This document shows, piece by piece, positions 1-64,000 of a stretch of DNA of 64,000 bases; position 1 is the stretch's first letter, and each line of letters opens with the position of its first letter. The position numbers and the translations under genes were made by a program. This DNA is from Arthrobacter sp. Soil763 (GTDB lineage: Bacteria > Actinomycetota > Actinomycetes > Actinomycetales > Micrococcaceae). The notes beneath the pieces were generated by a model. It made no database searches and was not told the DNA's origin. It was given only the letters and a program-made list of their open reading frames with translations. The stretch lies in NCBI RefSeq assembly GCF_001428365.1, contig NZ_LMSH01000007.1, forward strand, positions 5,168 to 69,167, written 5' to 3'.

Positions 1-2067
1 GCGTCGCAGACCTCACGGACGTCGGCGTCGTACACCCCGTGCGTGGACGGGTAGGTGATCATGATCGCCGAGAGGGCGTCCTTGTGCTGCTCGATCTTGG
101 CCTGCAGGTCGGCGTGGTCGATCGTGCCGTCGGCGGCGGTGGCCACGACGACGACCTTCATGCCGGCCAGGACCGCGGAGGCGGCGTTGGTGCCGTGCGC
201 GGAGGCCGGGATCAGGCAGATGTTGCGCTGCTCGTCGCCGCGGGAGAGGTGGTAGCCGCGGATCGCGAGGAGTCCGGCGAGCTCACCCTGGGAGCCGGCG
301 TTCGGCTGGATGGAGACCTGGTCGTAGCCGGTGATCTCGGTCAGGTCAGCTTCCAGGCCCTCGATCAGCTCGCGCCAGCCGGCGGTCTGCGATTCCGGGG
401 CGAAGGGGTGGATGGAGGCGAACTCGGGCCAGGAGATGGCTTCCATCTCGGCCGTGGCGTTCAGCTTCGGCGGTCTGCGATTCCGGGGCGAAGGGGTGGA
501 TGGAGGCGAACTCGGGCCAGGAGATGGCTTCCATCTCGGCCGTGGCGTTCAGCTTCATGGTGCAGGATCCGAGCGGGATCATGGTGCGGTCCAGGGCCAG
601 GTCACGGTCCGAGAGGCGGCGGATGTAACGCAGCAGCTGGGTCTCGGAGCGGTGGGTGTTGAAGACCGGGTGCTGGAGGTAGTCGGAGGTGCGTTCGACG
701 GCGGTGTCCAGGGCGAAGCCTTCAGAAGTGTCCGCGACGGTGGCACCGAAGGCGGCGGCGACGTCGGCGACGATAGCCGCCGTCGTGGCTTCATCGGCCG
801 AGATGCCGACAGTGTCGGCGTCGATGGCGCGCAGGTTGATGCCCTTGGCGTCGGCGGCGGCGATGATCTCGGCGGCCTTGCCCGGGACGGACACGGTTAC
901 GGTGTCGAAGAACGAGGTGTGCAGGACCTCCAGGCCGGCTGCTTTGAGCGAGGCGGCAATGGTCCGGGCGTGGCCGTGGACGGTCTCGGCGATGGCCTTC
1001 AGGCCGTCCGGGCCGTGGTAGACGGCGTAGAAGGAAGCCACGATCGCCAGCAGCGCCTGGGCGGTGCAGATGTTGGAGGTGGCCTTCTCGCGGCGGATGT
1101 GCTGTTCGCGGGTCTGCAGCGCGAGCCGGTAGGCGGGGACGCCGGCGTTGTCCTTGGAGACGCCGACGAGGCGGCCGGGCATGGAGCGTTCCAGGCCCTT
1201 CTGGACGGCCATGTACGCGGCGTGCGGGCCGCCGAAGAACAGCGGGACGCCGAAGCGCTGGGCGGAGCCGACGGCGATGTCGGCCCCCTGTTCGCCCGGG
1301 GAAGTGATCAGGGTCAGGGAGAGCAGGTCCGCGGCGACGGTGACGAGCGCGCCGCGCTCCTTGGCCTCGGCGATGACGGCGGAGTGGTCGAAGACCCGGC
1401 CGGAGGCGCCGGGCTGCTGCAGCACGATGCCGTTGATGTCGCCGCCGGGCAGGCCCTGGGACAGGTCGGCGACCTCGACCTCGAAGCCGAGCGCCTCGGC
1501 GCGGCCCTTGACGATGGCGATGGTCTGCGGGAGGCAGTCGGCGTCGAGGACGGTTTTGCCGTCGTGGGCCGTTTTGTTCTTGTTGGCCCTCCGCATCATC
1601 AGCACGGCCTCGGCGACGGCGGTGGCTTCGTCCAGCAGCGAGGCGTTGGCGATGGGCAGGGCGGTCAGGTCCTGAACCATGGTCTGGAAGTTCAGCAGCG
1701 CCTCGAGCCGGCCCTGCGAGATTTCCGGCTGGTAGGGCGTGTAGGCGGTGTACCAGCCCGGGGCCTCGAGGATGTTGCGGCGGATCACGGCGGGCGTGAC
1801 GGTGTCGTAGTAGCCCTGGCCGATCATCTGCACGGCAGTCTTGTTCTTGGCGGCCAGCTTGCGCAGTTCGGCGAGCACTTCGACTTCGCTCAGGGCTGCG
1901 GCGAGCGCGAGGTCGGAGTCCTGCCGAATGTCCTTCGGCACGGCGGTGTCCACGAGCGCATCGACGGTGTCGTAGCCGACAGCCTTCAGCATGGTGTCGA
2001 TGTCGGTCTGGCGGCGGGCGCCGATGTGCCGGTCGACGAAGGACGTGGAGGCTGAGGTAACAGTCAC
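1..2067 (-). pseudogene. gcvP: Glycine dehydrogenase (decarboxylating), P-protein; frameshifted by an 88-bp tandem duplication and cut by the window edge
   Basis: P-protein of the glycine cleavage system, a PLP enzyme that decarboxylates glycine and passes the aminomethyl group to GcvH. The N-terminal half reads cleanly (SFVDRHIG near the start, later [12 protein letters not shown]). After FAPESQTA the frame is lost, because the bases at 380-467 are repeated at 468-555. The shift gives about 40 wrong residues and a stop at 346, for a product of about 573 residues, while the family is about 950. To the left of the duplication the old frame resumes with conserved GcvP sequence ([14 protein letters not shown]) up to base 1, so removing one copy restores the gene. 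I chose GTG at 2067 because GGAG lies 6 nt upstream; an in-frame ATG at 2079 is possible. The PLP-lysine half lies beyond the frameshift. Confidence 0.9.
380..556. repeat. 88-bp perfect tandem duplication inside gcvP
   Basis: The bases at 380-467 and 468-555 are identical, and the periodicity runs one further base. Eighty-eight is not a multiple of three, so the reading frame changes by one. The sequence on both sides is normal gcvP. It is either a true recent duplication or an assembly error. Confidence 0.95.
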
Positions 2068-2134
2068 AAGGAACTCCATAACTAAGGCGGCGCAGGGTAC
2101 GCCACATTGATTCGGGTTCCTCCCCGCTCTGTAT

Positions 2135-2332
2135 TGGACCTGAGAGTTTCCGCGCAGCCGCTTTCGCGAGGCTCCGCTTGCACCGTCGGTGAGCACAGCG
2201 CGCTACATGGCGCGCTTGCTGCTTTCCAGAGTTGCCTTGCCGCGGCGGTACATGGGCCTGAGAGATTCCTGGGGAGGGTTTGCTCCTACGGCGCCTGCGT
2301 GTACCTACTGGCAGGACTCTCCCGCCGCAGAT
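2135..2332 (-). promoter_or_regulatory. Tandem glycine riboswitch
   Basis: On the minus strand two successive aptamer-like domains precede gcvP. The first (about 2332-2250) begins GCGGGAGAGTCCTGCC and ends AATCTCTCAGGCCC. The second (about 2235-2138) begins near AACTCTGGAAAG and ends AAACTCTCAGGTCC. The GGAGAG...CTCTCAGG pattern and the GCCG/GGAGCAA internal pieces are those of the gcvT-type glycine riboswitch (Rfam RF00504). The two copies side by side suggest the classic tandem form. It would turn on gcvP when glycine is high. The second domain ends about 70 nt before the start codon. Confidence 0.88.
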
Positions 2333-2454
2333 CAGAGGCTATTCAATTACTCGTGACCACAGTCACAGCCTCCATTGTCCTATGCCGGAGGCGCGTCCGC
2401 AAACCCCATTTCTCCAGCGCGGCCTCTCCGCCCCCAGACCCCGCCGCCCCCTCC

Positions 2455-2665
2455 GACGCTCCCTCACTTCCGGCGCGGTTTTCCCCGACACTCCCTCACC
2501 TTCGGCGCGAATTTCCCCAACACTCCCTCACCTCCGGCGCTTTTTTCGAAACGCCCCCTCACAGGATGTGCGGGAGGGTCCCCGGAAGGGCACCGGATCT
2601 GCGGGAGCGCCCCGGAAGGGCACCAGACGTGATGGAGCGTCCGCCGAAAGCGCACCGGACCTGAG
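2455..2665. repeat. Array of about 32-bp repeats, four in one direction then four inverted
   Basis: Units of the form GACGCTCCCTCACCTCCGGC begin near 2455, 2487, 2519 and 2550. From about 2569 the complement appears in units such as GGAAGGGCACCGGA followed by TGCGGGAGCG, again about 31-32 bp apart. The two halves are arranged head to head around about 2565, so the transcript could fold back on itself. No protein is evident. Related units occur inside fliK and at the right end of the window. Confidence 0.8.
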
Positions 2666-2696
2666 GGAGGGTGCTGCGGGACGGGAGGGCGGAAGG

Positions 2697-3245
2697 TTAG
2701 TTGCGCAGGCGCTCGACGGCGGCGAGCAGGTCCTCGACGCCGCCGGCAAGTTCCGGAGCCGAGCCGCCGGGTCCGCGGTCGAGCATGGCGTTGAAGTAGA
2801 GCCCGTCCCCCATGTAGAGCACCGGCCGGGCCATGGCCGGTCCGACGTCGGCCGCCAGCAGCGCCAGCCAGCTCGCCTGAACCCCGGCCATCCGCCGCAG
2901 GGTTTCGGCGTGGGCGACTTCGGCCAGCCGGGTGGCGGCCACGAAGACACGGTCCAGCGGGGTATCCGCCCAGACCGAGGAGCGGATGAAGTAGGCCGCA
3001 GCCCCCTCGGGCGCGGCGGCCATGGCGGCGAGGTCTTCGGCCAGGAGGCGGTCGAGGCGCTCCAGGAGCACCGCGATCATCGCTTCCTTGTTCGGGAAGT
3101 GGTAGAGCAGGCCGCCCTTGGAAACCCCGGCGCGGGCGGCCACGGCATCCAGCGTCGCGGCCCGCTCCCCCTCGGCAATGAGCAGCGCTTCGAAAGCATC
3201 GAGGATCGCCTCGCGGGCTACCGGTTTTCTGGCCATGGCTTCCAT
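2697..3245 (-). CDS. TetR-family transcriptional repressor
   Basis: About 182 residues. The N-terminal helix-turn-helix is clear (TLDAVAARAGVSKGGLLYHFPNKEAM, given here in part: VAARAGVSKGGLLYHF). The C-terminal ligand-binding part is helical and divergent. It is divergent from an MFS efflux gene, with a 28-bp palindrome between them, so it very likely represses that pump and itself until a drug or toxic ligand binds. Start choice is uncertain: ATGs at 3248, 3245 and 3236 are in frame. An AGAAGG lies 4 nt before 3245, while the recognisable protein begins MARKP at 3236. The ligand cannot be read from the sequence. Confidence 0.88.
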   Translation of the reverse strand: MEAMARKPVAREAILDAFEALLIAEGERAATLDAVAARAGVSKGGLLYHFPNKEAMIAVLLERLDRLLAEDLAAMAAAPEGAAAYFIRSSVWADTPLDRVFVAATRLAEVAHAETLRRMAGVQASWLALLAADVGPAMARPVLYMGDGLYFNAMLDRGPGGSAPELAGGVEDLLAAVERLRN

Positions 3246-3270
3246 CATGCCTTCTCACGGGCGAACTTCT

Positions 3271-3298
3271 TAACTGTACCGTCCAGACGGTACAGTTA
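3271..3298. promoter_or_regulatory. Palindromic operator between tetR and the MFS gene
   Basis: Thirteen-base arms TAACTGTACCGTC and its exact complement are separated by CA. The site overlaps the predicted rightward -10 (TACAGT, 3291-3296), so a bound TetR dimer would block polymerase. Confidence 0.88.
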
Positions 3299-3302
3299 TT
3301 TT

Positions 3303-4868
3303 ATGCGCAGCGCACCCCAGACCTCGCCCCTCCGGTCCGCCAGCCCTCCCCGGGCACCATGGCGTGACTGGCTGGCGCTCTCGCTGCTGATGTTTCCGGT
3401 ACTCCTCGTCGCGGTGGACAACACCGCGCTAACGTTCGCACTCCCGGCCATCGCCAGCAGCCTGGACGCCACCGGAGTGCAGCTGCTGTGGATCGTGGAC
3501 GCCTACCCGCTGGTGTTGGCCGGGCTGCTGGTGGCGATGGGCAGCCTGGGCGACCGGATTGGTCGGCGCCGGCTGCTCTTTATCGGCAGCACCGGTTTCG
3601 CCGCCGTCTCGGCCGTGACGGCGTTCGCCCCGGCAGCCGAATGGCTGATTGCCGGCCGGGCGGGGCTGGGCTTCTTCGGAGCCATGCTGATGCCTTCAAC
3701 CCTCTCCCTGATCCGGAACATCTTTCCCCAGCCCAACCGGCGGCGGCTCGCGGTGGCTATCTGGGCGGCGGGCTTCTCCGGCGGCGCCGCCCTGGGCCCG
3801 ATCTTCGGCGGCTGGCTCGTGGAACACTTTTGGTGGGGCGCGGTCCTGCTGGTGGCCGTGCCGATCATCCTGCCGCTGCTGGTCCTGGGCCCCACGCTGA
3901 TCCCGGAGTCGCGGGACCCGAACCCCGGCAGGGTGGATGCGCCCAGCATCGCCCTGTCCCTGCTGGCCATGATTCCTGCGGTCTACGGCATCAAGCTGTT
4001 CGCCACCCACGGCGTGGCACCGGAGCCGCTGGCTGCCCTGGCGGCAGGCCTGGCAGCGGGATACGCCTTCGTCCGCCGCCAGCGGGCGCTGGCCGCCTCG
4101 GCTTCCGCCACTCCCCTACTGGACCTGGGCCTGTTCGCCAACCCCGTATTCAGCACCGCCATTACGGCCAACGTCCTGGCCCTGTTCTCCTACAACGGCT
4201 TCATCCTGTTCCTCGCCCAGCACCTGCAACTGCTTGAGGGACAGAGCCCCTCGGAGTCCGGACTGGCAATGGTTCCGGCCCTGGTTGCCACCGTCGTCGC
4301 CGGCCTGCTCGTGGTGCCGCTGGTACGCCGGGTCCGCCCCGGGTTCGTCGTGGCGGGCGGCCTGCTCCTGAGCGCGGCCGGCTATGCCGTCGTAGCGCTG
4401 GGCGACCACAGCGGCGGCCCAGGCCTGCTGCTGGGCGCCCTGCTGGTGCTATGCCTGGGCGTCGGCGCGGCCGAGACGATCTCCAACGACCTGATCCTGG
4501 GCGCGGCGCCGGCGGCGAAATCCGGCGCAGCCTCCGCCATCTCGGAAACGGGCTACGAGGTCGGCTCGCTGCTCGGCACCGCGATCCTGGGTTCGATCCT
4601 GACCGCGTCCTATCAGCGCAACCTGCAGCTTCCCGCCGGACTGGCCGGAGCGCCGTCGAACGCCACAGCCCAGGCCGGCGAAACCCTCGCGGGCGCCTCC
4701 GAACTGGCCCAGGCCCTGCCGGCCCCGCTGGCAGAGGCGGTGATGACCGCCGCCCGGGCCGCTTTCGACTCGGGCGTCCACATCACCGCCGCGATCGCAT
4801 TCGCCCTGATGGCCGGCGCCGCGGTGCTGGCCGGCGTCGTCCTGCGAAAGGTGCCGACGGCGGCCTGA
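3303..4868 (+). CDS. MFS drug:proton antiporter of the 14-helix (DHA2/EmrB-QacA) family
   Basis: 521 residues with many hydrophobic segments, a first-helix motif VAVDNTALTFALPAI and the loop 2-3 signature GSLGDRIGRRRLL, typical of SmvA/QacA-like multidrug exporters in the cytoplasmic membrane. It is controlled by the divergent TetR gene. The ATG is only 4 nt after the operator and about 7 nt after TACAGT, so the mRNA is probably leaderless; no Shine-Dalgarno is present and there is no later good start before the first membrane helix. Substrates cannot be told from sequence; quaternary amines or dyes are usual for the family. Confidence 0.88.
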   Translation: MRSAPQTSPLRSASPPRAPWRDWLALSLLMFPVLLVAVDNTALTFALPAIASSLDATGVQLLWIVDAYPLVLAGLLVAMGSLGDRIGRRRLLFIGSTGFAAVSAVTAFAPAAEWLIAGRAGLGFFGAMLMPSTLSLIRNIFPQPNRRRLAVAIWAAGFSGGAALGPIFGGWLVEHFWWGAVLLVAVPIILPLLVLGPTLIPESRDPNPGRVDAPSIALSLLAMIPAVYGIKLFATHGVAPEPLAALAAGLAAGYAFVRRQRALAASASATPLLDLGLFANPVFSTAITANVLALFSYNGFILFLAQHLQLLEGQSPSESGLAMVPALVATVVAGLLVVPLVRRVRPGFVVAGGLLLSAAGYAVVALGDHSGGPGLLLGALLVLCLGVGAAETISNDLILGAAPAAKSGAASAISETGYEVGSLLGTAILGSILTASYQRNLQLPAGLAGAPSNATAQAGETLAGASELAQALPAPLAEAVMTAARAAFDSGVHITAAIAFALMAGAAVLAGVVLRKVPTAA

Positions 4869-4934
4869 CCTACCGGCTGGGTCCCCGCCAGGCCGGGAAT
4901 CCCAGCCACCCGAAGCCGTCGAGGGTTAAACGGC

Positions 4935-4972
4935 AAACGTCCGGCGCCGGGAAATCCTGGCGCCGGACGTTT
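4935..4972. terminator. Hairpin terminator between convergent MFS and dps genes
   Basis: A 14-bp perfect stem (AAACGTCCGGCGCC and complement) around a 10-nt loop, with A-rich and T-rich ends on both sides, so it can act in both directions. Confidence 0.8.
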
Positions 4973-4985
4973 GGAAGAGGTACTG

Positions 4986-5468
4986 CTACTTCTTGGGCTC
5001 CGCGGTGGTGACGGAGGCCGAGGCGCGCATGGTTTCGGCGTTGACCATCCAGGCGTACTGCTCAAACTTGGCGATGAACGCGTGCAGCAGGTCGGCCGTG
5101 GTGGGATCTTCCTCGTCCACCTCGTCGTGCACCTTGCGCATGGTGCCGACGGCGGCCTCCAGGGCGGCGACGATCTTGTCGATGGCGTCCTTGGTGTTGA
5201 TCAGGCCGGTGGGGAATTCGGCGAGTGCCGTGGTCTTGGAAACCGTGGAGCTGCGGCCGTCAGGCAGGGCGTGCAGGGCGCGCATGCGCTCGGCCATCTC
5301 GTCGGCGAAACCTCGGGCGGCCTCGATGATCTCGTCAAGCTGCAGGTGCAGGTCGCGGAAGTTAGTGCCCACGATGTTCCAGTGCGCCTGCTTGCCCTGA
5401 ACGTGGAGTTCGATCAGGTCCACGAGAACGGCCTGCATGTTGCTCGCCAGGGTAGGTGATGCTTTCAT
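4986..5468 (-). CDS. dps: Dps-family ferritin-like DNA-protection protein
   Basis: 160 residues, the usual size for Dps, a dodecameric cytoplasmic protein that oxidises and stores iron and shields DNA under oxidative or starvation stress. The inter-subunit ferroxidase residues are visible in GKQAHWNIVG, followed by the DLHLQLDEIIEAARGFADEM stretch with Asp and Glu ligands. AAGGAGG lies just before the ATG. It is a single gene convergent with the MFS pump, with about 130 bp between it and the sigma gene. The C-terminal tail is short (AEPKK), so strong DNA binding through a tail is uncertain. Confidence 0.93.
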   Translation of the reverse strand: MKASPTLASNMQAVLVDLIELHVQGKQAHWNIVGTNFRDLHLQLDEIIEAARGFADEMAERMRALHALPDGRSSTVSKTTALAEFPTGLINTKDAIDKIVAALEAAVGTMRKVHDEVDEEDPTTADLLHAFIAKFEQYAWMVNAETMRASASVTTAEPKK

Positions 5469-5568
5469 GAATCCTCCTTGATAGGAACGTCTGGATGGGC
5501 GTTATGCCTCAGACGCTACCCCAGGGAGGAGGCGGCGGGCGACGGTCCGGTGCGAATTTCACGATCAG

Positions 5569-5590
5569 CTTACTAAGCGAGCTTACTAAG
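5569..5590. repeat. Two tandem CTTACTAAG palindromic 9-mers
   Basis: CTTACTAAG occurs at 5569-5577 and 5582-5590, one helical turn-like 13 bp apart, about 100 bp upstream of dps and just past the sigma-factor stop. Paired short palindromes like these suit a dimeric regulator on the dps promoter, but no regulator can be named. Confidence 0.4.
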
Positions 5591-5602
5591 CAGCCGTGAC
5601 AC

Positions 5603-6421
5603 CTAAACAGCCTGGTTCAGCACCGGTCCTTGCGGGAAGATGGCCCGGGTGATGCCGCCGGCCGTAGCCTGCGACAACTGGGCGAGGTAATCGTTGCGTC
5701 GGCGCGGGGTAATCCGCGACTGCGGCTCAAAGCCCTGGTCCGGGTCGTCCGCGTAATGGGCCGTGAGCCCGTCGCGCATCAACCGGATGGCCTCCGCGCG
5801 TTGCTGCGACACGGCGGCGTGCGTGGAGCCCAGTTCCGCGGCGAGGTCCTTAACGGTCCGGTCACCAAAGTAGATTTCTTCGACGACGTAGCGCATCCGC
5901 TCCGGCAGGGATTTCACAGCCGCCCGGAGGTACTGCAGGCGCTCGTCGGCGAGGACCGAGCTTTCCGGCGACAGCGTTTCGGCGGCCAGCGTGTCGACGA
6001 CGGCGTCGTCCAGGGGGGTGAGGGTGCGGGAGGCGTCCGCGAGGGCAGCTTCGACGACGCTTTGCTGGACGCCCAGCGCCGAGGCGATCTCCTCCACGGA
6101 CGGCGTGCGGCCGAGTGCGGCCGCCAGGGTTTCCTGCACCGACATGGTCTCTTTGATCCGCCGTCGGGCCGAGCGCGTGGCCCAGTCACTGGCGCGCATC
6201 TCGTCGGCGAAGGCACCGAGGATGCGGCGGCGGGCGAAGGCGCCGAAGGGCACGCCGAGGCCGGGATCAAAGGAGTCGGCCGAGGTAATCAGGGCCACGG
6301 CGCCAGCCGACGCCAGATCATCGCGCGAGAGGTGGGACGCCTTCGAGCACAATTCTGAGACGAGGTAGCCGACCAGCGGAAGATGCTGGATGACCATCTC
6401 GTTGCGTTCCACGCGATTCAA
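5603..6421 (-). CDS. fliA: Flagellar-type sigma factor (sigma-28, FliA/WhiG family)
   Basis: 272 residues. Region 2 begins near residue 5 (ERNEMVIQHLPLVGYLV) and includes the core-binding and -10 recognition helices (GVPFGAFARRRILGAFADEMR). Region 3 lies around 100-130 (LGRTPSVEEIASALGV), and region 4 around 167-215 (LPERMRYVVEEIYFGDRTVKDLAAELG, with the helix-turn-helix STHAAVSQQRAEA). Region 1 is absent, as in sigma-28. Four sigma-28-like promoters in this island make it the likely flagellar sigma. The start is TTG with GGGGGGA upstream. A C-terminal extension of about 50 residues after region 4 is unusual. No anti-sigma FlgM gene is seen in the window. Confidence 0.85.
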   Translation of the reverse strand: MNRVERNEMVIQHLPLVGYLVSELCSKASHLSRDDLASAGAVALITSADSFDPGLGVPFGAFARRRILGAFADEMRASDWATRSARRRIKETMSVQETLAAALGRTPSVEEIASALGVQQSVVEAALADASRTLTPLDDAVVDTLAAETLSPESSVLADERLQYLRAAVKSLPERMRYVVEEIYFGDRTVKDLAAELGSTHAAVSQQRAEAIRLMRDGLTAHYADDPDQGFEPQSRITPRRRNDYLAQLSQATAGGITRAIFPQGPVLNQAV

Positions 6422-6648
6422 TAGTGTTGTCCCCCCATGAGACCGGATCAGGAGTTTTAAAACCCTGAGAGCCGCACCCTCAAACGGTCCCGCACTCCCC
6501 CCATGGGAGGCGGTGTTCGAAGCCCGGGCGCAGCACCCAGAACGAAACCTATCACCTGATCCGGAATCTGCGTGTACCCTCAGGGAAAAGCTTGGCGGAA
6601 AATGCGGAAAGCCGTAATTTGGCCGGGATGACGGGGGAAATTGGGCCC

Positions 6649-7164
6649 ATGGGTGCAGGGGATCTTTCGGCGGCGCTGTGGCAGGAACGCCGGCAGCTCG
6701 AGCTGCTGCTGTTCCGGCTGGAAACCCAGCGCCTTCACCTCACCGCCGGCAACATCGAATGGTTGTCCTTTACCGCCTCGGAGGTGGAGTCCGTCCTGGA
6801 CCGGCTGCGCTTCGAGGCGCTGGCCAGAAACGTCGAATCGGCGGCGGTTGCGGCCGAGTGGGGGCTGCCGGCGCAGGCGACTCTGATCGAATTGATCGCC
6901 GCGGCACCGCCGGGCGCCTGGCCGGATGTCCTGCGGGACCACCTCGAGGGACTGCGTGCCCTGCTCATCCGGCTCGAGGACGCTGCTGCGGCCAGCGAGC
7001 GCATGATCCTGGGACTGGAGCTGCCGGCCGGCACGGGCGACCCGGCCGCGATGGTCGAGCAGCTGACGATGGCCGGGAACGTCGAACGCGCCCTGTCCAT
7101 CACGCGCCGCGCAGCGCAGCCGTTGTTGATGCAGTACCTGGGCGACGACGCGAACTCGCACTGA
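6649..7164 (+). CDS. FlgN-like flagellar export chaperone, first copy
   Basis: About 171 helical residues. It is clearly a paralogue of the gene at 31754: both start M...LSA-LW-ER--L, then have LTAG near residue 30, WGLP near residue 70 and APxGAW near residue 85. FlgN binds the hook-filament junction proteins FlgK and FlgL and keeps them export-ready. This copy stands alone, divergent from the sigma gene and convergent with csrA, without flgK beside it, so its client may differ. The upstream frame stays open to a TTG at 6592, but similarity between the copies begins at ATG 6649. The region 6422-6648 shows no gene and no convincing sigma-28 promoter. Confidence 0.65.
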   Translation: MGAGDLSAALWQERRQLELLLFRLETQRLHLTAGNIEWLSFTASEVESVLDRLRFEALARNVESAAVAAEWGLPAQATLIELIAAAPPGAWPDVLRDHLEGLRALLIRLEDAAAASERMILGLELPAGTGDPAAMVEQLTMAGNVERALSITRRAAQPLLMQYLGDDANSH

Positions 7165-7207
7165 TTGTCGATGCCGGCGGTGCCGTAGCCGGGACAGCCG
7201 GGCGGGG

Positions 7208-7459
7208 TCAGTCCCGGGCGGGCGGGGGCAGCAGCCCGCGCAGCGCATCCTCGGTGCCGGACCCGGCTTCCGCGCCGGCTTCGGCGGCCGCCAGGTTCGC
7301 GGCGGCGATCGCTTCGATGACTTCGCGCCGCTGGATCGGGACGCCGCGGGGCGCTTCGATGCCGATCCGGACACCGTCGCCGCGGCCTTCAAGAACAGTG
7401 ATGACGATGCCGTCGCCGATCATGATCTGTTCGCCCGGCTTGCGTGTAAGTACCAGCAT
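7208..7459 (-). CDS. csrA: Carbon storage regulator, translational repressor
   Basis: 83 residues beginning MLVLTRKPGEQIMIGDGIVITVLE, the CsrA/RsmA hallmark. The RNA-binding residues near the second edge strand (GVRIGIEAPRGVPIQRREV) are present, and an Ala-rich tail follows. CsrA dimers bind ANGGA motifs in mRNA leaders. In Firmicutes and Epsilonproteobacteria CsrA represses flagellin and is titrated by FliW; fliW is at 34579 here, and the flagellin leader has two suitable motifs. It is the last gene of the long leftward flagellar unit, 9 bp after the FlhF-like gene. Confidence 0.95.
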   Translation of the reverse strand: MLVLTRKPGEQIMIGDGIVITVLEGRGDGVRIGIEAPRGVPIQRREVIEAIAAANLAAAEAGAEAGSGTEDALRGLLPPPARD

Positions 7460-7468
7460 TCTCTCAAT

Positions 7469-8587
7469 CTACCCTTCGTGGCCGGACGCTGCGGCCCACG
7501 GCAACGGACGGGTCGCGGGCCGGCCGTCGATCCAGCCCACCGGCAGGCCCAGGGCCTCGACGCTTTCGGGCGTGCCGGTGTCCGTTGCCCCGACGACGGC
7601 GACGGCGGCCACGTCCAGGCGGGAGCGCAGCACGCCGACCCACCGGGCCGTGTCCTCGGTCTTGCGGCCGGCATCCACCACCACCCACAGCTGGTCCGGT
7701 GACAGCGAGGCGATCGCCTGCAGCCGGGCCAGGGTGTTGCGGGCCTTGCCCAGCCCGAAAGCGGCCATGACCGTCTGTTCGGTCTCCACGGCGTGCGCAC
7801 GCGCCGCCGTGGCGCTCTGGCGCCCGTCCAGGTGCAGGTGGCCGTAGGCGCTCAGCTCCCCGGCGGTGCGCACGTCCGCTCCGCCGGCGGCGATGGACAT
7901 GGCCAGCGCCGTGTCCAGGGCGTCGTCGCCGAGGCCGACCAGCACGACCAGGTCCCCGGTGCCGCGCAGCGGCGCCGGGACGATCTCCTGCAGCGGAACA
8001 GGAGCACGCACCGGTGCGGGGGCCGTCCGTGGCTCGGACGGGGAGGCGGCGGACGCCGGCCTGGCGGCGCCGTCGGACTCCCCCGCGGTGGCGGTGGCGG
8101 TGGCGGCCACCGTGGCCGGGGCGGGAGCCGCCGGGCGCAGGCCGGAGCCCAGCTGGTCCAGCAGCTCGGCGAAGCCGGGCTTCTCGGTGGAAACCCCGGG
8201 GGCGGCGGTCCGGTGCAGGGTCAGCTCGGCGGCATCCGCTTCGGCCAGCAGCGCCGCGATCGCGTCGCCCTGCAGCTCGTGGCCGGGGGCGGCGGCAGTC
8301 TTCGGCGCGGCCGCGTTGAGCCGGCGGTTCTGCCCGCTGTCCGCTTTGGCCGCGTCCTCCCCCTCGGCCAGGATGTCGGCGTCGGGCACCACCTCGCCGG
8401 TGACGACGTCGTGCGTGGGCTGGACCTCGACGATCGCCTCGTAGCGGTTGGCGGCGAACAGCCCGGCGATGCCGGGGCTGGTCACGCGCTCCGCGGAAAC
8501 GATCCGCGCCGACGGCCCGTACTGGGCCTCGGCCTTGCTGCGGATTTCCTCCAGTGAGGCTCCTTTAAGCCGAAAGCGGTTCGGCAT
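7469..8587 (-). CDS. FlhF-like protein with degenerate nucleotide-binding domain
   Basis: 372 residues. The N-terminus (MPNRFRLKGASLEEIRSKAEAQYGPSARIVS) resembles the FlhF N-terminal region, and the position right after flhA is where flhF sits in many flagellar operons. FlhF is an SRP-type GTPase that places flagella at the pole. Here the expected P-loop region reads LVVLVGLGDDALDTALAMS, without GxxxxGK(S/T), although a late LWVVVDAGRKTEDTARW block recalls the G3/G4 side of the fold. The middle (about 100-210) is Ala/Pro-rich and low complexity. It overlaps flhA by 23 bp. It probably no longer hydrolyses GTP, and may act as a scaffold; this is inference. Confidence 0.6.
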   Translation of the reverse strand: MPNRFRLKGASLEEIRSKAEAQYGPSARIVSAERVTSPGIAGLFAANRYEAIVEVQPTHDVVTGEVVPDADILAEGEDAAKADSGQNRRLNAAAPKTAAAPGHELQGDAIAALLAEADAAELTLHRTAAPGVSTEKPGFAELLDQLGSGLRPAAPAPATVAATATATAGESDGAARPASAASPSEPRTAPAPVRAPVPLQEIVPAPLRGTGDLVVLVGLGDDALDTALAMSIAAGGADVRTAGELSAYGHLHLDGRQSATAARAHAVETEQTVMAAFGLGKARNTLARLQAIASLSPDQLWVVVDAGRKTEDTARWVGVLRSRLDVAAVAVVGATDTGTPESVEALGLPVGWIDGRPATRPLPWAAASGHEG

Positions 8588-10613
8588 GGCGCACTACTCC
8601 TACTGTTTCGATCCGCACATTGGCGGAAGTGACTTCGCGATAGGACAGCACTGGCAGGGACCCGGGCTGCGACCCGACAAGCCGGTGGATGGCCGGACGC
8701 AGCGCGGGGGCGCAGACCAGGACGGCCTGGCGGTTTGCCGCAGCCGCGGAGTCCATGGCGTTCTGCACCGAGCGGAGCACGGCGTCGAGCCGGTCCTGCC
8801 CCATCACAATCTGGCTGCCTCCCTCGGCCGGACGCATGTCCTCCAGCATGGACTGTTCCAGCAGCGGGTCGATCATGATGACGTTCAGCACGGGCCCGTC
8901 CATGAATTTGGCGGTCAGCGCCGGGCCGAGCGACTGGCGCGCGGCCTCGACCAGCGACTCCGGGTCGGTGGAGACCTTGGCGCGCAGGGTCAGCGCCTCG
9001 TAGATCCGGGCGAGGTCGTTGATCGGGACCTGCTCGTCCAGCAGGCCCTGGAGCACGCGCTGCAGCTCGGCGAGGGTGAGCAGGGCCGGGGTGAGTTCGT
9101 CGACGGCGGACGGGCTCTGCTTCCGCACGCCCTCGGTGAGCACCCGGACGTCCTCGCGGGAGAGCAGCCGGGCGGCGTTGGCGGTGACGATCGAGGACAG
9201 GTGCGTGACCAGCACCGAGACCCGGTCGATCACGGTGGCCCCGGTCATTTCGGCGTTGTGCCGCATTTCCGCCGGAATCCACTTGCCGGCGAGGCCGAAG
9301 ACCGGCTCGATCATGGCCGCGCCGGGCAGCGAGTCCAGCGCGTCACCCAGGGCCAGCAGCTGCCCGCCCGGGGCGGTGCCGCGGCCGGCCTCCACACCGG
9401 CGATCCGGATGGCGTAGGTGGCCGGGGGCAGGTCCACGCTGTCCCGGGTGCGGACCGGCGGGATGACCAGGCCCAGTTCCATGGCGATTTTGTGCCGCAG
9501 CGACCGGACCCGGGCCAGCAGGTCATCGGAGGCGCCGGAAACCATGTCGACCAGGTCCGGGGCGAGCAGGATCTCCACCGGGTGGACGCGCATGTCCTCA
9601 AGCAGCTTCTCGTTGGGGTCCAGTTCGGGTGCGCCCAGGGCCGCGGCTTCGGCGTCGCGGGCCTGTTCCGCCTGCAGCTGGCTCGCCTTGGTGCGGCGAG
9701 AGGCCAGGATCAGTCCGGCGCCCACCAGGACGAACGGAATGGGCGGCATGCCGGGGATGAAGGCCATGGCCAAGGCGGCGACGCCGGCGATCAGCAGGGC
9801 GTTGGGTGACTGCAGCAGCTGGGTGGAGGCCGTCCGGCCCATGTCCGCCTCGGCGTTGGACCGGGTGACGATCATGCCGGTGGAGACGGCCATAAGCAGC
9901 GCCGGGATTTGGGTGACCAGCCCGTCGCCCATGGTCAGGATGCCGTAGGTGTTCAGCGCGTCGCCGATCTCCATGCCGCGCTGCAGCATGCCGATGGCGA
10001 TGCCGCCGATGAAGTTGATGATGATGATGATGATGCCTGCGATCGCGTCGCCCTTGACGAACTTGGAGGCACCGTCCATGGCGCCGTAGAAGTCGGCCTC
10101 CGCGGAGACCTCGGCACGCCGCTCCCGGGCCTGGGTGTCGGTGATCAGTCCGGCGTTGAGGTCGGCGTCGATCGCCATCTGCTTGCCGGGCATGGCATCG
10201 AGGGTGAAGCGCGCCCCGACCTCGGCGACGCGTTCGGCGCCCTTGGTGACCACGACGAACTGGATCACCACGAGGATCAGGAAGACGACTGCGCCGATAA
10301 TCATGGAGCCGCCCACGGTGACCTTGCCGAACGCCTCAATGACCTGCCCGGCGTAGCCGTTGCCCAAGACCAGCCGGGTGGAGGCGACGTTCAGGCCCAG
10401 CCGGAACAGCGTGGCCACGAGCAGCAGCGAGGGGAACACGGAGAAGTCCAGCGGCTTCTTCACGAACATGCTGGTCAGCAGCACCAGCAGCGCCAGCAGG
10501 ATGTTGCAGACGATCAGGAAGTCCAGCAGCGGCGCGGGCACGGGAACGACCAGCAGCAGCACAATGCCGACAATGCCGATCGGCACCGCCAGCCGGGCAA
10601 GCCTGTTGTTCAT
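8565..10613 (-). CDS. flhA: Flagellar export gate protein FlhA
   Basis: 682 residues, normal length. Eight N-terminal membrane helices (from about residue 10) precede a cytoplasmic domain that docks chaperone-substrate complexes. Conserved stretches include FPSLLLVATLFRLGLNVASTR and the cytoplasmic loop after helix 4 (AMPGKQMAIDADLNAGLI). It forms the core ring of the type III export gate with FlhB and FliPQR. An ATC trinucleotide run at 10017-10035 gives six successive isoleucines in a membrane helix. Confidence 0.97.
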   Translation of the reverse strand: MNNRLARLAVPIGIVGIVLLLVVPVPAPLLDFLIVCNILLALLVLLTSMFVKKPLDFSVFPSLLLVATLFRLGLNVASTRLVLGNGYAGQVIEAFGKVTVGGSMIIGAVVFLILVVIQFVVVTKGAERVAEVGARFTLDAMPGKQMAIDADLNAGLITDTQARERRAEVSAEADFYGAMDGASKFVKGDAIAGIIIIIINFIGGIAIGMLQRGMEIGDALNTYGILTMGDGLVTQIPALLMAVSTGMIVTRSNAEADMGRTASTQLLQSPNALLIAGVAALAMAFIPGMPPIPFVLVGAGLILASRRTKASQLQAEQARDAEAAALGAPELDPNEKLLEDMRVHPVEILLAPDLVDMVSGASDDLLARVRSLRHKIAMELGLVIPPVRTRDSVDLPPATYAIRIAGVEAGRGTAPGGQLLALGDALDSLPGAAMIEPVFGLAGKWIPAEMRHNAEMTGATVIDRVSVLVTHLSSIVTANAARLLSREDVRVLTEGVRKQSPSAVDELTPALLTLAELQRVLQGLLDEQVPINDLARIYEALTLRAKVSTDPESLVEAARQSLGPALTAKFMDGPVLNVIMIDPLLEQSMLEDMRPAEGGSQIVMGQDRLDAVLRSVQNAMDSAAAANRQAVLVCAPALRPAIHRLVGSQPGSLPVLSYREVTSANVRIETVGVVRHAEPLSA

Positions 10614-10650
10614 GATGCGGTCCTTTCACAGACGCTGGTTCGAAGCGGGT

Positions 10651-11733
10651 TCACAGCGCGGCTCCCGCCATCCGGTGCAGCCCGGCGCCGGCGCCGCGGG
10701 CCTTGAGCGACATGACGAACGCCAGCACGGCTGCCACCGCGTGGTAGAAATCCACCGGGATCTCCTGGCCCAGCTCGCACGCGCCGTGCAGCGCCCGGGC
10801 GAGCGGGATGTCCTGGACCATGGGGACGTCCCTGGCCTCGGCTTCCTGCCGGATCCGGGCGGCCACGTGGCCGGCGCCCTTGGCGACCACCCGCGGCGCG
10901 GACTTCCCGGGTTCGTATTTGAGCGCGACGGCGACGTGCGTCGGGTTGACGAGGACGACGTCGGCGTCCCCGATCGCGGCGATCATGCGGTTCCGGCTCA
11001 TGGACAGCTGCCGGGCCCGGCGCTGGGACCGGATCAGCGGGTCGCCTTCGCTGCTCTTGTTCTCGTCCTGGACTTCCTTCTTGGACATCCGGGTCTTCTT
11101 CCGGTTCCGTCGCATCACCACGAAGTAGTCCACGGCGGCCAGGGCGATGCCGGCGAAAACCGCGAACTGGACCAGGGAGGAGATGCCTCCGCCGGCGGCC
11201 GCGACGACCCCGGCGAGCGGGAGGCCGCCCGCGGTGAGCAGGACCGGGACCAGCCCCTGAACGACCGAGTACAGGACGAGGCCGACGACGGTGGCCTTGA
11301 GCAGGGCTTTGACGCCGCCCCAGAGCGCCTGGGTGCCGAAGACCCGTTTCAGGCCGCTGAGCAGCTTGAAGTGTTCAAAATCCGCCCGGAACTTCTTCAG
11401 GTGGATGCCGCCCTGCAGGGCGGACCCGGCCACCACCACGACAAGGACCACGATCAGCATGGGTGCGAGGATCCCGGCGAGCGAGCCGAGTCCGTCCTCG
11501 AGGGCTTTGACGGCCTTCGCCGGGTCCGGCGCCGCCATGACGCCCCGGACGCTGAAGACCTGGTCGGTGGCGGCGTTGGCAGCGCGGTCCACGGTGGCGG
11601 GGATCATCACGGCCGCGGCGCCGACGGCGAGCCAGGCGGTGAGGTCCTGCGAGCGGGAGAGCTGGCCCTTGGAACGGACCTCCCGCATGCGTTTGTCGGT
11701 GGCTTGCTCGGTTTTTTCCTGTGAATCCGACAT
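10651..11733 (-). CDS. flhB: Flagellar export switch protein FlhB
   Basis: 360 residues, with an N-terminal signature EKTEQATDKRMREVRSKGQ, four membrane segments and a cytoplasmic domain containing the autocleavage motif NPTH at residues 263-266. FlhB switches export from rod/hook to filament substrates when signalled by FliK. The ATG overlaps the fliR stop (TGATG), pointing to coupled translation. Confidence 0.97.
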   Translation of the reverse strand: MSDSQEKTEQATDKRMREVRSKGQLSRSQDLTAWLAVGAAAVMIPATVDRAANAATDQVFSVRGVMAAPDPAKAVKALEDGLGSLAGILAPMLIVVLVVVVAGSALQGGIHLKKFRADFEHFKLLSGLKRVFGTQALWGGVKALLKATVVGLVLYSVVQGLVPVLLTAGGLPLAGVVAAAGGGISSLVQFAVFAGIALAAVDYFVVMRRNRKKTRMSKKEVQDENKSSEGDPLIRSQRRARQLSMSRNRMIAAIGDADVVLVNPTHVAVALKYEPGKSAPRVVAKGAGHVAARIRQEAEARDVPMVQDIPLARALHGACELGQEIPVDFYHAVAAVLAFVMSLKARGAGAGLHRMAGAAL

Positions 11734-12491
11734 CAGCCCACCCCCAGCACTGTCCTGGCGGCCTGGCCGGCGAGCGTGGAGACGATCCTGGGCAGGGCCA
11801 GGAAGAGGAACCCGGCGAGAGCCAGGGTCAGCATGATCTTGAGCGGGAAGCCCAGCGAGAACGCGTTCAGGGCCGGCGCCACCCGGGTGAGCAGGCCGAG
11901 CCCGACGTCGGCGAGGAAGAGGACCACCAGCAGCGGGCCCGCGATCTGGACGGCGGCGAGGAACATGCCGGTCACGGCGGAGATCATGGCCTGGACGGGC
12001 TGGGCGAGGTCCAGTCCCCCGGCCAGCGGCAGCGCGGTGAAGCTGCCGGTCAGGCCGCCGATCACGAGCTGGTAGCCGTCTGAGGCGAACAGCAGGGCCA
12101 GGGCGGCCATCTGCAGCAGCCGGGTGAACTGGGCGCCATTGACCATCATCTGGGGATCGAATGCCTGCGCCATCTGGAACCCGCTGAACAGGTCGATCAG
12201 GCTGCCGGCGGACTGCACGGCGGAGAAGACCAGCATGACCAGGAACCCCAGGGCCAGGCCCGTGACGAGTTCGAGGACCACCCCGGTGAAGAACCCGGCC
12301 GTGTCCCGGGCGGTGTAACCGCCGGCGAGCCGCTGCGAGACTGCCAGGCCCAGCCCGACGCCGAGCATCGCCTTCACCCGGCCGGGGAAGGCGTGGTGCG
12401 CGAACGGAGGAGCCACGACCAGGAACGCCGTCATCCGGACGGTGGCCAGCAGGAGGACTTCCAGCCACGTCTGGTCGATCGGGATGCCCAC
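11733..12491 (-). CDS. fliR: Flagellar export gate protein FliR
   Basis: 252 residues with about six hydrophobic segments (for example LLLATVRMTAFLVVAPPFAH at the N-terminus) and the FSGFQMAQAFDPQ loop typical of FliR. It is part of the FliPQR pore complex. The GTG at 12491 follows GGAGG by 8 nt and comes one base after the fliQ stop, so I prefer it over an upstream ATG inside fliQ. Confidence 0.93.
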   Translation of the reverse strand: MGIPIDQTWLEVLLLATVRMTAFLVVAPPFAHHAFPGRVKAMLGVGLGLAVSQRLAGGYTARDTAGFFTGVVLELVTGLALGFLVMLVFSAVQSAGSLIDLFSGFQMAQAFDPQMMVNGAQFTRLLQMAALALLFASDGYQLVIGGLTGSFTALPLAGGLDLAQPVQAMISAVTGMFLAAVQIAGPLLVVLFLADVGLGLLTRVAPALNAFSLGFPLKIMLTLALAGFLFLALPRIVSTLAGQAARTVLGVG

Positions 12492-12492
12492 C

Positions 12493-12768
12493 TCACAGAC
12501 CTCCGAGCAGGGCCGGAATCTTGGCGAACAGGTCATTGGTGAACGCGACCATTTCCGAGATCATCCAGTGCCCGCAGACCACCAGGGCCACCGCGACGGC
12601 GGCCAGTTTCGGGACGAAGGAGAGCGTGGCCTCCTGCAGCTGGGTGATGGACTGCAGCAGCGAAATCGCCAGGCCCACGACCAGGGCCGTCACCAGTACC
12701 GGGGCCGAGAGCTTGGCGGCGACGATCATGGCCTGGAGGCAGATGTCCAGGACGGCGTTGGCATTCAT
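12493..12768 (-). CDS. fliQ: Flagellar export gate protein FliQ
   Basis: 91 residues with two membrane helices; the length and sequence (VLVVGLAISLLQSITQLQEATL in part) are those of FliQ, which makes four copies in the FliPQR gate. Its ATG overlaps the fliP stop by 4 bp. Confidence 0.95.
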   Translation of the reverse strand: MNANAVLDICLQAMIVAAKLSAPVLVTALVVGLAISLLQSITQLQEATLSFVPKLAAVAVALVVCGHWMISEMVAFTNDLFAKIPALLGGL

Positions 12769-13592
12769 CCGGTGCCCGCATAGCTTTGCACCAGCGAGGT
12801 GATGATGAGGCCCCAGCCGTCGACGAGGACGAAGAGCAGGATCTTGAACGGCAGCGAGATCATCACCGGCGGAAGCATCATCATGCCCATCGACATCAGG
12901 GCCGCGGAGACGACCAGGTCGATCACGAGGAACGGGATGAAGATGACGAAGCCGATGATGAAGGCGGCGCGGAGTTCGGAGATCATGAACGCCGGGATCA
13001 AGGTCTGCAGCGGAACGGCCTCGGGCGTGGCCGGGTTTTCCATGCCGGCGGCGCGGGTCATCAGGGCGATGTCCTCTTCCCGCGTGTGGGCAAGCATGAA
13101 CTGCTGCAACGGGCCGGAGCCGGCGCTGAGGGCGCCGTTGAAGTCGAGCTTCCCGTTCAGGTAGGGCTGCACCCCGAGTGTGTTCATCTCGTTGATGACC
13201 GGCCACATGACGAAGATCGAGAGGAACAGCGCCAGCCCGGCCAGCACCTGGTTGGGCGGGATGGAGGGCAGCGACAGGGCGTTCCGGGTCATCGCCAGGA
13301 CCACGAAGATCTTGGTGAACGAGGTCATCATCAACAGCAGGGCCGGCGCCACTGACAGCAGCGTGATCCCGATGAGGGTCAGGACGGCGGTGGAGGGCTT
13401 GCCGTCCATGCCGTTGATCTCGATGTTGACGCTGCCGGTATCCGGGCTGGCCGGCGGGGTCGGCGGCACCGGCGGGATGGGGGCGGCGTGGCCGGCGGAG
13501 GCATTCAGCCACAGCAGCAGGACCGCCAGGAGCACGGCGGAAAAGCCGTACGCCAGCACCCGGAGTGTTCTGGAGGTGAGGGGGCGGATCAA
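12765..13592 (-). CDS. fliP: Flagellar export gate protein FliP
   Basis: 275 residues. A cleavable signal-like N-terminus (about 1-36) is followed by a Pro-rich spacer and the FliP core (SFTKIFVVLAMTRNALSLP, PPNQVLAGLALFLS). Five copies form the wall of the export pore. The start is TTG at 13592, overlapping the fliO stop (TTGA). Confidence 0.95.
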   Translation of the reverse strand: MIRPLTSRTLRVLAYGFSAVLLAVLLLWLNASAGHAAPIPPVPPTPPASPDTGSVNIEINGMDGKPSTAVLTLIGITLLSVAPALLLMMTSFTKIFVVLAMTRNALSLPSIPPNQVLAGLALFLSIFVMWPVINEMNTLGVQPYLNGKLDFNGALSAGSGPLQQFMLAHTREEDIALMTRAAGMENPATPEAVPLQTLIPAFMISELRAAFIIGFVIFIPFLVIDLVVSAALMSMGMMMLPPVMISLPFKILLFVLVDGWGLIITSLVQSYAGTG

Positions 13593-14131
13593 TTGCGGCG
13601 TCCGCTCCTGAGAGCGGCGGCGGCCTGCTTCCAGGTGGAACCGGCCAGGATCGATCCGTGCAGCGGCGGGTGGACCACCGGCTGGCCGGCGCGGCCCGGG
13701 GCGGTCCGGGCGTGGGCTTCGCGGTGGATGGAACTGCGGCGGGACAGCGGCCGGTCCGGTGAACCGGTCTCGGCGGCCACGGCGGCAGGGGCGCCGGCGG
13801 TCGATGCGCCGGCGAGGGCCTGGGCGAACGCAGCCGCGGCACCGCGCCCGGGAGCCGGCAGCACCGCTTCGACGGCCTCTTCGGGTGCGTCCCCGGTGTG
13901 CAGCACATTGACGGCGTGGTCGGTGACGCCGAGCAGGAAGCGCTTGCCGCCGGCGTCGACCACGACCACGGAGGCGCGCTGGCCAACGCTTTGGCGACTG
14001 ACCACATTCAAGGTGGCGTCAGCACGACGTCGTCCGGTGCCTTTGCCCAGACGGCGCTGCAACAGCCAGATCAAGCCCAGCACCGCGCCCAGGGCTACGG
14101 CTACCCGCAGCCCGAGGATCAGCGAGTCCAT
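13589..14131 (-). CDS. fliO: Flagellar biosynthesis protein FliO
   Basis: 180 residues. One N-terminal membrane helix (about residues 4-24) precedes a small basic beta domain (SVVVVDAGGKRFLLGVTDHAVNVL) typical of FliO, which helps assemble the FliP ring. The tail from about residue 90 is Ala/Pro-rich and longer than usual. Its place between fliN and fliP supports the call. Confidence 0.88.
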   Translation of the reverse strand: MDSLILGLRVAVALGAVLGLIWLLQRRLGKGTGRRRADATLNVVSRQSVGQRASVVVVDAGGKRFLLGVTDHAVNVLHTGDAPEEAVEAVLPAPGRGAAAAFAQALAGASTAGAPAAVAAETGSPDRPLSRRSSIHREAHARTAPGRAGQPVVHPPLHGSILAGSTWKQAAAALRSGRRN

Positions 14132-14860
14132 TCAGCTAAGCCCCTCGGCCACGTCGAGGATGCGGGTGATCCGCACGGCGTAGTCCTGGTCCAGGACCAC
14201 CACCTCGCCGTGGGCGATCAGCCGCCCGTTGAGCAGGACGTCAGCCGGAGCCCCGGCGGAGCGGTCCAGTTCGATGATTTTGCCCGGCTCCAGCGAGAGC
14301 ACGTCGCGCACCGACATGCGGGTGCGGCCGATCTCCACGGTCAGGGCCATTTCGATGTTGTTGATCCGGCCGAGCCGGCCGGCCACCGTGTCGCCGCCGC
14401 CGAAGGGGTCGCCGCCGCGGTCCTGGCCGGCGCCGTGCTCGCGCAGCCGGACGGCAAACCAGGCCGCCGGGCTGGTGCCGTCGGAAAGTTCGAAGATGGC
14501 GGTGTCCGGGTCCGTGAGAAGGCCCGACGCGTCGGATTCGCGCAGGTCGGAGAGCACGCCGGCGCCGAAGACGGAGCTGGCGCTTTCCATCGCCGGGCGG
14601 AGCACGTCGGTGACGGAGACGACGCCGAGCTGGCCGCCGGCCATGCCGCCGGCCGCCTCGTCGAGGAAGGTCCGGTCGCTGAGCATGAGGGCCAGATCCG
14701 CGGTGACCGACCCGACGAAGGTGGCGGTGACGGCCTGGCGGGCATAGGGGGCGGCGGCGCGGGCCGGGACCAGCGCCTCGACCTTCAGCGCCACCGGGCT
14801 GGGCAGCTCCTCAACAAGCCGTGCCGCCGACGATTCGTGCTTGGTCAGGGTGATGCTCAT
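14132..14860 (-). CDS. fliN: Flagellar motor switch protein FliN, with N-terminal CheC-like extension
   Basis: 242 residues. The last 80 residues are the C-ring SpoA domain (NIEMALTVEIGRTRMSVRDVLSLEPGKIIELDR). The first 150 residues are extra compared with the roughly 130-residue FliN, and resemble the FliY/CheC fold (LSDRTFLDEAAGGMAGGQLGVVSVTDVLRPAMES), though CheC catalytic residues are not obvious. It forms the base of the C-ring with FliM. The start overlaps the fliM stop by 4 bp. Confidence 0.9.
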   Translation of the reverse strand: MSITLTKHESSAARLVEELPSPVALKVEALVPARAAAPYARQAVTATFVGSVTADLALMLSDRTFLDEAAGGMAGGQLGVVSVTDVLRPAMESASSVFGAGVLSDLRESDASGLLTDPDTAIFELSDGTSPAAWFAVRLREHGAGQDRGGDPFGGGDTVAGRLGRINNIEMALTVEIGRTRMSVRDVLSLEPGKIIELDRSAGAPADVLLNGRLIAHGEVVVLDQDYAVRITRILDVAEGLS

Positions 14861-15792
14861 TGGTGGTTCTCCTCGATGGTGACAATGACGGCGGCGGCCC
14901 GGGACCCGTTGCGGGCGGGAGCGGCGGTGGCCAGCCGGGTGCCGTCCAGGGTGACGTCGAACGGCCGGTTTTCCAGGTGCGGGAGGGTCAGTACGTCCCC
15001 GACCGCCAGGCCGAGCACCTGGCTGGGGGTGACAAACGACGTCGAGAGCCGCACCGAGAGCTCCACCGGGACGCGTTCCAGCTGGGAGCTGACGCGGGCC
15101 GCCGCGTTGCCGCGGTCGTCCGTGGGGTTGACCTTTTTCAACCGGCCCAACAGGATGCCGGCCGGCACCGCCAGGGTGGCGGGGGCGCTGATGTCGCCGA
15201 CGTTGATCGTAAACGCGGCCACGATCATCAGCTCGCTCGGCGGTGCAGCCTGGGCAAACTGGGAATTGTACTGCACCGTGTCCACCCGGATGGTTTCGCT
15301 CAGCAGCGGTCCCAGCGAGTAGCCCAGATCCTCGAGGGCCTCGTCCATGAGCCCCTTGACCAGGGCCTGTTCGATCTGGGTGAATTTCCGGTCCGGCATG
15401 GTCGTGTCGGCGGAGGCGCCAAGCATGCGGTTGATCCAGCCCAGGGCCGAGGGGGCGGGGAACTGCACCACGAGTTTGGGGTCGTGCGACTCGACCGTGC
15501 ACAGGACCATGGCCGTGACGGCCGGCAGCGACGCCGCGTACTCGTCGTAGCTTTGCATGCGGACGTCTTCGAGCCGGACCACGGACTTCACGCGGACCTT
15601 GGCAGTCAGCTGGGTGCCCCACTGGCGGGCGAAGGTTTCGAAGGCGAGTTCCAGGACGCGGCTGTGTTCCCGAGCCAGCGTCGCGGGACGCCGGAAGTCA
15701 TAGACGCTGACGGTCCGCTCCCGTGCCACTTCCCGCTCATCCAAAACACTCACGGTTGCCACTATCGGCCGCCGGTCCGACGGCGTAAGCAA
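14857..15792 (-). CDS. fliM: Flagellar motor switch protein FliM
   Basis: 311 residues with the FliM middle domain (VYDFRRPATLAREHSRVLELAFETFARQW in part) and a C-terminal SpoA domain ending in VTLDGTRLATA. It binds FliG and FliN in the C-ring. The usual CheY-binding EIDALL motif at the extreme N-terminus is not seen, and no che genes are present in the window. Start uncertain: TTG 15792, with GTGs at 15762 and 15753 also in frame. Confidence 0.93.
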   Translation of the reverse strand: MLTPSDRRPIVATVSVLDEREVARERTVSVYDFRRPATLAREHSRVLELAFETFARQWGTQLTAKVRVKSVVRLEDVRMQSYDEYAASLPAVTAMVLCTVESHDPKLVVQFPAPSALGWINRMLGASADTTMPDRKFTQIEQALVKGLMDEALEDLGYSLGPLLSETIRVDTVQYNSQFAQAAPPSELMIVAAFTINVGDISAPATLAVPAGILLGRLKKVNPTDDRGNAAARVSSQLERVPVELSVRLSTSFVTPSQVLGLAVGDVLTLPHLENRPFDVTLDGTRLATAAPARNGSRAAAVIVTIEENHQ

Positions 15793-15872
15793 TCCGGAGC
15801 AGGCAGTTCCCGCCGGGTCCCCGCCGTCGTCCTGCCCGGTCGCCTGCCGGGTGCCCGTTGCGGCGGCAGGCC

Positions 15873-16700
15873 CTATTTCTGGCTGAGCTTCAGTGCCTTC
15901 GGGATGAGGGCGCGGACGACGTCGGGCTTGTCCGAGATCACCACAATGTCGACTCTGCGGTTGCGTTCCATAAGCGCCGGCGTCGAATCGTCATTGACCT
16001 GGCGGGCGGAGCCGAAAGCGACAGCGCCGATCCGCTGCTGCGGGATCCCGCCGCGGTCCACCATGTAGCGCAGCACGTTGACGGCGCGCGCCGAGGACAG
16101 CTCCCAGGTGGACGGGTACGCCGTGACGCCCTTGGCCGCGTGGCCCTCCACCATGATCTCCAGCGCCGCGGGGCGCAGGATCGGCGAAATGATTTGCAGC
16201 ACCCGGGAGGCGCGGGGGGTCAGTTCGGGCCGGTCGGGGTCGAAGAAGGCCTGCGAGCCGACGAGCTTGACGGTCAGTCCGCGCTGGTCGATCTGGAATT
16301 CGACGTTCTGGCTCAGCCCGGCCGCCGCCAGCCCGGCCTTCATCTTCTGCTCCAGGGCCTTGAGCCGGTCGACTTCCTTCTTGGCGGCTTCGAGGGCCGC
16401 GTCCTGGGTCTTCTTGTCCTCCGACTGGACGGCGGCGAACGCCTCCAGGTCCTTGTCGACAAACTCGGGCGGGACCACCGTGCCGGAGGCTGTGTCCACG
16501 GTTTCCGAGGCGACGGTGCCGAAGCCCGTGGCGAGCGAGTTGCGCAGCTTTTCGAATTTGTTCGCGTCGACCGTGGACATGGCGTAGAGGACGATGAACA
16601 GGCACATGAGCACCGTGACCATGTCCATGTAGGAGGCCATCCAGCGTTCGTCGACGTGGTGCGCCTCGGGTTTCTTGCGTGGCCGCCGGCGGCCGCTCAC
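15873..16700 (-). CDS. motB: Flagellar stator protein MotB
   Basis: 275 residues. A single membrane helix near the N-terminus carries the proton-path Asp in WMASYMDMVTVLMCLFIVLY, and the C-terminal OmpA-like domain (VEGHAAKGVTAYPSTWELSSARA) binds peptidoglycan. The start is GTG at 16700, overlapping the motA stop. FliL, which often follows motB, is absent; only 80 bp separate motB from fliM. Confidence 0.95.
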   Translation of the reverse strand: MSGRRRPRKKPEAHHVDERWMASYMDMVTVLMCLFIVLYAMSTVDANKFEKLRNSLATGFGTVASETVDTASGTVVPPEFVDKDLEAFAAVQSEDKKTQDAALEAAKKEVDRLKALEQKMKAGLAAAGLSQNVEFQIDQRGLTVKLVGSQAFFDPDRPELTPRASRVLQIISPILRPAALEIMVEGHAAKGVTAYPSTWELSSARAVNVLRYMVDRGGIPQQRIGAVAFGSARQVNDDSTPALMERNRRVDIVVISDKPDVVRALIPKALKLSQK

Positions 16701-17518
16701 GCGGCTGTGTCCATCGGCTCCGCACGGTCGTCGCCGCCGGGCGCCTTGCGGCCCTTGTCGACGCTCTTGAGCTGGTGCTCGGGGACCATGGAACGGAGCC
16801 GCTCGGCCAGCAGCAGCGGCTGGGCGCCGGACTGCACGGCGAGCATCCCCTCCATCACGAGGGTCATGCGTTCGATCTCCAGTTCGGAGAGCCGGGCCAG
16901 GCGCGAACTGAACGGCAGCCAGATGAAGTTGGCGGAGAGCAGGCCCCACAGGGTCGCGACGAACGCGGCGGCGATCATATGGCCGAGCTCGTCCGGTTTG
17001 GAGAGGTTCTCCAGCACGTGGGTCAGGGAGACCACGGTTCCGACGATCCCGACGGTCGGGGCGTAGCCGCCGAGGCTGGCGAAGAACTTCGACGAGGCGT
17101 GGTCGCTGCGGGACTTCGTGTCGATCTCGTCCTCCATCTGCATGCGGAGGTCCTCGGCGTCGGTGCCGTCGGCGATGTTCTGCAGGGCCCGGGCCAGGAA
17201 CGGGTCCTTGACGCTGGCGGCCTCCTCCTCCAGGGAGAGCAGGCCCTCGGCGCGCGCCTTCTCCGCGAAGCGGACCATCTGGTCGATGCTTTCCTGGGGC
17301 TTCGCGGTCTTGCCGACGAACATGGCCGGCACGGACTTGAAGGCCTGGATGACGTCCTTGAGGGTGTTGCCGGCCAGGCCGATAGCCAGGGTGGCTCCGA
17401 AGACCAGGATCAGGGGCCCGGGCAGCAGCAGGGCGGTGATGCTGCCGCCTTCAATGAGCACCATGGCAATGACGGAGCCAAAGGCTAGGAGAAGTCCTAC
17501 GGCTGTTGCGGGATCCAT
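16697..17518 (-). CDS. motA: Flagellar stator protein MotA
   Basis: 273 residues with four membrane helices and the cytoplasmic loop between helices 2 and 3. The TVGIVGTVVSLTHVLENL stretch marks helix 3 of the family. Five MotA and two MotB make the torque-generating proton channel. The stator Asp in MotB and the sequence type fit proton rather than sodium drive; this is an inference. Confidence 0.95.
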   Translation of the reverse strand: MDPATAVGLLLAFGSVIAMVLIEGGSITALLLPGPLILVFGATLAIGLAGNTLKDVIQAFKSVPAMFVGKTAKPQESIDQMVRFAEKARAEGLLSLEEEAASVKDPFLARALQNIADGTDAEDLRMQMEDEIDTKSRSDHASSKFFASLGGYAPTVGIVGTVVSLTHVLENLSKPDELGHMIAAAFVATLWGLLSANFIWLPFSSRLARLSELEIERMTLVMEGMLAVQSGAQPLLLAERLRSMVPEHQLKSVDKGRKAPGGDDRAEPMDTAA

Positions 17519-17521
17519 GAC

Positions 17522-17809
17522 TTACTTTCTTGGTGGTTCAGGTGCGGAGGGGTCGACGTCGTCATCCGCCTCGGCCGGCGGGACCAGGCTCAGCGGGAAA
17601 CCGGTAACCGCTGGAAAGTCCCGGGCTTTGCTGAGCACGTAGGCACGGTAGTCGGCAATCAGCTCCACCACCTCGGCGAGGCTTTCCAGCACCACGTAAG
17701 CGGCGCCGTCGAGCGTGACCAGGTGGGTGTCCGGGCTCTCGTGGATCCGTTCAATCAGGTCCGGATTGACCGCGAAGCGCGTTCCGTTGAGGCGAGTGAC
17801 AACGATCAT
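17522..17809 (-). CDS. flbD: Flagellar protein FlbD
   Basis: 95 residues. The MIVVTRLNGTRFAVNPDLIERIHESPDT start, given here as MIVVTRLNGTRF and the central TLVTLDG-like LVTLDGAAYVVLES, matches the short FlbD family found beside motA in Gram-positives. Its role is not well established. The C-terminal 35 residues are acidic and extra. First gene after a sigma-28-like promoter and 3 bp before motA. Confidence 0.9.
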   Translation of the reverse strand: MIVVTRLNGTRFAVNPDLIERIHESPDTHLVTLDGAAYVVLESLAEVVELIADYRAYVLSKARDFPAVTGFPLSLVPPAEADDDVDPSAPEPPRK

Positions 17810-17874
17810 GGGCCGATTCTCTGGGACTGCCCGGCTGGTTGGCCGGACGACGGGATGGGGGTGTTCTCCCTTTA

Positions 17875-17901
17875 CTGTCGGCCGGCCCGGCGGTTTCGTT
17901 A
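17875..17901 (-). promoter_or_regulatory. Sigma-28-like promoter before flbD-motA
   Basis: Minus strand TAAC (17901-17898), 15-nt spacer, GCCGACAG (17882-17875). One base differs from the GCCGATAA/G of the other flagellar promoters here. It lies 66 bp upstream of flbD and beyond the flgE hairpin, so it would start a second transcript for the mot-fli-flh genes. Confidence 0.75.
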
Positions 17902-17971
17902 GCCGCCGTGCGACCCGCTCCCCCGTTGCTCTCTCACTTATGCCCGCCCTGAGCCGGAAATGCCATACGGC

Positions 17972-17998
17972 CGCTGCAACGCCCTGAGCGTTGCAGCG
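17972..17998. terminator. Hairpin after flgE
   Basis: A 10-bp perfect stem (CGCTGCAACG and complement) with a 7-nt loop, 35 bp after the flgE stop. There is no T-run, so termination may be partial. Confidence 0.5.
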
Positions 17999-18032
17999 AC
18001 CGCGGGACTTTTGCCGGCCTGGCCGCGAGGGT

Positions 18033-19205
18033 TTAGCGCTTGAGGTTGCCCAGTTCCTGCAGGACCTCGTCGGAAGTGGTGATGATCCGGGCATTCGCCT
18101 GGAAGCCGCGCTGGGCGACGATCAGGTTGGTGAACTCCTGGGACAGGTCCACGTTGGACATTTCCAGCGAGCCGCCGGCCAGGGTGCCGATGCCGGCGTC
18201 GCCCGCGGCACCGAGCTGGACGTTACCGGAGTTGGCAGTGGCGACGTAGGACGAGCCGCCGGCCTTCTCCAGGCCGGCCGGGTTGGTGAACTTGGCGAGG
18301 GCGATCTTGGCGAGGACCTGCTTGACGCCGTTGCTGAAGGACCCGATCAGCGAGCCGTCGTTGCCCAGGGTGAAGGACTCCAGCTTTCCCACCGGCGCTC
18401 CGTTTTGGCCGGCGACGGTCAGCGAGCTCATGCCGGAAAAAGCGGAGACCTGCGAAAGGTCGACGTTGACGCCGCCGACCGCCAGCGAGGAGCCGGACGT
18501 GAGCTTGCCGTTAGCGAAGGTCATGGTCGTCGAACCGGTCGTGGCACCGTCAAGCCCCTCCACGTTCCAGCTGTTGCCGCCGTTGGCGGTGAATTTCAAG
18601 GTGATGTCGCGGGCGGCGCCGGTGGCGTCGTAGACCTTGACGAGGCGCTCCAATTGCGTTCCTGCCGCGGCTTCACCGGGCAGGTTTCCGTCCATCGTGA
18701 CCTGAGTGGTGGGGGTCGCGATCATGGTGTTCGGGTTGAGCGTGATGTCGCCGATGGCGCCCGCCTGGTCCACCTTGCCGTTGTTGTTGGCGGTCCAGCC
18801 CTGCAGGATGCCGCCGTCGGGGCTGACGAGCTGGCTGGCGGCGTCGAACGTCATGGACCCGGCCCGGGTGAAGAGCTGCTGCCCGCCCTTGCTGGTGATA
18901 AAGAAGCCTTCGCCGGAGATCATCATGTCGGTGGCACGGCCGGTGCTCTGCGAGGAGCCCTGGGCGAAGTTGGTGCTGACGCCGGCGACGCGGACGCCCA
19001 GGCCGATCTGTGCCGGGTTGCTGCCACCGGACTCGCCCTGCGGTGCGGAGGCGCCCTGAGTCATCTGCGACAGCGTGTCCTGGAACTGCGTGGAGGACGC
19101 CTTGAAGCCGGCCGTGTTGACGTTGGCGATGTTGTTGCCGGTGACATCCAGCATGGTCTGGTGGGCGCGGAGGCCGGAGATACCGGAGTACAGCGAGCGG
19201 AGCAT
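18033..19205 (-). CDS. flgE: Flagellar hook protein FlgE
   Basis: 390 residues. The N-terminal rod/hook motif MLRSLYSGISGLRAHQTMLD with NNIANVNTAGFKAS, and the C-terminal heptads (DLSQEFTNLIVAQRGFQANARIITTSDE, in part QRGFQANARI) are intact. It polymerises into the hook. It is the only FlgE/FlgF/FlgG-type gene seen here. The length fits hook protein better than distal-rod FlgG (about 260). Confidence 0.93.
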   Translation of the reverse strand: MLRSLYSGISGLRAHQTMLDVTGNNIANVNTAGFKASSTQFQDTLSQMTQGASAPQGESGGSNPAQIGLGVRVAGVSTNFAQGSSQSTGRATDMMISGEGFFITSKGGQQLFTRAGSMTFDAASQLVSPDGGILQGWTANNNGKVDQAGAIGDITLNPNTMIATPTTQVTMDGNLPGEAAAGTQLERLVKVYDATGAARDITLKFTANGGNSWNVEGLDGATTGSTTMTFANGKLTSGSSLAVGGVNVDLSQVSAFSGMSSLTVAGQNGAPVGKLESFTLGNDGSLIGSFSNGVKQVLAKIALAKFTNPAGLEKAGGSSYVATANSGNVQLGAAGDAGIGTLAGGSLEMSNVDLSQEFTNLIVAQRGFQANARIITTSDEVLQELGNLKR

Positions 19206-19235
19206 GGGAACTGCCTTTCTACGGGAGGAAAACGG

Positions 19236-19670
19236 CTAGGAAGCGGCCGGTGCGGTGAGGCCGCTGATGGAGTCGAGGGGAACGGAGAGCTCGCCGACCT
19301 TGACGGTCGGCACTGCGCCGGCGAAGGAGACCGAGCTGGCGATCCCGGTGCCGGTGGTGCCGTCGGGGAGGGTGTAGTCGACGGAGTGGCCGATCAGCTG
19401 TGCCGCGGCGGAGCGCATCTGCAACGAGAAGCCCTCCTTGCTGTTGCTGGTGAGCTCGGTCATTTTTTCCATCATGGACAGCTGGATGGTCTGGGCCATC
19501 ATCTGGTTGGTGTCCATGGGGGCACTGGGATTCTGGTTCTTCAGCTGGGCCACAAGGAGCGACATAAAGACGTTGGCGTCCATGGTCTGCACGGGCGCCC
19601 GGACGGCTGCAGCCTCCGGGGTCGTCCCCGCGGCCGTCACCGGCTGGGGGGCGATGGGCTGGATAGTCAT
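19236..19670 (-). CDS. flgD: Flagellar hook cap protein FlgD
   Basis: 144 residues. It has the conserved FlgD N-terminus (FMSLLVAQLKNQNPSAPMD) but a short C-terminal part, as in many Gram-positives. The cap scaffolds FlgE assembly and is later replaced by FlgK. It sits between fliK and flgE in the same direction. Confidence 0.93.
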   Translation of the reverse strand: MTIQPIAPQPVTAAGTTPEAAAVRAPVQTMDANVFMSLLVAQLKNQNPSAPMDTNQMMAQTIQLSMMEKMTELTSNSKEGFSLQMRSAAAQLIGHSVDYTLPDGTTGTGIASSVSFAGAVPTVKVGELSVPLDSISGLTAPAAS

Positions 19671-19687
19671 GAGTCGGGTTCCTTTGG

Positions 19688-21247
19688 TCAGACGAGAATG
19701 TCGAGGGTGGTTTGCGGGCCGTTGAGGATCCTGGCGGTGCGCAGCGATGACTGGTCCGCCAACTGGTCCCAGCGGTGTCCGGGCCGGGATTCCCCGCGCC
19801 CGTCCTGGCTGCCGCTTCCGGAACCGCTCCGGGCGCCGCTGCCGGTGTCGGCACGTTCTGCCGCCCGCGCGGAGGCGTCCTGTCCCCCGCCGGAGGGGCC
19901 GCTGTGGTCGGAGACGTCCAGGCTGGCCCCGAATCCCGAATCCGCAAGCTCCTTGCGAAGGTCGGGCAGGATTGCCCGCAGCGCCTCGCGGCCGGTGTCC
20001 GCAGGGGCGAAGAGTTCGATTCTGACACCTGCGCCGTCGATGTGGGCGCGCACTGTCAGCGGGCCAAGGTCTTCCGGGCTGACCTTCAGGGTCATGACGT
20101 GCTGGCCCTGCGGCGCGGCCGCCAAGGTGAAGAGCGGTTTGGCCAGCTGCGGCTGGAGTGCCGGCTGCGGCGAGGACGCCGGGGACGCGGGCGCCCCGGC
20201 GGGCGTACCGGGTCCGGGCGTCACGGGTGCGGGGGCCGGGCCGGGTGCGGCCAGGGCCGATGCGCCGGCCGCGGCGAGTCCATCGGCCGGGACGGCCGTC
20301 AGCGGGAGGGCTTCCGTGGCCCGACCCGTGGGGCCGGCAGGTTTGTTCACGCCGCCGCCGGCCGTCGCGACGCCGGCGGGCGTGGCGGTCGGCGCGCTGG
20401 ACGCGTTGAAGGTCCCGGGCATCCCGGGCAGGGCGACGGCAGGCGCAGCCGGGGCTGGCGCAGACGGGCCGGGCTGTCCGACGGCCGGCGCCGTTGCTGG
20501 GTCGGGGGCGGATGATGCGGCCTGAACGCCGTTCGACACTGAAGCGACGGCCGACGACGCTGCCGGCGGAACCGACGTAACGTCCGCCGACACCGCCGTT
20601 GTGGGGGCGGTCTGCAGGGCGGCCGCGGACCCAGCAATACCCGGCGGTACAGGGCTCGAACCCATCGGAGCGCCGGCAGGTGTGGCTGCCGGGCCGCTCA
20701 CTCCCTCCGCTGTTACCGCACCGGCGGCAGCCGCAGCGGCGCCGCGAGCTGCGGCCGCGCTGCCGTATGCGCCGGGATTCATCCAGCCCAAAGCGGCAAT
20801 AGCGTTGGCGGTGGCGAGGGAGGCCGACGCGGGATCTGCCGTCGACGTGTCGACCGGCGCGGGGCCTGACTGGGTCGCGTCCGTCGTCGTCTCAGTGCCG
20901 TCTGCGGAGGCCGGGGCCGGATTCGCCGGAGGCACGAGGCTGGAACCACCCAAACCTGAGGGAGTGTTGGGTACGGAAGCAGCCGAACCTGAGGGAGCGT
21001 TGGTGCTTGAAGGCACCAGACCTGAGGGAGCGTCGGTGGTGGAAGGCACCAAAGCTGAGGGAGCGTCCGGAGTGGGAGCCTCAGGGGTGGGGGCCGGGGT
21101 TGCGGAGGCGCCGACGGCGTCGCTCAGGACGGCACCGAAGGCACCGGCGTCGGACGCCCCGCCCTCGGCACGGCCGCGGCTGCCCTGCCCCGCACCCCGG
21201 GCCGGCGCCAGCGCAGTCGCCAGGTCCGGCCCGGCTACGCCCTTCAC
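19688..21247 (-). CDS. fliK: Flagellar hook-length control protein FliK
   Basis: 519 residues. The C-terminal domain is recognisable (MTLKVSPEDLGPLTVRAHID, then ELFAPADTGREALRAILPDL); this part interacts with FlhB to end hook growth. The N-terminal 400 residues are low-complexity Ala/Pro/Thr/Ser, as is common for the ruler region. Within it four in-frame 11-residue repeats (DAPSALVPSTT, DAPSGLVPSST, NAPSGSAASVP, NTPSGLGGSSL) come from a repeat also found between genes. The start is GTG 21247, overlapping the upstream stop (GTGA); earlier ATGs in this frame lie inside the peptidase gene. Confidence 0.9.
   Translation of the reverse strand: MKGVAGPDLATALAPARGAGQGSRGRAEGGASDAGAFGAVLSDAVGASATPAPTPEAPTPDAPSALVPSTTDAPSGLVPSSTNAPSGSAASVPNTPSGLGGSSLVPPANPAPASADGTETTTDATQSGPAPVDTSTADPASASLATANAIAALGWMNPGAYGSAAAARGAAAAAAGAVTAEGVSGPAATPAGAPMGSSPVPPGIAGSAAALQTAPTTAVSADVTSVPPAASSAVASVSNGVQAASSAPDPATAPAVGQPGPSAPAPAAPAVALPGMPGTFNASSAPTATPAGVATAGGGVNKPAGPTGRATEALPLTAVPADGLAAAGASALAAPGPAPAPVTPGPGTPAGAPASPASSPQPALQPQLAKPLFTLAAAPQGQHVMTLKVSPEDLGPLTVRAHIDGAGVRIELFAPADTGREALRAILPDLRKELADSGFGASLDVSDHSGPSGGGQDASARAAERADTGSGARSGSGSGSQDGRGESRPGHRWDQLADQSSLRTARILNGPQTTLDILV
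20939..21070. repeat. Four 33-bp in-frame repeats in fliK
   Basis: CCTGAGGGAGCGT-type cores start at 20955, 20988, 21021 and 21054, exactly 33 bp apart. They resemble the intergenic array units at 2569-2665 (compare GGAAGGCACCAGACCTGAGG with GGAAGGGCACCAGACGTGAT). Confidence 0.85.
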
Positions 21248-21936
21248 GCTCCGCCTCCAGCCGGGACGATCCGTCGGATGGAGGTCAGGTTGGAGTGCTG
21301 TTCCCAGGCATCGCGGATTTGGATGGTTTTGCCGGGCACCGGGGCGTCGATCGCCTTGCCGTTGCCGAGGTAGATGGAGATGTGGTTCCCGCCGAAGCTG
21401 ATCAGCAGGTCCCCGGGCTTGGCCTCCGCGAGGGACGCCACCGGGGTGCCCTGCTTCATCTGGTCGCTGACAACGCGGGGAAGCTCGACGCCGAGGTCCT
21501 TGAAGACACGCTGGGTGAAACCGGAGCAATCCATGCCGGTGGCCGGGTTGGTGCCGCCCCAGACGTACGGCACGCCGATGTACTTCTTCGCCATCGCCAC
21601 CACGTCGGTACCGGTGGCGGTCCCGGCAGCGACGGGCCGGGCGACGGCGGACGGGGCAGTGAGCCCGGCGAGCCCGCCCAGGCCGAGGCCTTTGCCTAGG
21701 CCCCCGCCCAGGCTGCTGGCGAGCGTGCCGGCGTCCGGGCCGGCCGAGGAGCTTCCGCCGAGGGCTGCGGTCAGCGCCTCGGTGAAGGAGCCGGTGTCAC
21801 CCGTTCCGGTGGCGAGGGAGGCCGTGGCAGCGGACTGCAGCGCCGCGGTCTTGCTCTCGGCCTGGGCCGGCCTGGTCAGTTCGGCGATCATCGACTGGAT
21901 GCCCTGGATTCGGCCCAGCGCTTCGGTCATGCTCAT
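21244..21936 (-). CDS. NlpC/P60 family peptidoglycan hydrolase in the flagellar operon
   Basis: 230 residues. The C-terminal 120 residues are NlpC/P60: KKYIGVPYVWGGTNP, catalytic Cys137 in MDCSGF and His185 in GGNHISIYLG. The N-terminal 105 residues are helical and then Gly/Ala-rich. There is no standard signal peptide, as expected for a protein exported by the flagellar pathway. The family cleaves peptide bonds of the cell-wall stem. Between fliJ and fliK, it is the likely wall-opening enzyme for rod growth, in the role FlgJ muramidase has elsewhere. Substrate and route are inferred. Confidence 0.85.
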   Translation of the reverse strand: MSMTEALGRIQGIQSMIAELTRPAQAESKTAALQSAATASLATGTGDTGSFTEALTAALGGSSSAGPDAGTLASSLGGGLGKGLGLGGLAGLTAPSAVARPVAAGTATGTDVVAMAKKYIGVPYVWGGTNPATGMDCSGFTQRVFKDLGVELPRVVSDQMKQGTPVASLAEAKPGDLLISFGGNHISIYLGNGKAIDAPVPGKTIQIRDAWEQHSNLTSIRRIVPAGGGA

Positions 21937-22367
21937 GGGCGCACCTGCTGGTCATCGCGGTGCCAACTGGTCGAGGAGATCTCGTCGAGGGTGGACTGTT
22001 CGGCGCGCAGGTCCGCGGTGCTGACCTCGGCGTGGTGCCGCGCCTGCAGCTTTTCCAGGCCGGTGGAGCGGGTACGCGCGGCGATGAATTCCTCGCGCGC
22101 AGCTGCCTCGTCGGTCTCGGCCAGCCGGGCCAGGCCCTGCAGGTCCGCGAGCATGCTGTGGGACGCGGACCGGGCCGCGGCCACGGCGCGCAGCGACGCG
22201 GTGCTGTCGATGTCCCCGTCCGTGGCGGCCAGCTGCCGGCGGGCGGAGGATTCCCGGGCCCGGACGGAACTGGACCGCGAGCGGGCGCGGGCCAGCCCGG
22301 AGGCGGCCTGGTCCTGCTGGATCTGGCGGAGGCGCAGCAGCCCCGCGAGCGAGAATTGCCGGTTCAT
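21933..22367 (-). CDS. fliJ: Flagellar export protein FliJ
   Basis: 144 residues, almost wholly alpha-helical and charged, the coiled-coil stalk partner of the FliI ATPase. Sequence similarity is weak in this family; the call rests on length, helical pattern (SLAGLLRLRQIQQDQAA start) and position right after fliI, overlapping by 4 bp. Confidence 0.85.
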   Translation of the reverse strand: MNRQFSLAGLLRLRQIQQDQAASGLARARSRSSSVRARESSARRQLAATDGDIDSTASLRAVAAARSASHSMLADLQGLARLAETDEAAAREEFIAARTRSTGLEKLQARHHAEVSTADLRAEQSTLDEISSTSWHRDDQQVRP

Positions 22368-23692
22368 GCGGCGGCTCCCAGAGTTGAGGTGAGGTAGCCC
22401 AGCTGGCGCCAGGACTCGTGGTGCGGGGTGGATTCCTCCATCGGCTGCTGCAGGAAGGCGCTGACGGCGTCCTCGTGCGCCAGGGCGGCGTCCACCAGGG
22501 GGTTGGTTCCGGCCTGGTAGGCGCCGACATCGATCAGGTCCTGGGCTGCCTTGCGGGCCGCGAGCACCTTGCGCAGCGCGGAGGCGGCGGCCAGGTGCGG
22601 GCCGGCGTTGACCTTGGACGCGACGCGGGACACCGAGCCGAGCACATCCACCGACGGGAAGTGGCCCGTGACGGCGAGCTTGCGGTCCAGTACGACGTGG
22701 CCGTCCAGGATGGACCGGGCGGCGTCGGCGATTGGTTCGTTATGGTCGTCGCCGTCCACCAGCACGGTGTAGATGCCGGTGACGGATCCGGTCTCCGCTG
22801 TGCCGGCGCGTTCCAGCAGCCGCGCCAGTACGGAAAAGGTCGACGGCGGGTAGCCGCGGGTCGCGGGCGGCTCGCCGGCGGAGAGGCCGATCTCGCGCTG
22901 GGCCATGGCCACACGGGTGAGCGAGTCCATCATCAGCACCACGTCCTTGCCCTGGTCGCGGAAGGATTCGGCGATCCGGGTGGCGGTGAAGGCGGCGCGC
23001 ATACGCATCAGCGCGGGTTCGTCGGAGGTGGCCACGACGACGACGGAGCGCGCCAGCCCGGCCGGGCCGAGGTCGTCTTCAAGGAACTCGCGTACTTCGC
23101 GGCCGCGCTCCCCCACCAGGGCGACGACCGAGACCTGGGCGTCGGTGCCGCGGGCGATCATGGACAGCAACGAGGACTTGCCGACGCCGGAGCCGGCGAA
23201 GAGGCCCATGCGCTGGCCCTTGCCCAGGGTGGTCATGGTGTCCAGGACCCGCACGCCGGTCTGCAGCGGGGTGTTGATCCGCGCGCGCTTCATGGCGTTG
23301 GGCGCCTCGTTGTCGATCGGCACGCGGGGGCCGCTGAGCAGCGGGCCCTTGCCGTCGATCGGCCGGCCCAGGCCGTCGAGGACGCGGCCGAAGAGCCCCG
23401 TCCCGGTCGGGACCAGGACAGTGCCGCCCTTGGCACGGACCGGGTCGCCGGCGGCGATTCCGGCCAGGCGTCCCAGCGGCATGCAGCGCACGGCGCCGTC
23501 GTTGGCGGCGACCACTTCGGCGTCGAGCCCGGGGTTCTCCCCCACCGTGATGAGGTCACCGAGCGCGCAGTCCAGGCCGGAAACCTCCAGGCCAAGACCC
23601 ATCACGGAGGTGACGGTGCCGACGCGCTGGGGTGCGGCGGCGGCGAGTGCCGCGGCGAAGTCCCCGCCCTTGGGGCGCCACTGGGTGATCAT
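22364..23692 (-). CDS. fliI: Flagellum-specific ATPase FliI
   Basis: 442 residues, a homologue of F1-beta. The Walker A motif GSGVGKSS is at about residues 167-174, Walker B in DVVLMMDSLTR, and the ERGREVREF motif is intact. It energises unfolding and release of export substrates. ATG at 23692 overlaps the fliH stop. Confidence 0.97.
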   Translation of the reverse strand: MITQWRPKGGDFAAALAAAAPQRVGTVTSVMGLGLEVSGLDCALGDLITVGENPGLDAEVVAANDGAVRCMPLGRLAGIAAGDPVRAKGGTVLVPTGTGLFGRVLDGLGRPIDGKGPLLSGPRVPIDNEAPNAMKRARINTPLQTGVRVLDTMTTLGKGQRMGLFAGSGVGKSSLLSMIARGTDAQVSVVALVGERGREVREFLEDDLGPAGLARSVVVVATSDEPALMRMRAAFTATRIAESFRDQGKDVVLMMDSLTRVAMAQREIGLSAGEPPATRGYPPSTFSVLARLLERAGTAETGSVTGIYTVLVDGDDHNEPIADAARSILDGHVVLDRKLAVTGHFPSVDVLGSVSRVASKVNAGPHLAAASALRKVLAARKAAQDLIDVGAYQAGTNPLVDAALAHEDAVSAFLQQPMEESTPHHESWRQLGYLTSTLGAAA

Positions 23693-24363
23693 GGCTGACC
23701 GCCTGAGGGGGTGCCGGGCGCGTCCGTCCACTGGTCGCCCAGCAGGGCCGCCTTCGCGCGGGCCAGGGCGCTGCCGAGACTGGCATCCAGCCACCCCTGC
23801 TGGTATTCCACCTTCGCGTCGCCGCGCTGCAGGGTCGGGTCGGCGAGCAGCGGAAGGCCGGCCGGCTCGTCCTGGCCTTCGCGGGCGAGCACGTCGATGT
23901 CAGCAGGGTGCAGCCGGATGGCAAGCACGGTCGCGGCGTCGCTGCCGGACAGCGCCCGGGCCAGTGCGGCGCGCGCCGTGCGGGTTCCCTCGGCCAGTTC
24001 ATAGCCCAGGATGGCTTCGGCCAGCTCCAGGGCGGTGCGTGCCAGCACCTCTTCGGCGTCGGTCAGGGCCTGGACGTTGCGGTGTGCGAAGTCGGTCCGG
24101 GCCACCGTGAGCGCGCGAACGGCACGGTCCAGGTCCTGCTGCCCGGCGGCGAGCGAGGCGGCCTGCTCCGCGGCCATCCGGTCCCGCCAGCGGCGCTGTT
24201 CCTTGGCCGCGGCGCGCACGCCCGCGGCGTAGCCGGCGGCGTGGCCCTCGGTGTAGCCGGCCTGTTCGTTCGCCGGCCCGGTGGAGCGCAGCGAGGGGAA
24301 GACGATGCGGGCCGGGACGCCGTCGGCGACGGCGGCCCCGCTGAACGCGCGGTCAGTAGACAT
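23689..24363 (-). CDS. fliH: Flagellar assembly protein FliH
   Basis: 224 residues. It has a G-rich helical segment (EQAGYTEGHAAGYAAGVRAA, GxxxG-type spacing) and a helical C-terminal part similar to the ATP synthase b/delta stalk (LARTALELAEAILGYEL). It regulates FliI and docks it to the C-ring. It overlaps fliG by 11 bp. Confidence 0.92.
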   Translation of the reverse strand: MSTDRAFSGAAVADGVPARIVFPSLRSTGPANEQAGYTEGHAAGYAAGVRAAAKEQRRWRDRMAAEQAASLAAGQQDLDRAVRALTVARTDFAHRNVQALTDAEEVLARTALELAEAILGYELAEGTRTARAALARALSGSDAATVLAIRLHPADIDVLAREGQDEPAGLPLLADPTLQRGDAKVEYQQGWLDASLGSALARAKAALLGDQWTDAPGTPSGGQP

Positions 24364-25369
24364 AGTCTTCTTCGTCCCCGCGCTGGATGGTGATCTGGCC
24401 GTCGGCCTCGAGCTCGCGGATGGAGCGGACGACGGCGGCCCGCGCCTCCTCGATCTGGGAGGCGCGCAGCGGTCCCAGCGCCGCGATCTCGGATTCGAGG
24501 ATTTCCAGGTTGCGGCCGGAGACGTTGGTCGTGATGGTCTCCAGGACCTGCTCGGAGGCGCCCTTCATGGCGACGGAGAGCACGGAGGCGTCCAGGCCGC
24601 GCAGCACCAGCTGCACGTCGCGGCGTTCCAGCTTCACGATGTCGTCGAACGTCACCATCTGGGCGCGGATTTCCACGGCGAGGTCCGGGTCCAGCAGGTC
24701 CAGGCCGTCCAGGACGGAGCGCTCGGTGCCGGCGTCGGTGCGGTTGATGATCTCCAGCAGCGGCTGGATGCCGCCGACGACCTTGGATGCCTGCTGGGAG
24801 ACGGCGGCGCCGCCGCGGAGCTTCAGCGTGTCGGCGACGATGCCGATCGCTTCCGGCGCGCCGGAACCCATGGTGGCGATGCTGAGCGCGACGTCGGCGC
24901 GGAGCGAGCCGGGCAGCCCGGACATCACGGCCGAGGCCTTGCGCGGGCTCAGGTGCGCGAGGACCAGGGCGATGGTCTGCGGCAGTTCGCCGTCGATCAG
25001 CGCCAGGATCTGCACCGGCTCAATGTCCTCGAGGAACTCGAAGGACTTGCCGGCCATGTTGACGGTGAGCCGGTTGATCAGGCCCGCGGCCTTCTCCGAG
25101 CCGAAGGAGGCCTCGAGCAGGCCCTCGGCGAGCTCACGGCCGCCGCGCGCCTGCCGCTGGCTGCTCAAGGCGGCCTCGTGGAAGTCCTTCATGATCTGTT
25201 CGGACACTTCTGGATCGACCCTGCGGAGCCGGACGATCTCGGCGGCGATTTCCTCCGCTTCCGAGTCCGTGAACTGCGCCATGACGAGGGCGGCGTTCGG
25301 CGGGCTCATCTGCATCAGCACGACGGCGGCGCGCTGGGTGCCGGTCAGGGTCGAGTCGGCAAGTTTCAT
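24353..25369 (-). CDS. fliG: Flagellar motor switch protein FliG
   Basis: 338 residues, normal length. The armadillo-like N-terminal and middle domains (LTGTQRAAVVLMQMSPPNAA) and the C-terminal torque helix with charged residues (VDPEVSEQIMKDF belongs to the N half; DIVKLERRDVQLVLRGLD is the middle-C part) are present. It links the MS ring to FliM and contacts MotA. Confidence 0.96.
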   Translation of the reverse strand: MKLADSTLTGTQRAAVVLMQMSPPNAALVMAQFTDSEAEEIAAEIVRLRRVDPEVSEQIMKDFHEAALSSQRQARGGRELAEGLLEASFGSEKAAGLINRLTVNMAGKSFEFLEDIEPVQILALIDGELPQTIALVLAHLSPRKASAVMSGLPGSLRADVALSIATMGSGAPEAIGIVADTLKLRGGAAVSQQASKVVGGIQPLLEIINRTDAGTERSVLDGLDLLDPDLAVEIRAQMVTFDDIVKLERRDVQLVLRGLDASVLSVAMKGASEQVLETITTNVSGRNLEILESEIAALGPLRASQIEEARAAVVRSIRELEADGQITIQRGDEEDYVY

Positions 25370-26976
25370 ACCGGCTGCCTGTCATCCATCAGGCTGCGGA
25401 GGTAGTCCGCCGCCTTCTCCGGGTTGGCCGCGACCATGCTGTCGATCTCCTGCATGCGGCGTTCGGCCTCGAGGACCTCCAGCGGCGGGGCCGGCAGCGG
25501 CTGCGGCGGCAGGGCGGCCAGCGGGATGGCCGACGTCGCCGGGGCCGGGTCGATGGCCGTGACGGCGGGGATCACCGGAAGCATGTCCAGGCGTTCGCCG
25601 AGGTCCACGGGTTCGCGCTTCTGGCGGCGGCGCAGGATCACGGTGATGACTAGGGCCAGGATCAGTAGTCCGAGCAGGATGCTGCCGGCCGTGACCAGGG
25701 TGCTGAAGAAGGCCTGCTGCTTCTGCGCTTCGAGTTCGGCCTTGGCTGCCTCGAGGGAGGCGTTGGCCTGGTCCGCGGCAGCCGTGCTGAACGGGATGAC
25801 CTCGACCGTGACGACGTCGCCGCGGGCCTTGTCCACGCCGGCGGCGGAGGTGACCAGGGCGGTGAGCGAGCCAAGGTTCAGCCCGCCCGCGGCGGTCTGG
25901 CTGACGGCCACCGAAATGGTCTGGCGCTTGACCGCACCCGGCGGGATGACCCGGTCCTCGGTGACCTTGTTGACGGCGTTGTTCTTGGTGGCGGTGGTGG
26001 AGTCAAAGTTGCCGTTGCCGCCGGTGTCGCCGGGCACGGCAATGTTGTCCGGACCCAGGACACCGGCCCCTCCCCCGCCGGAGCCGGAGTACTTCTCCGT
26101 CTTGGAGGACTCACTCAGCGGCAGCGCGCCGGGGGTGTTGGAGAAAGTTTCGCTCTTCTGCTGGGCGGATTCGCCGGTGATGTCCGCAGCGACCGCAACA
26201 GTGGAGTTGCCGGGGCCGACGACGCGGTCCAGCACTGCGCGAACGGCGTCGCCGGTACGCTGCTGGTAGTCGGAGGCCTGCTTCGAGGCGGAGCCCGCGG
26301 CGCCGCCTCCGACGGTGGAGAGCACGTTGCCCTGCGAGTCGACCACGGACACGTTGGCCGGTTTGAGGTTTTCGATCGCGGCGGAAGTCAGGTGCACGAT
26401 GGCCTGGACCTTGTCCCCGGAGAGAGTGACGCCGGGCGCGGTCTCGACGAACACCGATGCGGTGGTGTCCGGGGTCTTGGAGACGAACACGGTCTTCTCC
26501 GGGATGGCGAGGCGGACCGCCGCGGTCTTGACCCCGTCCATGGCGCCGATGGTGCTGGCGAGTTCGCCTTCCAGGGCGCGCTTGTACGTCACGGACTGCT
26601 GGAACTCGGAGGACGTGACGCCCATTTTGTCCAGCAGCGAGTAACCGGTCGCCGCCGCCGTCGGAAGTCCTGCGGCGGCGGCCTTGAGCCGTTCGTCGTA
26701 GACCTTGTCCTGCGGCACGAGGATGGTGGAGCCGCCGTCGCTGAGCTCGTAGGGGACGTTGTCCTTGCGCAGCTGCTCGACGATCCCGTTCGCGTCGGTG
26801 TCTTTCAGGCCGGAGAACAGCGGGGCCAGGGTGGGACGGCTGAGCCAGGCGGTCAGCGCGATGATGCCGACCACCAGCAGGGCAGCGCCGATCGCGGCGA
26901 GGGTGCGCTGGCCGGTGGTGAAGCCCTTGAGGCCGTCGCCGAAGCGCTGGAAGAAGACGGTTATCTGCGGAGGCAT
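25366..26976 (-). CDS. fliF: Flagellar MS-ring protein FliF
   Basis: 536 residues. There is a first membrane helix at about residues 25-45, the ring-building domains (PYELSDGGSTILVPQDKVYDERLKAA in part) and a second helix near 440-465, followed by a cytoplasmic tail that binds FliG. It is the founding ring of the basal body. ATG overlaps the fliE stop (TGATG). Confidence 0.96.
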   Translation of the reverse strand: MPPQITVFFQRFGDGLKGFTTGQRTLAAIGAALLVVGIIALTAWLSRPTLAPLFSGLKDTDANGIVEQLRKDNVPYELSDGGSTILVPQDKVYDERLKAAAAGLPTAAATGYSLLDKMGVTSSEFQQSVTYKRALEGELASTIGAMDGVKTAAVRLAIPEKTVFVSKTPDTTASVFVETAPGVTLSGDKVQAIVHLTSAAIENLKPANVSVVDSQGNVLSTVGGGAAGSASKQASDYQQRTGDAVRAVLDRVVGPGNSTVAVAADITGESAQQKSETFSNTPGALPLSESSKTEKYSGSGGGGAGVLGPDNIAVPGDTGGNGNFDSTTATKNNAVNKVTEDRVIPPGAVKRQTISVAVSQTAAGGLNLGSLTALVTSAAGVDKARGDVVTVEVIPFSTAAADQANASLEAAKAELEAQKQQAFFSTLVTAGSILLGLLILALVITVILRRRQKREPVDLGERLDMLPVIPAVTAIDPAPATSAIPLAALPPQPLPAPPLEVLEAERRMQEIDSMVAANPEKAADYLRSLMDDRQPV

Positions 26977-27281
26977 CAGGCCTGCATCCTCATGATCTCG
27001 TTGAACGCGTCAACGCCCTTGTTCCGGACGGTGGCCACGAGTTCGAGCGTGATCTGGGCGCGGCTCGCGGCGAGGGTGGCGTTGTGGATGTCATCCAGGT
27101 TGCCGGTGACGGCCGAGACCGCGAGCTGCTTCGACGTCGACTGCAGCTGCTGGAGGTTATCGACGGCGCCGGTGAGCGAGGAAGCAAAGGAGGACCCGTC
27201 CGTGGCGGGGACCGCGGCGGCGCCGGAAAGGTAGTCGGTGGGCAGGACACCCTGGACCGGGGCGATGGGGGAAACGGGCAT
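26976..27281 (-). CDS. fliE: Flagellar hook-basal body protein FliE
   Basis: 101 residues. The C-terminal FliE pattern is clear (LDDIHNATLAASRAQITLEL, RNKGVDAFNEIMRMQ). It joins the MS ring to the rod and is the first exported rod protein. Confidence 0.96.
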   Translation of the reverse strand: MPVSPIAPVQGVLPTDYLSGAAAVPATDGSSFASSLTGAVDNLQQLQSTSKQLAVSAVTGNLDDIHNATLAASRAQITLELVATVRNKGVDAFNEIMRMQA

Positions 27282-27673
27282 CAGGATCTTCCAATCTCAA
27301 GGGCGGCGAGATAGGTCTCGCGGGCGCGGTCCACAACCTGGGCGTTGGCCTGGTAGCCGCGCTGGGCGATGATCAGGGCGCCCATTTGCTCTGCCATGTC
27401 GATGTCCGGGTATTTGACGTTGCCGTCGGCGTCGGCCAGCGGGTGGTCCGGCTGGTACACGACGCGGCCTGCGCCGTCGCCCAGTTGCGTGCTCTTGACG
27501 TACACGCCGGTCCCCTCGGCGCCCTCGGCGGCCTCGACGTACTTGGCACGGAACGCCGGGCCGGACGTGGCGGAGGCGTTGTTCATGTTGGCGAGGTTGT
27601 CCGAGACGGCGTCGAGCCACTTGCGGTGCACGGTCAGGGCAGTACCGGCGATGCCGATCGCGTCAAATGTCAT
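27281..27673 (-). CDS. flgC: Flagellar rod protein FlgC
   Basis: 130 residues with both rod motifs: HRKWLDAVSDNLANMNNA at the N-terminus and MGALIIAQRGYQANAQVVDR at the C-terminus. Proximal rod component. It overlaps fliE by one base at a TGATG. Confidence 0.96.
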   Translation of the reverse strand: MTFDAIGIAGTALTVHRKWLDAVSDNLANMNNASATSGPAFRAKYVEAAEGAEGTGVYVKSTQLGDGAGRVVYQPDHPLADADGNVKYPDIDMAEQMGALIIAQRGYQANAQVVDRARETYLAALEIGRS

Positions 27674-28014
27674 TAGTTCGTCCTCAGCGCGGAACGGACG
27701 GCGGTGAATTCCCCGCCGATGGCCCGGGCGGCGAACTGGAAGCGCAGCACGGTGTCGATGTTGGACAGGGTTTCGGTGTCCAGGTTGACGTTGTTCCCGT
27801 TGAGCTGGGTGGGCTCCAGCGACGCCGCGATGGTTGCCTGTGCGTGGCCGTCGCCCGACTGCACGGAAGCGGCGAGGGCATCCTCGAAGCTGACCCGCTT
27901 GGCGTGGTAATTCGGGGTGTTGACGTTGGCGATGTTGTTCGCGATGGTGCGCTGGCGCAGCGCCAACCCGTCCATGGCGCTGGCCAAGGCGGCGGAAGTC
28001 ACGGATTCGAGCAC
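27673..28014 (-). CDS. flgB: Flagellar rod protein FlgB
   Basis: 113 residues with the rod motif RQRTIANNIANVNTPNYHAK. I chose GTG 28014 (AGGA 4 nt upstream) because FlgB normally begins a short distance before this motif. The longer open frame to 28098 would reach into the promoter -10 element. It is the first gene of the long leftward unit. Confidence 0.93.
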   Translation of the reverse strand: MLESVTSAALASAMDGLALRQRTIANNIANVNTPNYHAKRVSFEDALAASVQSGDGHAQATIAASLEPTQLNGNNVNLDTETLSNIDTVLRFQFAARAIGGEFTAVRSALRTN

Positions 28015-28088
28015 AGAGTCCTGCCTGGGAAATTTGTGGGGTGGCCGATCCGTGGCCGGTAAACGAGCGATCCGTGCTCTTACTGTGG

Positions 28089-28115
28089 TTATCGGCACAG
28101 TTCAGCGCCGCGTTA
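28089..28115 (-). promoter_or_regulatory. Sigma-28 promoter before flgB
   Basis: Minus strand TAAC (28115-28112), 15-nt spacer, GCCGATAA (28096-28089). The -10 matches the FliA consensus in all eight bases and the spacer is exact. It lies 75 bp before the flgB GTG and would drive the basal-body and export genes. Confidence 0.85.
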
Positions 28116-28170
28116 GCAAAAAGTGTGAAAGGTTTCTTGGGGTTCTTCCTACGTACCCCTCCGGGCGTTG

Positions 28171-28557
28171 TCAGCCGTTGACGTCGAGGTAAATCGCGCC
28201 CGCGGGATCGCCGACGCCGGGCACCGAGCTGACCGCCTGCAGTTGCCGCCCGACGTCGTGCTTGGCCGCTTCCAGGCGCCGGGCCACCCGCTCCTGCGCC
28301 GCGGAGAGGGCCATGGCCCGGCGTCGCGCCTCGGGCGGCAGCGGGGTGTGCAGTGAGGGCGGCGACCAGCGCTCCACCGGGAGGGCGGCGACCGGCTGCG
28401 CGACCGCGGACAGCGGTCCCAGCGGATCCTTCAGAGTTTTTTCGGCCGCCACGACGGCCATCTCCAGTACGTCCAACACCAGCATCCAGGCGGCCAGTGC
28501 GGGATCTGCCCCGGCCGGCTCTGCGCTGCGGTTCCCCCAATGAGCCTGCTCAGCCAA
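28171..28557 (-). CDS. Unrecognised protein downstream of fliS (possible FliT-like chaperone)
   Basis: About 128 residues from a TTG at 28557 that overlaps the fliS stop; an ATG at 28614 further inside fliS is also in frame. I see no known motif. It is a helix-rich protein (AWMLVLDVLEMAVVAAEKTL; then RRAMALSAAQERVARRLEAA), with a Pro-rich linker and a small C-terminal part ending GAIYLDVNG. Position directly after fliD-fliS is where fliT, the FliD chaperone, often sits, but the sequence is not clearly FliT. Codon use matches the neighbours. Confidence 0.6.
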   Translation of the reverse strand: MAEQAHWGNRSAEPAGADPALAAWMLVLDVLEMAVVAAEKTLKDPLGPLSAVAQPVAALPVERWSPPSLHTPLPPEARRRAMALSAAQERVARRLEAAKHDVGRQLQAVSSVPGVGDPAGAIYLDVNG

Positions 28558-29068
28558 AGCCCAGGCTCCCGCTGCCGGCACCGGTTTGGGCGTTCCAGGC
28601 TCCGGCTGCCGCAAACGCCGACGCCGGGGCTGCCGCCGGGGCTGGCTGGGTGGCCGGCGCGACCGGGATGGACGCGGCGGCTTCGTGCCAGGCCTGGCGC
28701 AGCGGCTCCAACAGCTCGATCGCTTCGCGGGTCAGGGCGGCGTCGCGCTGGATGTTGGCGTTGACGAGGGCGGTGAAGGCGTAGTTGTACAGGCCCAGCA
28801 GCCCGTCCGCGCCGTCCCACGCGTCCGTCTTGAGCGAGGAGATCAGTTCGGCGATGATGGCCTGGCCGTGGAGCAGGTTCTCGGAGGCGACCGGCCAGTT
28901 GCCGGTCTGTTGCGCGGTCTCGGCGCGGCCGAGGTCCAGCAGCAGCCGGTCGTACAGCATGGTCAGCAGGCGGGCCGGAGGTGCCGAGAGCACCGAGTCG
29001 GCGAGGTACTGGTTCCGCTGGGCGGCGCCGCCGAGGCCGCCGCCGTAGCCGAAGGGGGTGCTGGTCAT
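28550..29068 (-). CDS. fliS: Flagellin export chaperone FliS
   Basis: 172 residues. The first 130 are FliS (NQYLADSVLSAPPARLLTMLYDRLLLDL, in part ARLLTMLYDRLL; LYNYAFTALVNANIQ). FliS caps the flagellin C-terminus before export; in Bacillus it also takes part in the FliW-CsrA circuit by freeing FliW. An Ala/Pro tail of about 40 residues is extra. The start overlaps the fliD stop (TAATG). Confidence 0.95.
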   Translation of the reverse strand: MTSTPFGYGGGLGGAAQRNQYLADSVLSAPPARLLTMLYDRLLLDLGRAETAQQTGNWPVASENLLHGQAIIAELISSLKTDAWDGADGLLGLYNYAFTALVNANIQRDAALTREAIELLEPLRQAWHEAAASIPVAPATQPAPAAAPASAFAAAGAWNAQTGAGSGSLGFG

Positions 29069-30396
29069 TACTGGGCGCTCCCGCCGGAGAGGCCCGCGAG
29101 CTGCGAGGTGAGCCAGGACTGCTGCGCTTTCATGTTGCTCAGCGCCACCTCCAGGCCGGAGTAGGTGCTCTGCAGGGTGGCTTTGCGGGAGGCGAGCCGG
29201 AGGTCCCAGTCGCTGATCCTGTCGGCGAGGTCCCGGACCTCGGACTGCTGCCCGGTGATCTTGGTGGTCAGGGTGCCGGTGTACTTGTCCGAGGCGTTGG
29301 TGGCTGCGGTGGCGATCCGGCCGGCCAACTCCTGCACCTTGGCGGCAGTTCCCGCCGGGTCCGCGGCGAGGGCGGCGCCGAACTTGGTCGCGTCGAACTC
29401 CATGGTGCCGGTCTTGGTGATGCTGATCCCGATTTCCGAGGGCGAGCGGGGCGGCGTTCCTACCGGCAGCGATGCTGCGGAAAGGATGCTCTGGTTCACT
29501 GAACGCACGGTGCTGTCCCCGGCGAAGACACCGGCGGAGACTTTGGTGCCGCTGGTGTTGGTGGTGGTGCTGACGGCCGTCTTGTTCGCCACCAGCGAGA
29601 AGATGCCGTTGACGCCGTCCACCAGGTCGGATGCCAGCTTGGTGATGCCGGCGTCGTCGCGGGAAACGGTCAACCTCACCGGAGCGGCAGTGACGTCCTT
29701 GGCGGTGACGGAGACGCCGGGCAGCAGGTTCGTAAAGGTGTTCGTGGAGGACGTTACAGTCTGCGCGGCGGTGGTGCCCGGCCAGAGCGAAATCTCAGCG
29801 TCCTGGGCGTCCTTGACGTTGGTGTAGGTGGTTCCGGCGTCCGTGATGGTGAAGGCGCCGGCGGCGCCGGATTTGGTGGCGGTGAACTGGAGGCGGAAGT
29901 CTCCGCCGCCGACGTCGACCTTGGTGGCAGTAACGCCCGCCCCGGCGGCGTTGACCGCGGTGACGACGTCGTCAAGGTTGTTGGATGCCGGGGTGATGGT
30001 GAAGTTTTGGCCGCCACTGTTGATGGTCATGGTGGTGTACGGCCAGCCAGTCACGGCGTTGACCTTGGGCGTCACCGTCACCTGGGTCTGGGCCAGCTTG
30101 GTCACCTGGAAGTCGAGTGAGCCTGTTTTAGCCGCCGCGGTGGTGGTCGCGATGACCTTGTCGCTGGTCGTGGTGGCGGTGGTGAGGTCCAAGGCGCCGG
30201 GTATAGCCTCGGCGGTCGCCTGCGTTGCCAGCGCTGCGACCTTGCTGTTGAGGCCCTGCAGGGCGGAGACCATGGATTGCAGGTCGTAGGACTTGTTCTT
30301 GAGCAGGGTCTGCGGCAGGGCTTCCGACTGCATGATGGAGCTGATGAGGGCGGTGGTGTCGAGCCCGCTGGCCAGTCCGTCGAGTGAGATTCCCAT
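29068..30396 (-). CDS. fliD: Flagellar filament cap protein FliD
   Basis: 442 residues. The N-terminus GISLDGLASGLDTTALISSI and the C-terminal helical FliD_C region (ISDWDLRLASRKATLQSTYSGLEVALSNMK in part) are typical. The cap pentamer folds flagellin at the filament tip. Two 14-bp direct repeats lie just upstream, and a hairpin separates it from fliC, so it may have its own promoter. Confidence 0.95.
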   Translation of the reverse strand: MGISLDGLASGLDTTALISSIMQSEALPQTLLKNKSYDLQSMVSALQGLNSKVAALATQATAEAIPGALDLTTATTTSDKVIATTTAAAKTGSLDFQVTKLAQTQVTVTPKVNAVTGWPYTTMTINSGGQNFTITPASNNLDDVVTAVNAAGAGVTATKVDVGGGDFRLQFTATKSGAAGAFTITDAGTTYTNVKDAQDAEISLWPGTTAAQTVTSSTNTFTNLLPGVSVTAKDVTAAPVRLTVSRDDAGITKLASDLVDGVNGIFSLVANKTAVSTTTNTSGTKVSAGVFAGDSTVRSVNQSILSAASLPVGTPPRSPSEIGISITKTGTMEFDATKFGAALAADPAGTAAKVQELAGRIATAATNASDKYTGTLTTKITGQQSEVRDLADRISDWDLRLASRKATLQSTYSGLEVALSNMKAQQSWLTSQLAGLSGGSAQ

Positions 30397-30418
30397 CGCT
30401 GCCTTTCAGTGCTGTCGA

Positions 30419-30446
30419 AATGTGCTGTCCAGAATGTGCTGGCAAG
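30419..30446. repeat. Two 14-bp direct repeats before fliD
   Basis: AATGTGCTGTCCAG (30419) and AATGTGCTGGCAAG (30433) abut, and a partial third (CAGTGCTGTCGA) lies at 30408. They are 22-50 bp upstream of the fliD start. No sigma-28 match is seen here. Confidence 0.5.
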
Positions 30447-30486
30447 AATGTTCCGTACCGCTGGGTGCGGCATCAGTGTTGCACGT

Positions 30487-30523
30487 AAGGGCCGGACGAT
30501 GGTTTCGCCATCGTCCGGCCCTT
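30487..30523. terminator. Hairpin after fliC
   Basis: A 16-bp perfect stem (AAGGGCCGGACGATGG and complement) with a 5-nt loop, 93 bp after the fliC stop. It has no long T-run but is very stable. Confidence 0.75.
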
Positions 30524-30615
30524 CCGCCGTTTAGTGATCGGGGGTGTCTCTTCGTCCGATCACGGTGGCAGCCGTACAGTCCTACTGCTTGAACTGCCGG
30601 CCTACCGGATCCGGA

Positions 30616-31470
30616 CTAGCGCAGGAGCGAGAGAACGCCCTGGCTGGACTGGTTGGCCTGCGCCAGCATTGCGGTGCCGGCCTGGGACAGGATGTTGGCC
30701 TTGGTGAACTTGACCATTTCCGAAGCCATGTCGACGTCGGCGATGCGGGACTGAGCGGCCTGCAGGTTTTCACCGGCAACGTTCAGCGACTTGATCGTGT
30801 GCTCGAGGCGGTTCTGGGCAGCACCCAGATCTGCGCGGGAAGCGGACACGGCGCCAATGTGCGTGTCCACGGTGGCGATCGCTGCTGCCGACGTGGTGGC
30901 GTCAGTGAAGGTCAGGCCCTTCACGGCGGTGGCGATTGCCTTGACGTCCATGCCTGCAGAGTTGGTGGAAACAGTGATCTGGTTGTCAGCAGTGGTGGAA
31001 CCGGCACCGACCTGGAAGGTCATCTTGCCCGTACCGTCGCCTGAGGTGGCGCCGGAGAGGAGCTTGATGCCGTTGAAGTTGGTCGCCGAGCTCATGCGGT
31101 CCAGCTCGTCGCCGAGAGCCGTGACTTCCTTGCCGATCGCCGTGCGGGCGGCGGCGTTGTTGGAGTCGTTGCCGGCCTGGACGGCGAGGTCACGCACACG
31201 CTGCAGGATGGAGTGGACCTCGGTCAGGGCGCCTTCAGCGGTCTGGATGACCGAGATGCCGTCCTGGGCGTTGCGGGCGGCCTGGGCCGAGCCGGTGACC
31301 TGGGACTTGAGGCCCTCGGAGATGGACAGACCTGCTGCGTCATCGCCGGCGCGGTTGATGCGAAGGCCGGTGGACAGCTTCTCCAGGGACTTGGAGAGGT
31401 CGGTCTGGGTGGAGTTGAGGTTGCGGTACGAGTTGTTCGCCGCGAGGTTGTTGTTGATAACGAAGCCCAT
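30616..31470 (-). CDS. fliC: Flagellin
   Basis: 284 residues, a short flagellin. The D0/D1 N-terminus (INNNLAANNSYRNLNSTQTDL; LSTGLRINRAGDDAAGLSIS) and C-terminus (EMVKFTKANILSQAGTAMLA) are intact, ending LLR. The variable middle is only about 70 residues, so the D2/D3 domains are missing or tiny. It is a single copy in this window. Its leader carries a sigma-28-like promoter and two CsrA-type sites. GGAGG lies 7 nt before the ATG. Confidence 0.97.
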   Translation of the reverse strand: MGFVINNNLAANNSYRNLNSTQTDLSKSLEKLSTGLRINRAGDDAAGLSISEGLKSQVTGSAQAARNAQDGISVIQTAEGALTEVHSILQRVRDLAVQAGNDSNNAAARTAIGKEVTALGDELDRMSSATNFNGIKLLSGATSGDGTGKMTFQVGAGSTTADNQITVSTNSAGMDVKAIATAVKGLTFTDATTSAAAIATVDTHIGAVSASRADLGAAQNRLEHTIKSLNVAGENLQAAQSRIADVDMASEMVKFTKANILSQAGTAMLAQANQSSQGVLSLLR

Positions 31471-31477
31471 GGTATTT

Positions 31478-31520
31478 CCTCCGTGAGTTGGGACTGTAAG
31501 CGATGGCCCGTCCGTGGGCC
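31478..31520 (-). promoter_or_regulatory. Candidate CsrA-binding sites in the flagellin leader
   Basis: On the minus strand a hairpin GGCCC-ACGGAC-GGGCC (31520-31505) exposes ACGGA in its loop, the preferred CsrA presentation. A second ACGGA (31484-31480) runs into the Shine-Dalgarno GGAGG (31482-31478). Two sites, one over the ribosome site and one about 30 nt upstream, copy the arrangement known for Bacillus hag. Confidence 0.65.
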
Positions 31521-31531
31521 TTCAGCAGTAG

Positions 31532-31558
31532 CTATCGCCACCCGAGCGGCATAGGTAA
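31532..31558 (-). promoter_or_regulatory. Sigma-28-like promoter for fliC
   Basis: Minus strand TTAC (31558-31555), 15-nt spacer, GGCGATAG (31539-31532), two bases away from the flgN2 promoter. A start about 7 nt downstream would include the whole CsrA hairpin in the mRNA. A second -10-like GCTGATAA (31617-31610) exists but lacks a -35 at the right distance. Confidence 0.55.
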
Positions 31559-31628
31559 GGAGAAATCCAAAATTCTTTTCTGAGTTCCGGGCCGCCCATA
31601 CTCCGCCTGTTATCAGCCTTATTTCCGC

Positions 31629-31655
31629 TAACGGGTGCGGAAATCCTGCCGATAG
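31629..31655 (+). promoter_or_regulatory. Sigma-28 promoter for the flgN2-flgK-flgL-fliW unit
   Basis: Plus strand TAAC (31629), 15-nt spacer, GCCGATAG (31648-31655). It is divergent from the fliC promoter about 70 bp away and about 100 bp before the flgN-like gene. Confidence 0.8.
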
Positions 31656-31753
31656 TTTGTACGAACCCTGCTGCTGGCTGCATCGTCCGCACGATGAATT
31701 TGCGCCTCGGCACCGCCGCACCACTCGCACCTATAAAGGGAGCCGTCCGAACC

Positions 31754-32239
31754 ATGGCCATCCACGAACTTTCCGCCCTGCTGTGGCGGGAGCGTGAACT
31801 CCTGGACGTTCTGACCTTCAAGCTGGAGGAAGAACAGCTGCTGCTCACCGCCGGCAAGTCCCGCTGGCTGCCGCACGGCACCAAGGAAGTCGAACAGGTC
31901 CTGGGCCACCTCTCCCAGGCGAGCCTGGCCCGTACCATCGAAGCCGCCGTCGTCGCCGAAACATGGGGCCTGCCCACCGATGCCACCCTCGGCGAGCTCG
32001 CGGACGCCGCGCCGGAAGGGGCCTGGGCCGAAGTGCTCCGGGCGCATCTTGCAGCACTCACCCGCCAAACCGCCCTGATCAAGGAACTCCGCGACTCCAA
32101 CGAGCAGTACCTGCGCACCGCTGTCCGTTCCACCCAGGAATCCCTCGCGGACCTGCGTCCTGCCGCCGCCGGGACCTACGACGCCCACGGCAGGACCGGG
32201 GATACCGCCGGCTCCCGCATCTTCGACCAGCAGTTCTAA
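31754..32239 (+). CDS. flgN: FlgN-like chaperone, second copy
   Basis: About 161 helical residues, directly before flgK, where flgN is expected. Paralogue of the gene at 6649 (shared LSA-LW-ER, LLLTAGK, AETWGLPTDATLGEL, AAPEGAWAEVL). It should chaperone FlgK and FlgL. ATG 31754 aligns with the other copy; the frame is open to ATG 31694 without a ribosome site. GGGAG lies 11 nt upstream. Confidence 0.75.
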   Translation: MAIHELSALLWRERELLDVLTFKLEEEQLLLTAGKSRWLPHGTKEVEQVLGHLSQASLARTIEAAVVAETWGLPTDATLGELADAAPEGAWAEVLRAHLAALTRQTALIKELRDSNEQYLRTAVRSTQESLADLRPAAAGTYDAHGRTGDTAGSRIFDQQF

Positions 32240-32249
32240 GGAAGCGACC

Positions 32250-33656
32250 ATGAGCACCTTCGGCGCCCTGAATACCGCCTACCGCGGACTGACCGCCGCC
32301 CAGCAGGGTATGAACGTGGCCGGGCAGAACATCGCCAACGCCGCCACGGAGGGCTATACCCGCCAGCGCGTCCAGCAGTCCGCTATTGGCGCCCCCGCTC
32401 CGGGGATGTTCAGCAACGGCATCGCGCAGACCGGCCAGGGCGTCTCAGTGGACGCCATCGCACGGCTGGGCAGCACCGTCCTCGACGCCGGCGTCCGCAG
32501 CGCCGCCGCCCAGGCCGGGTATGCCGGCATCCGCTCCACCGCTTTCCAGGGCGTCGAAGGCATCCTGCAGGAGCCGGGCGACAACGGCATCTCCGCCGCG
32601 CTCCAGGGCTTCTGGTCCGCTTGGCAGGGCGCCGCGAACCAGCCGGACGACGACGGGCCAAAGGGGCTCCTGCTGAACGCGGCCACCTCGCTGACGGAAA
32701 AGATTTCCTCCGCCTACCAGTCCCTGCAGGGTCAGTGGAGCAGCGTTCGCGCCCAGGCCGCCGACGCCGTCGACGTCGTCAACGCGGCAGCCAGCCAGGT
32801 CGCCGCCTATAACGCCACCATTCGTTCCACGCTGGCCGCCGGGGGCTCCGCCAACGAACTGATCGACGCGCGGGCCAAGCTCACCGAGACCATCTCCCGG
32901 CTGGCGGGCGGCACCGTCCGCGAACAGGCCGACGGCACCGTCGATGTGCACATCGGCGGCAACGCCCTGGTGATGGGCACTTCGGTCCGCGGCCTTGAAC
33001 TCTCCGGCAATCAGGCATCCAACACCCTCGGTTCCACCGTGCAGCTGCTGTGGAAGAACCCGGCGGGGGTGGCCTCGGCCGACGGCGGGGAGATCGCCGG
33101 CGCACTCTCGGTGCTGGCCCCCGCCTCTTCCGGCGGCGCCATCGCCTCCGCCGCGGAGTCCTACAACACGCTGGCCACGGCCCTGGCTACGGCTGTGAAC
33201 ACCGTGCACCGCACCGGCGAAACCGGAACCGGCGCCACCAACGTCGACTTCTTCACCTTCGGCGCCGCCGTTCCGGCCGCGCTCGGTCTCAAGGCCCCAA
33301 CCAACACCGCCGACATTGCCCTCAAGGCACCCGGCAAGGGCGCCCTGGACACCAGCATCGCGGACCAGATCTCGCAGCTCGGCACGGCTGCGGACTCGCC
33401 GGACAAGCTCTGGTCCGGGATCGTCACCGGCATCGGCGTCGAATCCCGCGGCGCCCAGCAGCGTGAGGCGCTGACCCAGGCGGCCCAGGCCTCCGCCGTG
33501 ACCAGCCGCGCCTCGCAGGCGTCGGTAAGCCTGGATGAAGAAAACGTCAACCTGCTCACCAACCAGCACGCCTACCAGGCGGCCGCCCGGGTGATGACCG
33601 CCGTTGACGAGGCACTGGACGTCCTGATCAACCGCACCGGACTGGTAGGAAGGTAG
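32250..33656 (+). CDS. flgK: Flagellar hook-associated protein FlgK (HAP1)
   Basis: 468 residues. The N-terminal rod-like motif GLTAAQQGMNVAGQNIANAATEGYTRQR and the C-terminal NLLTNQHAYQAAARVMTAVDEALDVLI (seen in part) are typical. It forms the first junction ring between hook and filament. AAGGAAG lies just upstream of the ATG. Confidence 0.96.
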   Translation: MSTFGALNTAYRGLTAAQQGMNVAGQNIANAATEGYTRQRVQQSAIGAPAPGMFSNGIAQTGQGVSVDAIARLGSTVLDAGVRSAAAQAGYAGIRSTAFQGVEGILQEPGDNGISAALQGFWSAWQGAANQPDDDGPKGLLLNAATSLTEKISSAYQSLQGQWSSVRAQAADAVDVVNAAASQVAAYNATIRSTLAAGGSANELIDARAKLTETISRLAGGTVREQADGTVDVHIGGNALVMGTSVRGLELSGNQASNTLGSTVQLLWKNPAGVASADGGEIAGALSVLAPASSGGAIASAAESYNTLATALATAVNTVHRTGETGTGATNVDFFTFGAAVPAALGLKAPTNTADIALKAPGKGALDTSIADQISQLGTAADSPDKLWSGIVTGIGVESRGAQQREALTQAAQASAVTSRASQASVSLDEENVNLLTNQHAYQAAARVMTAVDEALDVLINRTGLVGR

Positions 33657-33658
33657 CC

Positions 33659-34582
33659 ATGCTGAACCGCGTAACGAACCTCACCATGAGCGCGGCCGCG
33701 CAACGGACCCTGCAGACGCAGCAGGCCAAGCTGGCCGAGCTGCAGGATAAGGCCACCTCGCTGAACAAGATCTCGCGCCCCTCCGACGACCCCGCCGCCA
33801 CGGCCCAGGCCCTGGCCACCCGCTCGCTGCAGGCGGCCAACGCCCAGTACGGCCGGAACATCGGTGACGGTAACGCGTGGCTCGCCGCCGCGGACTCCGC
33901 GCTGGAACAGGCCACCAATGTGATGCGCCGGGTCAAGGACCTCACCGTGATGGCCGGGAACGATTCGCTGCCGCAGTCCGGCAAGGACGCGATCGCCGCA
34001 GAGCTGGAATCCCTGAACCAGGATCTGATCTCGATTGCCAACAGCCAGCACCTGGGTCGGAACATCTTTGCCGGGAGCTCGGACGCCGCCGGCGCGTTCA
34101 CCCGGGGAACACCCCGCGATCCCAACGTCCCCGGCGACACCGGCACCCCGCCCACGTACAACGGGACGGGCTATAACCCCGTAGAGCGGCGGATCAGTGC
34201 CACCCAGACCATGCGGGTGGACGCGGACGGCGCCGGGATCTTCGGCAACGGCAACGGCTCCGTTTTCGACGTCGTGAGCAAGTTGGCTGCGGACCTAAGG
34301 ACCGGGGTGGACGTTTCACCGCGGGTCGCCGACGTCGACACCGCGTTTAAGAACATCGTCAACGGCCGTGCTGAAATTGGAACACGGCAGGCACAGCTGG
34401 AACGTGCCGGCAACGTCAACACCGAAATGGAGGCATCCTTGGACGCCCAGCGGACCGGCATCGAAAAAGCTGACCTCGGCAGCGTGATCATGGACCTGAA
34501 GCTGCAGGAAACGAACTACCAGGTGGCCCTCGCCGCCACGGCCCGGGTCCTGCAGCCGACCCTGATGGATTTCCTGCGATGA
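33659..34582 (+). CDS. flgL: Flagellar hook-associated protein FlgL (HAP3)
   Basis: 307 residues, flagellin-like at both ends (MLNRVTNLTMSAAAQRTLQ; LKLQETNYQVALAATARVLQ). Second junction ring. It starts 2 bp after the flgK stop. Confidence 0.96.
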   Translation: MLNRVTNLTMSAAAQRTLQTQQAKLAELQDKATSLNKISRPSDDPAATAQALATRSLQAANAQYGRNIGDGNAWLAAADSALEQATNVMRRVKDLTVMAGNDSLPQSGKDAIAAELESLNQDLISIANSQHLGRNIFAGSSDAAGAFTRGTPRDPNVPGDTGTPPTYNGTGYNPVERRISATQTMRVDADGAGIFGNGNGSVFDVVSKLAADLRTGVDVSPRVADVDTAFKNIVNGRAEIGTRQAQLERAGNVNTEMEASLDAQRTGIEKADLGSVIMDLKLQETNYQVALAATARVLQPTLMDFLR

Positions 34583-34968
34583 ACTCCGTCCTGAGCAGCA
34601 TTCCGGTGACGTTCACCGCCCCGATGCCGGGGCTGGAAATGGTCGAGGACTTTGCCCTGCGCAGCATCGACAGCGCCCCCGGGCTGTTTGCCCTGGAGTC
34701 GGGGTCCGGGCCGGTGCGCCTGTTCCTCGCGGATGCCGCCCTGTTCGTCCCCGGGTACAACCCGCCGCTGCCGGCCGCGGCGCGGGAGGCGTTGGAGCTC
34801 GGTGACGGCGAAGGACCGCAGTTGCTCGTCGTGGTCAACCACTCCCCCAGCGCCACCACGGTGAACCTCATGGCGCCGATCGTACTCAACCCCGCTTCCC
34901 GGCGCTGCACCCAGCTGGTGCTGGACGGTAAGGAGTATCCGCTGCGCGCGGAGCTTGGCGCCGCCTAG
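34579..34968 (+). CDS. fliW: Flagellar assembly factor FliW
   Basis: 129 residues. FliW family features are visible: PMPGLEMVEDFALRSID, FALES, and VVVNHSPSATTVNLMAPIVLNPASRRCTQLVL (in part NLMAPIVLNPASR). FliW binds flagellin or, when flagellin is exported, binds CsrA and blocks its RNA binding without covering the RNA site. With csrA at 7208 and sites in the fliC leader, the whole switch is in this window. The start overlaps the flgL stop (ATGA). Confidence 0.93.
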   Translation: MNSVLSSIPVTFTAPMPGLEMVEDFALRSIDSAPGLFALESGSGPVRLFLADAALFVPGYNPPLPAAAREALELGDGEGPQLLVVVNHSPSATTVNLMAPIVLNPASRRCTQLVLDGKEYPLRAELGAA

Positions 34969-34995
34969 CCAGAACCCGGGCACAGTCCCGGAGAC

Positions 34996-35034
34996 AGCAA
35001 AGCGCCGGACCCCGCGGGGTCCGGCGCTTTGCTT
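34996..35034 (+). terminator. Terminator after fliW
   Basis: A long perfect stem (AGCAAAGCGCCGGACCCCG and complement) followed by TTAA, marking the end of the flagellar island. Confidence 0.85.
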
Positions 35035-35092
35035 TAACTCTGTGTAAATCCGTGGAATCAGCCCGTTAGCCGGGCGGCCGGGAGGGGAAGAC

Positions 35093-35395
35093 TTAGCCTT
35101 CGCAGTCGCGGCAGTACTTCAGGCCGTTCTTTTCCTTGGCGACCTGGGACCGGTGACGGACCAGGAAGCAGGACGAGCAGGTGAATTCATCGGACTGTTC
35201 GGGAACAACAATGACGGTCAGTTCTTCGCCGGAGAGATCGGCGCCGGGGAGGTCAATGCCCTCTGCGGTGTCGTTCTCGTCGACGTCGATAACAGCAGTC
35301 TGGGCACCGCCGCCACGGGATGCCTGAAGGGCCTCCAGCGATTCAGCGGGAGACTCTTCTTCTGTCTTGCGTGGGGCGTCGTAATCGGTAGCCAT
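35093..35395 (-). CDS. DUF4193 small zinc-ribbon protein
   Basis: About 100 residues from MATDYDAPRK. The N-terminal half is acidic and the C-terminal half carries CSSC...CRDC, a four-Cys zinc ribbon with the VRHRSQVA-EK pattern of the actinobacterial DUF4193 family. Function is unknown. An ATG 12 bp further upstream is in frame but the family begins at MATDYD. Monocistronic. Confidence 0.88.
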   Translation of the reverse strand: MATDYDAPRKTEEESPAESLEALQASRGGGAQTAVIDVDENDTAEGIDLPGADLSGEELTVIVVPEQSDEFTCSSCFLVRHRSQVAKEKNGLKYCRDCEG

Positions 35396-35536
35396 AGCGG
35401 GGTTCACTTTCGTTGCTGCACAGCGCCATTTCAGGCACCTCAGTGAAGCAGTTTAGGGCATGATGCTGGGAGTTAGAGAATAGTGTGCTTAAAGCGACAT
35501 TCCGCGTCGCGCGTCGAACGAAACCGGAGGCAAACG

Positions 35537-35884
35537 ATGGCTACGAAACTGAACAAGCAGGCGCTTTCCCACGCCCGTCAACTGATCAAAGACGGCAAGG
35601 TTCAGCGCGACACCCGGGACGACTGGAGCGAGCACGCCCCGTCGGCTGAGCAGGAGAACAAGTTCATCGAAAAGAACGGCTTTACCGAGTTCTCGCACTG
35701 GCACCTGGGCCTGGATGCTGAGGCGTCGAAGGAAACCAAGGGCAGCGTGACCTTCCCCTTTGGCGACTTCAAGAAGGTCCACCGCTGCGCCGTCGTTTCG
35801 CTTGAGAGCCGGGCCGCGCAGCACGGCCACGACGACATTGCCCAGGCGGCCAAGAAACTCCTCGAGGAGATCGACGCCGACTAG
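35537..35884 (+). CDS. Conserved hypothetical protein
   Basis: 115 residues, soluble and charged, with no membrane helix. A good GGAGG lies 7 nt before the ATG. It has a KNGFTEFSHWHLGLD stretch and a C-terminal helix (DDIAQAAKKLLEEIDAD). I have seen similar short proteins in actinobacteria, but cannot assign a function. It is divergent from the DUF4193 gene. Confidence 0.75.
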   Translation: MATKLNKQALSHARQLIKDGKVQRDTRDDWSEHAPSAEQENKFIEKNGFTEFSHWHLGLDAEASKETKGSVTFPFGDFKKVHRCAVVSLESRAAQHGHDDIAQAAKKLLEEIDAD

Positions 35885-35919
35885 CCCCGTGTCCGCGAGG
35901 GGCCGCGCCGGGCGCCGGC

Positions 35920-36408
35920 TCAGGAGACCGGCCAGACCACCAGGGTCTTCCAGACTGCCGGGTCCGGTTCTTTGGCCGGGTCGCTGAGGTAGTACTCCCA
36001 CATGGCTTCTCCCGGAGTCAGCCCCTCGGCCTGCATTTTCGCCATCACGGCACCGTAGGTTTCCGGCAGGGTGTCATAGGGGCCCACATGCATCGCCTCG
36101 AGGGCGCGGCCTGCGGGAAGCACGCCGGCCCTCACCCCGGGGGCGTCCCCGCCGGGATAGGCGGCCGCCAGCGGGAAGCCGGCTTCGACGTCGACGACGT
36201 CGGTGGGCATCCCCCGGTACATAGCGAACGGCGGACCGGCCAGCTGGACGTTCTGTTGCTCCACCGCGGTCATCACCGACTTATAGGCGCGGTCAAAGAA
36301 TTCCCGCAGCGCATTCATGGGCACCGTCTCACGCAGCACCGCAGTGGGCTGCTCCGCCAGGTCGGTGGTCTTGATCTCCCGCTTGGTTTCCGGATTCGAA
36401 TCAGTCAT
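35920..36408 (-). CDS. GyrI-like effector-binding domain protein
   Basis: 162 residues matching the GyrI-like small-molecule binding fold seen in AraC-type regulators: PTAVLRETVPMNALREFF near the start, AYPGGDAPGVRAGVLPAGRA in the middle, HVGPYDTLPETYGAVMAKM (the hallmark GPYxxLxxxY) and EYYLSDPAKEPDPAVWKT at the end. There is no DNA-binding domain. Likely binds a hydrophobic ligand; the partner is unknown. Confidence 0.82.
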   Translation of the reverse strand: MTDSNPETKREIKTTDLAEQPTAVLRETVPMNALREFFDRAYKSVMTAVEQQNVQLAGPPFAMYRGMPTDVVDVEAGFPLAAAYPGGDAPGVRAGVLPAGRALEAMHVGPYDTLPETYGAVMAKMQAEGLTPGEAMWEYYLSDPAKEPDPAVWKTLVVWPVS

Positions 36409-36515
36409 AGCGCAAGGCTCCGCCGTGGCCGCGGAGTGGTCAAGGGGCTCTTGGCCCCGGACCGGGCCGGTCCCCGGAGCAGCAGCGCCGCCGCGCCGCC
36501 GGGCCGGGGCCGGGG

Positions 36516-37175
36516 TCAGCGGCTGATGATGACGTCGAGACGGCGCGGGCCGTGCACGCCTTCGACGCGTTCGAGTTCAATGTCGCTGGTGGCGCTCGGA
36601 CCACTGATCATGGTCAGCGGCCGGATGCCGTCGATGCGGCGCAGCGCCTCCGGCAGGATTCCGGCGATGTCCGTGGCAGCCACGATACAAATGTGGTGGT
36701 CCGGCACCAGGCTGATCGCGCGCCGGCCCTGGTTCGGGCTGCCGTCCAGGATGATGGTTCCCGTCTCGGCGACGGCCACCGCGCTGGCGGTCACGACGGC
36801 GTCGATGCCGTCCAGTTCCGCAACCCCCAGCGGCGCGCCGGCTGCGTCCACCCGGCGCCGTTCCGTGCCAGCGCCTGCGGCGCGGCCGGTGGAGGTGCCG
36901 TCGTCGACGGCGGCCAGCCAGCCGGCGTCGAGCCCGGCAGGCACCACGTAGCTGCGCGCCTCGGCGAGCAGTTCGGCGACCCGCGCCGGAACCTCGGCGG
37001 CGGGTACCACGGAGACCTGCGCCTTGTAGTCGACCAGCCGGTCCACCAGCAGAAGGATCAGGGCTTCCTCATCCAGCTCGGAGGTGGTCCGGTACTCCCG
37101 CGGAACCGGAGGCGCCGCCGGGGCGTCGCTCAGTGCGGAGCGGATGCGGCCGAGGATGTCCTCGCGAGCGCTCAT
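36516..37175 (-). CDS. lutC: L-lactate utilisation protein LutC
   Basis: 219 residues of the LUD domain family (DIAGILPEALRRIDGIRPLTMISGPSATSDIELERVEGVHGPRRLDVII in part: MISGPSATSDIE and VEGVHGPRRL). Third subunit of the LutABC Fe-S L-lactate oxidase. It overlaps lutB by 4 bp. Confidence 0.93.
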   Translation of the reverse strand: MSAREDILGRIRSALSDAPAAPPVPREYRTTSELDEEALILLLVDRLVDYKAQVSVVPAAEVPARVAELLAEARSYVVPAGLDAGWLAAVDDGTSTGRAAGAGTERRRVDAAGAPLGVAELDGIDAVVTASAVAVAETGTIILDGSPNQGRRAISLVPDHHICIVAATDIAGILPEALRRIDGIRPLTMISGPSATSDIELERVEGVHGPRRLDVIISR

Positions 37176-38707
37176 GCCTGCCCTTCTTTCCCTTGCGTCG
37201 CAGTCTCCTGCGGCGGGACAACGCCATCGTTCGGATTCCCGTGCTCCCTCGCCCACCAGCTGCGGAAGGATTCCGGCGGCGGGGCGGGGATGTCGCGGCT
37301 TTGGGTCCAGCCCGCGGCGATGCCGGGCAGCTTGCTGATTTTCTTGTCCGGCCCGGCCGCGAGGCGGCCCAGGGGAAGGCCCTTCTCCACCAGGCCCAAC
37401 CGCTTGCCGGAGGACAGCGCCCAGGACGCGGCCTTCATGCCCACGTCCATCTGGCTGGGCAGCTTCTTGGTGCCGCGCTTGCTGTCCACATCCTTGCTGC
37501 GCAGGTGCACCAGGATGTCCGGGATGTTGATCTTCACGGGGCACGCGTCGTAGCAGGCACCGCAGAGCGAGGAGGCGTAGGGCAGGGAGCTGTTTTCCTC
37601 CGCTTCGATGCCGGTCAGCAGCGGCGAGAGGATGGCGCCGATCGGGCCGGGGTAGGTGGAGCCGTAGGCGTGGCCGCCGGTCCGCTCGTAGACCGGGCAG
37701 ACGTTCATGCAGGCACTGCACCGGATGCAGTGCAGCGCGGAGCGGCCCATCTCATCGGCGAGCGCGGCGCTGCGGCCGTTGTCCAGCAGCACCAGATGGA
37801 CGTTCCGGGGTCCGTCTCCCTCCGTGACGCCGGTCCATAGCGAGGTATAGGGATTCATCCGCTCGCCGGTGGAGGAGCGCGGCAGCAGCTGCATGAACAC
37901 CTCCAGGTCCCGCCAGCCCGGCAGCAGCTTCTCGACGCCCATCACGGTGATGAGGGTCTCCGGCAGCGTCAGGCACATTCGGCCGTTGCCCTCGGATTCG
38001 ACGACGGCGAGTGTCCCGGAGTCGGCTAGCGCGAAGTTGGCCCCGGAGACGGCCACCTTGGCGGTCAGGAACTTCCTCCGCAGGTGGGCGCGGGCGGCCA
38101 TGGCGAGCACCGCCGGGGAATCGGTGAGTTCCGGGTCGGCGTCGGGCATCTCGCGCAGGAAGATGTCCCGGATCTGGGTGCGGTTCTTGTGGATGGCCGG
38201 GACCAGGATGTGGCTGGGCTTGTCGTGGTCCAGCTGGACGATCAGCTCGGCGAGATCCGTTTCGAAGGCCGCGATTCCCTGTTCCTCGAGGTATTCGTTG
38301 AGCCCGATTTCCTGGGTGGCCATCGACTTGACCTTGACCACCTCGGTCTCGCCGGTATCGCGGATCAGCCCCGCCACAATCGCGTTGGCCTCATCGGCGT
38401 CGCGGGCCCAGTGAATCACCCCGCCGCGGGCGGTGAAGTTCGCCTCAAACTGCTCCAGCAGCTCGGGCAGGCGCGCCATCACGTTTTCCTTGATCGCGGA
38501 GCCGGCGTCGCGCAGCTGTTCCCAGTCCGGCAACTCCGAGACCACCTGGAGTCGCTTGTCCCGGATGGTGTGCGTGGCGTGGCCAAGGTTGGCGCGCAGC
38601 TGGGCGTTGCCCAGTTCGCGGTGCGCAGCCTTGGGGAAGGATTCGGCGGCGTGCAGGTTGCCCGAGCCGAAGACCGGCAGGGAGGGCATGCCCAGGAAGG
38701 TACTCAT
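37172..38707 (-). CDS. lutB: L-lactate utilisation iron-sulfur protein LutB
   Basis: 511 residues. The LUD part (SGTLAVVESEGNGRMCLTLPE-like, seen as DSGTLAVVESEGNGRM) precedes two 4Fe-4S motifs, CIRCSACMNVCPVYE and CGACYDACPVKIN. It passes electrons from lactate to the quinone pool with LutA and LutC. ATGA overlaps on both sides show one operon. Confidence 0.95.
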   Translation of the reverse strand: MSTFLGMPSLPVFGSGNLHAAESFPKAAHRELGNAQLRANLGHATHTIRDKRLQVVSELPDWEQLRDAGSAIKENVMARLPELLEQFEANFTARGGVIHWARDADEANAIVAGLIRDTGETEVVKVKSMATQEIGLNEYLEEQGIAAFETDLAELIVQLDHDKPSHILVPAIHKNRTQIRDIFLREMPDADPELTDSPAVLAMAARAHLRRKFLTAKVAVSGANFALADSGTLAVVESEGNGRMCLTLPETLITVMGVEKLLPGWRDLEVFMQLLPRSSTGERMNPYTSLWTGVTEGDGPRNVHLVLLDNGRSAALADEMGRSALHCIRCSACMNVCPVYERTGGHAYGSTYPGPIGAILSPLLTGIEAEENSSLPYASSLCGACYDACPVKINIPDILVHLRSKDVDSKRGTKKLPSQMDVGMKAASWALSSGKRLGLVEKGLPLGRLAAGPDKKISKLPGIAAGWTQSRDIPAPPPESFRSWWAREHGNPNDGVVPPQETATQGKEGQA

Positions 38708-39507
38708 CGGCTGGCCTTTCCGGTGGTGACGCGGACGTCCCCGGTCACGGAGGCCGGCGCTTCTAACGTACTGGCCAGGATCTCGGCCAGGTGCAGGGTG
38801 GTCGCGGCGCTGCCTTCGCGGGAGAGGCCGCCGCCAATGTGCATCAGGCAGGAGGCGTCCCCTCCGGTGCACAGGGCGGCGCCGGTGGAGCGGATGTTGG
38901 CCGTCTTATCCGCCAGCATCGCGGAGGAGACGTCCGCGTTCTTCATCGAGAACGTGCCGCCGAAGCCGCAGCACTGGTCGGCCTCGGGCAGCTCGGCAAG
39001 GTCGATGCCGGCGACGCTGCGCAGCAGCCGGGCCTGCCGGTCGCCCAGCCGGAGAAGGCGCATGCCGTGGCAACTGGGGTGGTAGGTGACCCGGTGCGGG
39101 AAGTAGGAGCCCAGCTGGGCGGCGGCGTCGGTCACCCCCAGCACGTCCACCAGCAGCTCGGAGAGCTCGTAGGTTTTGGCGCCGACGGCGGTGGCCCGGG
39201 CTTCCAGGGCGGTGTCGCCGCAGGAGCGCGCCACCATGGGGTGCTGGTGCTTCACCGAGGCGACGCAGGAACCGGAAGGGGCGACGGCGACGTCGTAGTC
39301 TGCCGAATCGAAGGCGGCCACGTGGTTGGCGACGACGGGGACCGCCTCCTTGAGGTAGCCGCTGTTGACGTGCATCTGGCCGCAACAGGCCTGCCCGGCC
39401 GGGAACACGACCTCGTGCCCGAGCCGTTCGAGTATGCTCACGGTGGCCTGGGCGGTGCGCGGATACATCGCATCGACGATGCAGGTGGCGAATAATGCGA
39501 TTCTCAT
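38704..39507 (-). CDS. lutA: L-lactate utilisation protein LutA
   Basis: 267 residues with two CCG motifs (QACCGQMH and QCCGFGGTFS), the heterodisulfide-reductase-type cluster-binding domain of the GlcF/LutA family. First gene of lutABC, transcribed away from lldP, with an operator 29 bp upstream. Confidence 0.95.
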   Translation of the reverse strand: MRIALFATCIVDAMYPRTAQATVSILERLGHEVVFPAGQACCGQMHVNSGYLKEAVPVVANHVAAFDSADYDVAVAPSGSCVASVKHQHPMVARSCGDTALEARATAVGAKTYELSELLVDVLGVTDAAAQLGSYFPHRVTYHPSCHGMRLLRLGDRQARLLRSVAGIDLAELPEADQCCGFGGTFSMKNADVSSAMLADKTANIRSTGAALCTGGDASCLMHIGGGLSREGSAATTLHLAEILASTLEAPASVTGDVRVTTGKASR

Positions 39508-39535
39508 GACAGCCTTCCGGGGCCCGCTGGACGTG

Positions 39536-39659
39536 TGGTCTGACCAAAGTAAAGCACGTGGCCACCGTCACCCACAACAGACAGCCGCCGCGTGAACGCG
39601 CTCACATGAGAGTGAGATGTAGGCTACACTCTCATGGTCCGACCACAGTGGTCAGACCA
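39536..39659. promoter_or_regulatory. Three GntR/LldR-type operators between lutA and lldP
   Basis: TGGTCTGACCA (39536-39546), TGGTCCGACCA (39635-39645) and TGGTCAGACCA (39649-39659) are perfect TGGTC-N-GACCA palindromes, the FadR/LldR subfamily pattern. The first covers the lutA side, the other two the lldP side beside a TACACT -10 (39625-39630). The GntR gene at 41502 is the obvious ligand. Confidence 0.88.
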
Positions 39660-39691
39660 AAGCCGTCGTCTCTCAACGCAGAGGAACTTCC

Positions 39692-41428
39692 GTGGACCAC
39701 TTCACTCCCACCACCGATCCGGTGCTCAACAGCGTGGCCTGGTCGGCCATCGTCGGCCTGTTGCCGCTGCTGACCTTCTTCATCCTCCTGGCCGTCGTCA
39801 AGACCAAGGCGCACGTGGCCGGAGCCGCAGCCCTGCTGGTGGCGCTGTTCGTCGGTATCGCCGCCTTCCACATGCCTGCCGGCCTGGCCATCCTGTCCGC
39901 GACCCAGGGCGGCGTCTTCGGCGCCTTCCCCGTGCTGTGGATCGTCGTCATGGCCGTCTGGCTCTATCAGGTCACGGTCCTCAGCGGCCGGTTTGAGGAC
40001 CTGCGCCGGGTGTTCGACGCGATCGGCGGCGGCGACGTGCGGCTGCAGGCCGTCCTGGTGGCGTTCTGCTTCGGCGGGCTGCTCGAGGCCCTCGCCGGGT
40101 TCGGCGCCCCGGTCGCGATCACCGCCACCATGCTGCTCGCGCTGGGCCTGCCGCCGCTGCGGGCGGCCGCCGCGGTCCTGGTGGCCAACACGGCCCCTGT
40201 CGCCTTCGGCGCCATGGCCATCCCGATCACCACCGCGGCCGGGCTGACCGGGCTGCACGCCACGGACGTTGCCTCCATCGTCGGCCGCCAGGCCCCGCTG
40301 CTGGCGACCTTCGTGCCGCTGATCCTGCTGTTCATCATCGACGGCCGCCGGGGCCTGAAGGACTGCTGGCCGGCCGCCCTCGTGGTGGGCGCGTCGTTCG
40401 CCGTCGCCCAGTTCCTCTGCTCGAACTACTTCTCCTACGAACTCACGGACATCCTCGCCTCGCTGGTGGGCCTCGGCGCCGCCGTCGTCTTCTTCCGCCT
40501 CTGGAAGCCCAAGGGCAGCGAAGCGGCGCGCGGGCGGCTGGGTGACGCCGCCGTCGCTGCCGGCACCGCGGCCGGTGGCCGCGACGACCACCGCGGCAAC
40601 GCAACTGTCGCCACCGTCGAGAAGACCGCGGACGGGGGGCTGACGCCGTCCCGCACCTGGCTGGCGCTGTTCCCGTACTTCCTGGTGATCGTGGTGTTCG
40701 GCATTGCCAAGCTCTGGAAGCTGGGCGTGGACCTGCCGGCGTTCCTCGCCGCCACGGACGTCAAAATCCCTTGGCCGATCCTGCACGACGCCCTGGTTAA
40801 CGCCGAGGGCAAGCCGGTGTCCTCCACCGTCTACTCGTTCCAATGGCTCTCCAGCCCGGGCACGCTGCTGCTGATCACGGGCCTGTTGGTCGCACTGGTG
40901 TACTCCAAGTACGACGACGGCGGCCGGTTCCGCCTCTCGGTGGGCGACGCGGTCCTGGAGATCGGCCGGACCATCGTCAAGATGCGCTGGGCCGGGCTGA
41001 CCATCATCACGGTCCTCGCCCTGGCGTACGTCATGAACAACTCCGGCCAGACCGTCTCGATCGGCACCTGGCTGGCCGGTACCGGCAGCTTCTTCGCCTT
41101 CCTCTCCCCGGTGCTGGGCTGGCTGGGCACCGCCGTGACCGGGTCGGACACCTCGGCCAACGCCCTGTTCGCCAAGCTGCAGCAGACCGCGGGCATGAAG
41201 GCCGGCATCGATCCGAACCTGCTGGTGGCCGCCAACACCTCCGGCGGCGTCGTGGGCAAGCTGATCAGCCCGCAGAACCTCGCCATCGCGGCGACCGCGG
41301 TCAACATGGACGGCCAGGAATCGGTGATCCTACGTAAGGTAGTCGGATGGAGCGTGGCTCTGCTGCTGGTGCTGTGCACCCTGGCCTTCCTGCAGTCCAC
41401 CCCTGTCCTCGGCTGGATGCTGCCGTAG
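39692..41428 (+). CDS. lldP: L-lactate permease
   Basis: 578 residues, highly hydrophobic, a member of the LctP family of lactate:proton symporters. The conserved LLEALAGFGAPVAITATMLLALGL and NTAPVAFGAMAIPITTAAG patterns (in part) are present. A hydrophilic loop near residues 270-310 is Ala/Gly/Asp-rich. The start is GTG, with GAGGAA 5 nt upstream. Confidence 0.95.
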   Translation: MDHFTPTTDPVLNSVAWSAIVGLLPLLTFFILLAVVKTKAHVAGAAALLVALFVGIAAFHMPAGLAILSATQGGVFGAFPVLWIVVMAVWLYQVTVLSGRFEDLRRVFDAIGGGDVRLQAVLVAFCFGGLLEALAGFGAPVAITATMLLALGLPPLRAAAAVLVANTAPVAFGAMAIPITTAAGLTGLHATDVASIVGRQAPLLATFVPLILLFIIDGRRGLKDCWPAALVVGASFAVAQFLCSNYFSYELTDILASLVGLGAAVVFFRLWKPKGSEAARGRLGDAAVAAGTAAGGRDDHRGNATVATVEKTADGGLTPSRTWLALFPYFLVIVVFGIAKLWKLGVDLPAFLAATDVKIPWPILHDALVNAEGKPVSSTVYSFQWLSSPGTLLLITGLLVALVYSKYDDGGRFRLSVGDAVLEIGRTIVKMRWAGLTIITVLALAYVMNNSGQTVSIGTWLAGTGSFFAFLSPVLGWLGTAVTGSDTSANALFAKLQQTAGMKAGIDPNLLVAANTSGGVVGKLISPQNLAIAATAVNMDGQESVILRKVVGWSVALLLVLCTLAFLQSTPVLGWMLP

Positions 41429-41449
41429 CCTCCCGCCCCGCCCACTTCC

Positions 41450-41479
41450 GGAGTGCGGGCCGCCAGCGGCCCGCACTCC
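41450..41479 (+). terminator. Hairpin between lldP and lldR
   Basis: Perfect 14-bp arms (GGAGTGCGGGCCGC and complement) around CA. It lacks a T-run and overlaps the lldR leader, so it may reduce rather than stop read-through. Confidence 0.6.
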
Positions 41480-41501
41480 CCCGCCCGGAAGGAATCCGCC
41501 T

Positions 41502-42248
41502 GTGACCAGCGCCGCAGCAGGAGCCGCCCCCCGCCGTCGTACCTATGACGCGCTCCTGCAGGACATCGAGGCAGACCTGCGGTCGGGCAAGATCAAGCTC
41601 GGCGACCGCCTCCCGGGTGAACGCACCCTGGCGGAGAACTACGGCATCTCCCGGGCCTCGGTGCGCGAAGCCATCCGGATCCTTGACGCCATGGGCGTGG
41701 TGCGCAGCTCGGTCGGTTCCGGCCCCACCTCCGGCGCCATCGTCATCTCCGACCCGTCCGCGGGCCTGTCCTCGGCGCTGCGGCTGCATGTGGCCAGCAG
41801 CCGGCTCCCGGTCGAAGACATCGTGCAGACCCGCATCCTGCTGGAAACGTGGACCGCCCAGGCGGGCGCTGCCCGCAGCGGCGGCGAGGCGGAACTGGAG
41901 CAGGCCGCCCGGCTGCTGGAGGCCATGGACGACCCCGCTATCGACCGGGCCACCTTCCACGAGCTCGACGCACGGTTCCACGTGGCCCTCAGCTCGCTGG
42001 CCGGAAATGCCGTGGTAGCCACCATGATGGAGTCCCTCAGCGGGTCGATCGTCGGCTACGTCAAAGGCGCCATGGACGCGATGGAGTCCTGGCCCGAGGT
42101 CCTGGCGGTGCTCCGGAGCCAGCACCACGGCATCTTCGACGCCGTCGAGGCGCGCGACGGCGAACTCGCGGCCCGCCGGCTGCGCGAACACATCGAATGG
42201 TTCTACCAGCGGGCACGCGAAGCCGTCCCGCCCCTCCCCACCCCCTAA
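41502..42248 (+). CDS. lldR: GntR-family (FadR subfamily) lactate regulator
   Basis: 248 residues. An N-terminal winged helix (LQDIEADLRSGKIKLGDRLPGERTLAENYGISRASVREAIRIL, in part GERTLAENYGISRASVREA) precedes an FCD ligand domain with the metal-binding Asp/His pattern (FHELDARFHVALSSLAGN). It should repress lutABC and lldP until lactate binds. The start is GTG with GGAAGGAA upstream. It lies between lldP and the dehydrogenase. Confidence 0.9.
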   Translation: MTSAAAGAAPRRRTYDALLQDIEADLRSGKIKLGDRLPGERTLAENYGISRASVREAIRILDAMGVVRSSVGSGPTSGAIVISDPSAGLSSALRLHVASSRLPVEDIVQTRILLETWTAQAGAARSGGEAELEQAARLLEAMDDPAIDRATFHELDARFHVALSSLAGNAVVATMMESLSGSIVGYVKGAMDAMESWPEVLAVLRSQHHGIFDAVEARDGELAARRLREHIEWFYQRAREAVPPLPTP

Positions 42249-42274
42249 CACCACGCACGACCCTGGAGCAGCGC

Positions 42275-45127
42275 ATGACAGCCACGGCAGCCGCCACATC
42301 CCTGATCGACCAGCTGGACCCGGAAACCGTCAGCAGCCGGGACCTGGACCGGCGGGCCATGGCGCACGACGCCTCGCATTACCTGCTCATCCCGCAGGGC
42401 GTCGCCACTCCCCGCAGCGCCGACGACGTCGGGCGCATCCTGCGGCGCAGCCGCGAACTCGGCCTCCCCGCCACCTTCCGCTCCGGCGGCACCAGCCTGT
42501 CCGGCCAGGCCGTCAGCGACAGCCTGCTCATCAACACCCGCCAGCACTTCCGCGGCATCGAGGTCCTCGACGGCGGCGCCCGCGTCAGGGTCCAGCCCGG
42601 CGCCACCGTGCGCAGCGTCAACGCCCGGCTGGCGGCCTTCGGACGCAAGCTTGGGCCCGACCCGGCCAGCGAAATCGCCTGCACGGTGGGTGGCGTCATC
42701 GCCAACAACTCCTCCGGGATGGCCTGCGGTACCGAGTTCAACACCTACCGGACGCTGGAGTCGATGGTGCTTGTGCTGCCCTCGGGCACAGTGATTGACA
42801 CCGGCGACACCGACGCCGACACGCGGCTGCGAGCCCTCGAACCCGACCTCCACGAAGGCCTGCTCCGGCTCCGCCGCCGGGTGGCCGGAAACGCGGACTC
42901 GGTGCGCATCATCACCTCGCTGTTCTCGATGAAAAACACCATGGGCTACGGGATCAATGCCTTCCTCGACTACGAACGCGCCGTCGACATCCTGATGCAC
43001 CTGATGATCGGCAGCGAGGGCACTCTCGGCTTCGTCGCGGAGGCGGTCTTCCGGACGGTCGAAGTCAAGCCCGCCGTGGCCACCGGGTTGCTGGTCTTCA
43101 ACGCCCTCGACGCCGCCACGGCCGCGCTGCCCGACCTGGTGGCTTCCGGCCTGGCGACCATCGAGCTGATGGATGCCGCCGCACTGAAGGTCGCCCAGCT
43201 CGCCGCGGACGCCCCCGCGGCCATCCGTTCGCTGCCGGTCCGCGGGCACACGGCGCTGCTGGTCGAGCACCAGGGCGCGGACGCCGCGGAGCTGTCCGCC
43301 CGGCGGCAGGACTCCGAGCCGCTGTTCGGGTCGCTGGACCTGGCCGCGCCGTTCGCCCTGACCACGGACCCCAAGGACCGGGCCGCGCTCTGGCACGTCC
43401 GCAAGGGCCTTTACACCACCGTGGCCGGCGCCCGGCCGTCGGGCACCAACGCGCTGCTGGAGGACATCGTGGTGCCGGTCCCGGCGCTGGCGGACACCTG
43501 CAGCGAACTGACCCGGCTGTTCACCGAGCACCGCTACGAGGACTCTGTGATCTTCGGCCATGCCAAGGACGGGAACGTCCACTTCATGCTTAACGAGCGC
43601 TTCGACGACCCGGACCAGCTGCTGCGCTACCAGGCCTTCACCGACGACATGGTGGACTTGGTCCTCGGCGCAGGCGGGTCGCTCAAGGCCGAACACGGCA
43701 CCGGGCGGATCATGGCGCCGTTCGTCCGCCGCCAGTACGGCGACGAGCTGTACGAGGTCATGCAGGAAATCAAGCGGCTGATCGACCCGGCCCGCCTGCT
43801 TAACCCGGGCGTGCTGCTCGCGGACGAGCCGTTGTCCTACATCGAAAACCTCAAGGTGGCGCCGACCGTGGAGGAAGAGGTGGACCGCTGCGTCGAGTGC
43901 GGCTACTGCGAACCGGTCTGCCCGAGCAAGGACATCACCCTCACGCCGCGGCAACGGATCGTGCTGCGGCGCGAGATCGCCGCCGCGGAGCAGCGCGGCG
44001 ACGACGCCCTCGCCACCCGGTTGCGGAAGGATTACGACTACGACGGCGTGCAGACCTGCGCGGCCGACGGCATGTGCGTCACCGCGTGCCCGGTGCTGAT
44101 CAATACCGGAGACCTGGTCCGGCGGCTGCGCCAGGAAAATGCCAACACCGTCGCCGCGGCCGGCTGGAGCGCTGCCGCGGACCGCTGGGGCGCTGTCACC
44201 GCCGGCGGCGGCCTCGCCCTGACCGTGGCGAAGAAGGTGCCGGCACCACTGGCCAAGGCCGCGACCGCCGTCGGCCGGGCGGTACTGGGCGCCGAGACCG
44301 TCCCGGCGTACGACGCCGTCCTGCCATCCGGCGGTTCGAGGCGCCGGTCCCGGCAAGACCCGGACAGCGTCGCGGTGTTCTTCCCGGCCTGCATCGGGAC
44401 CATGTTCGGCCCGGCCGACGCGCCGGGCAGCCCACCCGGCGGGTCCGGCGGGGCTGCCAAGGGCTCCGCCCAGGCCTTCCTGGACCTCTGCGAGCGCGCA
44501 GGGGTCGCCCTGACCATCCCGGAAGGCATCGGCAGTCTCTGCTGCGGCACCCCCTGGAAGTCCAAAGGTTTCTCCGAGGGCTACGCGGCGATGTCGGTCA
44601 AGGTCCTCGACCGCCTGTACGAGGCCAGCGGACAGGGCAGCCTGCCCGTGGTGTGCGACGCCGCGTCCTGCACCGAAGGCCTCGAAACGATGAAGCGGCT
44701 CGCGGCCGAATCCGCGGAGCGCTACGCCGGGCTGCGGTTCGTGGACTCGGTGGAGTTCGTGCACCAGCACGTGCTCGGGCAGCTGACCGTCACCGCGCCG
44801 GTGGGGTCGATGGCCCTGCACCCCACCTGTTCCTCAACGCAGCTGGGCACCAATGGCGCGCTGATGGACATCGCCCGGGCCGTGGCCGGGGACGTGTTTG
44901 TGCCGCTGAACTGGGGCTGCTGCGCCTTTGCCGGCGACCGCGGCCTGCTGCACCCCGAGCTGACGGATTCCGCCACCCGCACCCAGGCCGCCGAAATCAA
45001 CGAGCGCGACTTCGAGGCCTACGCCTCGACCAACCGCACCTGCGAACTGGGCATGTCCAAGGCCACCGGCCGGCCCTACCGGCACCTGCTGGAAATCCTT
45101 GAGGAGGCCACCCGGCCGGTGGGGTGA
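42275..45127 (+). CDS. FAD-binding and Fe-S oxidoreductase, D-lactate dehydrogenase-like fusion
   Basis: 950 residues. The N-terminal PCMH-type FAD domain (FRSGGTSLSGQAVSDSLL, GGVIANNSSGMACGT) is followed by an FAD-oxidase C domain (FGHAKDGNVHFM, HGTGRIMAPFV), then two 4Fe-4S motifs (CVECGYCEPVCPSKD and CAADGMCVTACPV), then a CCG cluster region (IGSLCCGTP, NWGCCAFAGDRG). This is the Dld-II/YdiJ arrangement: one chain carries what GlcD and GlcF do separately. With lldP and lldR upstream, D-lactate is the likely substrate; other 2-hydroxyacids are possible. Confidence 0.88.
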   Translation: MTATAAATSLIDQLDPETVSSRDLDRRAMAHDASHYLLIPQGVATPRSADDVGRILRRSRELGLPATFRSGGTSLSGQAVSDSLLINTRQHFRGIEVLDGGARVRVQPGATVRSVNARLAAFGRKLGPDPASEIACTVGGVIANNSSGMACGTEFNTYRTLESMVLVLPSGTVIDTGDTDADTRLRALEPDLHEGLLRLRRRVAGNADSVRIITSLFSMKNTMGYGINAFLDYERAVDILMHLMIGSEGTLGFVAEAVFRTVEVKPAVATGLLVFNALDAATAALPDLVASGLATIELMDAAALKVAQLAADAPAAIRSLPVRGHTALLVEHQGADAAELSARRQDSEPLFGSLDLAAPFALTTDPKDRAALWHVRKGLYTTVAGARPSGTNALLEDIVVPVPALADTCSELTRLFTEHRYEDSVIFGHAKDGNVHFMLNERFDDPDQLLRYQAFTDDMVDLVLGAGGSLKAEHGTGRIMAPFVRRQYGDELYEVMQEIKRLIDPARLLNPGVLLADEPLSYIENLKVAPTVEEEVDRCVECGYCEPVCPSKDITLTPRQRIVLRREIAAAEQRGDDALATRLRKDYDYDGVQTCAADGMCVTACPVLINTGDLVRRLRQENANTVAAAGWSAAADRWGAVTAGGGLALTVAKKVPAPLAKAATAVGRAVLGAETVPAYDAVLPSGGSRRRSRQDPDSVAVFFPACIGTMFGPADAPGSPPGGSGGAAKGSAQAFLDLCERAGVALTIPEGIGSLCCGTPWKSKGFSEGYAAMSVKVLDRLYEASGQGSLPVVCDAASCTEGLETMKRLAAESAERYAGLRFVDSVEFVHQHVLGQLTVTAPVGSMALHPTCSSTQLGTNGALMDIARAVAGDVFVPLNWGCCAFAGDRGLLHPELTDSATRTQAAEINERDFEAYASTNRTCELGMSKATGRPYRHLLEILEEATRPVG

Positions 45128-45172
45128 GCGCGGCCCGCTTGCCTTCCGGCGGGTGGTCCGTAGACTCGGCGC

Positions 45173-45718
45173 ATGTCTATTCTTGGGGGAATGACGACGG
45201 CGCGTTGGACAGCGGCGCTGGCCGCTTGCTTGGTGCTGGGACCCGCGCTGACCGGTTGCGCCTACGAGGACGACGCCGGCCCCCGCCCCTCGGCGGCCGG
45301 CTCCAGCGGCCGGCCGGGGTTCACCGTCCCGGCCAAGGACCCTGACGTTTTGTCTGTCGAAACCCGCAACTACGCGGAGCTGGAGCGGCGCCTGGCCATA
45401 GCACCCGGAGAGGCTCTGCTGGCGGATTCAGGTCCCGCCGACGGCCCGGGTGTCGGCTTCCAGAAGTCAGGCACGGTCAAGACGGCCGGGCCCCACTCCG
45501 TCACGGCGGCCTGCGTCGGCCTCCCGCACGCCCAGATCTACCTCACCCAGAACATCTCTGGCGGAAACCAGTACACGGTCCTTGAGATCGACTGCTCGGA
45601 AACCCGGACCCAGGTCGTTGAGCTGGCTGCGGGGCCCGTCGGCGCCCAACTCACCCGCGTTCACCTAGGCGGCGCCTGGACCGGAGCGGTTGCCGGGCTC
45701 AGGATCACCGCCGAATGA
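45173..45718 (+). CDS. Putative secreted lipoprotein, unknown function
   Basis: 181 residues. A lipoprotein signal with the lipobox ALTGC places the lipidated Cys at about residue 29. The mature part is small, with two cysteines (ACVGLP and EIDCSE) that may pair. I do not recognise the family. ATG 45191 is another possible start. Transcribed as the downstream genes but separated by tRNA on the other strand. Confidence 0.7.
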   Translation: MSILGGMTTARWTAALAACLVLGPALTGCAYEDDAGPRPSAAGSSGRPGFTVPAKDPDVLSVETRNYAELERRLAIAPGEALLADSGPADGPGVGFQKSGTVKTAGPHSVTAACVGLPHAQIYLTQNISGGNQYTVLEIDCSETRTQVVELAAGPVGAQLTRVHLGGAWTGAVAGLRITAE

Positions 45719-45871
45719 AGCTTATGGGCTGGCATGTGGCGGTTCTACTGTCCCCCACTCCAGCCCTCCGGGGCGCCTTCGGGCCCGGTTCGGCGTCTTC
45801 AGGCCTGGAGACCCGGCGTGTCCGCGTCAAAGTGCCCCCGGACCGCCGCGGGCAACTTCGCGAGGAAGAGC

Positions 45872-45916
45872 AAAAAACCCCTCCGCCCCGGGCAGAATCA
45901 CCGGAACGGAGGGGTT
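45872..45916 (-). terminator. Rho-independent terminator of tRNA-Thr
   Basis: Minus strand: stem AACCCCTCCG/CGGAGGGGTT followed by a T-run (bases complementary to A45872-45877). Three bases past the tRNA CCA end. Confidence 0.88.
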
Positions 45917-45918
45917 CG

Positions 45919-45995
45919 TGGAGCCCCCTGTCGGATTCGAACCGACGACCCCCGCTTTACAAGAGCGGTGCTCTGGCCAACTGAGCTAAGGAGGC
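45919..45995 (-). tRNA. tRNA-Thr (anticodon TGT), CCA encoded
   Basis: 77 nt. The acceptor stem GCCTCCT pairs with AGGGGGC. The anticodon loop is CTTGTAA within CCGCT/AGCGG, giving TGT, which reads ACA. The T-arm GTCGGTTCGAATCCGAC is canonical and CCA follows the discriminator. Confidence 0.96.
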
Positions 45996-46102
45996 AATCC
46001 GCCGTCGTCCGCTGGCCTCGTGAAGGGCCGGACGCTGGGCGCTAGACAAGGGTAGCCCACGGAAGCCTGCCGGTAAAAAATGCCGGCAACGCACCGGCAA
46101 CG

Positions 46103-46139
46103 CAACAGCCCGGCCCGGAAAACCGGTGCCGGGCTGTTG
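46103..46139 (-). terminator. Hairpin terminator after the DsbA-like gene
   Basis: A 12-bp perfect stem (CAACAGCCCGGC and complement) right after the stop codon of the DsbA-like gene. Confidence 0.65.
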
Positions 46140-46153
46140 GCGTGCGGCGCCGG

Positions 46154-47044
46154 TTACTTCTTGGCGTCGACCGCTGCCTGCAGGAACTGCTCGAACGGGG
46201 TCTGGGCGCTGGCGCCCTTGCCCCACTGCTTGCCCTCGACGAAGACCGTCGGGGTGCCGGTGACGCCGATCGCCGCGGCCTCCTGGGTCGTGTACTTCAC
46301 GTACGGGCGGTAGGTCTTGTCATCCACGCACTTGTCGATGCTCTTGGCGCCGATGTCGGTGGCCATCTTCTTCAGCTCGTTATCGGAGAGGCCGGCACCG
46401 CCCTCGGCAGGCTGCTTGGCGAACAGCTCGTCCACGAACGCGGAGTACTTCTCCGGCGATTCGTTCACGACGCAGGCGGCGGCGTTGGCCGCGCGGGAGG
46501 AGTAATTGGTGCTGGAACGGCTGTCCAGGAAGCCCAGCGGACGGTACTCGACCGTGATCTTGCCGGCGTTGCGCAGCTCGGTGAGGGTGCTGTTGTACTG
46601 CGCTTCGAAGTTCTTGCAGACCGGGCAGATGAAGTCGATGTAGAGGACCACCTTGACCGGCTTGCCGGCCTCGGCCTCGGCGCCCGGGGCCTTGATGTCC
46701 GCCGGCGGCGTGGCCGCGGGCGAGGGCAGGTCCGCGACGTTGACGGTGGCCGGTTCGGTCTTGGCTACCTCTGTGTTGGCCAACAGGGTGACGCCGCCGT
46801 GGACATTGCCGTTGGCCGGCGTCGGGCCGGAATCCGCCACGGGGGCGTTGTTCTTGATGTTGGAGGTAACCACCAGTGCCACGATCACCACGATGGCGAC
46901 GACGGCGGCGACGATGCCCCAGCCGATCAGCAGCTTGTTGCGCTTTTCCTTCTTCAGCTGGGCTTCGCGGATCTCTCGGGCTTTTTCGCGTGCCGCGGCG
47001 GTGCGTTCCGCTTTGGACTGACGGGGTTCGTTTGCGGGGCTCAT
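46154..47044 (-). CDS. Membrane-anchored DsbA-family thiol-disulfide oxidoreductase
   Basis: 296 residues. A charged cytoplasmic N-terminus (about 1-37, rich in Arg/Lys/Glu) is followed by one membrane helix (about 38-61), a Pro/Ala-rich linker and a DsbA/thioredoxin_4 domain with active-site CPVC at 140-143 and cis-Pro in TGTPTVFVEG. It works outside the membrane, oxidising or isomerising secreted proteins. ATG 47044 has GAGGAA upstream; an upstream ATG at 47098 is less likely. Confidence 0.9.
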   Translation of the reverse strand: MSPANEPRQSKAERTAAAREKAREIREAQLKKEKRNKLLIGWGIVAAVVAIVVIVALVVTSNIKNNAPVADSGPTPANGNVHGGVTLLANTEVAKTEPATVNVADLPSPAATPPADIKAPGAEAEAGKPVKVVLYIDFICPVCKNFEAQYNSTLTELRNAGKITVEYRPLGFLDSRSSTNYSSRAANAAACVVNESPEKYSAFVDELFAKQPAEGGAGLSDNELKKMATDIGAKSIDKCVDDKTYRPYVKYTTQEAAAIGVTGTPTVFVEGKQWGKGASAQTPFEQFLQAAVDAKK

Positions 47045-47221
47045 TAGTTCCTCGTGTCGATCGGCCTGGGATGGTCCACTGGGTGGCAACTTCATCATTT
47101 TAGGGGAGAAACCCGGGAGCTTGCGCTTTCAAGTTTCCTCCGTGTGCCCAACGGACGAATAGCACGGAAGATTCCGCGCGGCTAGGGTGGACAAGAGCCA
47201 CAAGCGACCCAGGGGGCACCA

Positions 47222-48752
<1,531 letters not shown>

Positions 48753-48763
<11 letters not shown>

Positions 48764-49565
48764 TCCCAGCACCCCCGGAACCGACGGCCCGCTCTCCCCC
48801 GAACTGCTCGCCGCCGTCCGCCGCGTCGCCGGCACGGACCAGCTCCTGGTGGCGATGGACTTCGACGGCACCATGGCCCCGCTGGTGGACCACGCGGAGG
48901 ACTCGCGGGCGCTCCCCCGCTCCGCCGCCGCATTCGCCGCCCTGGCGGAGCTGCCGCGGACGACGACGGCGCTCATCTCGGGCCGGGCGCTGGACAGCCT
49001 GCGCGCGGTCGCCCTGCCCCCGGAGCGGACGCTGCTGATCGGCAGCCACGGCGCCGAGGTGTGGATGGGTCCCGGGTCCGCCGAAATCGAGCTCGACGCA
49101 GGACAGCGCGAACTTCTCGCCGAGGTGCGGCGCGTTTTGGCGGAGATCGTGGACGTCGCCCCCGGCACCCTGCTGGAGGACAAGCCGGCCGGCGTCGTGC
49201 TGCACACGCGGCTGGCGGCGGACGACGTCGCCGAGGATGCGGTGACGGCGGCCAAAGCCGTGCTGCAGGACCGCCCCGGCGTCTTCCTGAAGACCGGAAA
49301 CCGGGTGCTGGAGACGTCGGTGATCCACGCGTCCAAGGGGGAGGGCGTGTCCTTCCTGCGGCAGGCGACCGGCGCCACCGCCGTCGTCTTCGCCGGCGAT
49401 GACACCACCGATGAGGATGCCTTGGGCAGCCTCATCCGCGGCGACCTCGGCGTCAAGGTCGGCCAGGACTTTACCCAGGCCGAATTCCGGGTGCAGGACT
49501 GCGAGCAGGTGTCCGATTTCCTCGAGGCGCTCCTGCGCGAGAGGACAAACGCCGTCGGCGGCTAA
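48753..49565 (+). CDS. otsB: Trehalose-6-phosphate phosphatase
   Basis: 270 residues, HAD superfamily. Motif I MDFDGTMAPL has the nucleophile at about residue 36. Lys (KGEGVSFL) and the motif III/IV GDDTTDEDAL are present. It completes trehalose synthesis. The stop overlaps the convergent VOC gene by 3 bp, so there is no room for a terminator. Confidence 0.95.
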
Positions 49566-49969
49566 GCGGCGGACTCGGGTTCGTAACCGATCAGCCAGTG
49601 CAGCCCGTGGCGGTCGATGACCTGGCCGTCGGAGGCGCCCCACGGCTTCTCCGCGAGGGGGTCCACCACGCGGCCGCCGTCGGCAAGCTTGTCGAACCAC
49701 TCGTGCAGGACTGCCGGTTCCGCGGCCCCCAGCAGGGAGAGCATCAGGCCCTCGAACCGGACGGTCTTCTCCCCCGCCGGCGCATCCGAGCCCGCCAGGC
49801 CCACGACGCCGCTCAGTTGGCCATGCGCGATGGCATCCGGCGGACCGTCCGTGCGGTTGAACTCTTCGTAGCTGAACAGGGCAAGGTCGCCGCCGAAAAC
49901 ATCCGCGTAAAAGCCCAGGGCTTCACGCGCGGTACCGGGGAAACTGACGTAGATCTGCAGTGAGGTCAT
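49562..49969 (-). CDS. VOC-superfamily protein, PhnB/glyoxalase-like
   Basis: 135 residues from MTSLQIYVSFPGTAREALGFY. The beta-alpha-beta pattern and the ending PWGASDGQVIDRHGLHWLIGY match the PhnB-like VOC group, in which metal ligands are often incomplete. A role cannot be assigned. It is convergent with otsB. Confidence 0.82.
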   Translation of the reverse strand: MTSLQIYVSFPGTAREALGFYADVFGGDLALFSYEEFNRTDGPPDAIAHGQLSGVVGLAGSDAPAGEKTVRFEGLMLSLLGAAEPAVLHEWFDKLADGGRVVDPLAEKPWGASDGQVIDRHGLHWLIGYEPESAA

Positions 49970-50081
49970 GGGCACAGCCTACAGACGCCTCATCCGCGGA
50001 CGAAGGGCCTCCGGTTAGGCGGATCACACGTGAGATCCGTAACGTTTCGACCCCAAACCGAAAAATCTGACATACTCTGTA

Positions 50082-50097
50082 TGTGATGTGGCGCACA
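50082..50097. promoter_or_regulatory. CRP/GlxR-like site upstream of the ugpC/msmK ATPase
   Basis: TGTGA-TGTGGC-GCACA, one mismatch from TGTGA-N6-TCACA. Its core GTGATGTGGCGCACAGCT differs by one base from the site before malE (60330-60347). It lies about 140 bp upstream of the GTG start, just beyond a CATACT-like -10. The region 49970-50237 has no other supportable gene. Confidence 0.6.
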
Positions 50098-50237
50098 GCT
50101 ACCGCGCGGCGTCGCGGCTGCTCCTCGGCTTCGGCCGGGGAGCACGCGCATCCGCTGAGCGGATGCCACAACTGAATACAAAGAACCATTCACTACGGAT
50201 CGTCCGGCACGTACCTGCCGGTGAAGGGATGATAACT

Positions 50238-51320
50238 GTGGCAACAGTTACTTTTGACAACGCTACGCGTCTGTACCCGGGCACAGAGAAGCCCGCTGTT
50301 GACAAGCTCAACATTGAAATCGCCGACGGCGAGTTCCTGGTCCTCGTTGGACCCTCCGGCTGTGGAAAGTCCACCTCGCTGCGCATGCTCGCAGGTCTCG
50401 AGGATGTGAACTCCGGCCGGATCCTGATCGGCGACCGCGACGTCACCGATGTTCCGCCGAAGGACCGTGACATCGCCATGGTCTTCCAGAACTACGCGCT
50501 CTACCCGCACATGACGGTCGCCGACAACATGGGCTTCGCCCTGAAGATTGCCGGCGTCAGCAAGGAAGAACGCGCCGAGCGCGTCCGCGAAGCCGCCAAG
50601 CTCCTGGACCTCGAGCCGTACCTGGACCGCAAGCCGAAGGCCCTCTCCGGCGGCCAGCGCCAGCGCGTCGCCATGGGCCGCGCGATCGTGCGTAACCCGC
50701 AGGTCTTCCTGATGGACGAACCGCTTTCCAACCTCGATGCCAAGCTCCGCGTGCAGACCCGCACCCAGATCGCGTCGCTGACCCGCCGCCTCGGCGTCAC
50801 CACTGTCTACGTCACCCACGACCAGGTGGAGGCCATGACCATGGGCGACCGCGTCGCCGTGCTCAAGGACGGCCTGCTGATGCAGGTAGACACCCCGCGC
50901 AACCTGTACGACAAGCCGAAGAATGTCTTCGTCGCCGGCTTCATCGGCTCCCCCGCCATGAACCTGCTGGAGCTCCCCGTCGTCGACGGCGGCGTGCAGT
51001 TCGGCGGGACCGTCTACCCGGTGCCGCGCGACGTGCTCGAGGACGCCTCCGGTTCCACCGTCACGCTGGGCACCCGCCCGGAGGACCTCGAGACCGCGCC
51101 GCAGGGCGAAGGCCTCCAGGTCGAGGTCGACGTCGTTGAAGAACTCGGCGCCGACGCGTACGTCTACGGCCACACCACGCTGGACGGCAAGGACCACGAC
51201 ATCGTGGCCCGTGTCGACGGCCGCCGTCCCCCGATGAAGGGCGAGACCATCTGGGTCCGTCCGCAGTCGGGCCACGTGCACCTGTTCGACACCAAGACCG
51301 GCCTGCGCCTCGGCGACTAA
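50238..51320 (+). CDS. ugpC: Sugar ABC transporter ATPase, MsmK/UgpC type
   Basis: 360 residues. Walker A GPSGCGKST is at about 38-46, the Q-loop in VFQNYALYPH, the signature LSGGQRQR at about 136, Walker B VFLMDEPLSNLD and the H-loop in YVTHDQ. The C-terminal OB-type domain (about 240-360) is the regulatory half seen in MalK/MsmK. It stands alone, so it probably serves several sugar importers, including malEFG at 56-60 kb. I chose GTG 50238 because GAAGGG is 9 nt upstream; ATG 50229 abuts that sequence. Confidence 0.93.
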   Translation: MATVTFDNATRLYPGTEKPAVDKLNIEIADGEFLVLVGPSGCGKSTSLRMLAGLEDVNSGRILIGDRDVTDVPPKDRDIAMVFQNYALYPHMTVADNMGFALKIAGVSKEERAERVREAAKLLDLEPYLDRKPKALSGGQRQRVAMGRAIVRNPQVFLMDEPLSNLDAKLRVQTRTQIASLTRRLGVTTVYVTHDQVEAMTMGDRVAVLKDGLLMQVDTPRNLYDKPKNVFVAGFIGSPAMNLLELPVVDGGVQFGGTVYPVPRDVLEDASGSTVTLGTRPEDLETAPQGEGLQVEVDVVEELGADAYVYGHTTLDGKDHDIVARVDGRRPPMKGETIWVRPQSGHVHLFDTKTGLRLGD

Positions 51321-51331
51321 CCGCTCTTCCC

Positions 51332-51366
51332 CGGCGGCGGTCCTCCTCCTGGAGGGCCGCCGTCGG
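51332..51366. terminator. Hairpin after ugpC
   Basis: A GC-rich stem (GGCGGCGGTCCTCC against GGAGGGCCGCCGTC, with G-T pairs) 11 bp after the stop. It has no T-run. Confidence 0.55.
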
Positions 51367-51420
51367 CGTTTAGCCCGCCGGCTTTAGGCAGCGGCCGCTC
51401 CCGTACGGGAGAATTGCACC

Positions 51421-52851
51421 ATGACCGAGGAAAACCGCATGACCGAGGACAACGGCGCCCAGTGGCACGACGAACCCACTGACTACGGCCAGATCGGCAA
51501 GCTGCCGCGGTACGAGGCCGCCAGCGCCCACGACGCCAAGATGGTGGCCAGCTCGCTGAGCATCACCGCCGCCGCCACGGAGCCCGAGCTGCTGGACCTG
51601 CCCTGGCACATTGCCCTGGAGGACTGGCCGGCCGAATACCTCGCTGCCCTCCCCCGCGGCATCTCCCGGCACATCGTGCGGTTCGCGCACCTGGGCGGCT
51701 CGGTGATTGCCATCAAGGAAACCTCGGAACACATCGCCCGGCACGAGTACCACATGCTCCGCAAGCTCGCCCGGCTCGATGTGCCCTGCGTGGAGCCGGT
51801 CGCGGTCATCACCGGCCGCACCACGCCCGAAGGCAGGCCGCTGAACCCGGTACTGGTCACCCGGCACCTGAAGTTCTCCATGCCGTACCGGGCCCTGTTT
51901 TCCCAGATGCTGCGCAAGGACACCCTGACCCGCCTGATCGACGCCCAGGCGCTGCTGCTGGTCCGGCTGCACCTGATCGGTTTCTACTGGGGCGACGTCT
52001 CGCTCTCCAACACCCTGTTCCGCCGCGACGCCGGCGCCTTCGCGGCCTACCTCGTGGACGCCGAGACCGGCGAGCTGTACCCGGACCTGTCCACCGGGCA
52101 GCGGGAGTACGATCTGGAAATCGCCCGCGTCAACATCGCCGGCGAACTCATGGACCTGCTCGACGGCGGCCTGATCGAAGAAAAGGTGGACCCCGTCGCC
52201 ACCAGCGAGCTGATCATGGAGAGCTACCGCCGGCTCTGGAGCGAGCTGACGGCCAAGGAATCCTTCGAGATCGGCGAGCGCTGGCGGGTCGCGGCGCGGA
52301 TCCGGCGGCTCAACGAACTGGGGTTCGACGTCGAGGAGTACGCCATCAAGACGACCCAGAACGGGTCCACCATCCAGCTCCAGCCCAAGGTGGTCGACGC
52401 CGGCCACCACCAGCGGCGGCTGCTGCGGCTGACCGGCCTGGACGCCCAGGAAAACCAGGCCCGGCGCCTGCTCAACGACATGGATTCCTTCCGGGCGGAC
52501 AACAACCCCGGGATGGATGAAGAATACAGCGCCCACCTCTGGGTGAGCCAGATCTTCGAGCCAATCGTCCGCGCCATTCCCCGCGACCTGTCCGGGAAGC
52601 TGGAGCCGGCCGAGGCCGTGCACGAGATCCTGGAACACCGCTGGTACATGTCGGAGAAGGAAAACCGGCACATTCCGCTGGCCGAGGCCGTGCAGTCGTA
52701 CATCGATTCGGAGCTGCGGCACCGCCGGGACGAGGCCGCGATCATGCTCAACCCGGACACCGAGCTGCTCAAGATCCTCGAGGTCGAGACGGAGGAGTCG
52801 CGCTACGGCGAAGGCGAGTCCGACGAGGAGTACCCGGACTCGGACGACTAG
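51421..52851 (+). CDS. DUF4032 domain protein with kinase-like N-terminal half
   Basis: 476 residues. The central part resembles protein-kinase-like folds: an AIKET lysine near residue 100, a catalytic-loop-like YWGDVSLSNTLFRRD and AAYLVDAETGE in the position of the metal-binding Asp. The C-terminal half is the DUF4032 region common in actinobacteria and ends in an acidic tail. Substrate and role are unknown; kinase activity is only suggested. Separated from ugpC by 100 bp and a hairpin. Confidence 0.8.
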   Translation: MTEENRMTEDNGAQWHDEPTDYGQIGKLPRYEAASAHDAKMVASSLSITAAATEPELLDLPWHIALEDWPAEYLAALPRGISRHIVRFAHLGGSVIAIKETSEHIARHEYHMLRKLARLDVPCVEPVAVITGRTTPEGRPLNPVLVTRHLKFSMPYRALFSQMLRKDTLTRLIDAQALLLVRLHLIGFYWGDVSLSNTLFRRDAGAFAAYLVDAETGELYPDLSTGQREYDLEIARVNIAGELMDLLDGGLIEEKVDPVATSELIMESYRRLWSELTAKESFEIGERWRVAARIRRLNELGFDVEEYAIKTTQNGSTIQLQPKVVDAGHHQRRLLRLTGLDAQENQARRLLNDMDSFRADNNPGMDEEYSAHLWVSQIFEPIVRAIPRDLSGKLEPAEAVHEILEHRWYMSEKENRHIPLAEAVQSYIDSELRHRRDEAAIMLNPDTELLKILEVETEESRYGEGESDEEYPDSDD

Positions 52852-52856
52852 GCGGC

Positions 52857-52876
52857 CCCGGACCCGGCGGTCCGGG
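52857..52876. terminator. Short hairpin between convergent genes
   Basis: CCCGGACC and its complement around CGGC, in the 38 bp between the DUF4032 and GlcD-like stops; it could serve both. Confidence 0.5.
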
Positions 52877-52889
52877 CCCGGTAGCGGCG

Positions 52890-54260
52890 CTAGATGGCCT
52901 TGCCGGGGTTGAGGATCCCGGCCGGGTCGAAGAGTTCCTTGATCCGGCGCTGCAGTTCGCGCACGGGTTCCTTTTGTTCCAGCCCCAGCCAGCGCAGCTT
53001 GTACTGGCCCACGCCGTGTTCGCCGGTGATGGTCCCGCCCATTGCGAGCGCCACCGTGACGGATTCGTCCAGCGCGGCGCCGAGGCGCTCCAGCGATCCG
53101 GGGTCGACGCCCTCGTCCGCCCGTTCCACCCAGAACGTCGGGTGCAGGTTGCCGTCGCCCGCGTGGGCCACCACCTTGAGCCGCACTGCGTGTTTGACGG
53201 CCATCGCTTCCAGTTCTGCGACGTAGTCCACCAGCCGCGAGCGCGGGACGGCGACGTCCTCGCCCACCCGGTACTGGTCATCGACTTCGACGCCGCGGCT
53301 GTGGCGGCGCAGTTCCACCAGCTGCTCGGCCTCGGCGTTGGGTTCCATGGTCACCACGGCCCCGCCGGCGGCGAGCACCGGACGGATGGCTGCGGCCTCC
53401 GCGGCGGCACCGAAGCCGTCGGTCTGGATCAGCAGCAGCGACGCGCCCCGGGAGGCCAGGTCCGAGCCGTGCGCCTCGTCGAGCTGGACGAGTGAGCCGC
53501 CGTCGAGCAGTTCCATGATGGCCGGCTGCACCCGCGCCCTGCCGACCGCGAGCACCCCGGCCGCGGCGCTGCGGAAGTCCGGATAGAACGCGGCGATGGT
53601 GTGCACCTCGCGCGGCAAGTACTTGAGCCGGACCGTGATTCCCACGACGATTCCCAGGGTCCCCTCGGAACCGACGAACAACCCGGTCAGGTCGTAGCCG
53701 GCCACACCCTTGAAAGTCTGGTGCCCGGTGTGGATGAGGCTGCCGTCGGCCAGGACGACGTCGAGGGCGAGCACCGAGTCCCGGGTCACCCCGTACTTGG
53801 CACAGCGCAGGCCGCCCGCGTTGGTGGCGACGTTGCCGCCGATGGTGGACTGCTTGTAGCTGGCCGGGTCCGGGGCGTACATCAGCCCGTGCACCGCGGC
53901 GGCAGCATTGAGGTCCGCGTTGACCACGCCGGGTTCGACGACGGCGGTCTCGTCATCCGGGTTCAGGTCCAGGATCCGGTTCATCCGTTCCAGGCTGAGC
54001 ACCACGCAGGCTTCCGTGGCGTGGGCGCCGCCCGAAACTCCGGTGCCGGCGCCGCGGGCCACGAGCGGGATGCGGCGGGCTGCGCACGCCCGGACCACGG
54101 CCTGGACGTCCTCGACGGTCTCGGCGCGGACCACGGCCTGCGGCAGCTGGTAGTCCAGCACCGGCGCCTGGTCAACGGCGTAGGCGGTGAGCGTCTCCTC
54201 ATCGACGGCGACTTTCTCCGCACCCAGGGCAGAGGTCAGGTCATGGATGATGCCGCGCAT
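52890..54260 (-). CDS. FAD-linked 2-hydroxyacid dehydrogenase, GlcD/D-lactate type
   Basis: 456 residues. The FAD-binding PCMH domain shows RGAGTGVSGGA and STIGGNVATNAGGLRCAKYG, with KYGVTRDSVLALDVVL; the C-terminal oxidase domain shows AHAGDGNLHPTF and GEHGVGQYK. It oxidises glycolate or D-lactate, usually with a GlcE/GlcF or quinone partner; no Fe-S partner is adjacent. ATG 54260 has GGAG 6 nt upstream; the open frame continues far upstream through the neighbour and is not real coding. 44 bp after the GH13 gene. Confidence 0.9.
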   Translation of the reverse strand: MRGIIHDLTSALGAEKVAVDEETLTAYAVDQAPVLDYQLPQAVVRAETVEDVQAVVRACAARRIPLVARGAGTGVSGGAHATEACVVLSLERMNRILDLNPDDETAVVEPGVVNADLNAAAAVHGLMYAPDPASYKQSTIGGNVATNAGGLRCAKYGVTRDSVLALDVVLADGSLIHTGHQTFKGVAGYDLTGLFVGSEGTLGIVVGITVRLKYLPREVHTIAAFYPDFRSAAAGVLAVGRARVQPAIMELLDGGSLVQLDEAHGSDLASRGASLLLIQTDGFGAAAEAAAIRPVLAAGGAVVTMEPNAEAEQLVELRRHSRGVEVDDQYRVGEDVAVPRSRLVDYVAELEAMAVKHAVRLKVVAHAGDGNLHPTFWVERADEGVDPGSLERLGAALDESVTVALAMGGTITGEHGVGQYKLRWLGLEQKEPVRELQRRIKELFDPAGILNPGKAI

Positions 54261-54304
54261 GATGGTCTCCAGTTCTCCGTTGAATCCGGTGTTCAGTCCG
54301 GCCT

Positions 54305-56212
54305 TCAGTCTAGGCTGGTACGTCCCCGTGCCGGATGCATTGACTCCGGAAGGGCGGCGCCGGGCAGGACCCAGACCGCTGCGGCGGGGCCGCCGGCACG
54401 CAACGCGGTTCGGTCCCCCGCCGGCGCGGCGGAGAGCGGACCGGTGGCCAGGGCCGGAGCGGCAGACAGGGCCGCGGCCTGGGCGGCAGACAGCAGACCC
54501 GGTGCGAGGACCACCTCCGCCGCGGCGCGGGCCACCACCACGAGCACAGCGCTGTCCGCCGTTTCCCGGACGAACGCGAGGGTGTCCCCCGCCGCGTGGA
54601 GCCAGCGGATGCCGCCGCCGGTGAGGGCGGGCTGGGACTTCCGCAGCCCGGTCAGGCCGGCGTAGAGCCCGCGGAGATCGGCGCGGATCCGGCCGGGGTC
54701 GTTCCACGGCATGGGGGTCCGGGAATACTCGCCGTTGTCCCCCTCGAGCCCGAACTCGTCGCCGGCGAACATCACCGGCACCCCGGGGAAGGTGAACATC
54801 AGCACGGCCCCCAGCGCCTGGCCGCCGTCGATCATGGCTGTGGCGGCCCGGGCGGTGTCGTGGCTGTTGAGGGCGTTCATGTTCTGCTGCCGGACGTCCC
54901 AGCTGAACGCGGCTGCGAGGTCCTGGTGCGTGGCGAGGAATTCTTCTGCTGCGATCCGGTGCGGTCCGGGCAGCGGGGTGCCGAAGAAGTTCACGTGCCC
55001 GGCGTCGCCGGCGAGCCAGGCCCACAGCGGGCGGGTGAAGTTGGAGTACGTCATGGCGCCGTGCCAGTGCTCGCCGCTGAAGTCCGGTGCGGCGTCGTTG
55101 GTGGCCTCGGCCAGCAGGGCCGCGTCCGGGTTGATGCTGCGGACCCGGTCCGCGATCAGCCGGGCCACGTCCTGGTTCAGGTCGGTCGTCCCGAGCCGGC
55201 CGGTCATGTTGCCGACGTCGATCCGCCAGCCGTCCAGGTTGAACGGCGGCCGCAGCCAGCGGGCCACGGGCGAGTCGTCGTCCAGCACGAATTTGCGCCG
55301 CAGCGCCGCGGAAGCCCAGTTCAACTTGGGCAGCGAGGCCACTCCGTACCACGCCTCGTAGGCGGCGTGGTCCTTGCTGAAGTAGTAGTAGCCGGCTTCC
55401 TCGGAGCCGGGCTCGGCCAGGGCCCGCTGGAACCATTCGTGTGCGTCGCCGGAGTGGTTGGCGGTGAGGTCGCCCATCACCTTCAGGCCGCGGGCGTGCG
55501 CGGCCTCCACCAGCTCGATCAGGGCCTCATCGCCGCCCAGCAGGGGGTCGACGGCGGCGAAGGTGGCGGCGTCGTAGCGGTGGTTGGAGCGGGCCGGGAA
55601 GAACGGTGTCAGGTAGATGACGTCGGCCCCGAGCGCCTGGATATGGTCGAGGTGCTCCGTGACACCGAACAGGTCCCCGCCGTAGTACTGGTACGGGGTC
55701 TCCGCCGAGGCGCCCTGCACTTCGGTGGTGTCCCACTCACACGGCACTGCCCAGTCCGGGACGGGACGGCCGGCGGCCCGGGCCGAGCGGGCGAAGCGGT
55801 CCGGGAAGACCTGGTACAGCGTGCCCCGGCGCAGCCACTCCGGCGCAGCCGGGAAAGTCGTCAGCCGGAAGTCCGCATAGTCCGAGACGTCCCGGCTGAA
55901 AAGCCCCTGGGCGTTGAAGTGCCAGTACCGCTGCCCGGTTTCGATCAGGAACCGGTAGCGGGCGACCGGGTTTGTGACGGGCATGTCCGCTTCCCACCAG
56001 GTCCAGCCGTCGGCCTCGCCGAGTGCCACGCAGGCGCCGTAGCGGGGTTCGCCGTCGTGGACCGAGCGGAGCCAGACGCGGCTGGCCTGCCCCCACCCGG
56101 CCGGGATCCGGAGCCGCAGCCGGACCTGGTCGCCCAGGGCCGGCTGCTGCGGGGCGTGCAGGGCGGAGCCGTCGTGGTGCGGGAGCAGCCCGGCCGGGGC
56201 GGCGCCTGACAT
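54305..56212 (-). CDS. GH13 maltodextrin hydrolase (neopullulanase / maltogenic type)
   Basis: 635 residues. An N-terminal beta domain (about 1-120; CBM34-like) precedes the TIM barrel. GH13 regions are visible: DLTANHSGDAHEWF, GWRIDVGNM with the nucleophile Asp, LLAEATND with the acid Glu, and LNSHDTAR with the third Asp. The MPWND motif near the end is normal. It is cytoplasmic (no signal) and 2 bp after malG, so it degrades imported maltodextrins. Exact specificity is uncertain. Confidence 0.9.
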   Translation of the reverse strand: MSGAAPAGLLPHHDGSALHAPQQPALGDQVRLRLRIPAGWGQASRVWLRSVHDGEPRYGACVALGEADGWTWWEADMPVTNPVARYRFLIETGQRYWHFNAQGLFSRDVSDYADFRLTTFPAAPEWLRRGTLYQVFPDRFARSARAAGRPVPDWAVPCEWDTTEVQGASAETPYQYYGGDLFGVTEHLDHIQALGADVIYLTPFFPARSNHRYDAATFAAVDPLLGGDEALIELVEAAHARGLKVMGDLTANHSGDAHEWFQRALAEPGSEEAGYYYFSKDHAAYEAWYGVASLPKLNWASAALRRKFVLDDDSPVARWLRPPFNLDGWRIDVGNMTGRLGTTDLNQDVARLIADRVRSINPDAALLAEATNDAAPDFSGEHWHGAMTYSNFTRPLWAWLAGDAGHVNFFGTPLPGPHRIAAEEFLATHQDLAAAFSWDVRQQNMNALNSHDTARAATAMIDGGQALGAVLMFTFPGVPVMFAGDEFGLEGDNGEYSRTPMPWNDPGRIRADLRGLYAGLTGLRKSQPALTGGGIRWLHAAGDTLAFVRETADSAVLVVVARAAAEVVLAPGLLSAAQAAALSAAPALATGPLSAAPAGDRTALRAGGPAAAVWVLPGAALPESMHPARGRTSLD

Positions 56213-56214
56213 GC

Positions 56215-57186
56215 CTAGCCCTTCACCGAGCCCGCCGTGAGCCCGCTGACGATGTAGCGCTGCAGGAACAGGAACAGCGCCATCACCGGGATCGCGGAAA
56301 TCACGGCGCCGGCGGCGAAGACGCCCCAGTTCTCCGAGCGCTGCTGCGCCACGAAGGAGTAGAGCCCGACGGCGAGCGTCTGGCTGTCCGGGTCGGTGAG
56401 CACCACGGAAGCGATCACGAATTCACCGGAGATCGCGATGAAGGACAGCAGGCCGACGACGGCCAGGATCGGCGTGACCAGGCGAAGGATGATGCCGAAG
56501 AAGATCTGGGTGTGGCTGGCGCCGTCGATCTTCGCGGCCTCGTCCAGGGACTGCGGGACGGTGTTGAAGAACCCGTACATCAGGTAGGTGTTCACGCCCA
56601 GGGCGCCGCCCAGGTACACCATGATCAGGCCCAGCTGGCTGCCCAGGCCCAGGGCAGGGATCACCTCGGAGATGCCGCTGAGCAGCAGGAAGATGGCCAC
56701 GACGGCCAGCAGCTGCGGGAACATCTGCAGCAGCAGCAGGCTCAGCAGGCCGAACCGCCGGCCGGTGAAGCGCATCCGGGAGAACGCGTACGCCGCCATC
56801 GCCCCGAGGAACACCGTGGCGGCGGAGGTCACGCCGCCGACGACCATGGTGTTCAGGAACCAGCGGGCAAACGGCCGGGAGGGCATGTCGAAGAGGGCAG
56901 TGAAGTTGCCGAAGTCGATCTTGCTGAACAGGGCGTTGGAACCGACGAGGGTGCCGGTGGAGTTCAGCGCCGCGGAGAGGACGTAGAGCAGCGGGAAGAC
57001 GGCGAAGACCGTGACGATGATGCCCACCAGGTGGCGCCACCCCTTGTCCTTGAACCAGACGCCGAAAGGGCGCCGGCGCTGCAGGGATTTCAGGTAGTCG
57101 ACGTCGGTGGGGCCGGCGGGGCCGGTGCCGGTGCCGGTGCCGGCGGGGGTTGCCGGGGCGGTGGTGTGCGGTGCTGACCCGTTCAT
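56215..57186 (-). CDS. malG: Maltose/maltodextrin ABC permease MalG
   Basis: 323 residues with six membrane segments and the EAA loop (SLDEAAKIDGASHTQIFFGIILRLVTP in part). The N-terminus is extended by a Gly/Pro/Thr-rich stretch of about 25 residues. It forms the channel with MalF. It overlaps malF by 4 bp. Confidence 0.93.
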   Translation of the reverse strand: MNGSAPHTTAPATPAGTGTGTGPAGPTDVDYLKSLQRRRPFGVWFKDKGWRHLVGIIVTVFAVFPLLYVLSAALNSTGTLVGSNALFSKIDFGNFTALFDMPSRPFARWFLNTMVVGGVTSAATVFLGAMAAYAFSRMRFTGRRFGLLSLLLLQMFPQLLAVVAIFLLLSGISEVIPALGLGSQLGLIMVYLGGALGVNTYLMYGFFNTVPQSLDEAAKIDGASHTQIFFGIILRLVTPILAVVGLLSFIAISGEFVIASVVLTDPDSQTLAVGLYSFVAQQRSENWGVFAAGAVISAIPVMALFLFLQRYIVSGLTAGSVKG

Positions 57187-58832
57187 GAGTTCACGTCCTC
57201 GAGTGCCTTGGTCTGCTTGAAGCTGATGGCCGAGACGGTGGCCACGATGATGAAGATGATGATCGCCAGGGCGCTGGCGAGGCCGTAGTCGCGGCCCGTG
57301 CCCTGGCCGAAGGCCACCTTGTACACGAGGGTGATCAGGATGTCCGTGGCTCCGATGTCCCGGTCGGTGTCGGCGAACCGCGGGCCGCCGCCGGTGAGCA
57401 TGAAGATCACGTTAAAGTTGTTGAAGTTGAACGCGAAGGAGGAGATCAGCAGCGGGGCGATCGAGACCAGCAGCAGCGGCAGCTTGATGGAGCGGAACAC
57501 CCGCCACGGGCCGGCGCCGTCCATCCGGGCGGCCTCATCGAGTTCGGAGGGCAGCGACTGCAGGGCGCCGGTGCAGACCAGGAACATGTAGGGGAAGCCG
57601 AGCCAGAGGTTGACCACCAGGACGCTGATCTTGGCCAGGACCGGGTCGGTGAGCCAGCCGATCGAGGCGCCGCCGAGCAGGGTCTGGTTGAGCCAGCCGA
57701 ACTCCGGGTTGAGGATGCCGGACCAGACCAGGCCGGTGAGGAACGCGGGGAAGGCGTAGGGCAGGATCATCAGGATCCGGTACACCTTCTTGCCCTTGAG
57801 GTCTTCCCGGTTGAAGGTGATGGCCAGGAACAGGCCGAGCGCGAACGTCAGGGCGACGGAGGCGATGGCGAAGGTGAAGGTCCAGAGGATGACGCCCAGC
57901 AGGGGTCCGCGCAGGCTGGGGTCGGTGAAGGCGCGCGCGAAGTTCTCCATCCCGACATCGATCTTCCAGCCGGTGGAGAGCGTCTCGCCGTTGTCCGCGG
58001 CGAAGGCGCCCTTGCCGTTGTCGCGGTAGACCGCGCCCGTGGTGGTGTCGGTGAAGGTATCCGCTGCCTGGTCGTACTTCAGTGCCGGCTTGAACTGGTA
58101 GGCGTTGCTGCCGTCCGCGGTGCGGAGCGTGCCGTCCGCGGGGTCCGCGGAGACCGGCACGGTGATGTCCAGGATGCTGTGCTGGTTGGCCACGATTTCC
58201 TGGAAGTTCAGGGTCTGGTAGCCGTCCAGCGTCTTGGCCTTGCCGGTGGAGTCCTTGCCGGCGCCGGGGACTTCCTCGAGCGGCTTGTCGGTGCTTCCGA
58301 GCGAGACCTTGCCCTGCGGGTCCGTGAAGAGCAGGTAGAAGGAGTTGTCCTTGGCCAGTACGGAGGTCTTGTACGCCGGTGAATCCGGGACGCGCTTCTG
58401 CGCGGTGAGCTGGATGGCGTTGATTGCGTCATCCTTGGTGCTGTTGTGGCCGTCGCCGTAGTTGGTGAACGCAATGTAGCCGCTGAACAGGACCACGAAG
58501 ACCTGGAAGACCAGCAGGAACAGGACGCCGGGGGCCAGGTATTTGGCGGGCAGGCCGCCCCTGCGCAGGTAGATCCAGTTGATCACCAGGGCGACCAGGG
58601 AGGAGACTCCGAGCGCCAGCCAGGACTCGCTGAGGAAAAGCATGATCAGGACGTAGACGGCGAGGGCATCCACGAGGCCCAGCAGGACGATCTTGGCGAT
58701 GGTGCCCTTGATCCCTTCCGGGCCGGTCCGGCGCCGGCGGACGCCGGCCTTCCGGCTGGAGGTTGCGGGGGCGTCGGTTGGGGCGGACGACGCGGCGGGA
58801 TCGGTGTCCTCGCGGAGTTCGGTATCTGGCAT
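57183..58832 (-). CDS. malF: Maltose/maltodextrin ABC permease MalF
   Basis: 549 residues. Three N-terminal membrane segments, a large extracytoplasmic P2-like loop (about residues 130-290; the AYKTSVLAKDNSFYLLFTDP stretch), then the permease core with the EAA motif SELDEAARMDGAGPWRVFRS. The P2 loop is the mark of true MalF, which contacts the binding protein. A Ser/Ala/Thr-rich cytoplasmic N-terminus is extra. Confidence 0.94.
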   Translation of the reverse strand: MPDTELREDTDPAASSAPTDAPATSSRKAGVRRRRTGPEGIKGTIAKIVLLGLVDALAVYVLIMLFLSESWLALGVSSLVALVINWIYLRRGGLPAKYLAPGVLFLLVFQVFVVLFSGYIAFTNYGDGHNSTKDDAINAIQLTAQKRVPDSPAYKTSVLAKDNSFYLLFTDPQGKVSLGSTDKPLEEVPGAGKDSTGKAKTLDGYQTLNFQEIVANQHSILDITVPVSADPADGTLRTADGSNAYQFKPALKYDQAADTFTDTTTGAVYRDNGKGAFAADNGETLSTGWKIDVGMENFARAFTDPSLRGPLLGVILWTFTFAIASVALTFALGLFLAITFNREDLKGKKVYRILMILPYAFPAFLTGLVWSGILNPEFGWLNQTLLGGASIGWLTDPVLAKISVLVVNLWLGFPYMFLVCTGALQSLPSELDEAARMDGAGPWRVFRSIKLPLLLVSIAPLLISSFAFNFNNFNVIFMLTGGGPRFADTDRDIGATDILITLVYKVAFGQGTGRDYGLASALAIIIFIIVATVSAISFKQTKALEDVNS

Positions 58833-58873
58833 GGCTCTTTACAGTCCTTGGGGGAAGCTGGGTGATGCAGGAA

Positions 58874-58945
58874 GGGCCGGGCGGCCTGGTGGCCGCCCGG
58901 CCCGGTGCATCCGGGGAAGGGCGCGTGGCACCCCTCCCCGGATGC
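58874..58945 (-). promoter_or_regulatory. Two stable hairpins between malE and malF
   Basis: Stem 1: GGGCCGGGCGGCC and its complement around TGGT (58874-58903). Stem 2: about 15 bp, GCATCCGGGGAAGGG against CCCCTCCCCGGATGC (58907-58945). Their position after malE and before malF suits partial termination or protection of the malE mRNA 3' end. Confidence 0.7.
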
Positions 58946-58950
58946 GGGGA

Positions 58951-60255
58951 CTAACCCTTGATTTTCGCCTTGATGCTGGCGGCCATCTTGGTCCAGTCAG
59001 CGGCCGGGTCGCCCTGGCCCTTGATCAGGGCCAGTTCGGTGGCGCCCCAGTCAGCCCAGACCGCGCTCATTTCCGGGATGGCCGGCATCGGGACGCCGGT
59101 GGCGCCGATCTTGCCGAACGCAGCAACGACCGGGTCGCTGGCGGCCTTCTCGAAGGAGGCCTTCAGCGCCGGCGGACGTCCGCCGGCCTTGTACATGGAG
59201 TCCTGGGCATCCTCGGAGGTGAGGTAGTTGGTGACGAACTCGTTGGTGGCCAGGGCGTTGGCGCTCTTGGCGCTGATGAAGAAGCCGTTGACGCCGATGA
59301 ACGGCTGGGCCGGCTGGTCGCCGGCGGTCGGCAGTTCGTCAACTGCGAACTTGATGCCCTTCTTCTGCACGTCCGGAACGTTCCACGGGCCGGTCAGGTA
59401 GTACGGGGACTCGCCGGCGAGGAACTTCTCCTTGGCGATGTCACCGGTGATGTTGGAGTTGATGATCTTTTCGCCCTTGTCGCCCCAGGCGGCAAGCTTC
59501 TTGGCGAACTCGACGCCGGCGGCGTCGCCGATCAGCAGCTGCTTCGGGTCGTAGCCGCCGTCGGCCGCCTTGCCGAAGACCTGCGAGCCCATGGAGGCCT
59601 GCAGCGGGTACAGGTGGTACGGGTCGCCCTGCTTCGGGTCCATGCCGACGAGGAACGGGAACTTGGCCTTGCCGTCGGCGACGGCCTTCTTGCCGTTGGC
59701 GATGACTTCGTCCATGGTCTTGGCCGCGTCCGGGAGGATGGCCGTGTTGCGCAGGAGGCCGATGTTCTCAACCGCGTAGGGCACACCGTAGACCGAGCCG
59801 TTGTAGGTCATGGCCTTGACCGAGGACTCCTGGAAGGCGTCCTTCTTGTCGCCGAGCTCGACCGGGGCGATGACGCCGTTCTGGACGAACTTGCCTACCC
59901 AGTCGTGCGGGCCGACGATCAGGTCCGGGCCCTTGCCGGTCGGGACCTGGGTGATGAAGTCGTCGCGGACGGCGGCGAAGTCCTTGACCACGAGCTTGAC
60001 CTCGATGCCGGTGTCGGCCTTGAACTTCGCGGTGATGTCCTTCAGGGCGGGCGAGCGCTCGGCGTCGACCCACATGGTGATGGTGCCGGCGCCGCCGGAC
60101 TTGAGATCCGGCTTGGCGGTGGCCGTTGCCGTGGCCGGGCCGGTTGCCGCAGCCCCGCCGCAGGCGCTGAGTGCCAGCGCTGCGACGACGGAGATCGCGC
60201 CGGCCGTGAAGACGCGGCGGCTGGTTCCGGTCGTGAGGGTGTTCTGCACCTTCAT
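58951..60255 (-). CDS. malE: Maltose/maltodextrin-binding lipoprotein MalE
   Basis: 434 residues. A lipoprotein signal with ALSAC places the lipidated Cys at about residue 32. The mature part is a type I sugar-binding protein (TITMWVDAERSPALKDITAKF, GPDLIVGPHDWVGKFVQNGVIAPVE in part; GVPYAVENIGLL; PYYLTGPWNVPD). First gene of malEFG. ATG 60255 has AAAGGGA upstream. Its promoter region has a CRP-like site and a LacI-type operator. Confidence 0.95.
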   Translation of the reverse strand: MKVQNTLTTGTSRRVFTAGAISVVAALALSACGGAAATGPATATATAKPDLKSGGAGTITMWVDAERSPALKDITAKFKADTGIEVKLVVKDFAAVRDDFITQVPTGKGPDLIVGPHDWVGKFVQNGVIAPVELGDKKDAFQESSVKAMTYNGSVYGVPYAVENIGLLRNTAILPDAAKTMDEVIANGKKAVADGKAKFPFLVGMDPKQGDPYHLYPLQASMGSQVFGKAADGGYDPKQLLIGDAAGVEFAKKLAAWGDKGEKIINSNITGDIAKEKFLAGESPYYLTGPWNVPDVQKKGIKFAVDELPTAGDQPAQPFIGVNGFFISAKSANALATNEFVTNYLTSEDAQDSMYKAGGRPPALKASFEKAASDPVVAAFGKIGATGVPMPAIPEMSAVWADWGATELALIKGQGDPAADWTKMAASIKAKIKG

Positions 60256-60328
60256 TGGTGTCCCTTTCATAAAATCCTGCATCCACGCGGAGGGCCCCTG
60301 GGAAGTCCCGGGGCCCGGTGGCATCGTC

Positions 60329-60360
60329 GGTGATGTGGCTCACAGCTGCAAGCGCTTCCA
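60329..60360. promoter_or_regulatory. CRP/GlxR-like site and LacI-type operator before malE
   Basis: GGTGA-TGTGGC-TCACA (60329-60344) contains the full GTGA-N6-TCAC core. TGCAAGCGCTTCCA (60347-60360), read TGGAAGCGCTTGCA on the malE strand, is a LacI-family palindrome centred on AAGCGCTT. A TAGCTT -10 (about 60368-60363 on the minus strand) sits beside the operator. Confidence 0.72.
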
Positions 60361-60532
60361 AGCTACACGGTGATGCACGCTTTTGAAAAGTCATTCTAGC
60401 GTGGCGTGTTGCGCCGCTTTGACCAGCCCGAGGGGGTTGAGGGGTGGCAAACCGCTGTTTCAGGGGCCAATAGGGGCCATCCGGCCGTGGCGGCGGCCCG
60501 GCGGCCCGCACTGCGGGTCGGCGGCGCGCGGC

Positions 60533-60570
60533 TGGAAGCGTTTTCAATTTCGGCATCATGCCTTTACGAT
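60533..60570 (+). promoter_or_regulatory. LacI-type operator and promoter of the glucosidase-lacI unit
   Basis: TGGAAGCGTTTTCA (60533-60546) matches the malE operator at 12 of 14 bases and covers TTTTCA, a -35. TACGAT (60565-60570) follows at 18 nt. The start of transcription would fall at or next to the ATG at 60578, giving a leaderless mRNA. The 322-bp gap between malE and this gene holds no other gene. Confidence 0.65.
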
Positions 60571-60577
60571 TACCGGC

Positions 60578-62320
60578 ATGTCCGTTGACTCAGTCCTCAC
60601 CGCCCCCGCCGCGCTGGCCGGCCCGCTGACCCTGGTGCACGCCGCCGATGACGCCCCCGGCTGGTGGCGTTCGGCCGTGATCTACCAGGTGTACCCCCGC
60701 TCCTTCCGGGACCTGAACGGCGACGGCGTCGGCGACCTCGCCGGCATTACCGCCGAACTGCCGCAGCTTGCCGAGCTCGACGTCGACGCCGTCTGGCTCT
60801 CGCCGTTCTACCGCTCCCCGCAGCGCGACGCCGGCTACGACGTCAGCGACTACTGCGACGTCGACCCGCTGTTCGGCACGCTCTCCGACTTCGACGCCAT
60901 GATGGCCGAAGCCACCCGGCTGGGCCTGCGGCTGATCGTGGACCTGGTGCCGAACCACTGCTCGGACCAGCACACCGCGTTCCAGGCCGCCCTGGCCGCG
61001 CCCGCCGGCAGCCCGGAACGGGACATGTTCATCTTCCGCGACGGCCGCGGCGACTCCGGCGAACTGCCCCCGAACAACTGGCAGTCCCACTTCGGCGGCC
61101 CCGCCTGGACCCGGATCACCGAACCGGACGGCACCCCGGGGCAGTGGTACCTGCACCTGTTCGACTCCTCCCAGCCGGACTTCAACTGGGACAACGACGC
61201 CGTCCACGCCGAATTCGAGCGGGTCCTGAGGTTCTGGCTGGACCGCGGCGTCTCCGGCTTCCGGGTCGACGTCGCCCACGCCCTGGTCAAGGCTCCCGGC
61301 CTGCCCGAATGGGGCGGCCGCGCCGACGGCAACAGCTCGCACGGCTTCCCCGGCCACGAGGCGCCGATGTTCGGCCAGCCCGCCCTGCACGACATCTACC
61401 GCGCCTGGCGCCGGATCCTGGCCGAATACGGCCCCGACCGCATCCTGTGCGCCGAGGCCAACGTCGACCCGCTCCCCCGGCTGGCCGACTGGGTGCGCCC
61501 GGACGAGATGCACCAGGCCTTCAACTTCCCCTACCTGCACGCCGGCCTGGACCCGCACCGGATGCGCAGCGTGATCACCGACTCCCTGACCGCCCTGGAC
61601 GCCGTCGGCGCACCGAGCACCTGGGTGCTGTCCAACCACGACGTCGTCCGCCACGCCACCCGCTTCGGCTACAACGGGCCGGCACCCCGCGACGGCGACG
61701 GCATCGGCCCCGCCGATGCGCAGCCGGACGAGGAACTGGGGCGTTCCCGCGCCGCGGCCGCCTCGATGTTCATGCTGGGACTGCCCGGCGGCGCCTACCT
61801 GTACCAGGGCGAGGAGCTGGGCCTTCCCGACGGCATCGACATTCCGGACCACAAGCGGCAGGACCCCACCTTTGGGCGCACCGGCGGGGAGCGGCTGGGC
61901 CGCGACGGCTGCCGCGTGCCGCTGCCGTGGCGCGCCGCCGAACCGCACGCCGGGTTCGGCGCCGGGGCCGACCCGTGGCTGCCGCAGCCGGCGAGCTTCA
62001 CGGCGCTGGCCCGCGACACCCAGGCCGCGTCGCCGTCGTCGCACCTGAACCTCTACCGGCGGATGCTGGAACTCCGGCGGGAACTCCGCCTCGGCCAGGG
62101 CTCACTGGCCTGGATCGAGGACTGGTGCACGGACTCTTCCCTGGCCTTCCTCAACGGCAGCACCGCGGTGCTGATGAACCTTGGCGGGGACCCACTCGAA
62201 CTGCCCGCCGGACAGGTGCTGCTGCGCAGCTCCACATCTGCCCAGCATGACGGCGCCCATCAGTTAAGCTCAGGTGAAACTGTTTGGCTGGAGATCTACA
62301 CCGAGGACACGGAGAACTGA
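60578..62320 (+). CDS. GH13 alpha-glucosidase / oligo-1,6-glucosidase type
   Basis: 580 residues. It starts with the WWRSAVIYQVYPRSFRDLNGDGVGD pattern (in part) of GH13 subfamilies 23/30. Catalytic regions: DLVPNHCSDQH, GFRVDVAHALVK, ILCAEANVDPL, VLSNHDVVRHATR. It splits glucose from maltodextrin or isomaltooligosaccharide ends in the cytoplasm. It is cotranscribed with the lacI gene (2-bp gap). Confidence 0.92.
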   Translation: MSVDSVLTAPAALAGPLTLVHAADDAPGWWRSAVIYQVYPRSFRDLNGDGVGDLAGITAELPQLAELDVDAVWLSPFYRSPQRDAGYDVSDYCDVDPLFGTLSDFDAMMAEATRLGLRLIVDLVPNHCSDQHTAFQAALAAPAGSPERDMFIFRDGRGDSGELPPNNWQSHFGGPAWTRITEPDGTPGQWYLHLFDSSQPDFNWDNDAVHAEFERVLRFWLDRGVSGFRVDVAHALVKAPGLPEWGGRADGNSSHGFPGHEAPMFGQPALHDIYRAWRRILAEYGPDRILCAEANVDPLPRLADWVRPDEMHQAFNFPYLHAGLDPHRMRSVITDSLTALDAVGAPSTWVLSNHDVVRHATRFGYNGPAPRDGDGIGPADAQPDEELGRSRAAAASMFMLGLPGGAYLYQGEELGLPDGIDIPDHKRQDPTFGRTGGERLGRDGCRVPLPWRAAEPHAGFGAGADPWLPQPASFTALARDTQAASPSSHLNLYRRMLELRRELRLGQGSLAWIEDWCTDSSLAFLNGSTAVLMNLGGDPLELPAGQVLLRSSTSAQHDGAHQLSSGETVWLEIYTEDTEN

Positions 62321-62322
62321 AA

Positions 62323-63357
62323 ATGCCCGGCATCAAGGACGTCGCGGAACGGGCCGGCCTCTCCATCGCCACCGTTTCGCGTGCCTTGAGCGGCAAGGGC
62401 AACGTGTCGGCCCGGAGCCGCGAGCGGGCACAGTCCGCCGCCGCGGAACTGGGCTTCGTACTCTCCTACCACGCCTCCAGCCTGGCGTCCGGGCGGAACC
62501 ACAACGTCGGTGTCGTGGTTCCGTCCGTCCACCGCTGGTTCTTCTCCTCGGTGGTGGAGGGCGTCTCCGCGACCCTGCTTGACGCTGGCTACGACCTCAC
62601 TCTGTACAACGTCAGCGAGGGCGAGGAACGCCGGCACAGCGTGCTCAACGACTTCCTGCTGCGCAAACGCGTGGATGCGGTGATTGCGGTGTCCCTGGAG
62701 CTCAGCGAGGCCGAGATCCAGCAGCTGCTGGCCATTCACCGGCCGATCGTCGGGATCGGCGGTCCGCTGCCGGGAGCCTCGACGATCAGAATCAACGACT
62801 CGGGCATCGCGGAGGCGGCGGCCCGCCACCTGATCCAGCTGGGCCACAGCCGGATCGCGCACATGACCGGTGACGCCGCCTACGAGAAGGACTTCCGGCT
62901 GCCGGGAACCCGGCAGGGCGGCTTCACCAAGGCCATGCGCGACGCCGGGCACACTGTCCGGCCGGAATGGCTGGTCTCCGCCGACTTCACTATCCAGGGC
63001 GCGTACGCCAGCGCGCGGCAGCTGCTGGGCAGCTCACCTGAGCGTCCGACGGCGGTCTTCGCGGCCTCGGACGAAATGGCGATCGGCACCATCCTCGCCG
63101 CCCGCGACTTCGGCCTGCGGGTGCCCGACGACCTGTCGGTCATCGGGATCGACGGCCACGAACTCGGCGAGCTCTTCGGCCTGACCACCATCGACCAGGA
63201 TCCCCGCGGTCAGGGCGCCATGGCGGTCCGTCGGTTACTGGCAGGGCTCGAGGGCGACGCAGACACGGCGGCAGCAGACACCGAGTATCCGACGAGGTTC
63301 GTGATCCGGTCCAGCACGGCCGTCCCCCCGGTCGACGCAGCGCCGTTGCGGGGATAG
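62323..63357 (+). CDS. LacI-family maltodextrin-type repressor
   Basis: 344 residues. The HTH is IKDVAERAGLSIATVSRALSG, with hinge helix SSLASGRNHN, then a periplasmic-binding-like domain ending LTTIDQDPRGQGAMAV. It likely binds the TGGAAGCGYTTKCA operators upstream of both malE and its own operon and is released by a maltodextrin-derived sugar. GGAG lies 9 nt before ATG and overlaps the glucosidase end. Confidence 0.9.
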   Translation: MPGIKDVAERAGLSIATVSRALSGKGNVSARSRERAQSAAAELGFVLSYHASSLASGRNHNVGVVVPSVHRWFFSSVVEGVSATLLDAGYDLTLYNVSEGEERRHSVLNDFLLRKRVDAVIAVSLELSEAEIQQLLAIHRPIVGIGGPLPGASTIRINDSGIAEAAARHLIQLGHSRIAHMTGDAAYEKDFRLPGTRQGGFTKAMRDAGHTVRPEWLVSADFTIQGAYASARQLLGSSPERPTAVFAASDEMAIGTILAARDFGLRVPDDLSVIGIDGHELGELFGLTTIDQDPRGQGAMAVRRLLAGLEGDADTAAADTEYPTRFVIRSSTAVPPVDAAPLRG

Positions 63358-63413
63358 CTGGTTTTCAGGGCCGTCGCGGGAGTTGCCGGGCCGCCGTCTC
63401 CGGAGCGGAACGC

Positions 63414-63908
63414 CTACGTTCCCGAACCGCCCATGAACCGCACAAAACGGTCGAGCACGTCCGGCCAGCCGGCCTCATAGTCGGCGCGGGTGGCGGCCGG
63501 GTCCTTGGCACCCTCCCAGCCGCTGTGGACGACGCGGACCTCGGTGCCGCCCTCCACGGCGCGGAACGCGACCCGCAGTTCCGTGGACCATAGTGCTTGG
63601 GATCCGGGATGCCAGCTCGCATGGAAGGACAGCGGAGGCTGCCAGTCATCGATGGTGCCCCATACGGAGCTCCGTCCGTCGTCCGCGGTCTCGAGAATGA
63701 GGCTTTCCTCGAACTCCACATAGGAGCCTGCTCCGTAGACGCTGTGGCCCTCCAGGGGCCACCAGAGGTGCGTGTGCTCGGTAAAGCCCATAAAGGCCCG
63801 CGCCACCGCCCCAGGGACGACGACAGTGCACACCACCGGCTCCAGCCCCTCATCGGGTCCCGGTTCGGGAGCTGCGGAGGCGTGGCTGAAAAGGCTATCC
63901 ATGGGCAT
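63414..63908 (-). CDS. SRPBCC / AHSA1-like domain protein
   Basis: About 164 residues. The START-like fold of the SRPBCC family is suggested by VVPGAVARAFMGFTEHTHLWWPLEGHSV, VEFEESLILE, WQPPLSFHASWHPG and VRVVHSGWEG. These proteins bind small hydrophobic ligands; some are toxin/antitoxin or regulator partners. ATG 63908, with ATG 63902 and TTG 63911 also possible. Convergent with lacI. Confidence 0.78.
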   Translation of the reverse strand: MPMDSLFSHASAAPEPGPDEGLEPVVCTVVVPGAVARAFMGFTEHTHLWWPLEGHSVYGAGSYVEFEESLILETADDGRSSVWGTIDDWQPPLSFHASWHPGSQALWSTELRVAFRAVEGGTEVRVVHSGWEGAKDPAATRADYEAGWPDVLDRFVRFMGGSGT

Positions 63909-63934
63909 CAACTCTACTAGCCCCCACCCGCCCC

Positions 63935-63990
63935 CAACGCTCCCTCACCTCCGGCTACCCCACCTCGGACGCTCCAGCCCGGTTACCGCT
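63935..63990. repeat. Copies of the GCTCCCTCACCTCCGG repeat
   Basis: CAACGCTCCCTCACCTCCGG, then after 16 bp CGGACGCTCC, match the unit of the array at 2455. The window ends within this region. Confidence 0.65.
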
Positions 63991-64000
63991 GCTTCGCGGC

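What the first reader, a model, noticed from the sequence alone, without database searches (positions are those of the whole stretch)
31478..31558. A complete CsrA-FliW-flagellin switch in an actinobacterium, with leader sites visible
csrA (7208) and fliW (34579) are in the same island. The fliC leader has GGCCC-ACGGAC-GGGCC and a second ACGGA overlapping GGAGG. Bacillus hag has the same two-site arrangement, where CsrA blocks translation until FliW titrates it. Such a leader is not well known for Actinobacteria. A sigma-28-like promoter placed just upstream would transcribe both sites.
Basis: partly seen in the sequence, partly recalled or inferred. Interest (0 to 1): 0.8.

Follow-up and report, generated by a model that had tools for sequence, protein, structure and literature searches.

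The report
CsrA-type switch on actinobacterial flagellin mRNA
[quoted passage not shown] the same element, with compensating base changes, stands before the flagellin genes of its flagellated relatives, so the flagellin switch known from Bacillus very probably works here too.

Summary
The fliC leader (minus strand) has a perfect 5-bp hairpin with hexaloop ACGGAC (31505-31520), a second site CACGGAGG over the Shine-Dalgarno (31478-31485), and a weak sigma-28-like promoter upstream. csrA and fliW are real and in the same island. The hairpin is far beyond chance: 122 of 122 flagellin leaders from 99 genomes of the order carry an ANGGAN hexaloop hairpin at the right place (3.4% of shuffles), the stem changes with compensation while the loop stays, and a model built without the window's family finds the window leader at 54 bits. 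Of 396 genomes 97 have flagellin and csrA, 3 and 6 one alone, 290 neither. Best reading: the CsrA-FliW-flagellin checkpoint of Bacillus. Binding and expression were not tested. It is a new member of a known kind: CsrA control of an actinobacterial flagellin was proposed for Kineococcus in 2008 from the Shine-Dalgarno site. Two variations go further: in most families csrA and fliW are not side by side, and outside the window's family and two others 32 of 36 flbD leaders read have a like hairpin, which suggests control of motor genes too. The window lacks that site.

The parts
31505..31520 (-). Site 1: hairpin GGCCC-ACGGAC-GGGCC, CsrA-type GGA in a hexaloop
   Evidence: like hairpin in 122 of 122 leaders; covariation
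31478..31485 (-). Site 2: CACGGAGG, ACGGA overlapping the Shine-Dalgarno sequence
   Evidence: CA before GGA in 106 of 122 leaders (summed) against 6 of 50 control sites
31532..31558 (-). Putative sigma-28-type promoter TTAC-N15-GGCGATAG
   Evidence: a GCCGAT-like hexamer ends 15-19 nt before the hexaloop in 97 of 122 leaders; start site not mapped
30616..31470 (-). fliC, flagellin (284 aa)
7208..7459 (-). csrA (83 aa), only copy found in the genome
34579..34968 (+). fliW (129 aa), after flgN-flgK-flgL
5603..6421 (-). sigma factor, nearest to FliA/WhiG, candidate reader of the promoter
   Evidence: TIGR02479 125 bits, below its cut-off of 189.6
28550..29068 (-). fliS, flagellin chaperone

Best explanation
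A CsrA-FliW-flagellin checkpoint. A sigma-28-type promoter starts a short fliC leader whose 5' end folds into the ACGGAC hairpin (inferred). A CsrA dimer holds the hairpin loop with one face and the ACGGA over the Shine-Dalgarno, 31 nt downstream, with the other, and so keeps ribosomes off fliC (inferred from Bacillus hag). While flagellin stays in the cell it holds FliW; once the hook is finished and flagellin is exported, freed FliW binds CsrA and fliC is translated (inferred). Shown here: the sites, their conservation with covariation, and the co-occurrence of the three genes.
For: 122 of 122 leaders (109 distinct hairpin segments) from 99 genomes have the ANGGAN hairpin with its loop ending 33-51 nt before the start codon; loops ACGGAC 47, ACGGAT 43, others 32. 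Stem, 44 leaders: 86.4% of cells paired against 64.4% shuffled and 23-52% slid; 59 cells changed on both sides against 20.2 shuffled; covariation score 0.506 against 0.145. Model R1 over 60 genomes: the flagellin leader is the best hit in 29 of 29 flagellated genomes (34-60 bits), 13 of which gave nothing to the model; none of 25 genomes without a flagellin hit exceeds 25.8 bits. R2 without the window's family: 54.4 bits at the window leader. 14 of 14 named loci L002-L015 have the hairpin. Of 396 genomes of the order 97 have flagellin and csrA, 3 flagellin only, 6 csrA only, 290 neither; FliW in 98 of 100 flagellated (70 of 72, 28 of 28). CsrA's nearest solved sequence is 5dmb_D, of an entry that also holds FliW. 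Two-site hag repression in Bacillus: PMC7652899, passages.
Against: Nothing biochemical was done. The promoter is weak and the start unmapped. Leader fold energy ordinary. One covariation measure does not exceed its control: 5 pairs with a change on both sides against 4.7 shuffled (337 of 500 shuffles as high) and 6 when slid by -1. SELEX ligands of CsrA mostly had four or fewer contiguous pairs (PMC7652899 passage), and this stem is five G-C pairs. L052 and L065, titled Solirubrobacterales and Actinomycetota, carry a csrA hit but no hairpin by this rule. Outside the order the hairpin is found in 35 of 50 genomes by a looser rule, 34 of 50 for the first leader against 19.3% of shuffles. One flagellated genome, G172, has the leader and csrA but no FliW by PF02623. 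CsrA and FliW fall below NCBIfam equivalog cut-offs though above Pfam's.
Confidence: 0.88

Rival explanations
1. The inverted repeat is a DNA operator for a transcription factor next to the promoter.
For: It is palindromic and lies just behind the -10-like element.
Against: Operators as a rule keep their half-sites (recalled); here the arms change with compensation while the non-palindromic loop ANGGAN stays, and a second copy of the core sits on the Shine-Dalgarno.
Confidence: 0.04
2. The hairpin is a 5' stabiliser or RNase shield of a highly expressed mRNA and has no CsrA role; the Shine-Dalgarno match is ordinary.
For: The hairpin is predicted close to the 5' end of an mRNA expected to be abundant; fold energy of the whole leader is ordinary.
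Against: A stabiliser needs no invariant GGA loop; CA precedes GGA in 106 of 122 leaders against 6 of 50 control sites. All hits of 30 bits or more are in genomes with csrA, which is weak support because nearly all flagellated genomes have csrA.
Confidence: 0.05
3. CsrA binds, but acts mainly on mRNA stability or as an activator (this may overlap with the best explanation).
For: CsrA also lowers hag transcript level in Bacillus by an unknown route that needs the binding site (PMC6529632 passage).
Against: Site 2 overlaps the Shine-Dalgarno, the arrangement of ribosome blocking (PMC7652899 passage).
Confidence: 0.12

Closest known systems
Bacillus subtilis Hag-FliW-CsrA checkpoint
   Same: CsrA, FliW and flagellin present; two GGA sites in the flagellin leader, one in a hairpin loop and one over the Shine-Dalgarno. 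The hag leader of B. tequilensis (L045) shows the same layout by eye.
   Different: Stem and loop sequence differ; csrA and fliW are 27 kb apart on opposite strands here, whereas translational coupling of fliW and csrA helps to set their ratio in Bacillus (PMC6529632, passages).
Kineococcus radiotolerans proposal (PMC2587704)
   Same: CsrA proposed to act on an actinobacterial flagellin mRNA through a site like Bacillus BS2 (passage read).
   Different: One genome, the Shine-Dalgarno site only; the passages shown mention no hairpin site, and FliW does not occur in the main text.
Campylobacter jejuni CsrA-FliW network (PMC4894983)
   Same: FliW-controlled CsrA and flagellin mRNA.
   Different: Seen only in search listings with the start of the abstract; not compared in detail.

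Membership tests
CsrA-FliW-flagellin checkpoint | CsrA orthologue | tested here: met
   PF02599 86.5 bits, single copy; L4 and R44 present by reading (their role in RNA binding recalled); 3-5 bits below NCBIfam equivalog cut-offs
CsrA-FliW-flagellin checkpoint | FliW orthologue | tested here: met
   PF02623 76.2 bits; matches solved FliW 5dmb_A at E 1.1e-4; below NCBIfam equivalog cut-offs
CsrA-FliW-flagellin checkpoint | GGA site in a hairpin loop of the flagellin leader | tested here: met
CsrA-FliW-flagellin checkpoint | second GGA site overlapping the Shine-Dalgarno | tested here: met
CsrA-FliW-flagellin checkpoint | CsrA C-terminal extension contacted by FliW | tested here: inconclusive
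   83-aa CsrA aligns to 5dmb_D through residue 65, N55 included; contact not modelled, role of N55 recalled
CsrA-FliW-flagellin checkpoint | CsrA binds the leader and blocks translation | not testable with these tools
   needs binding and expression assays
CsrA-FliW-flagellin checkpoint | FliW binds flagellin and frees fliC from CsrA | not testable with these tools
   needs protein assays and mutants
sigma-28 regulon | sigma-28-type promoter | tested here: inconclusive
   TTAC-N15-GGCGATAG in the window; GCCGAT-like hexamer at 15-19 nt from the loop in 97 of 122 leaders; start unmapped
Rfam RNA families | match to any of 4227 models | tested here: not met
   none at E <= 5 in 31300-31900

The most novel reading that the evidence does not exclude
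In most families of this order the CsrA-FliW checkpoint also covers the motor: the flbD (swrD) gene, which stands before motA in the window, has its own sigma-28-type promoter and in those families a like ANGGAN hairpin with CA before the GGA at the ribosome site, so flagellin and stator would be released together when the hook is done. The window's family and two others have lost, or never had, that site while keeping the flagellin site; and fliW and csrA have come apart in all but two of the families scored.
Probability: 0.6. Interest if true: 0.65.

Novelty: new member of a known kind. Interest (0 to 1): 0.5.

Why it matters
It gives order-wide comparative evidence, with covariation, that an RNA checkpoint studied in Bacillus, Campylobacter and Clostridioides governs flagellin in Actinobacteria, where I found only proposals in print. 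It also supplies natural experiments: flagellin control kept although csrA and fliW are unlinked, and a second, family-dependent site before a motor gene.

Tried and rejected
Fold energy of the leader: uninformative. A loose hairpin count (any GGA in a 4-8 nt loop within 120 nt) was too permissive: 26% of shuffles reach 5 pairs against 91 of 121 distinct leaders, so the strict ANGGAN rule was used. Rfam: no match. The window genome's second R1 hit (21.1 bits, C3) led to nothing convincing; of 20 places fetched, 10 precede flbD, 2 flagellin, 2 a response regulator, and 6 nothing consistent. The window flbD leader was tested and has no hairpin. Named loci from outside Actinobacteria: 55 of 64 pass the rule, but start codons there were set roughly (L045 was set wrong; read again), so that count is only indicative. 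The Actinosynnema PhoP paper (PMC9019756, passages) lists csrA, fliW and a deduced swrD-motA-ompA-fliL operon; the passages show no CsrA site. PMC10746217 (passages) names CsrA and FliW only among the proteins sought.

Full report
The thing itself. On the minus strand the fliC start codon is at 31470. Upstream lie CACGGAGGAAATACC (31485-31471, site 2 at its head), then the hairpin GGCCC-ACGGAC-GGGCC (31520-31505), then GGCGATAG (31539-31532) and, 15 nt further, TTAC (31558-31555). GGA to GGA is 31 nt. With a start some 7-9 nt behind the -10 (recalled rule), the hairpin would sit near the 5' end of the mRNA; this was not mapped. csrA, fliW, fliS, flgN-flgK-flgL and a FliA/WhiG-like sigma factor are in the same island.

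Conservation in the order. Flagellin (E <= 1e-20) was found in 100 of 396 genomes of the order. Leaders were read from 99 of them (G064's gene starts off its contig), 122 leaders in all with paralogues and the window. All 122 have an ANGGAN hexaloop ending 33-51 nt upstream of the start with at least 3 of the 4 inner pairs, 104 with all 4; dinucleotide shuffles give 3.4% and 0.3%. Pairs 3 and 4 show C-G, G-C, U-A and A-U types among 109 distinct segments. On an alignment of 44 leaders, one or two per genus, 86.4% of cells pair (64.4% shuffled, 23-52% slid) with 59 double changes against 20.2 shuffled; but the number of pairs with any double change, 5, is no higher than in shuffles. Related sequences can inflate such counts; the slid controls share that relatedness.

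Specificity. Model R1 (44 leaders) was run on 60 chosen genomes, with the tool's stricter filters. In 29 of 29 flagellated ones the top hit is the flagellin leader; 16 of the 29 had a leader in the model, 13 had not. In the window's genome it scores 58.1 bits, the next place 21.1. Of six genomes with csrA but no flagellin hit, two (G225, G378) have a hit at 30.6 and 31.5 bits before a flagellin-like start; of the other four one has 23.4 bits and three nothing. The 25 genomes without a flagellin hit (22 of them also without csrA; csrA was not sought in G417, G432 and G444) reach at most 25.8 bits. R2, without the window's family, finds the window leader at 54.4 bits and, weakly, leaders L016, L020 and L029 of Bacillota (18.5, 17.7, 15.2 bits); a place in L065 that is not its known flagellin leader scores 17.4, so these weak hits are near the noise.

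Partners. csrA is in 103 of 396 genomes: 97 with flagellin, 6 without. Three flagellated genomes have no csrA hit (G032, G129, G163); all three are drafts of 570 to 1060 contigs, 88-99% complete, and still have the leader hairpin. FliW is in 98 of the 100 flagellated: 70 of 72 (not in G163 and G172) and 28 of 28. Outside the order, the 50 flagellated genomes of a sample of 396 from the phylum (54 with flagellin, 4 of them in the order) have csrA in 49 (one partial) and FliW in 48.

Outside the order the leader is more varied. GGA hairpins such as GGC-AAGGAT-GCC occur, but the rule needed is looser: 35 of 50 genomes, 34 of 50 for the first leader against 19.3% of shuffles. L052 and L065 have a csrA hit but fail the rule. 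I claim the element firmly for the flagellated genomes read in the order, and only as a tendency for the phylum.

Site 2. In 106 of 122 leaders CA precedes the first GGA near the ribosome site (summed; in nine of the rest the script took a GGACC that is not the Shine-Dalgarno). In 50 control genes with a GGA there, CA precedes it in 6. The controls came from a rough gene call in the window and L002-L015.

A second target. R1 hits of 19-29 bits recurred before a small protein, 14-42 kb from fliC or on another contig; it is FlbD (PF06289; SwrD in Bacillus), followed by motA in the window. FlbD is in 78 of 78 genomes searched. I read 54 leaders: the 30 best protein matches, 20 chosen for spread, the window, and 3 that the RNA model itself had found. 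32 of 54 have the hairpin (29 of 51 without those three), 27 with all four inner pairs; shuffles give 4.4% and 0.6%. By family: 0 of 11 in the window's, 0 of 2 and 0 of 5 in two others, 32 of 36 in the remaining eleven; 54 of 54 have a GCCGA-like -10 within 130 nt, a loose test without a control. In the hairpin-bearing leaders CA precedes the GGA of the ribosome site in 26 of 32. Pairing over six pairs is 0.85 against 0.27-0.61 slid. That this is CsrA control of motor genes is inference.

Gene order. fliW and csrA are side by side on one strand in 16 of 96 genomes of the order (12 of 12 in family f15, 4 of 4 in f17) and in 37 of 45 scored outside it (two more left out by oversight). In the other 80 of the order they are far apart (64), on different contigs (14) or near but on opposite strands (2). 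In Bacillus coupling of the two helps to set their ratio (PMC6529632, passages), so the window's lineage must set it otherwise.

Print. Searches for CsrA, FliW and Actinobacteria or actinobacterial genera, SwrD or FlbD with CsrA, and broader ones in open-licence PMC papers brought PMC2587704 and PMC4682653 as the nearest prior statements. I saw none describing the hairpin site or a flbD site in Actinobacteria, but I read passages or listings only, and subscription papers, such as the 2016 FliW-CsrA papers cited in PMC7652899, were not seen.

Verdict. The element is real, under RNA-level selection, and best explained as a CsrA-FliW flagellin switch: a new member of a known kind, with two variations worth testing.

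Noticed in passing
window 17522-17809 (-) and L242-L245, L247-L249, L251, L253, L256, L262-L311: flbD has a sigma-28-type promoter and, in most families read but not the window's, a CsrA-type hairpin.
   Followed up: partly
L257 (G106) and L259 (G014), hit ends at the GTG start: A like hairpin with different arms stands before a LuxR-type response regulator gene in two genomes of one genus: a possible third target.
   Followed up: no
G172 (L148, L244): Both flagellin and flbD leaders carry the hairpin and csrA is present, but no FliW was found by PF02623.
   Followed up: no
L222 and L223 (G433, outside the order): Two flagellin leaders with the window's hairpin stem, GGCCC-ACGGAY-GGGCC, in a family outside the order.
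   Followed up: no
window 6592-7164 (+): A second FlgN-like protein (PF05130, 35.9 bits) lies tail to tail with csrA, besides the flgN before flgK.
   Followed up: no
L254 (G378), L255 (G225): The RNA model led to flagellin-like genes that the flagellin search had not listed.
   Followed up: partly
L065 6723-6780 (+): A 17.4-bit R2 hit about 1 kb past the known flagellin match; the gene behind it was not examined.
   Followed up: no
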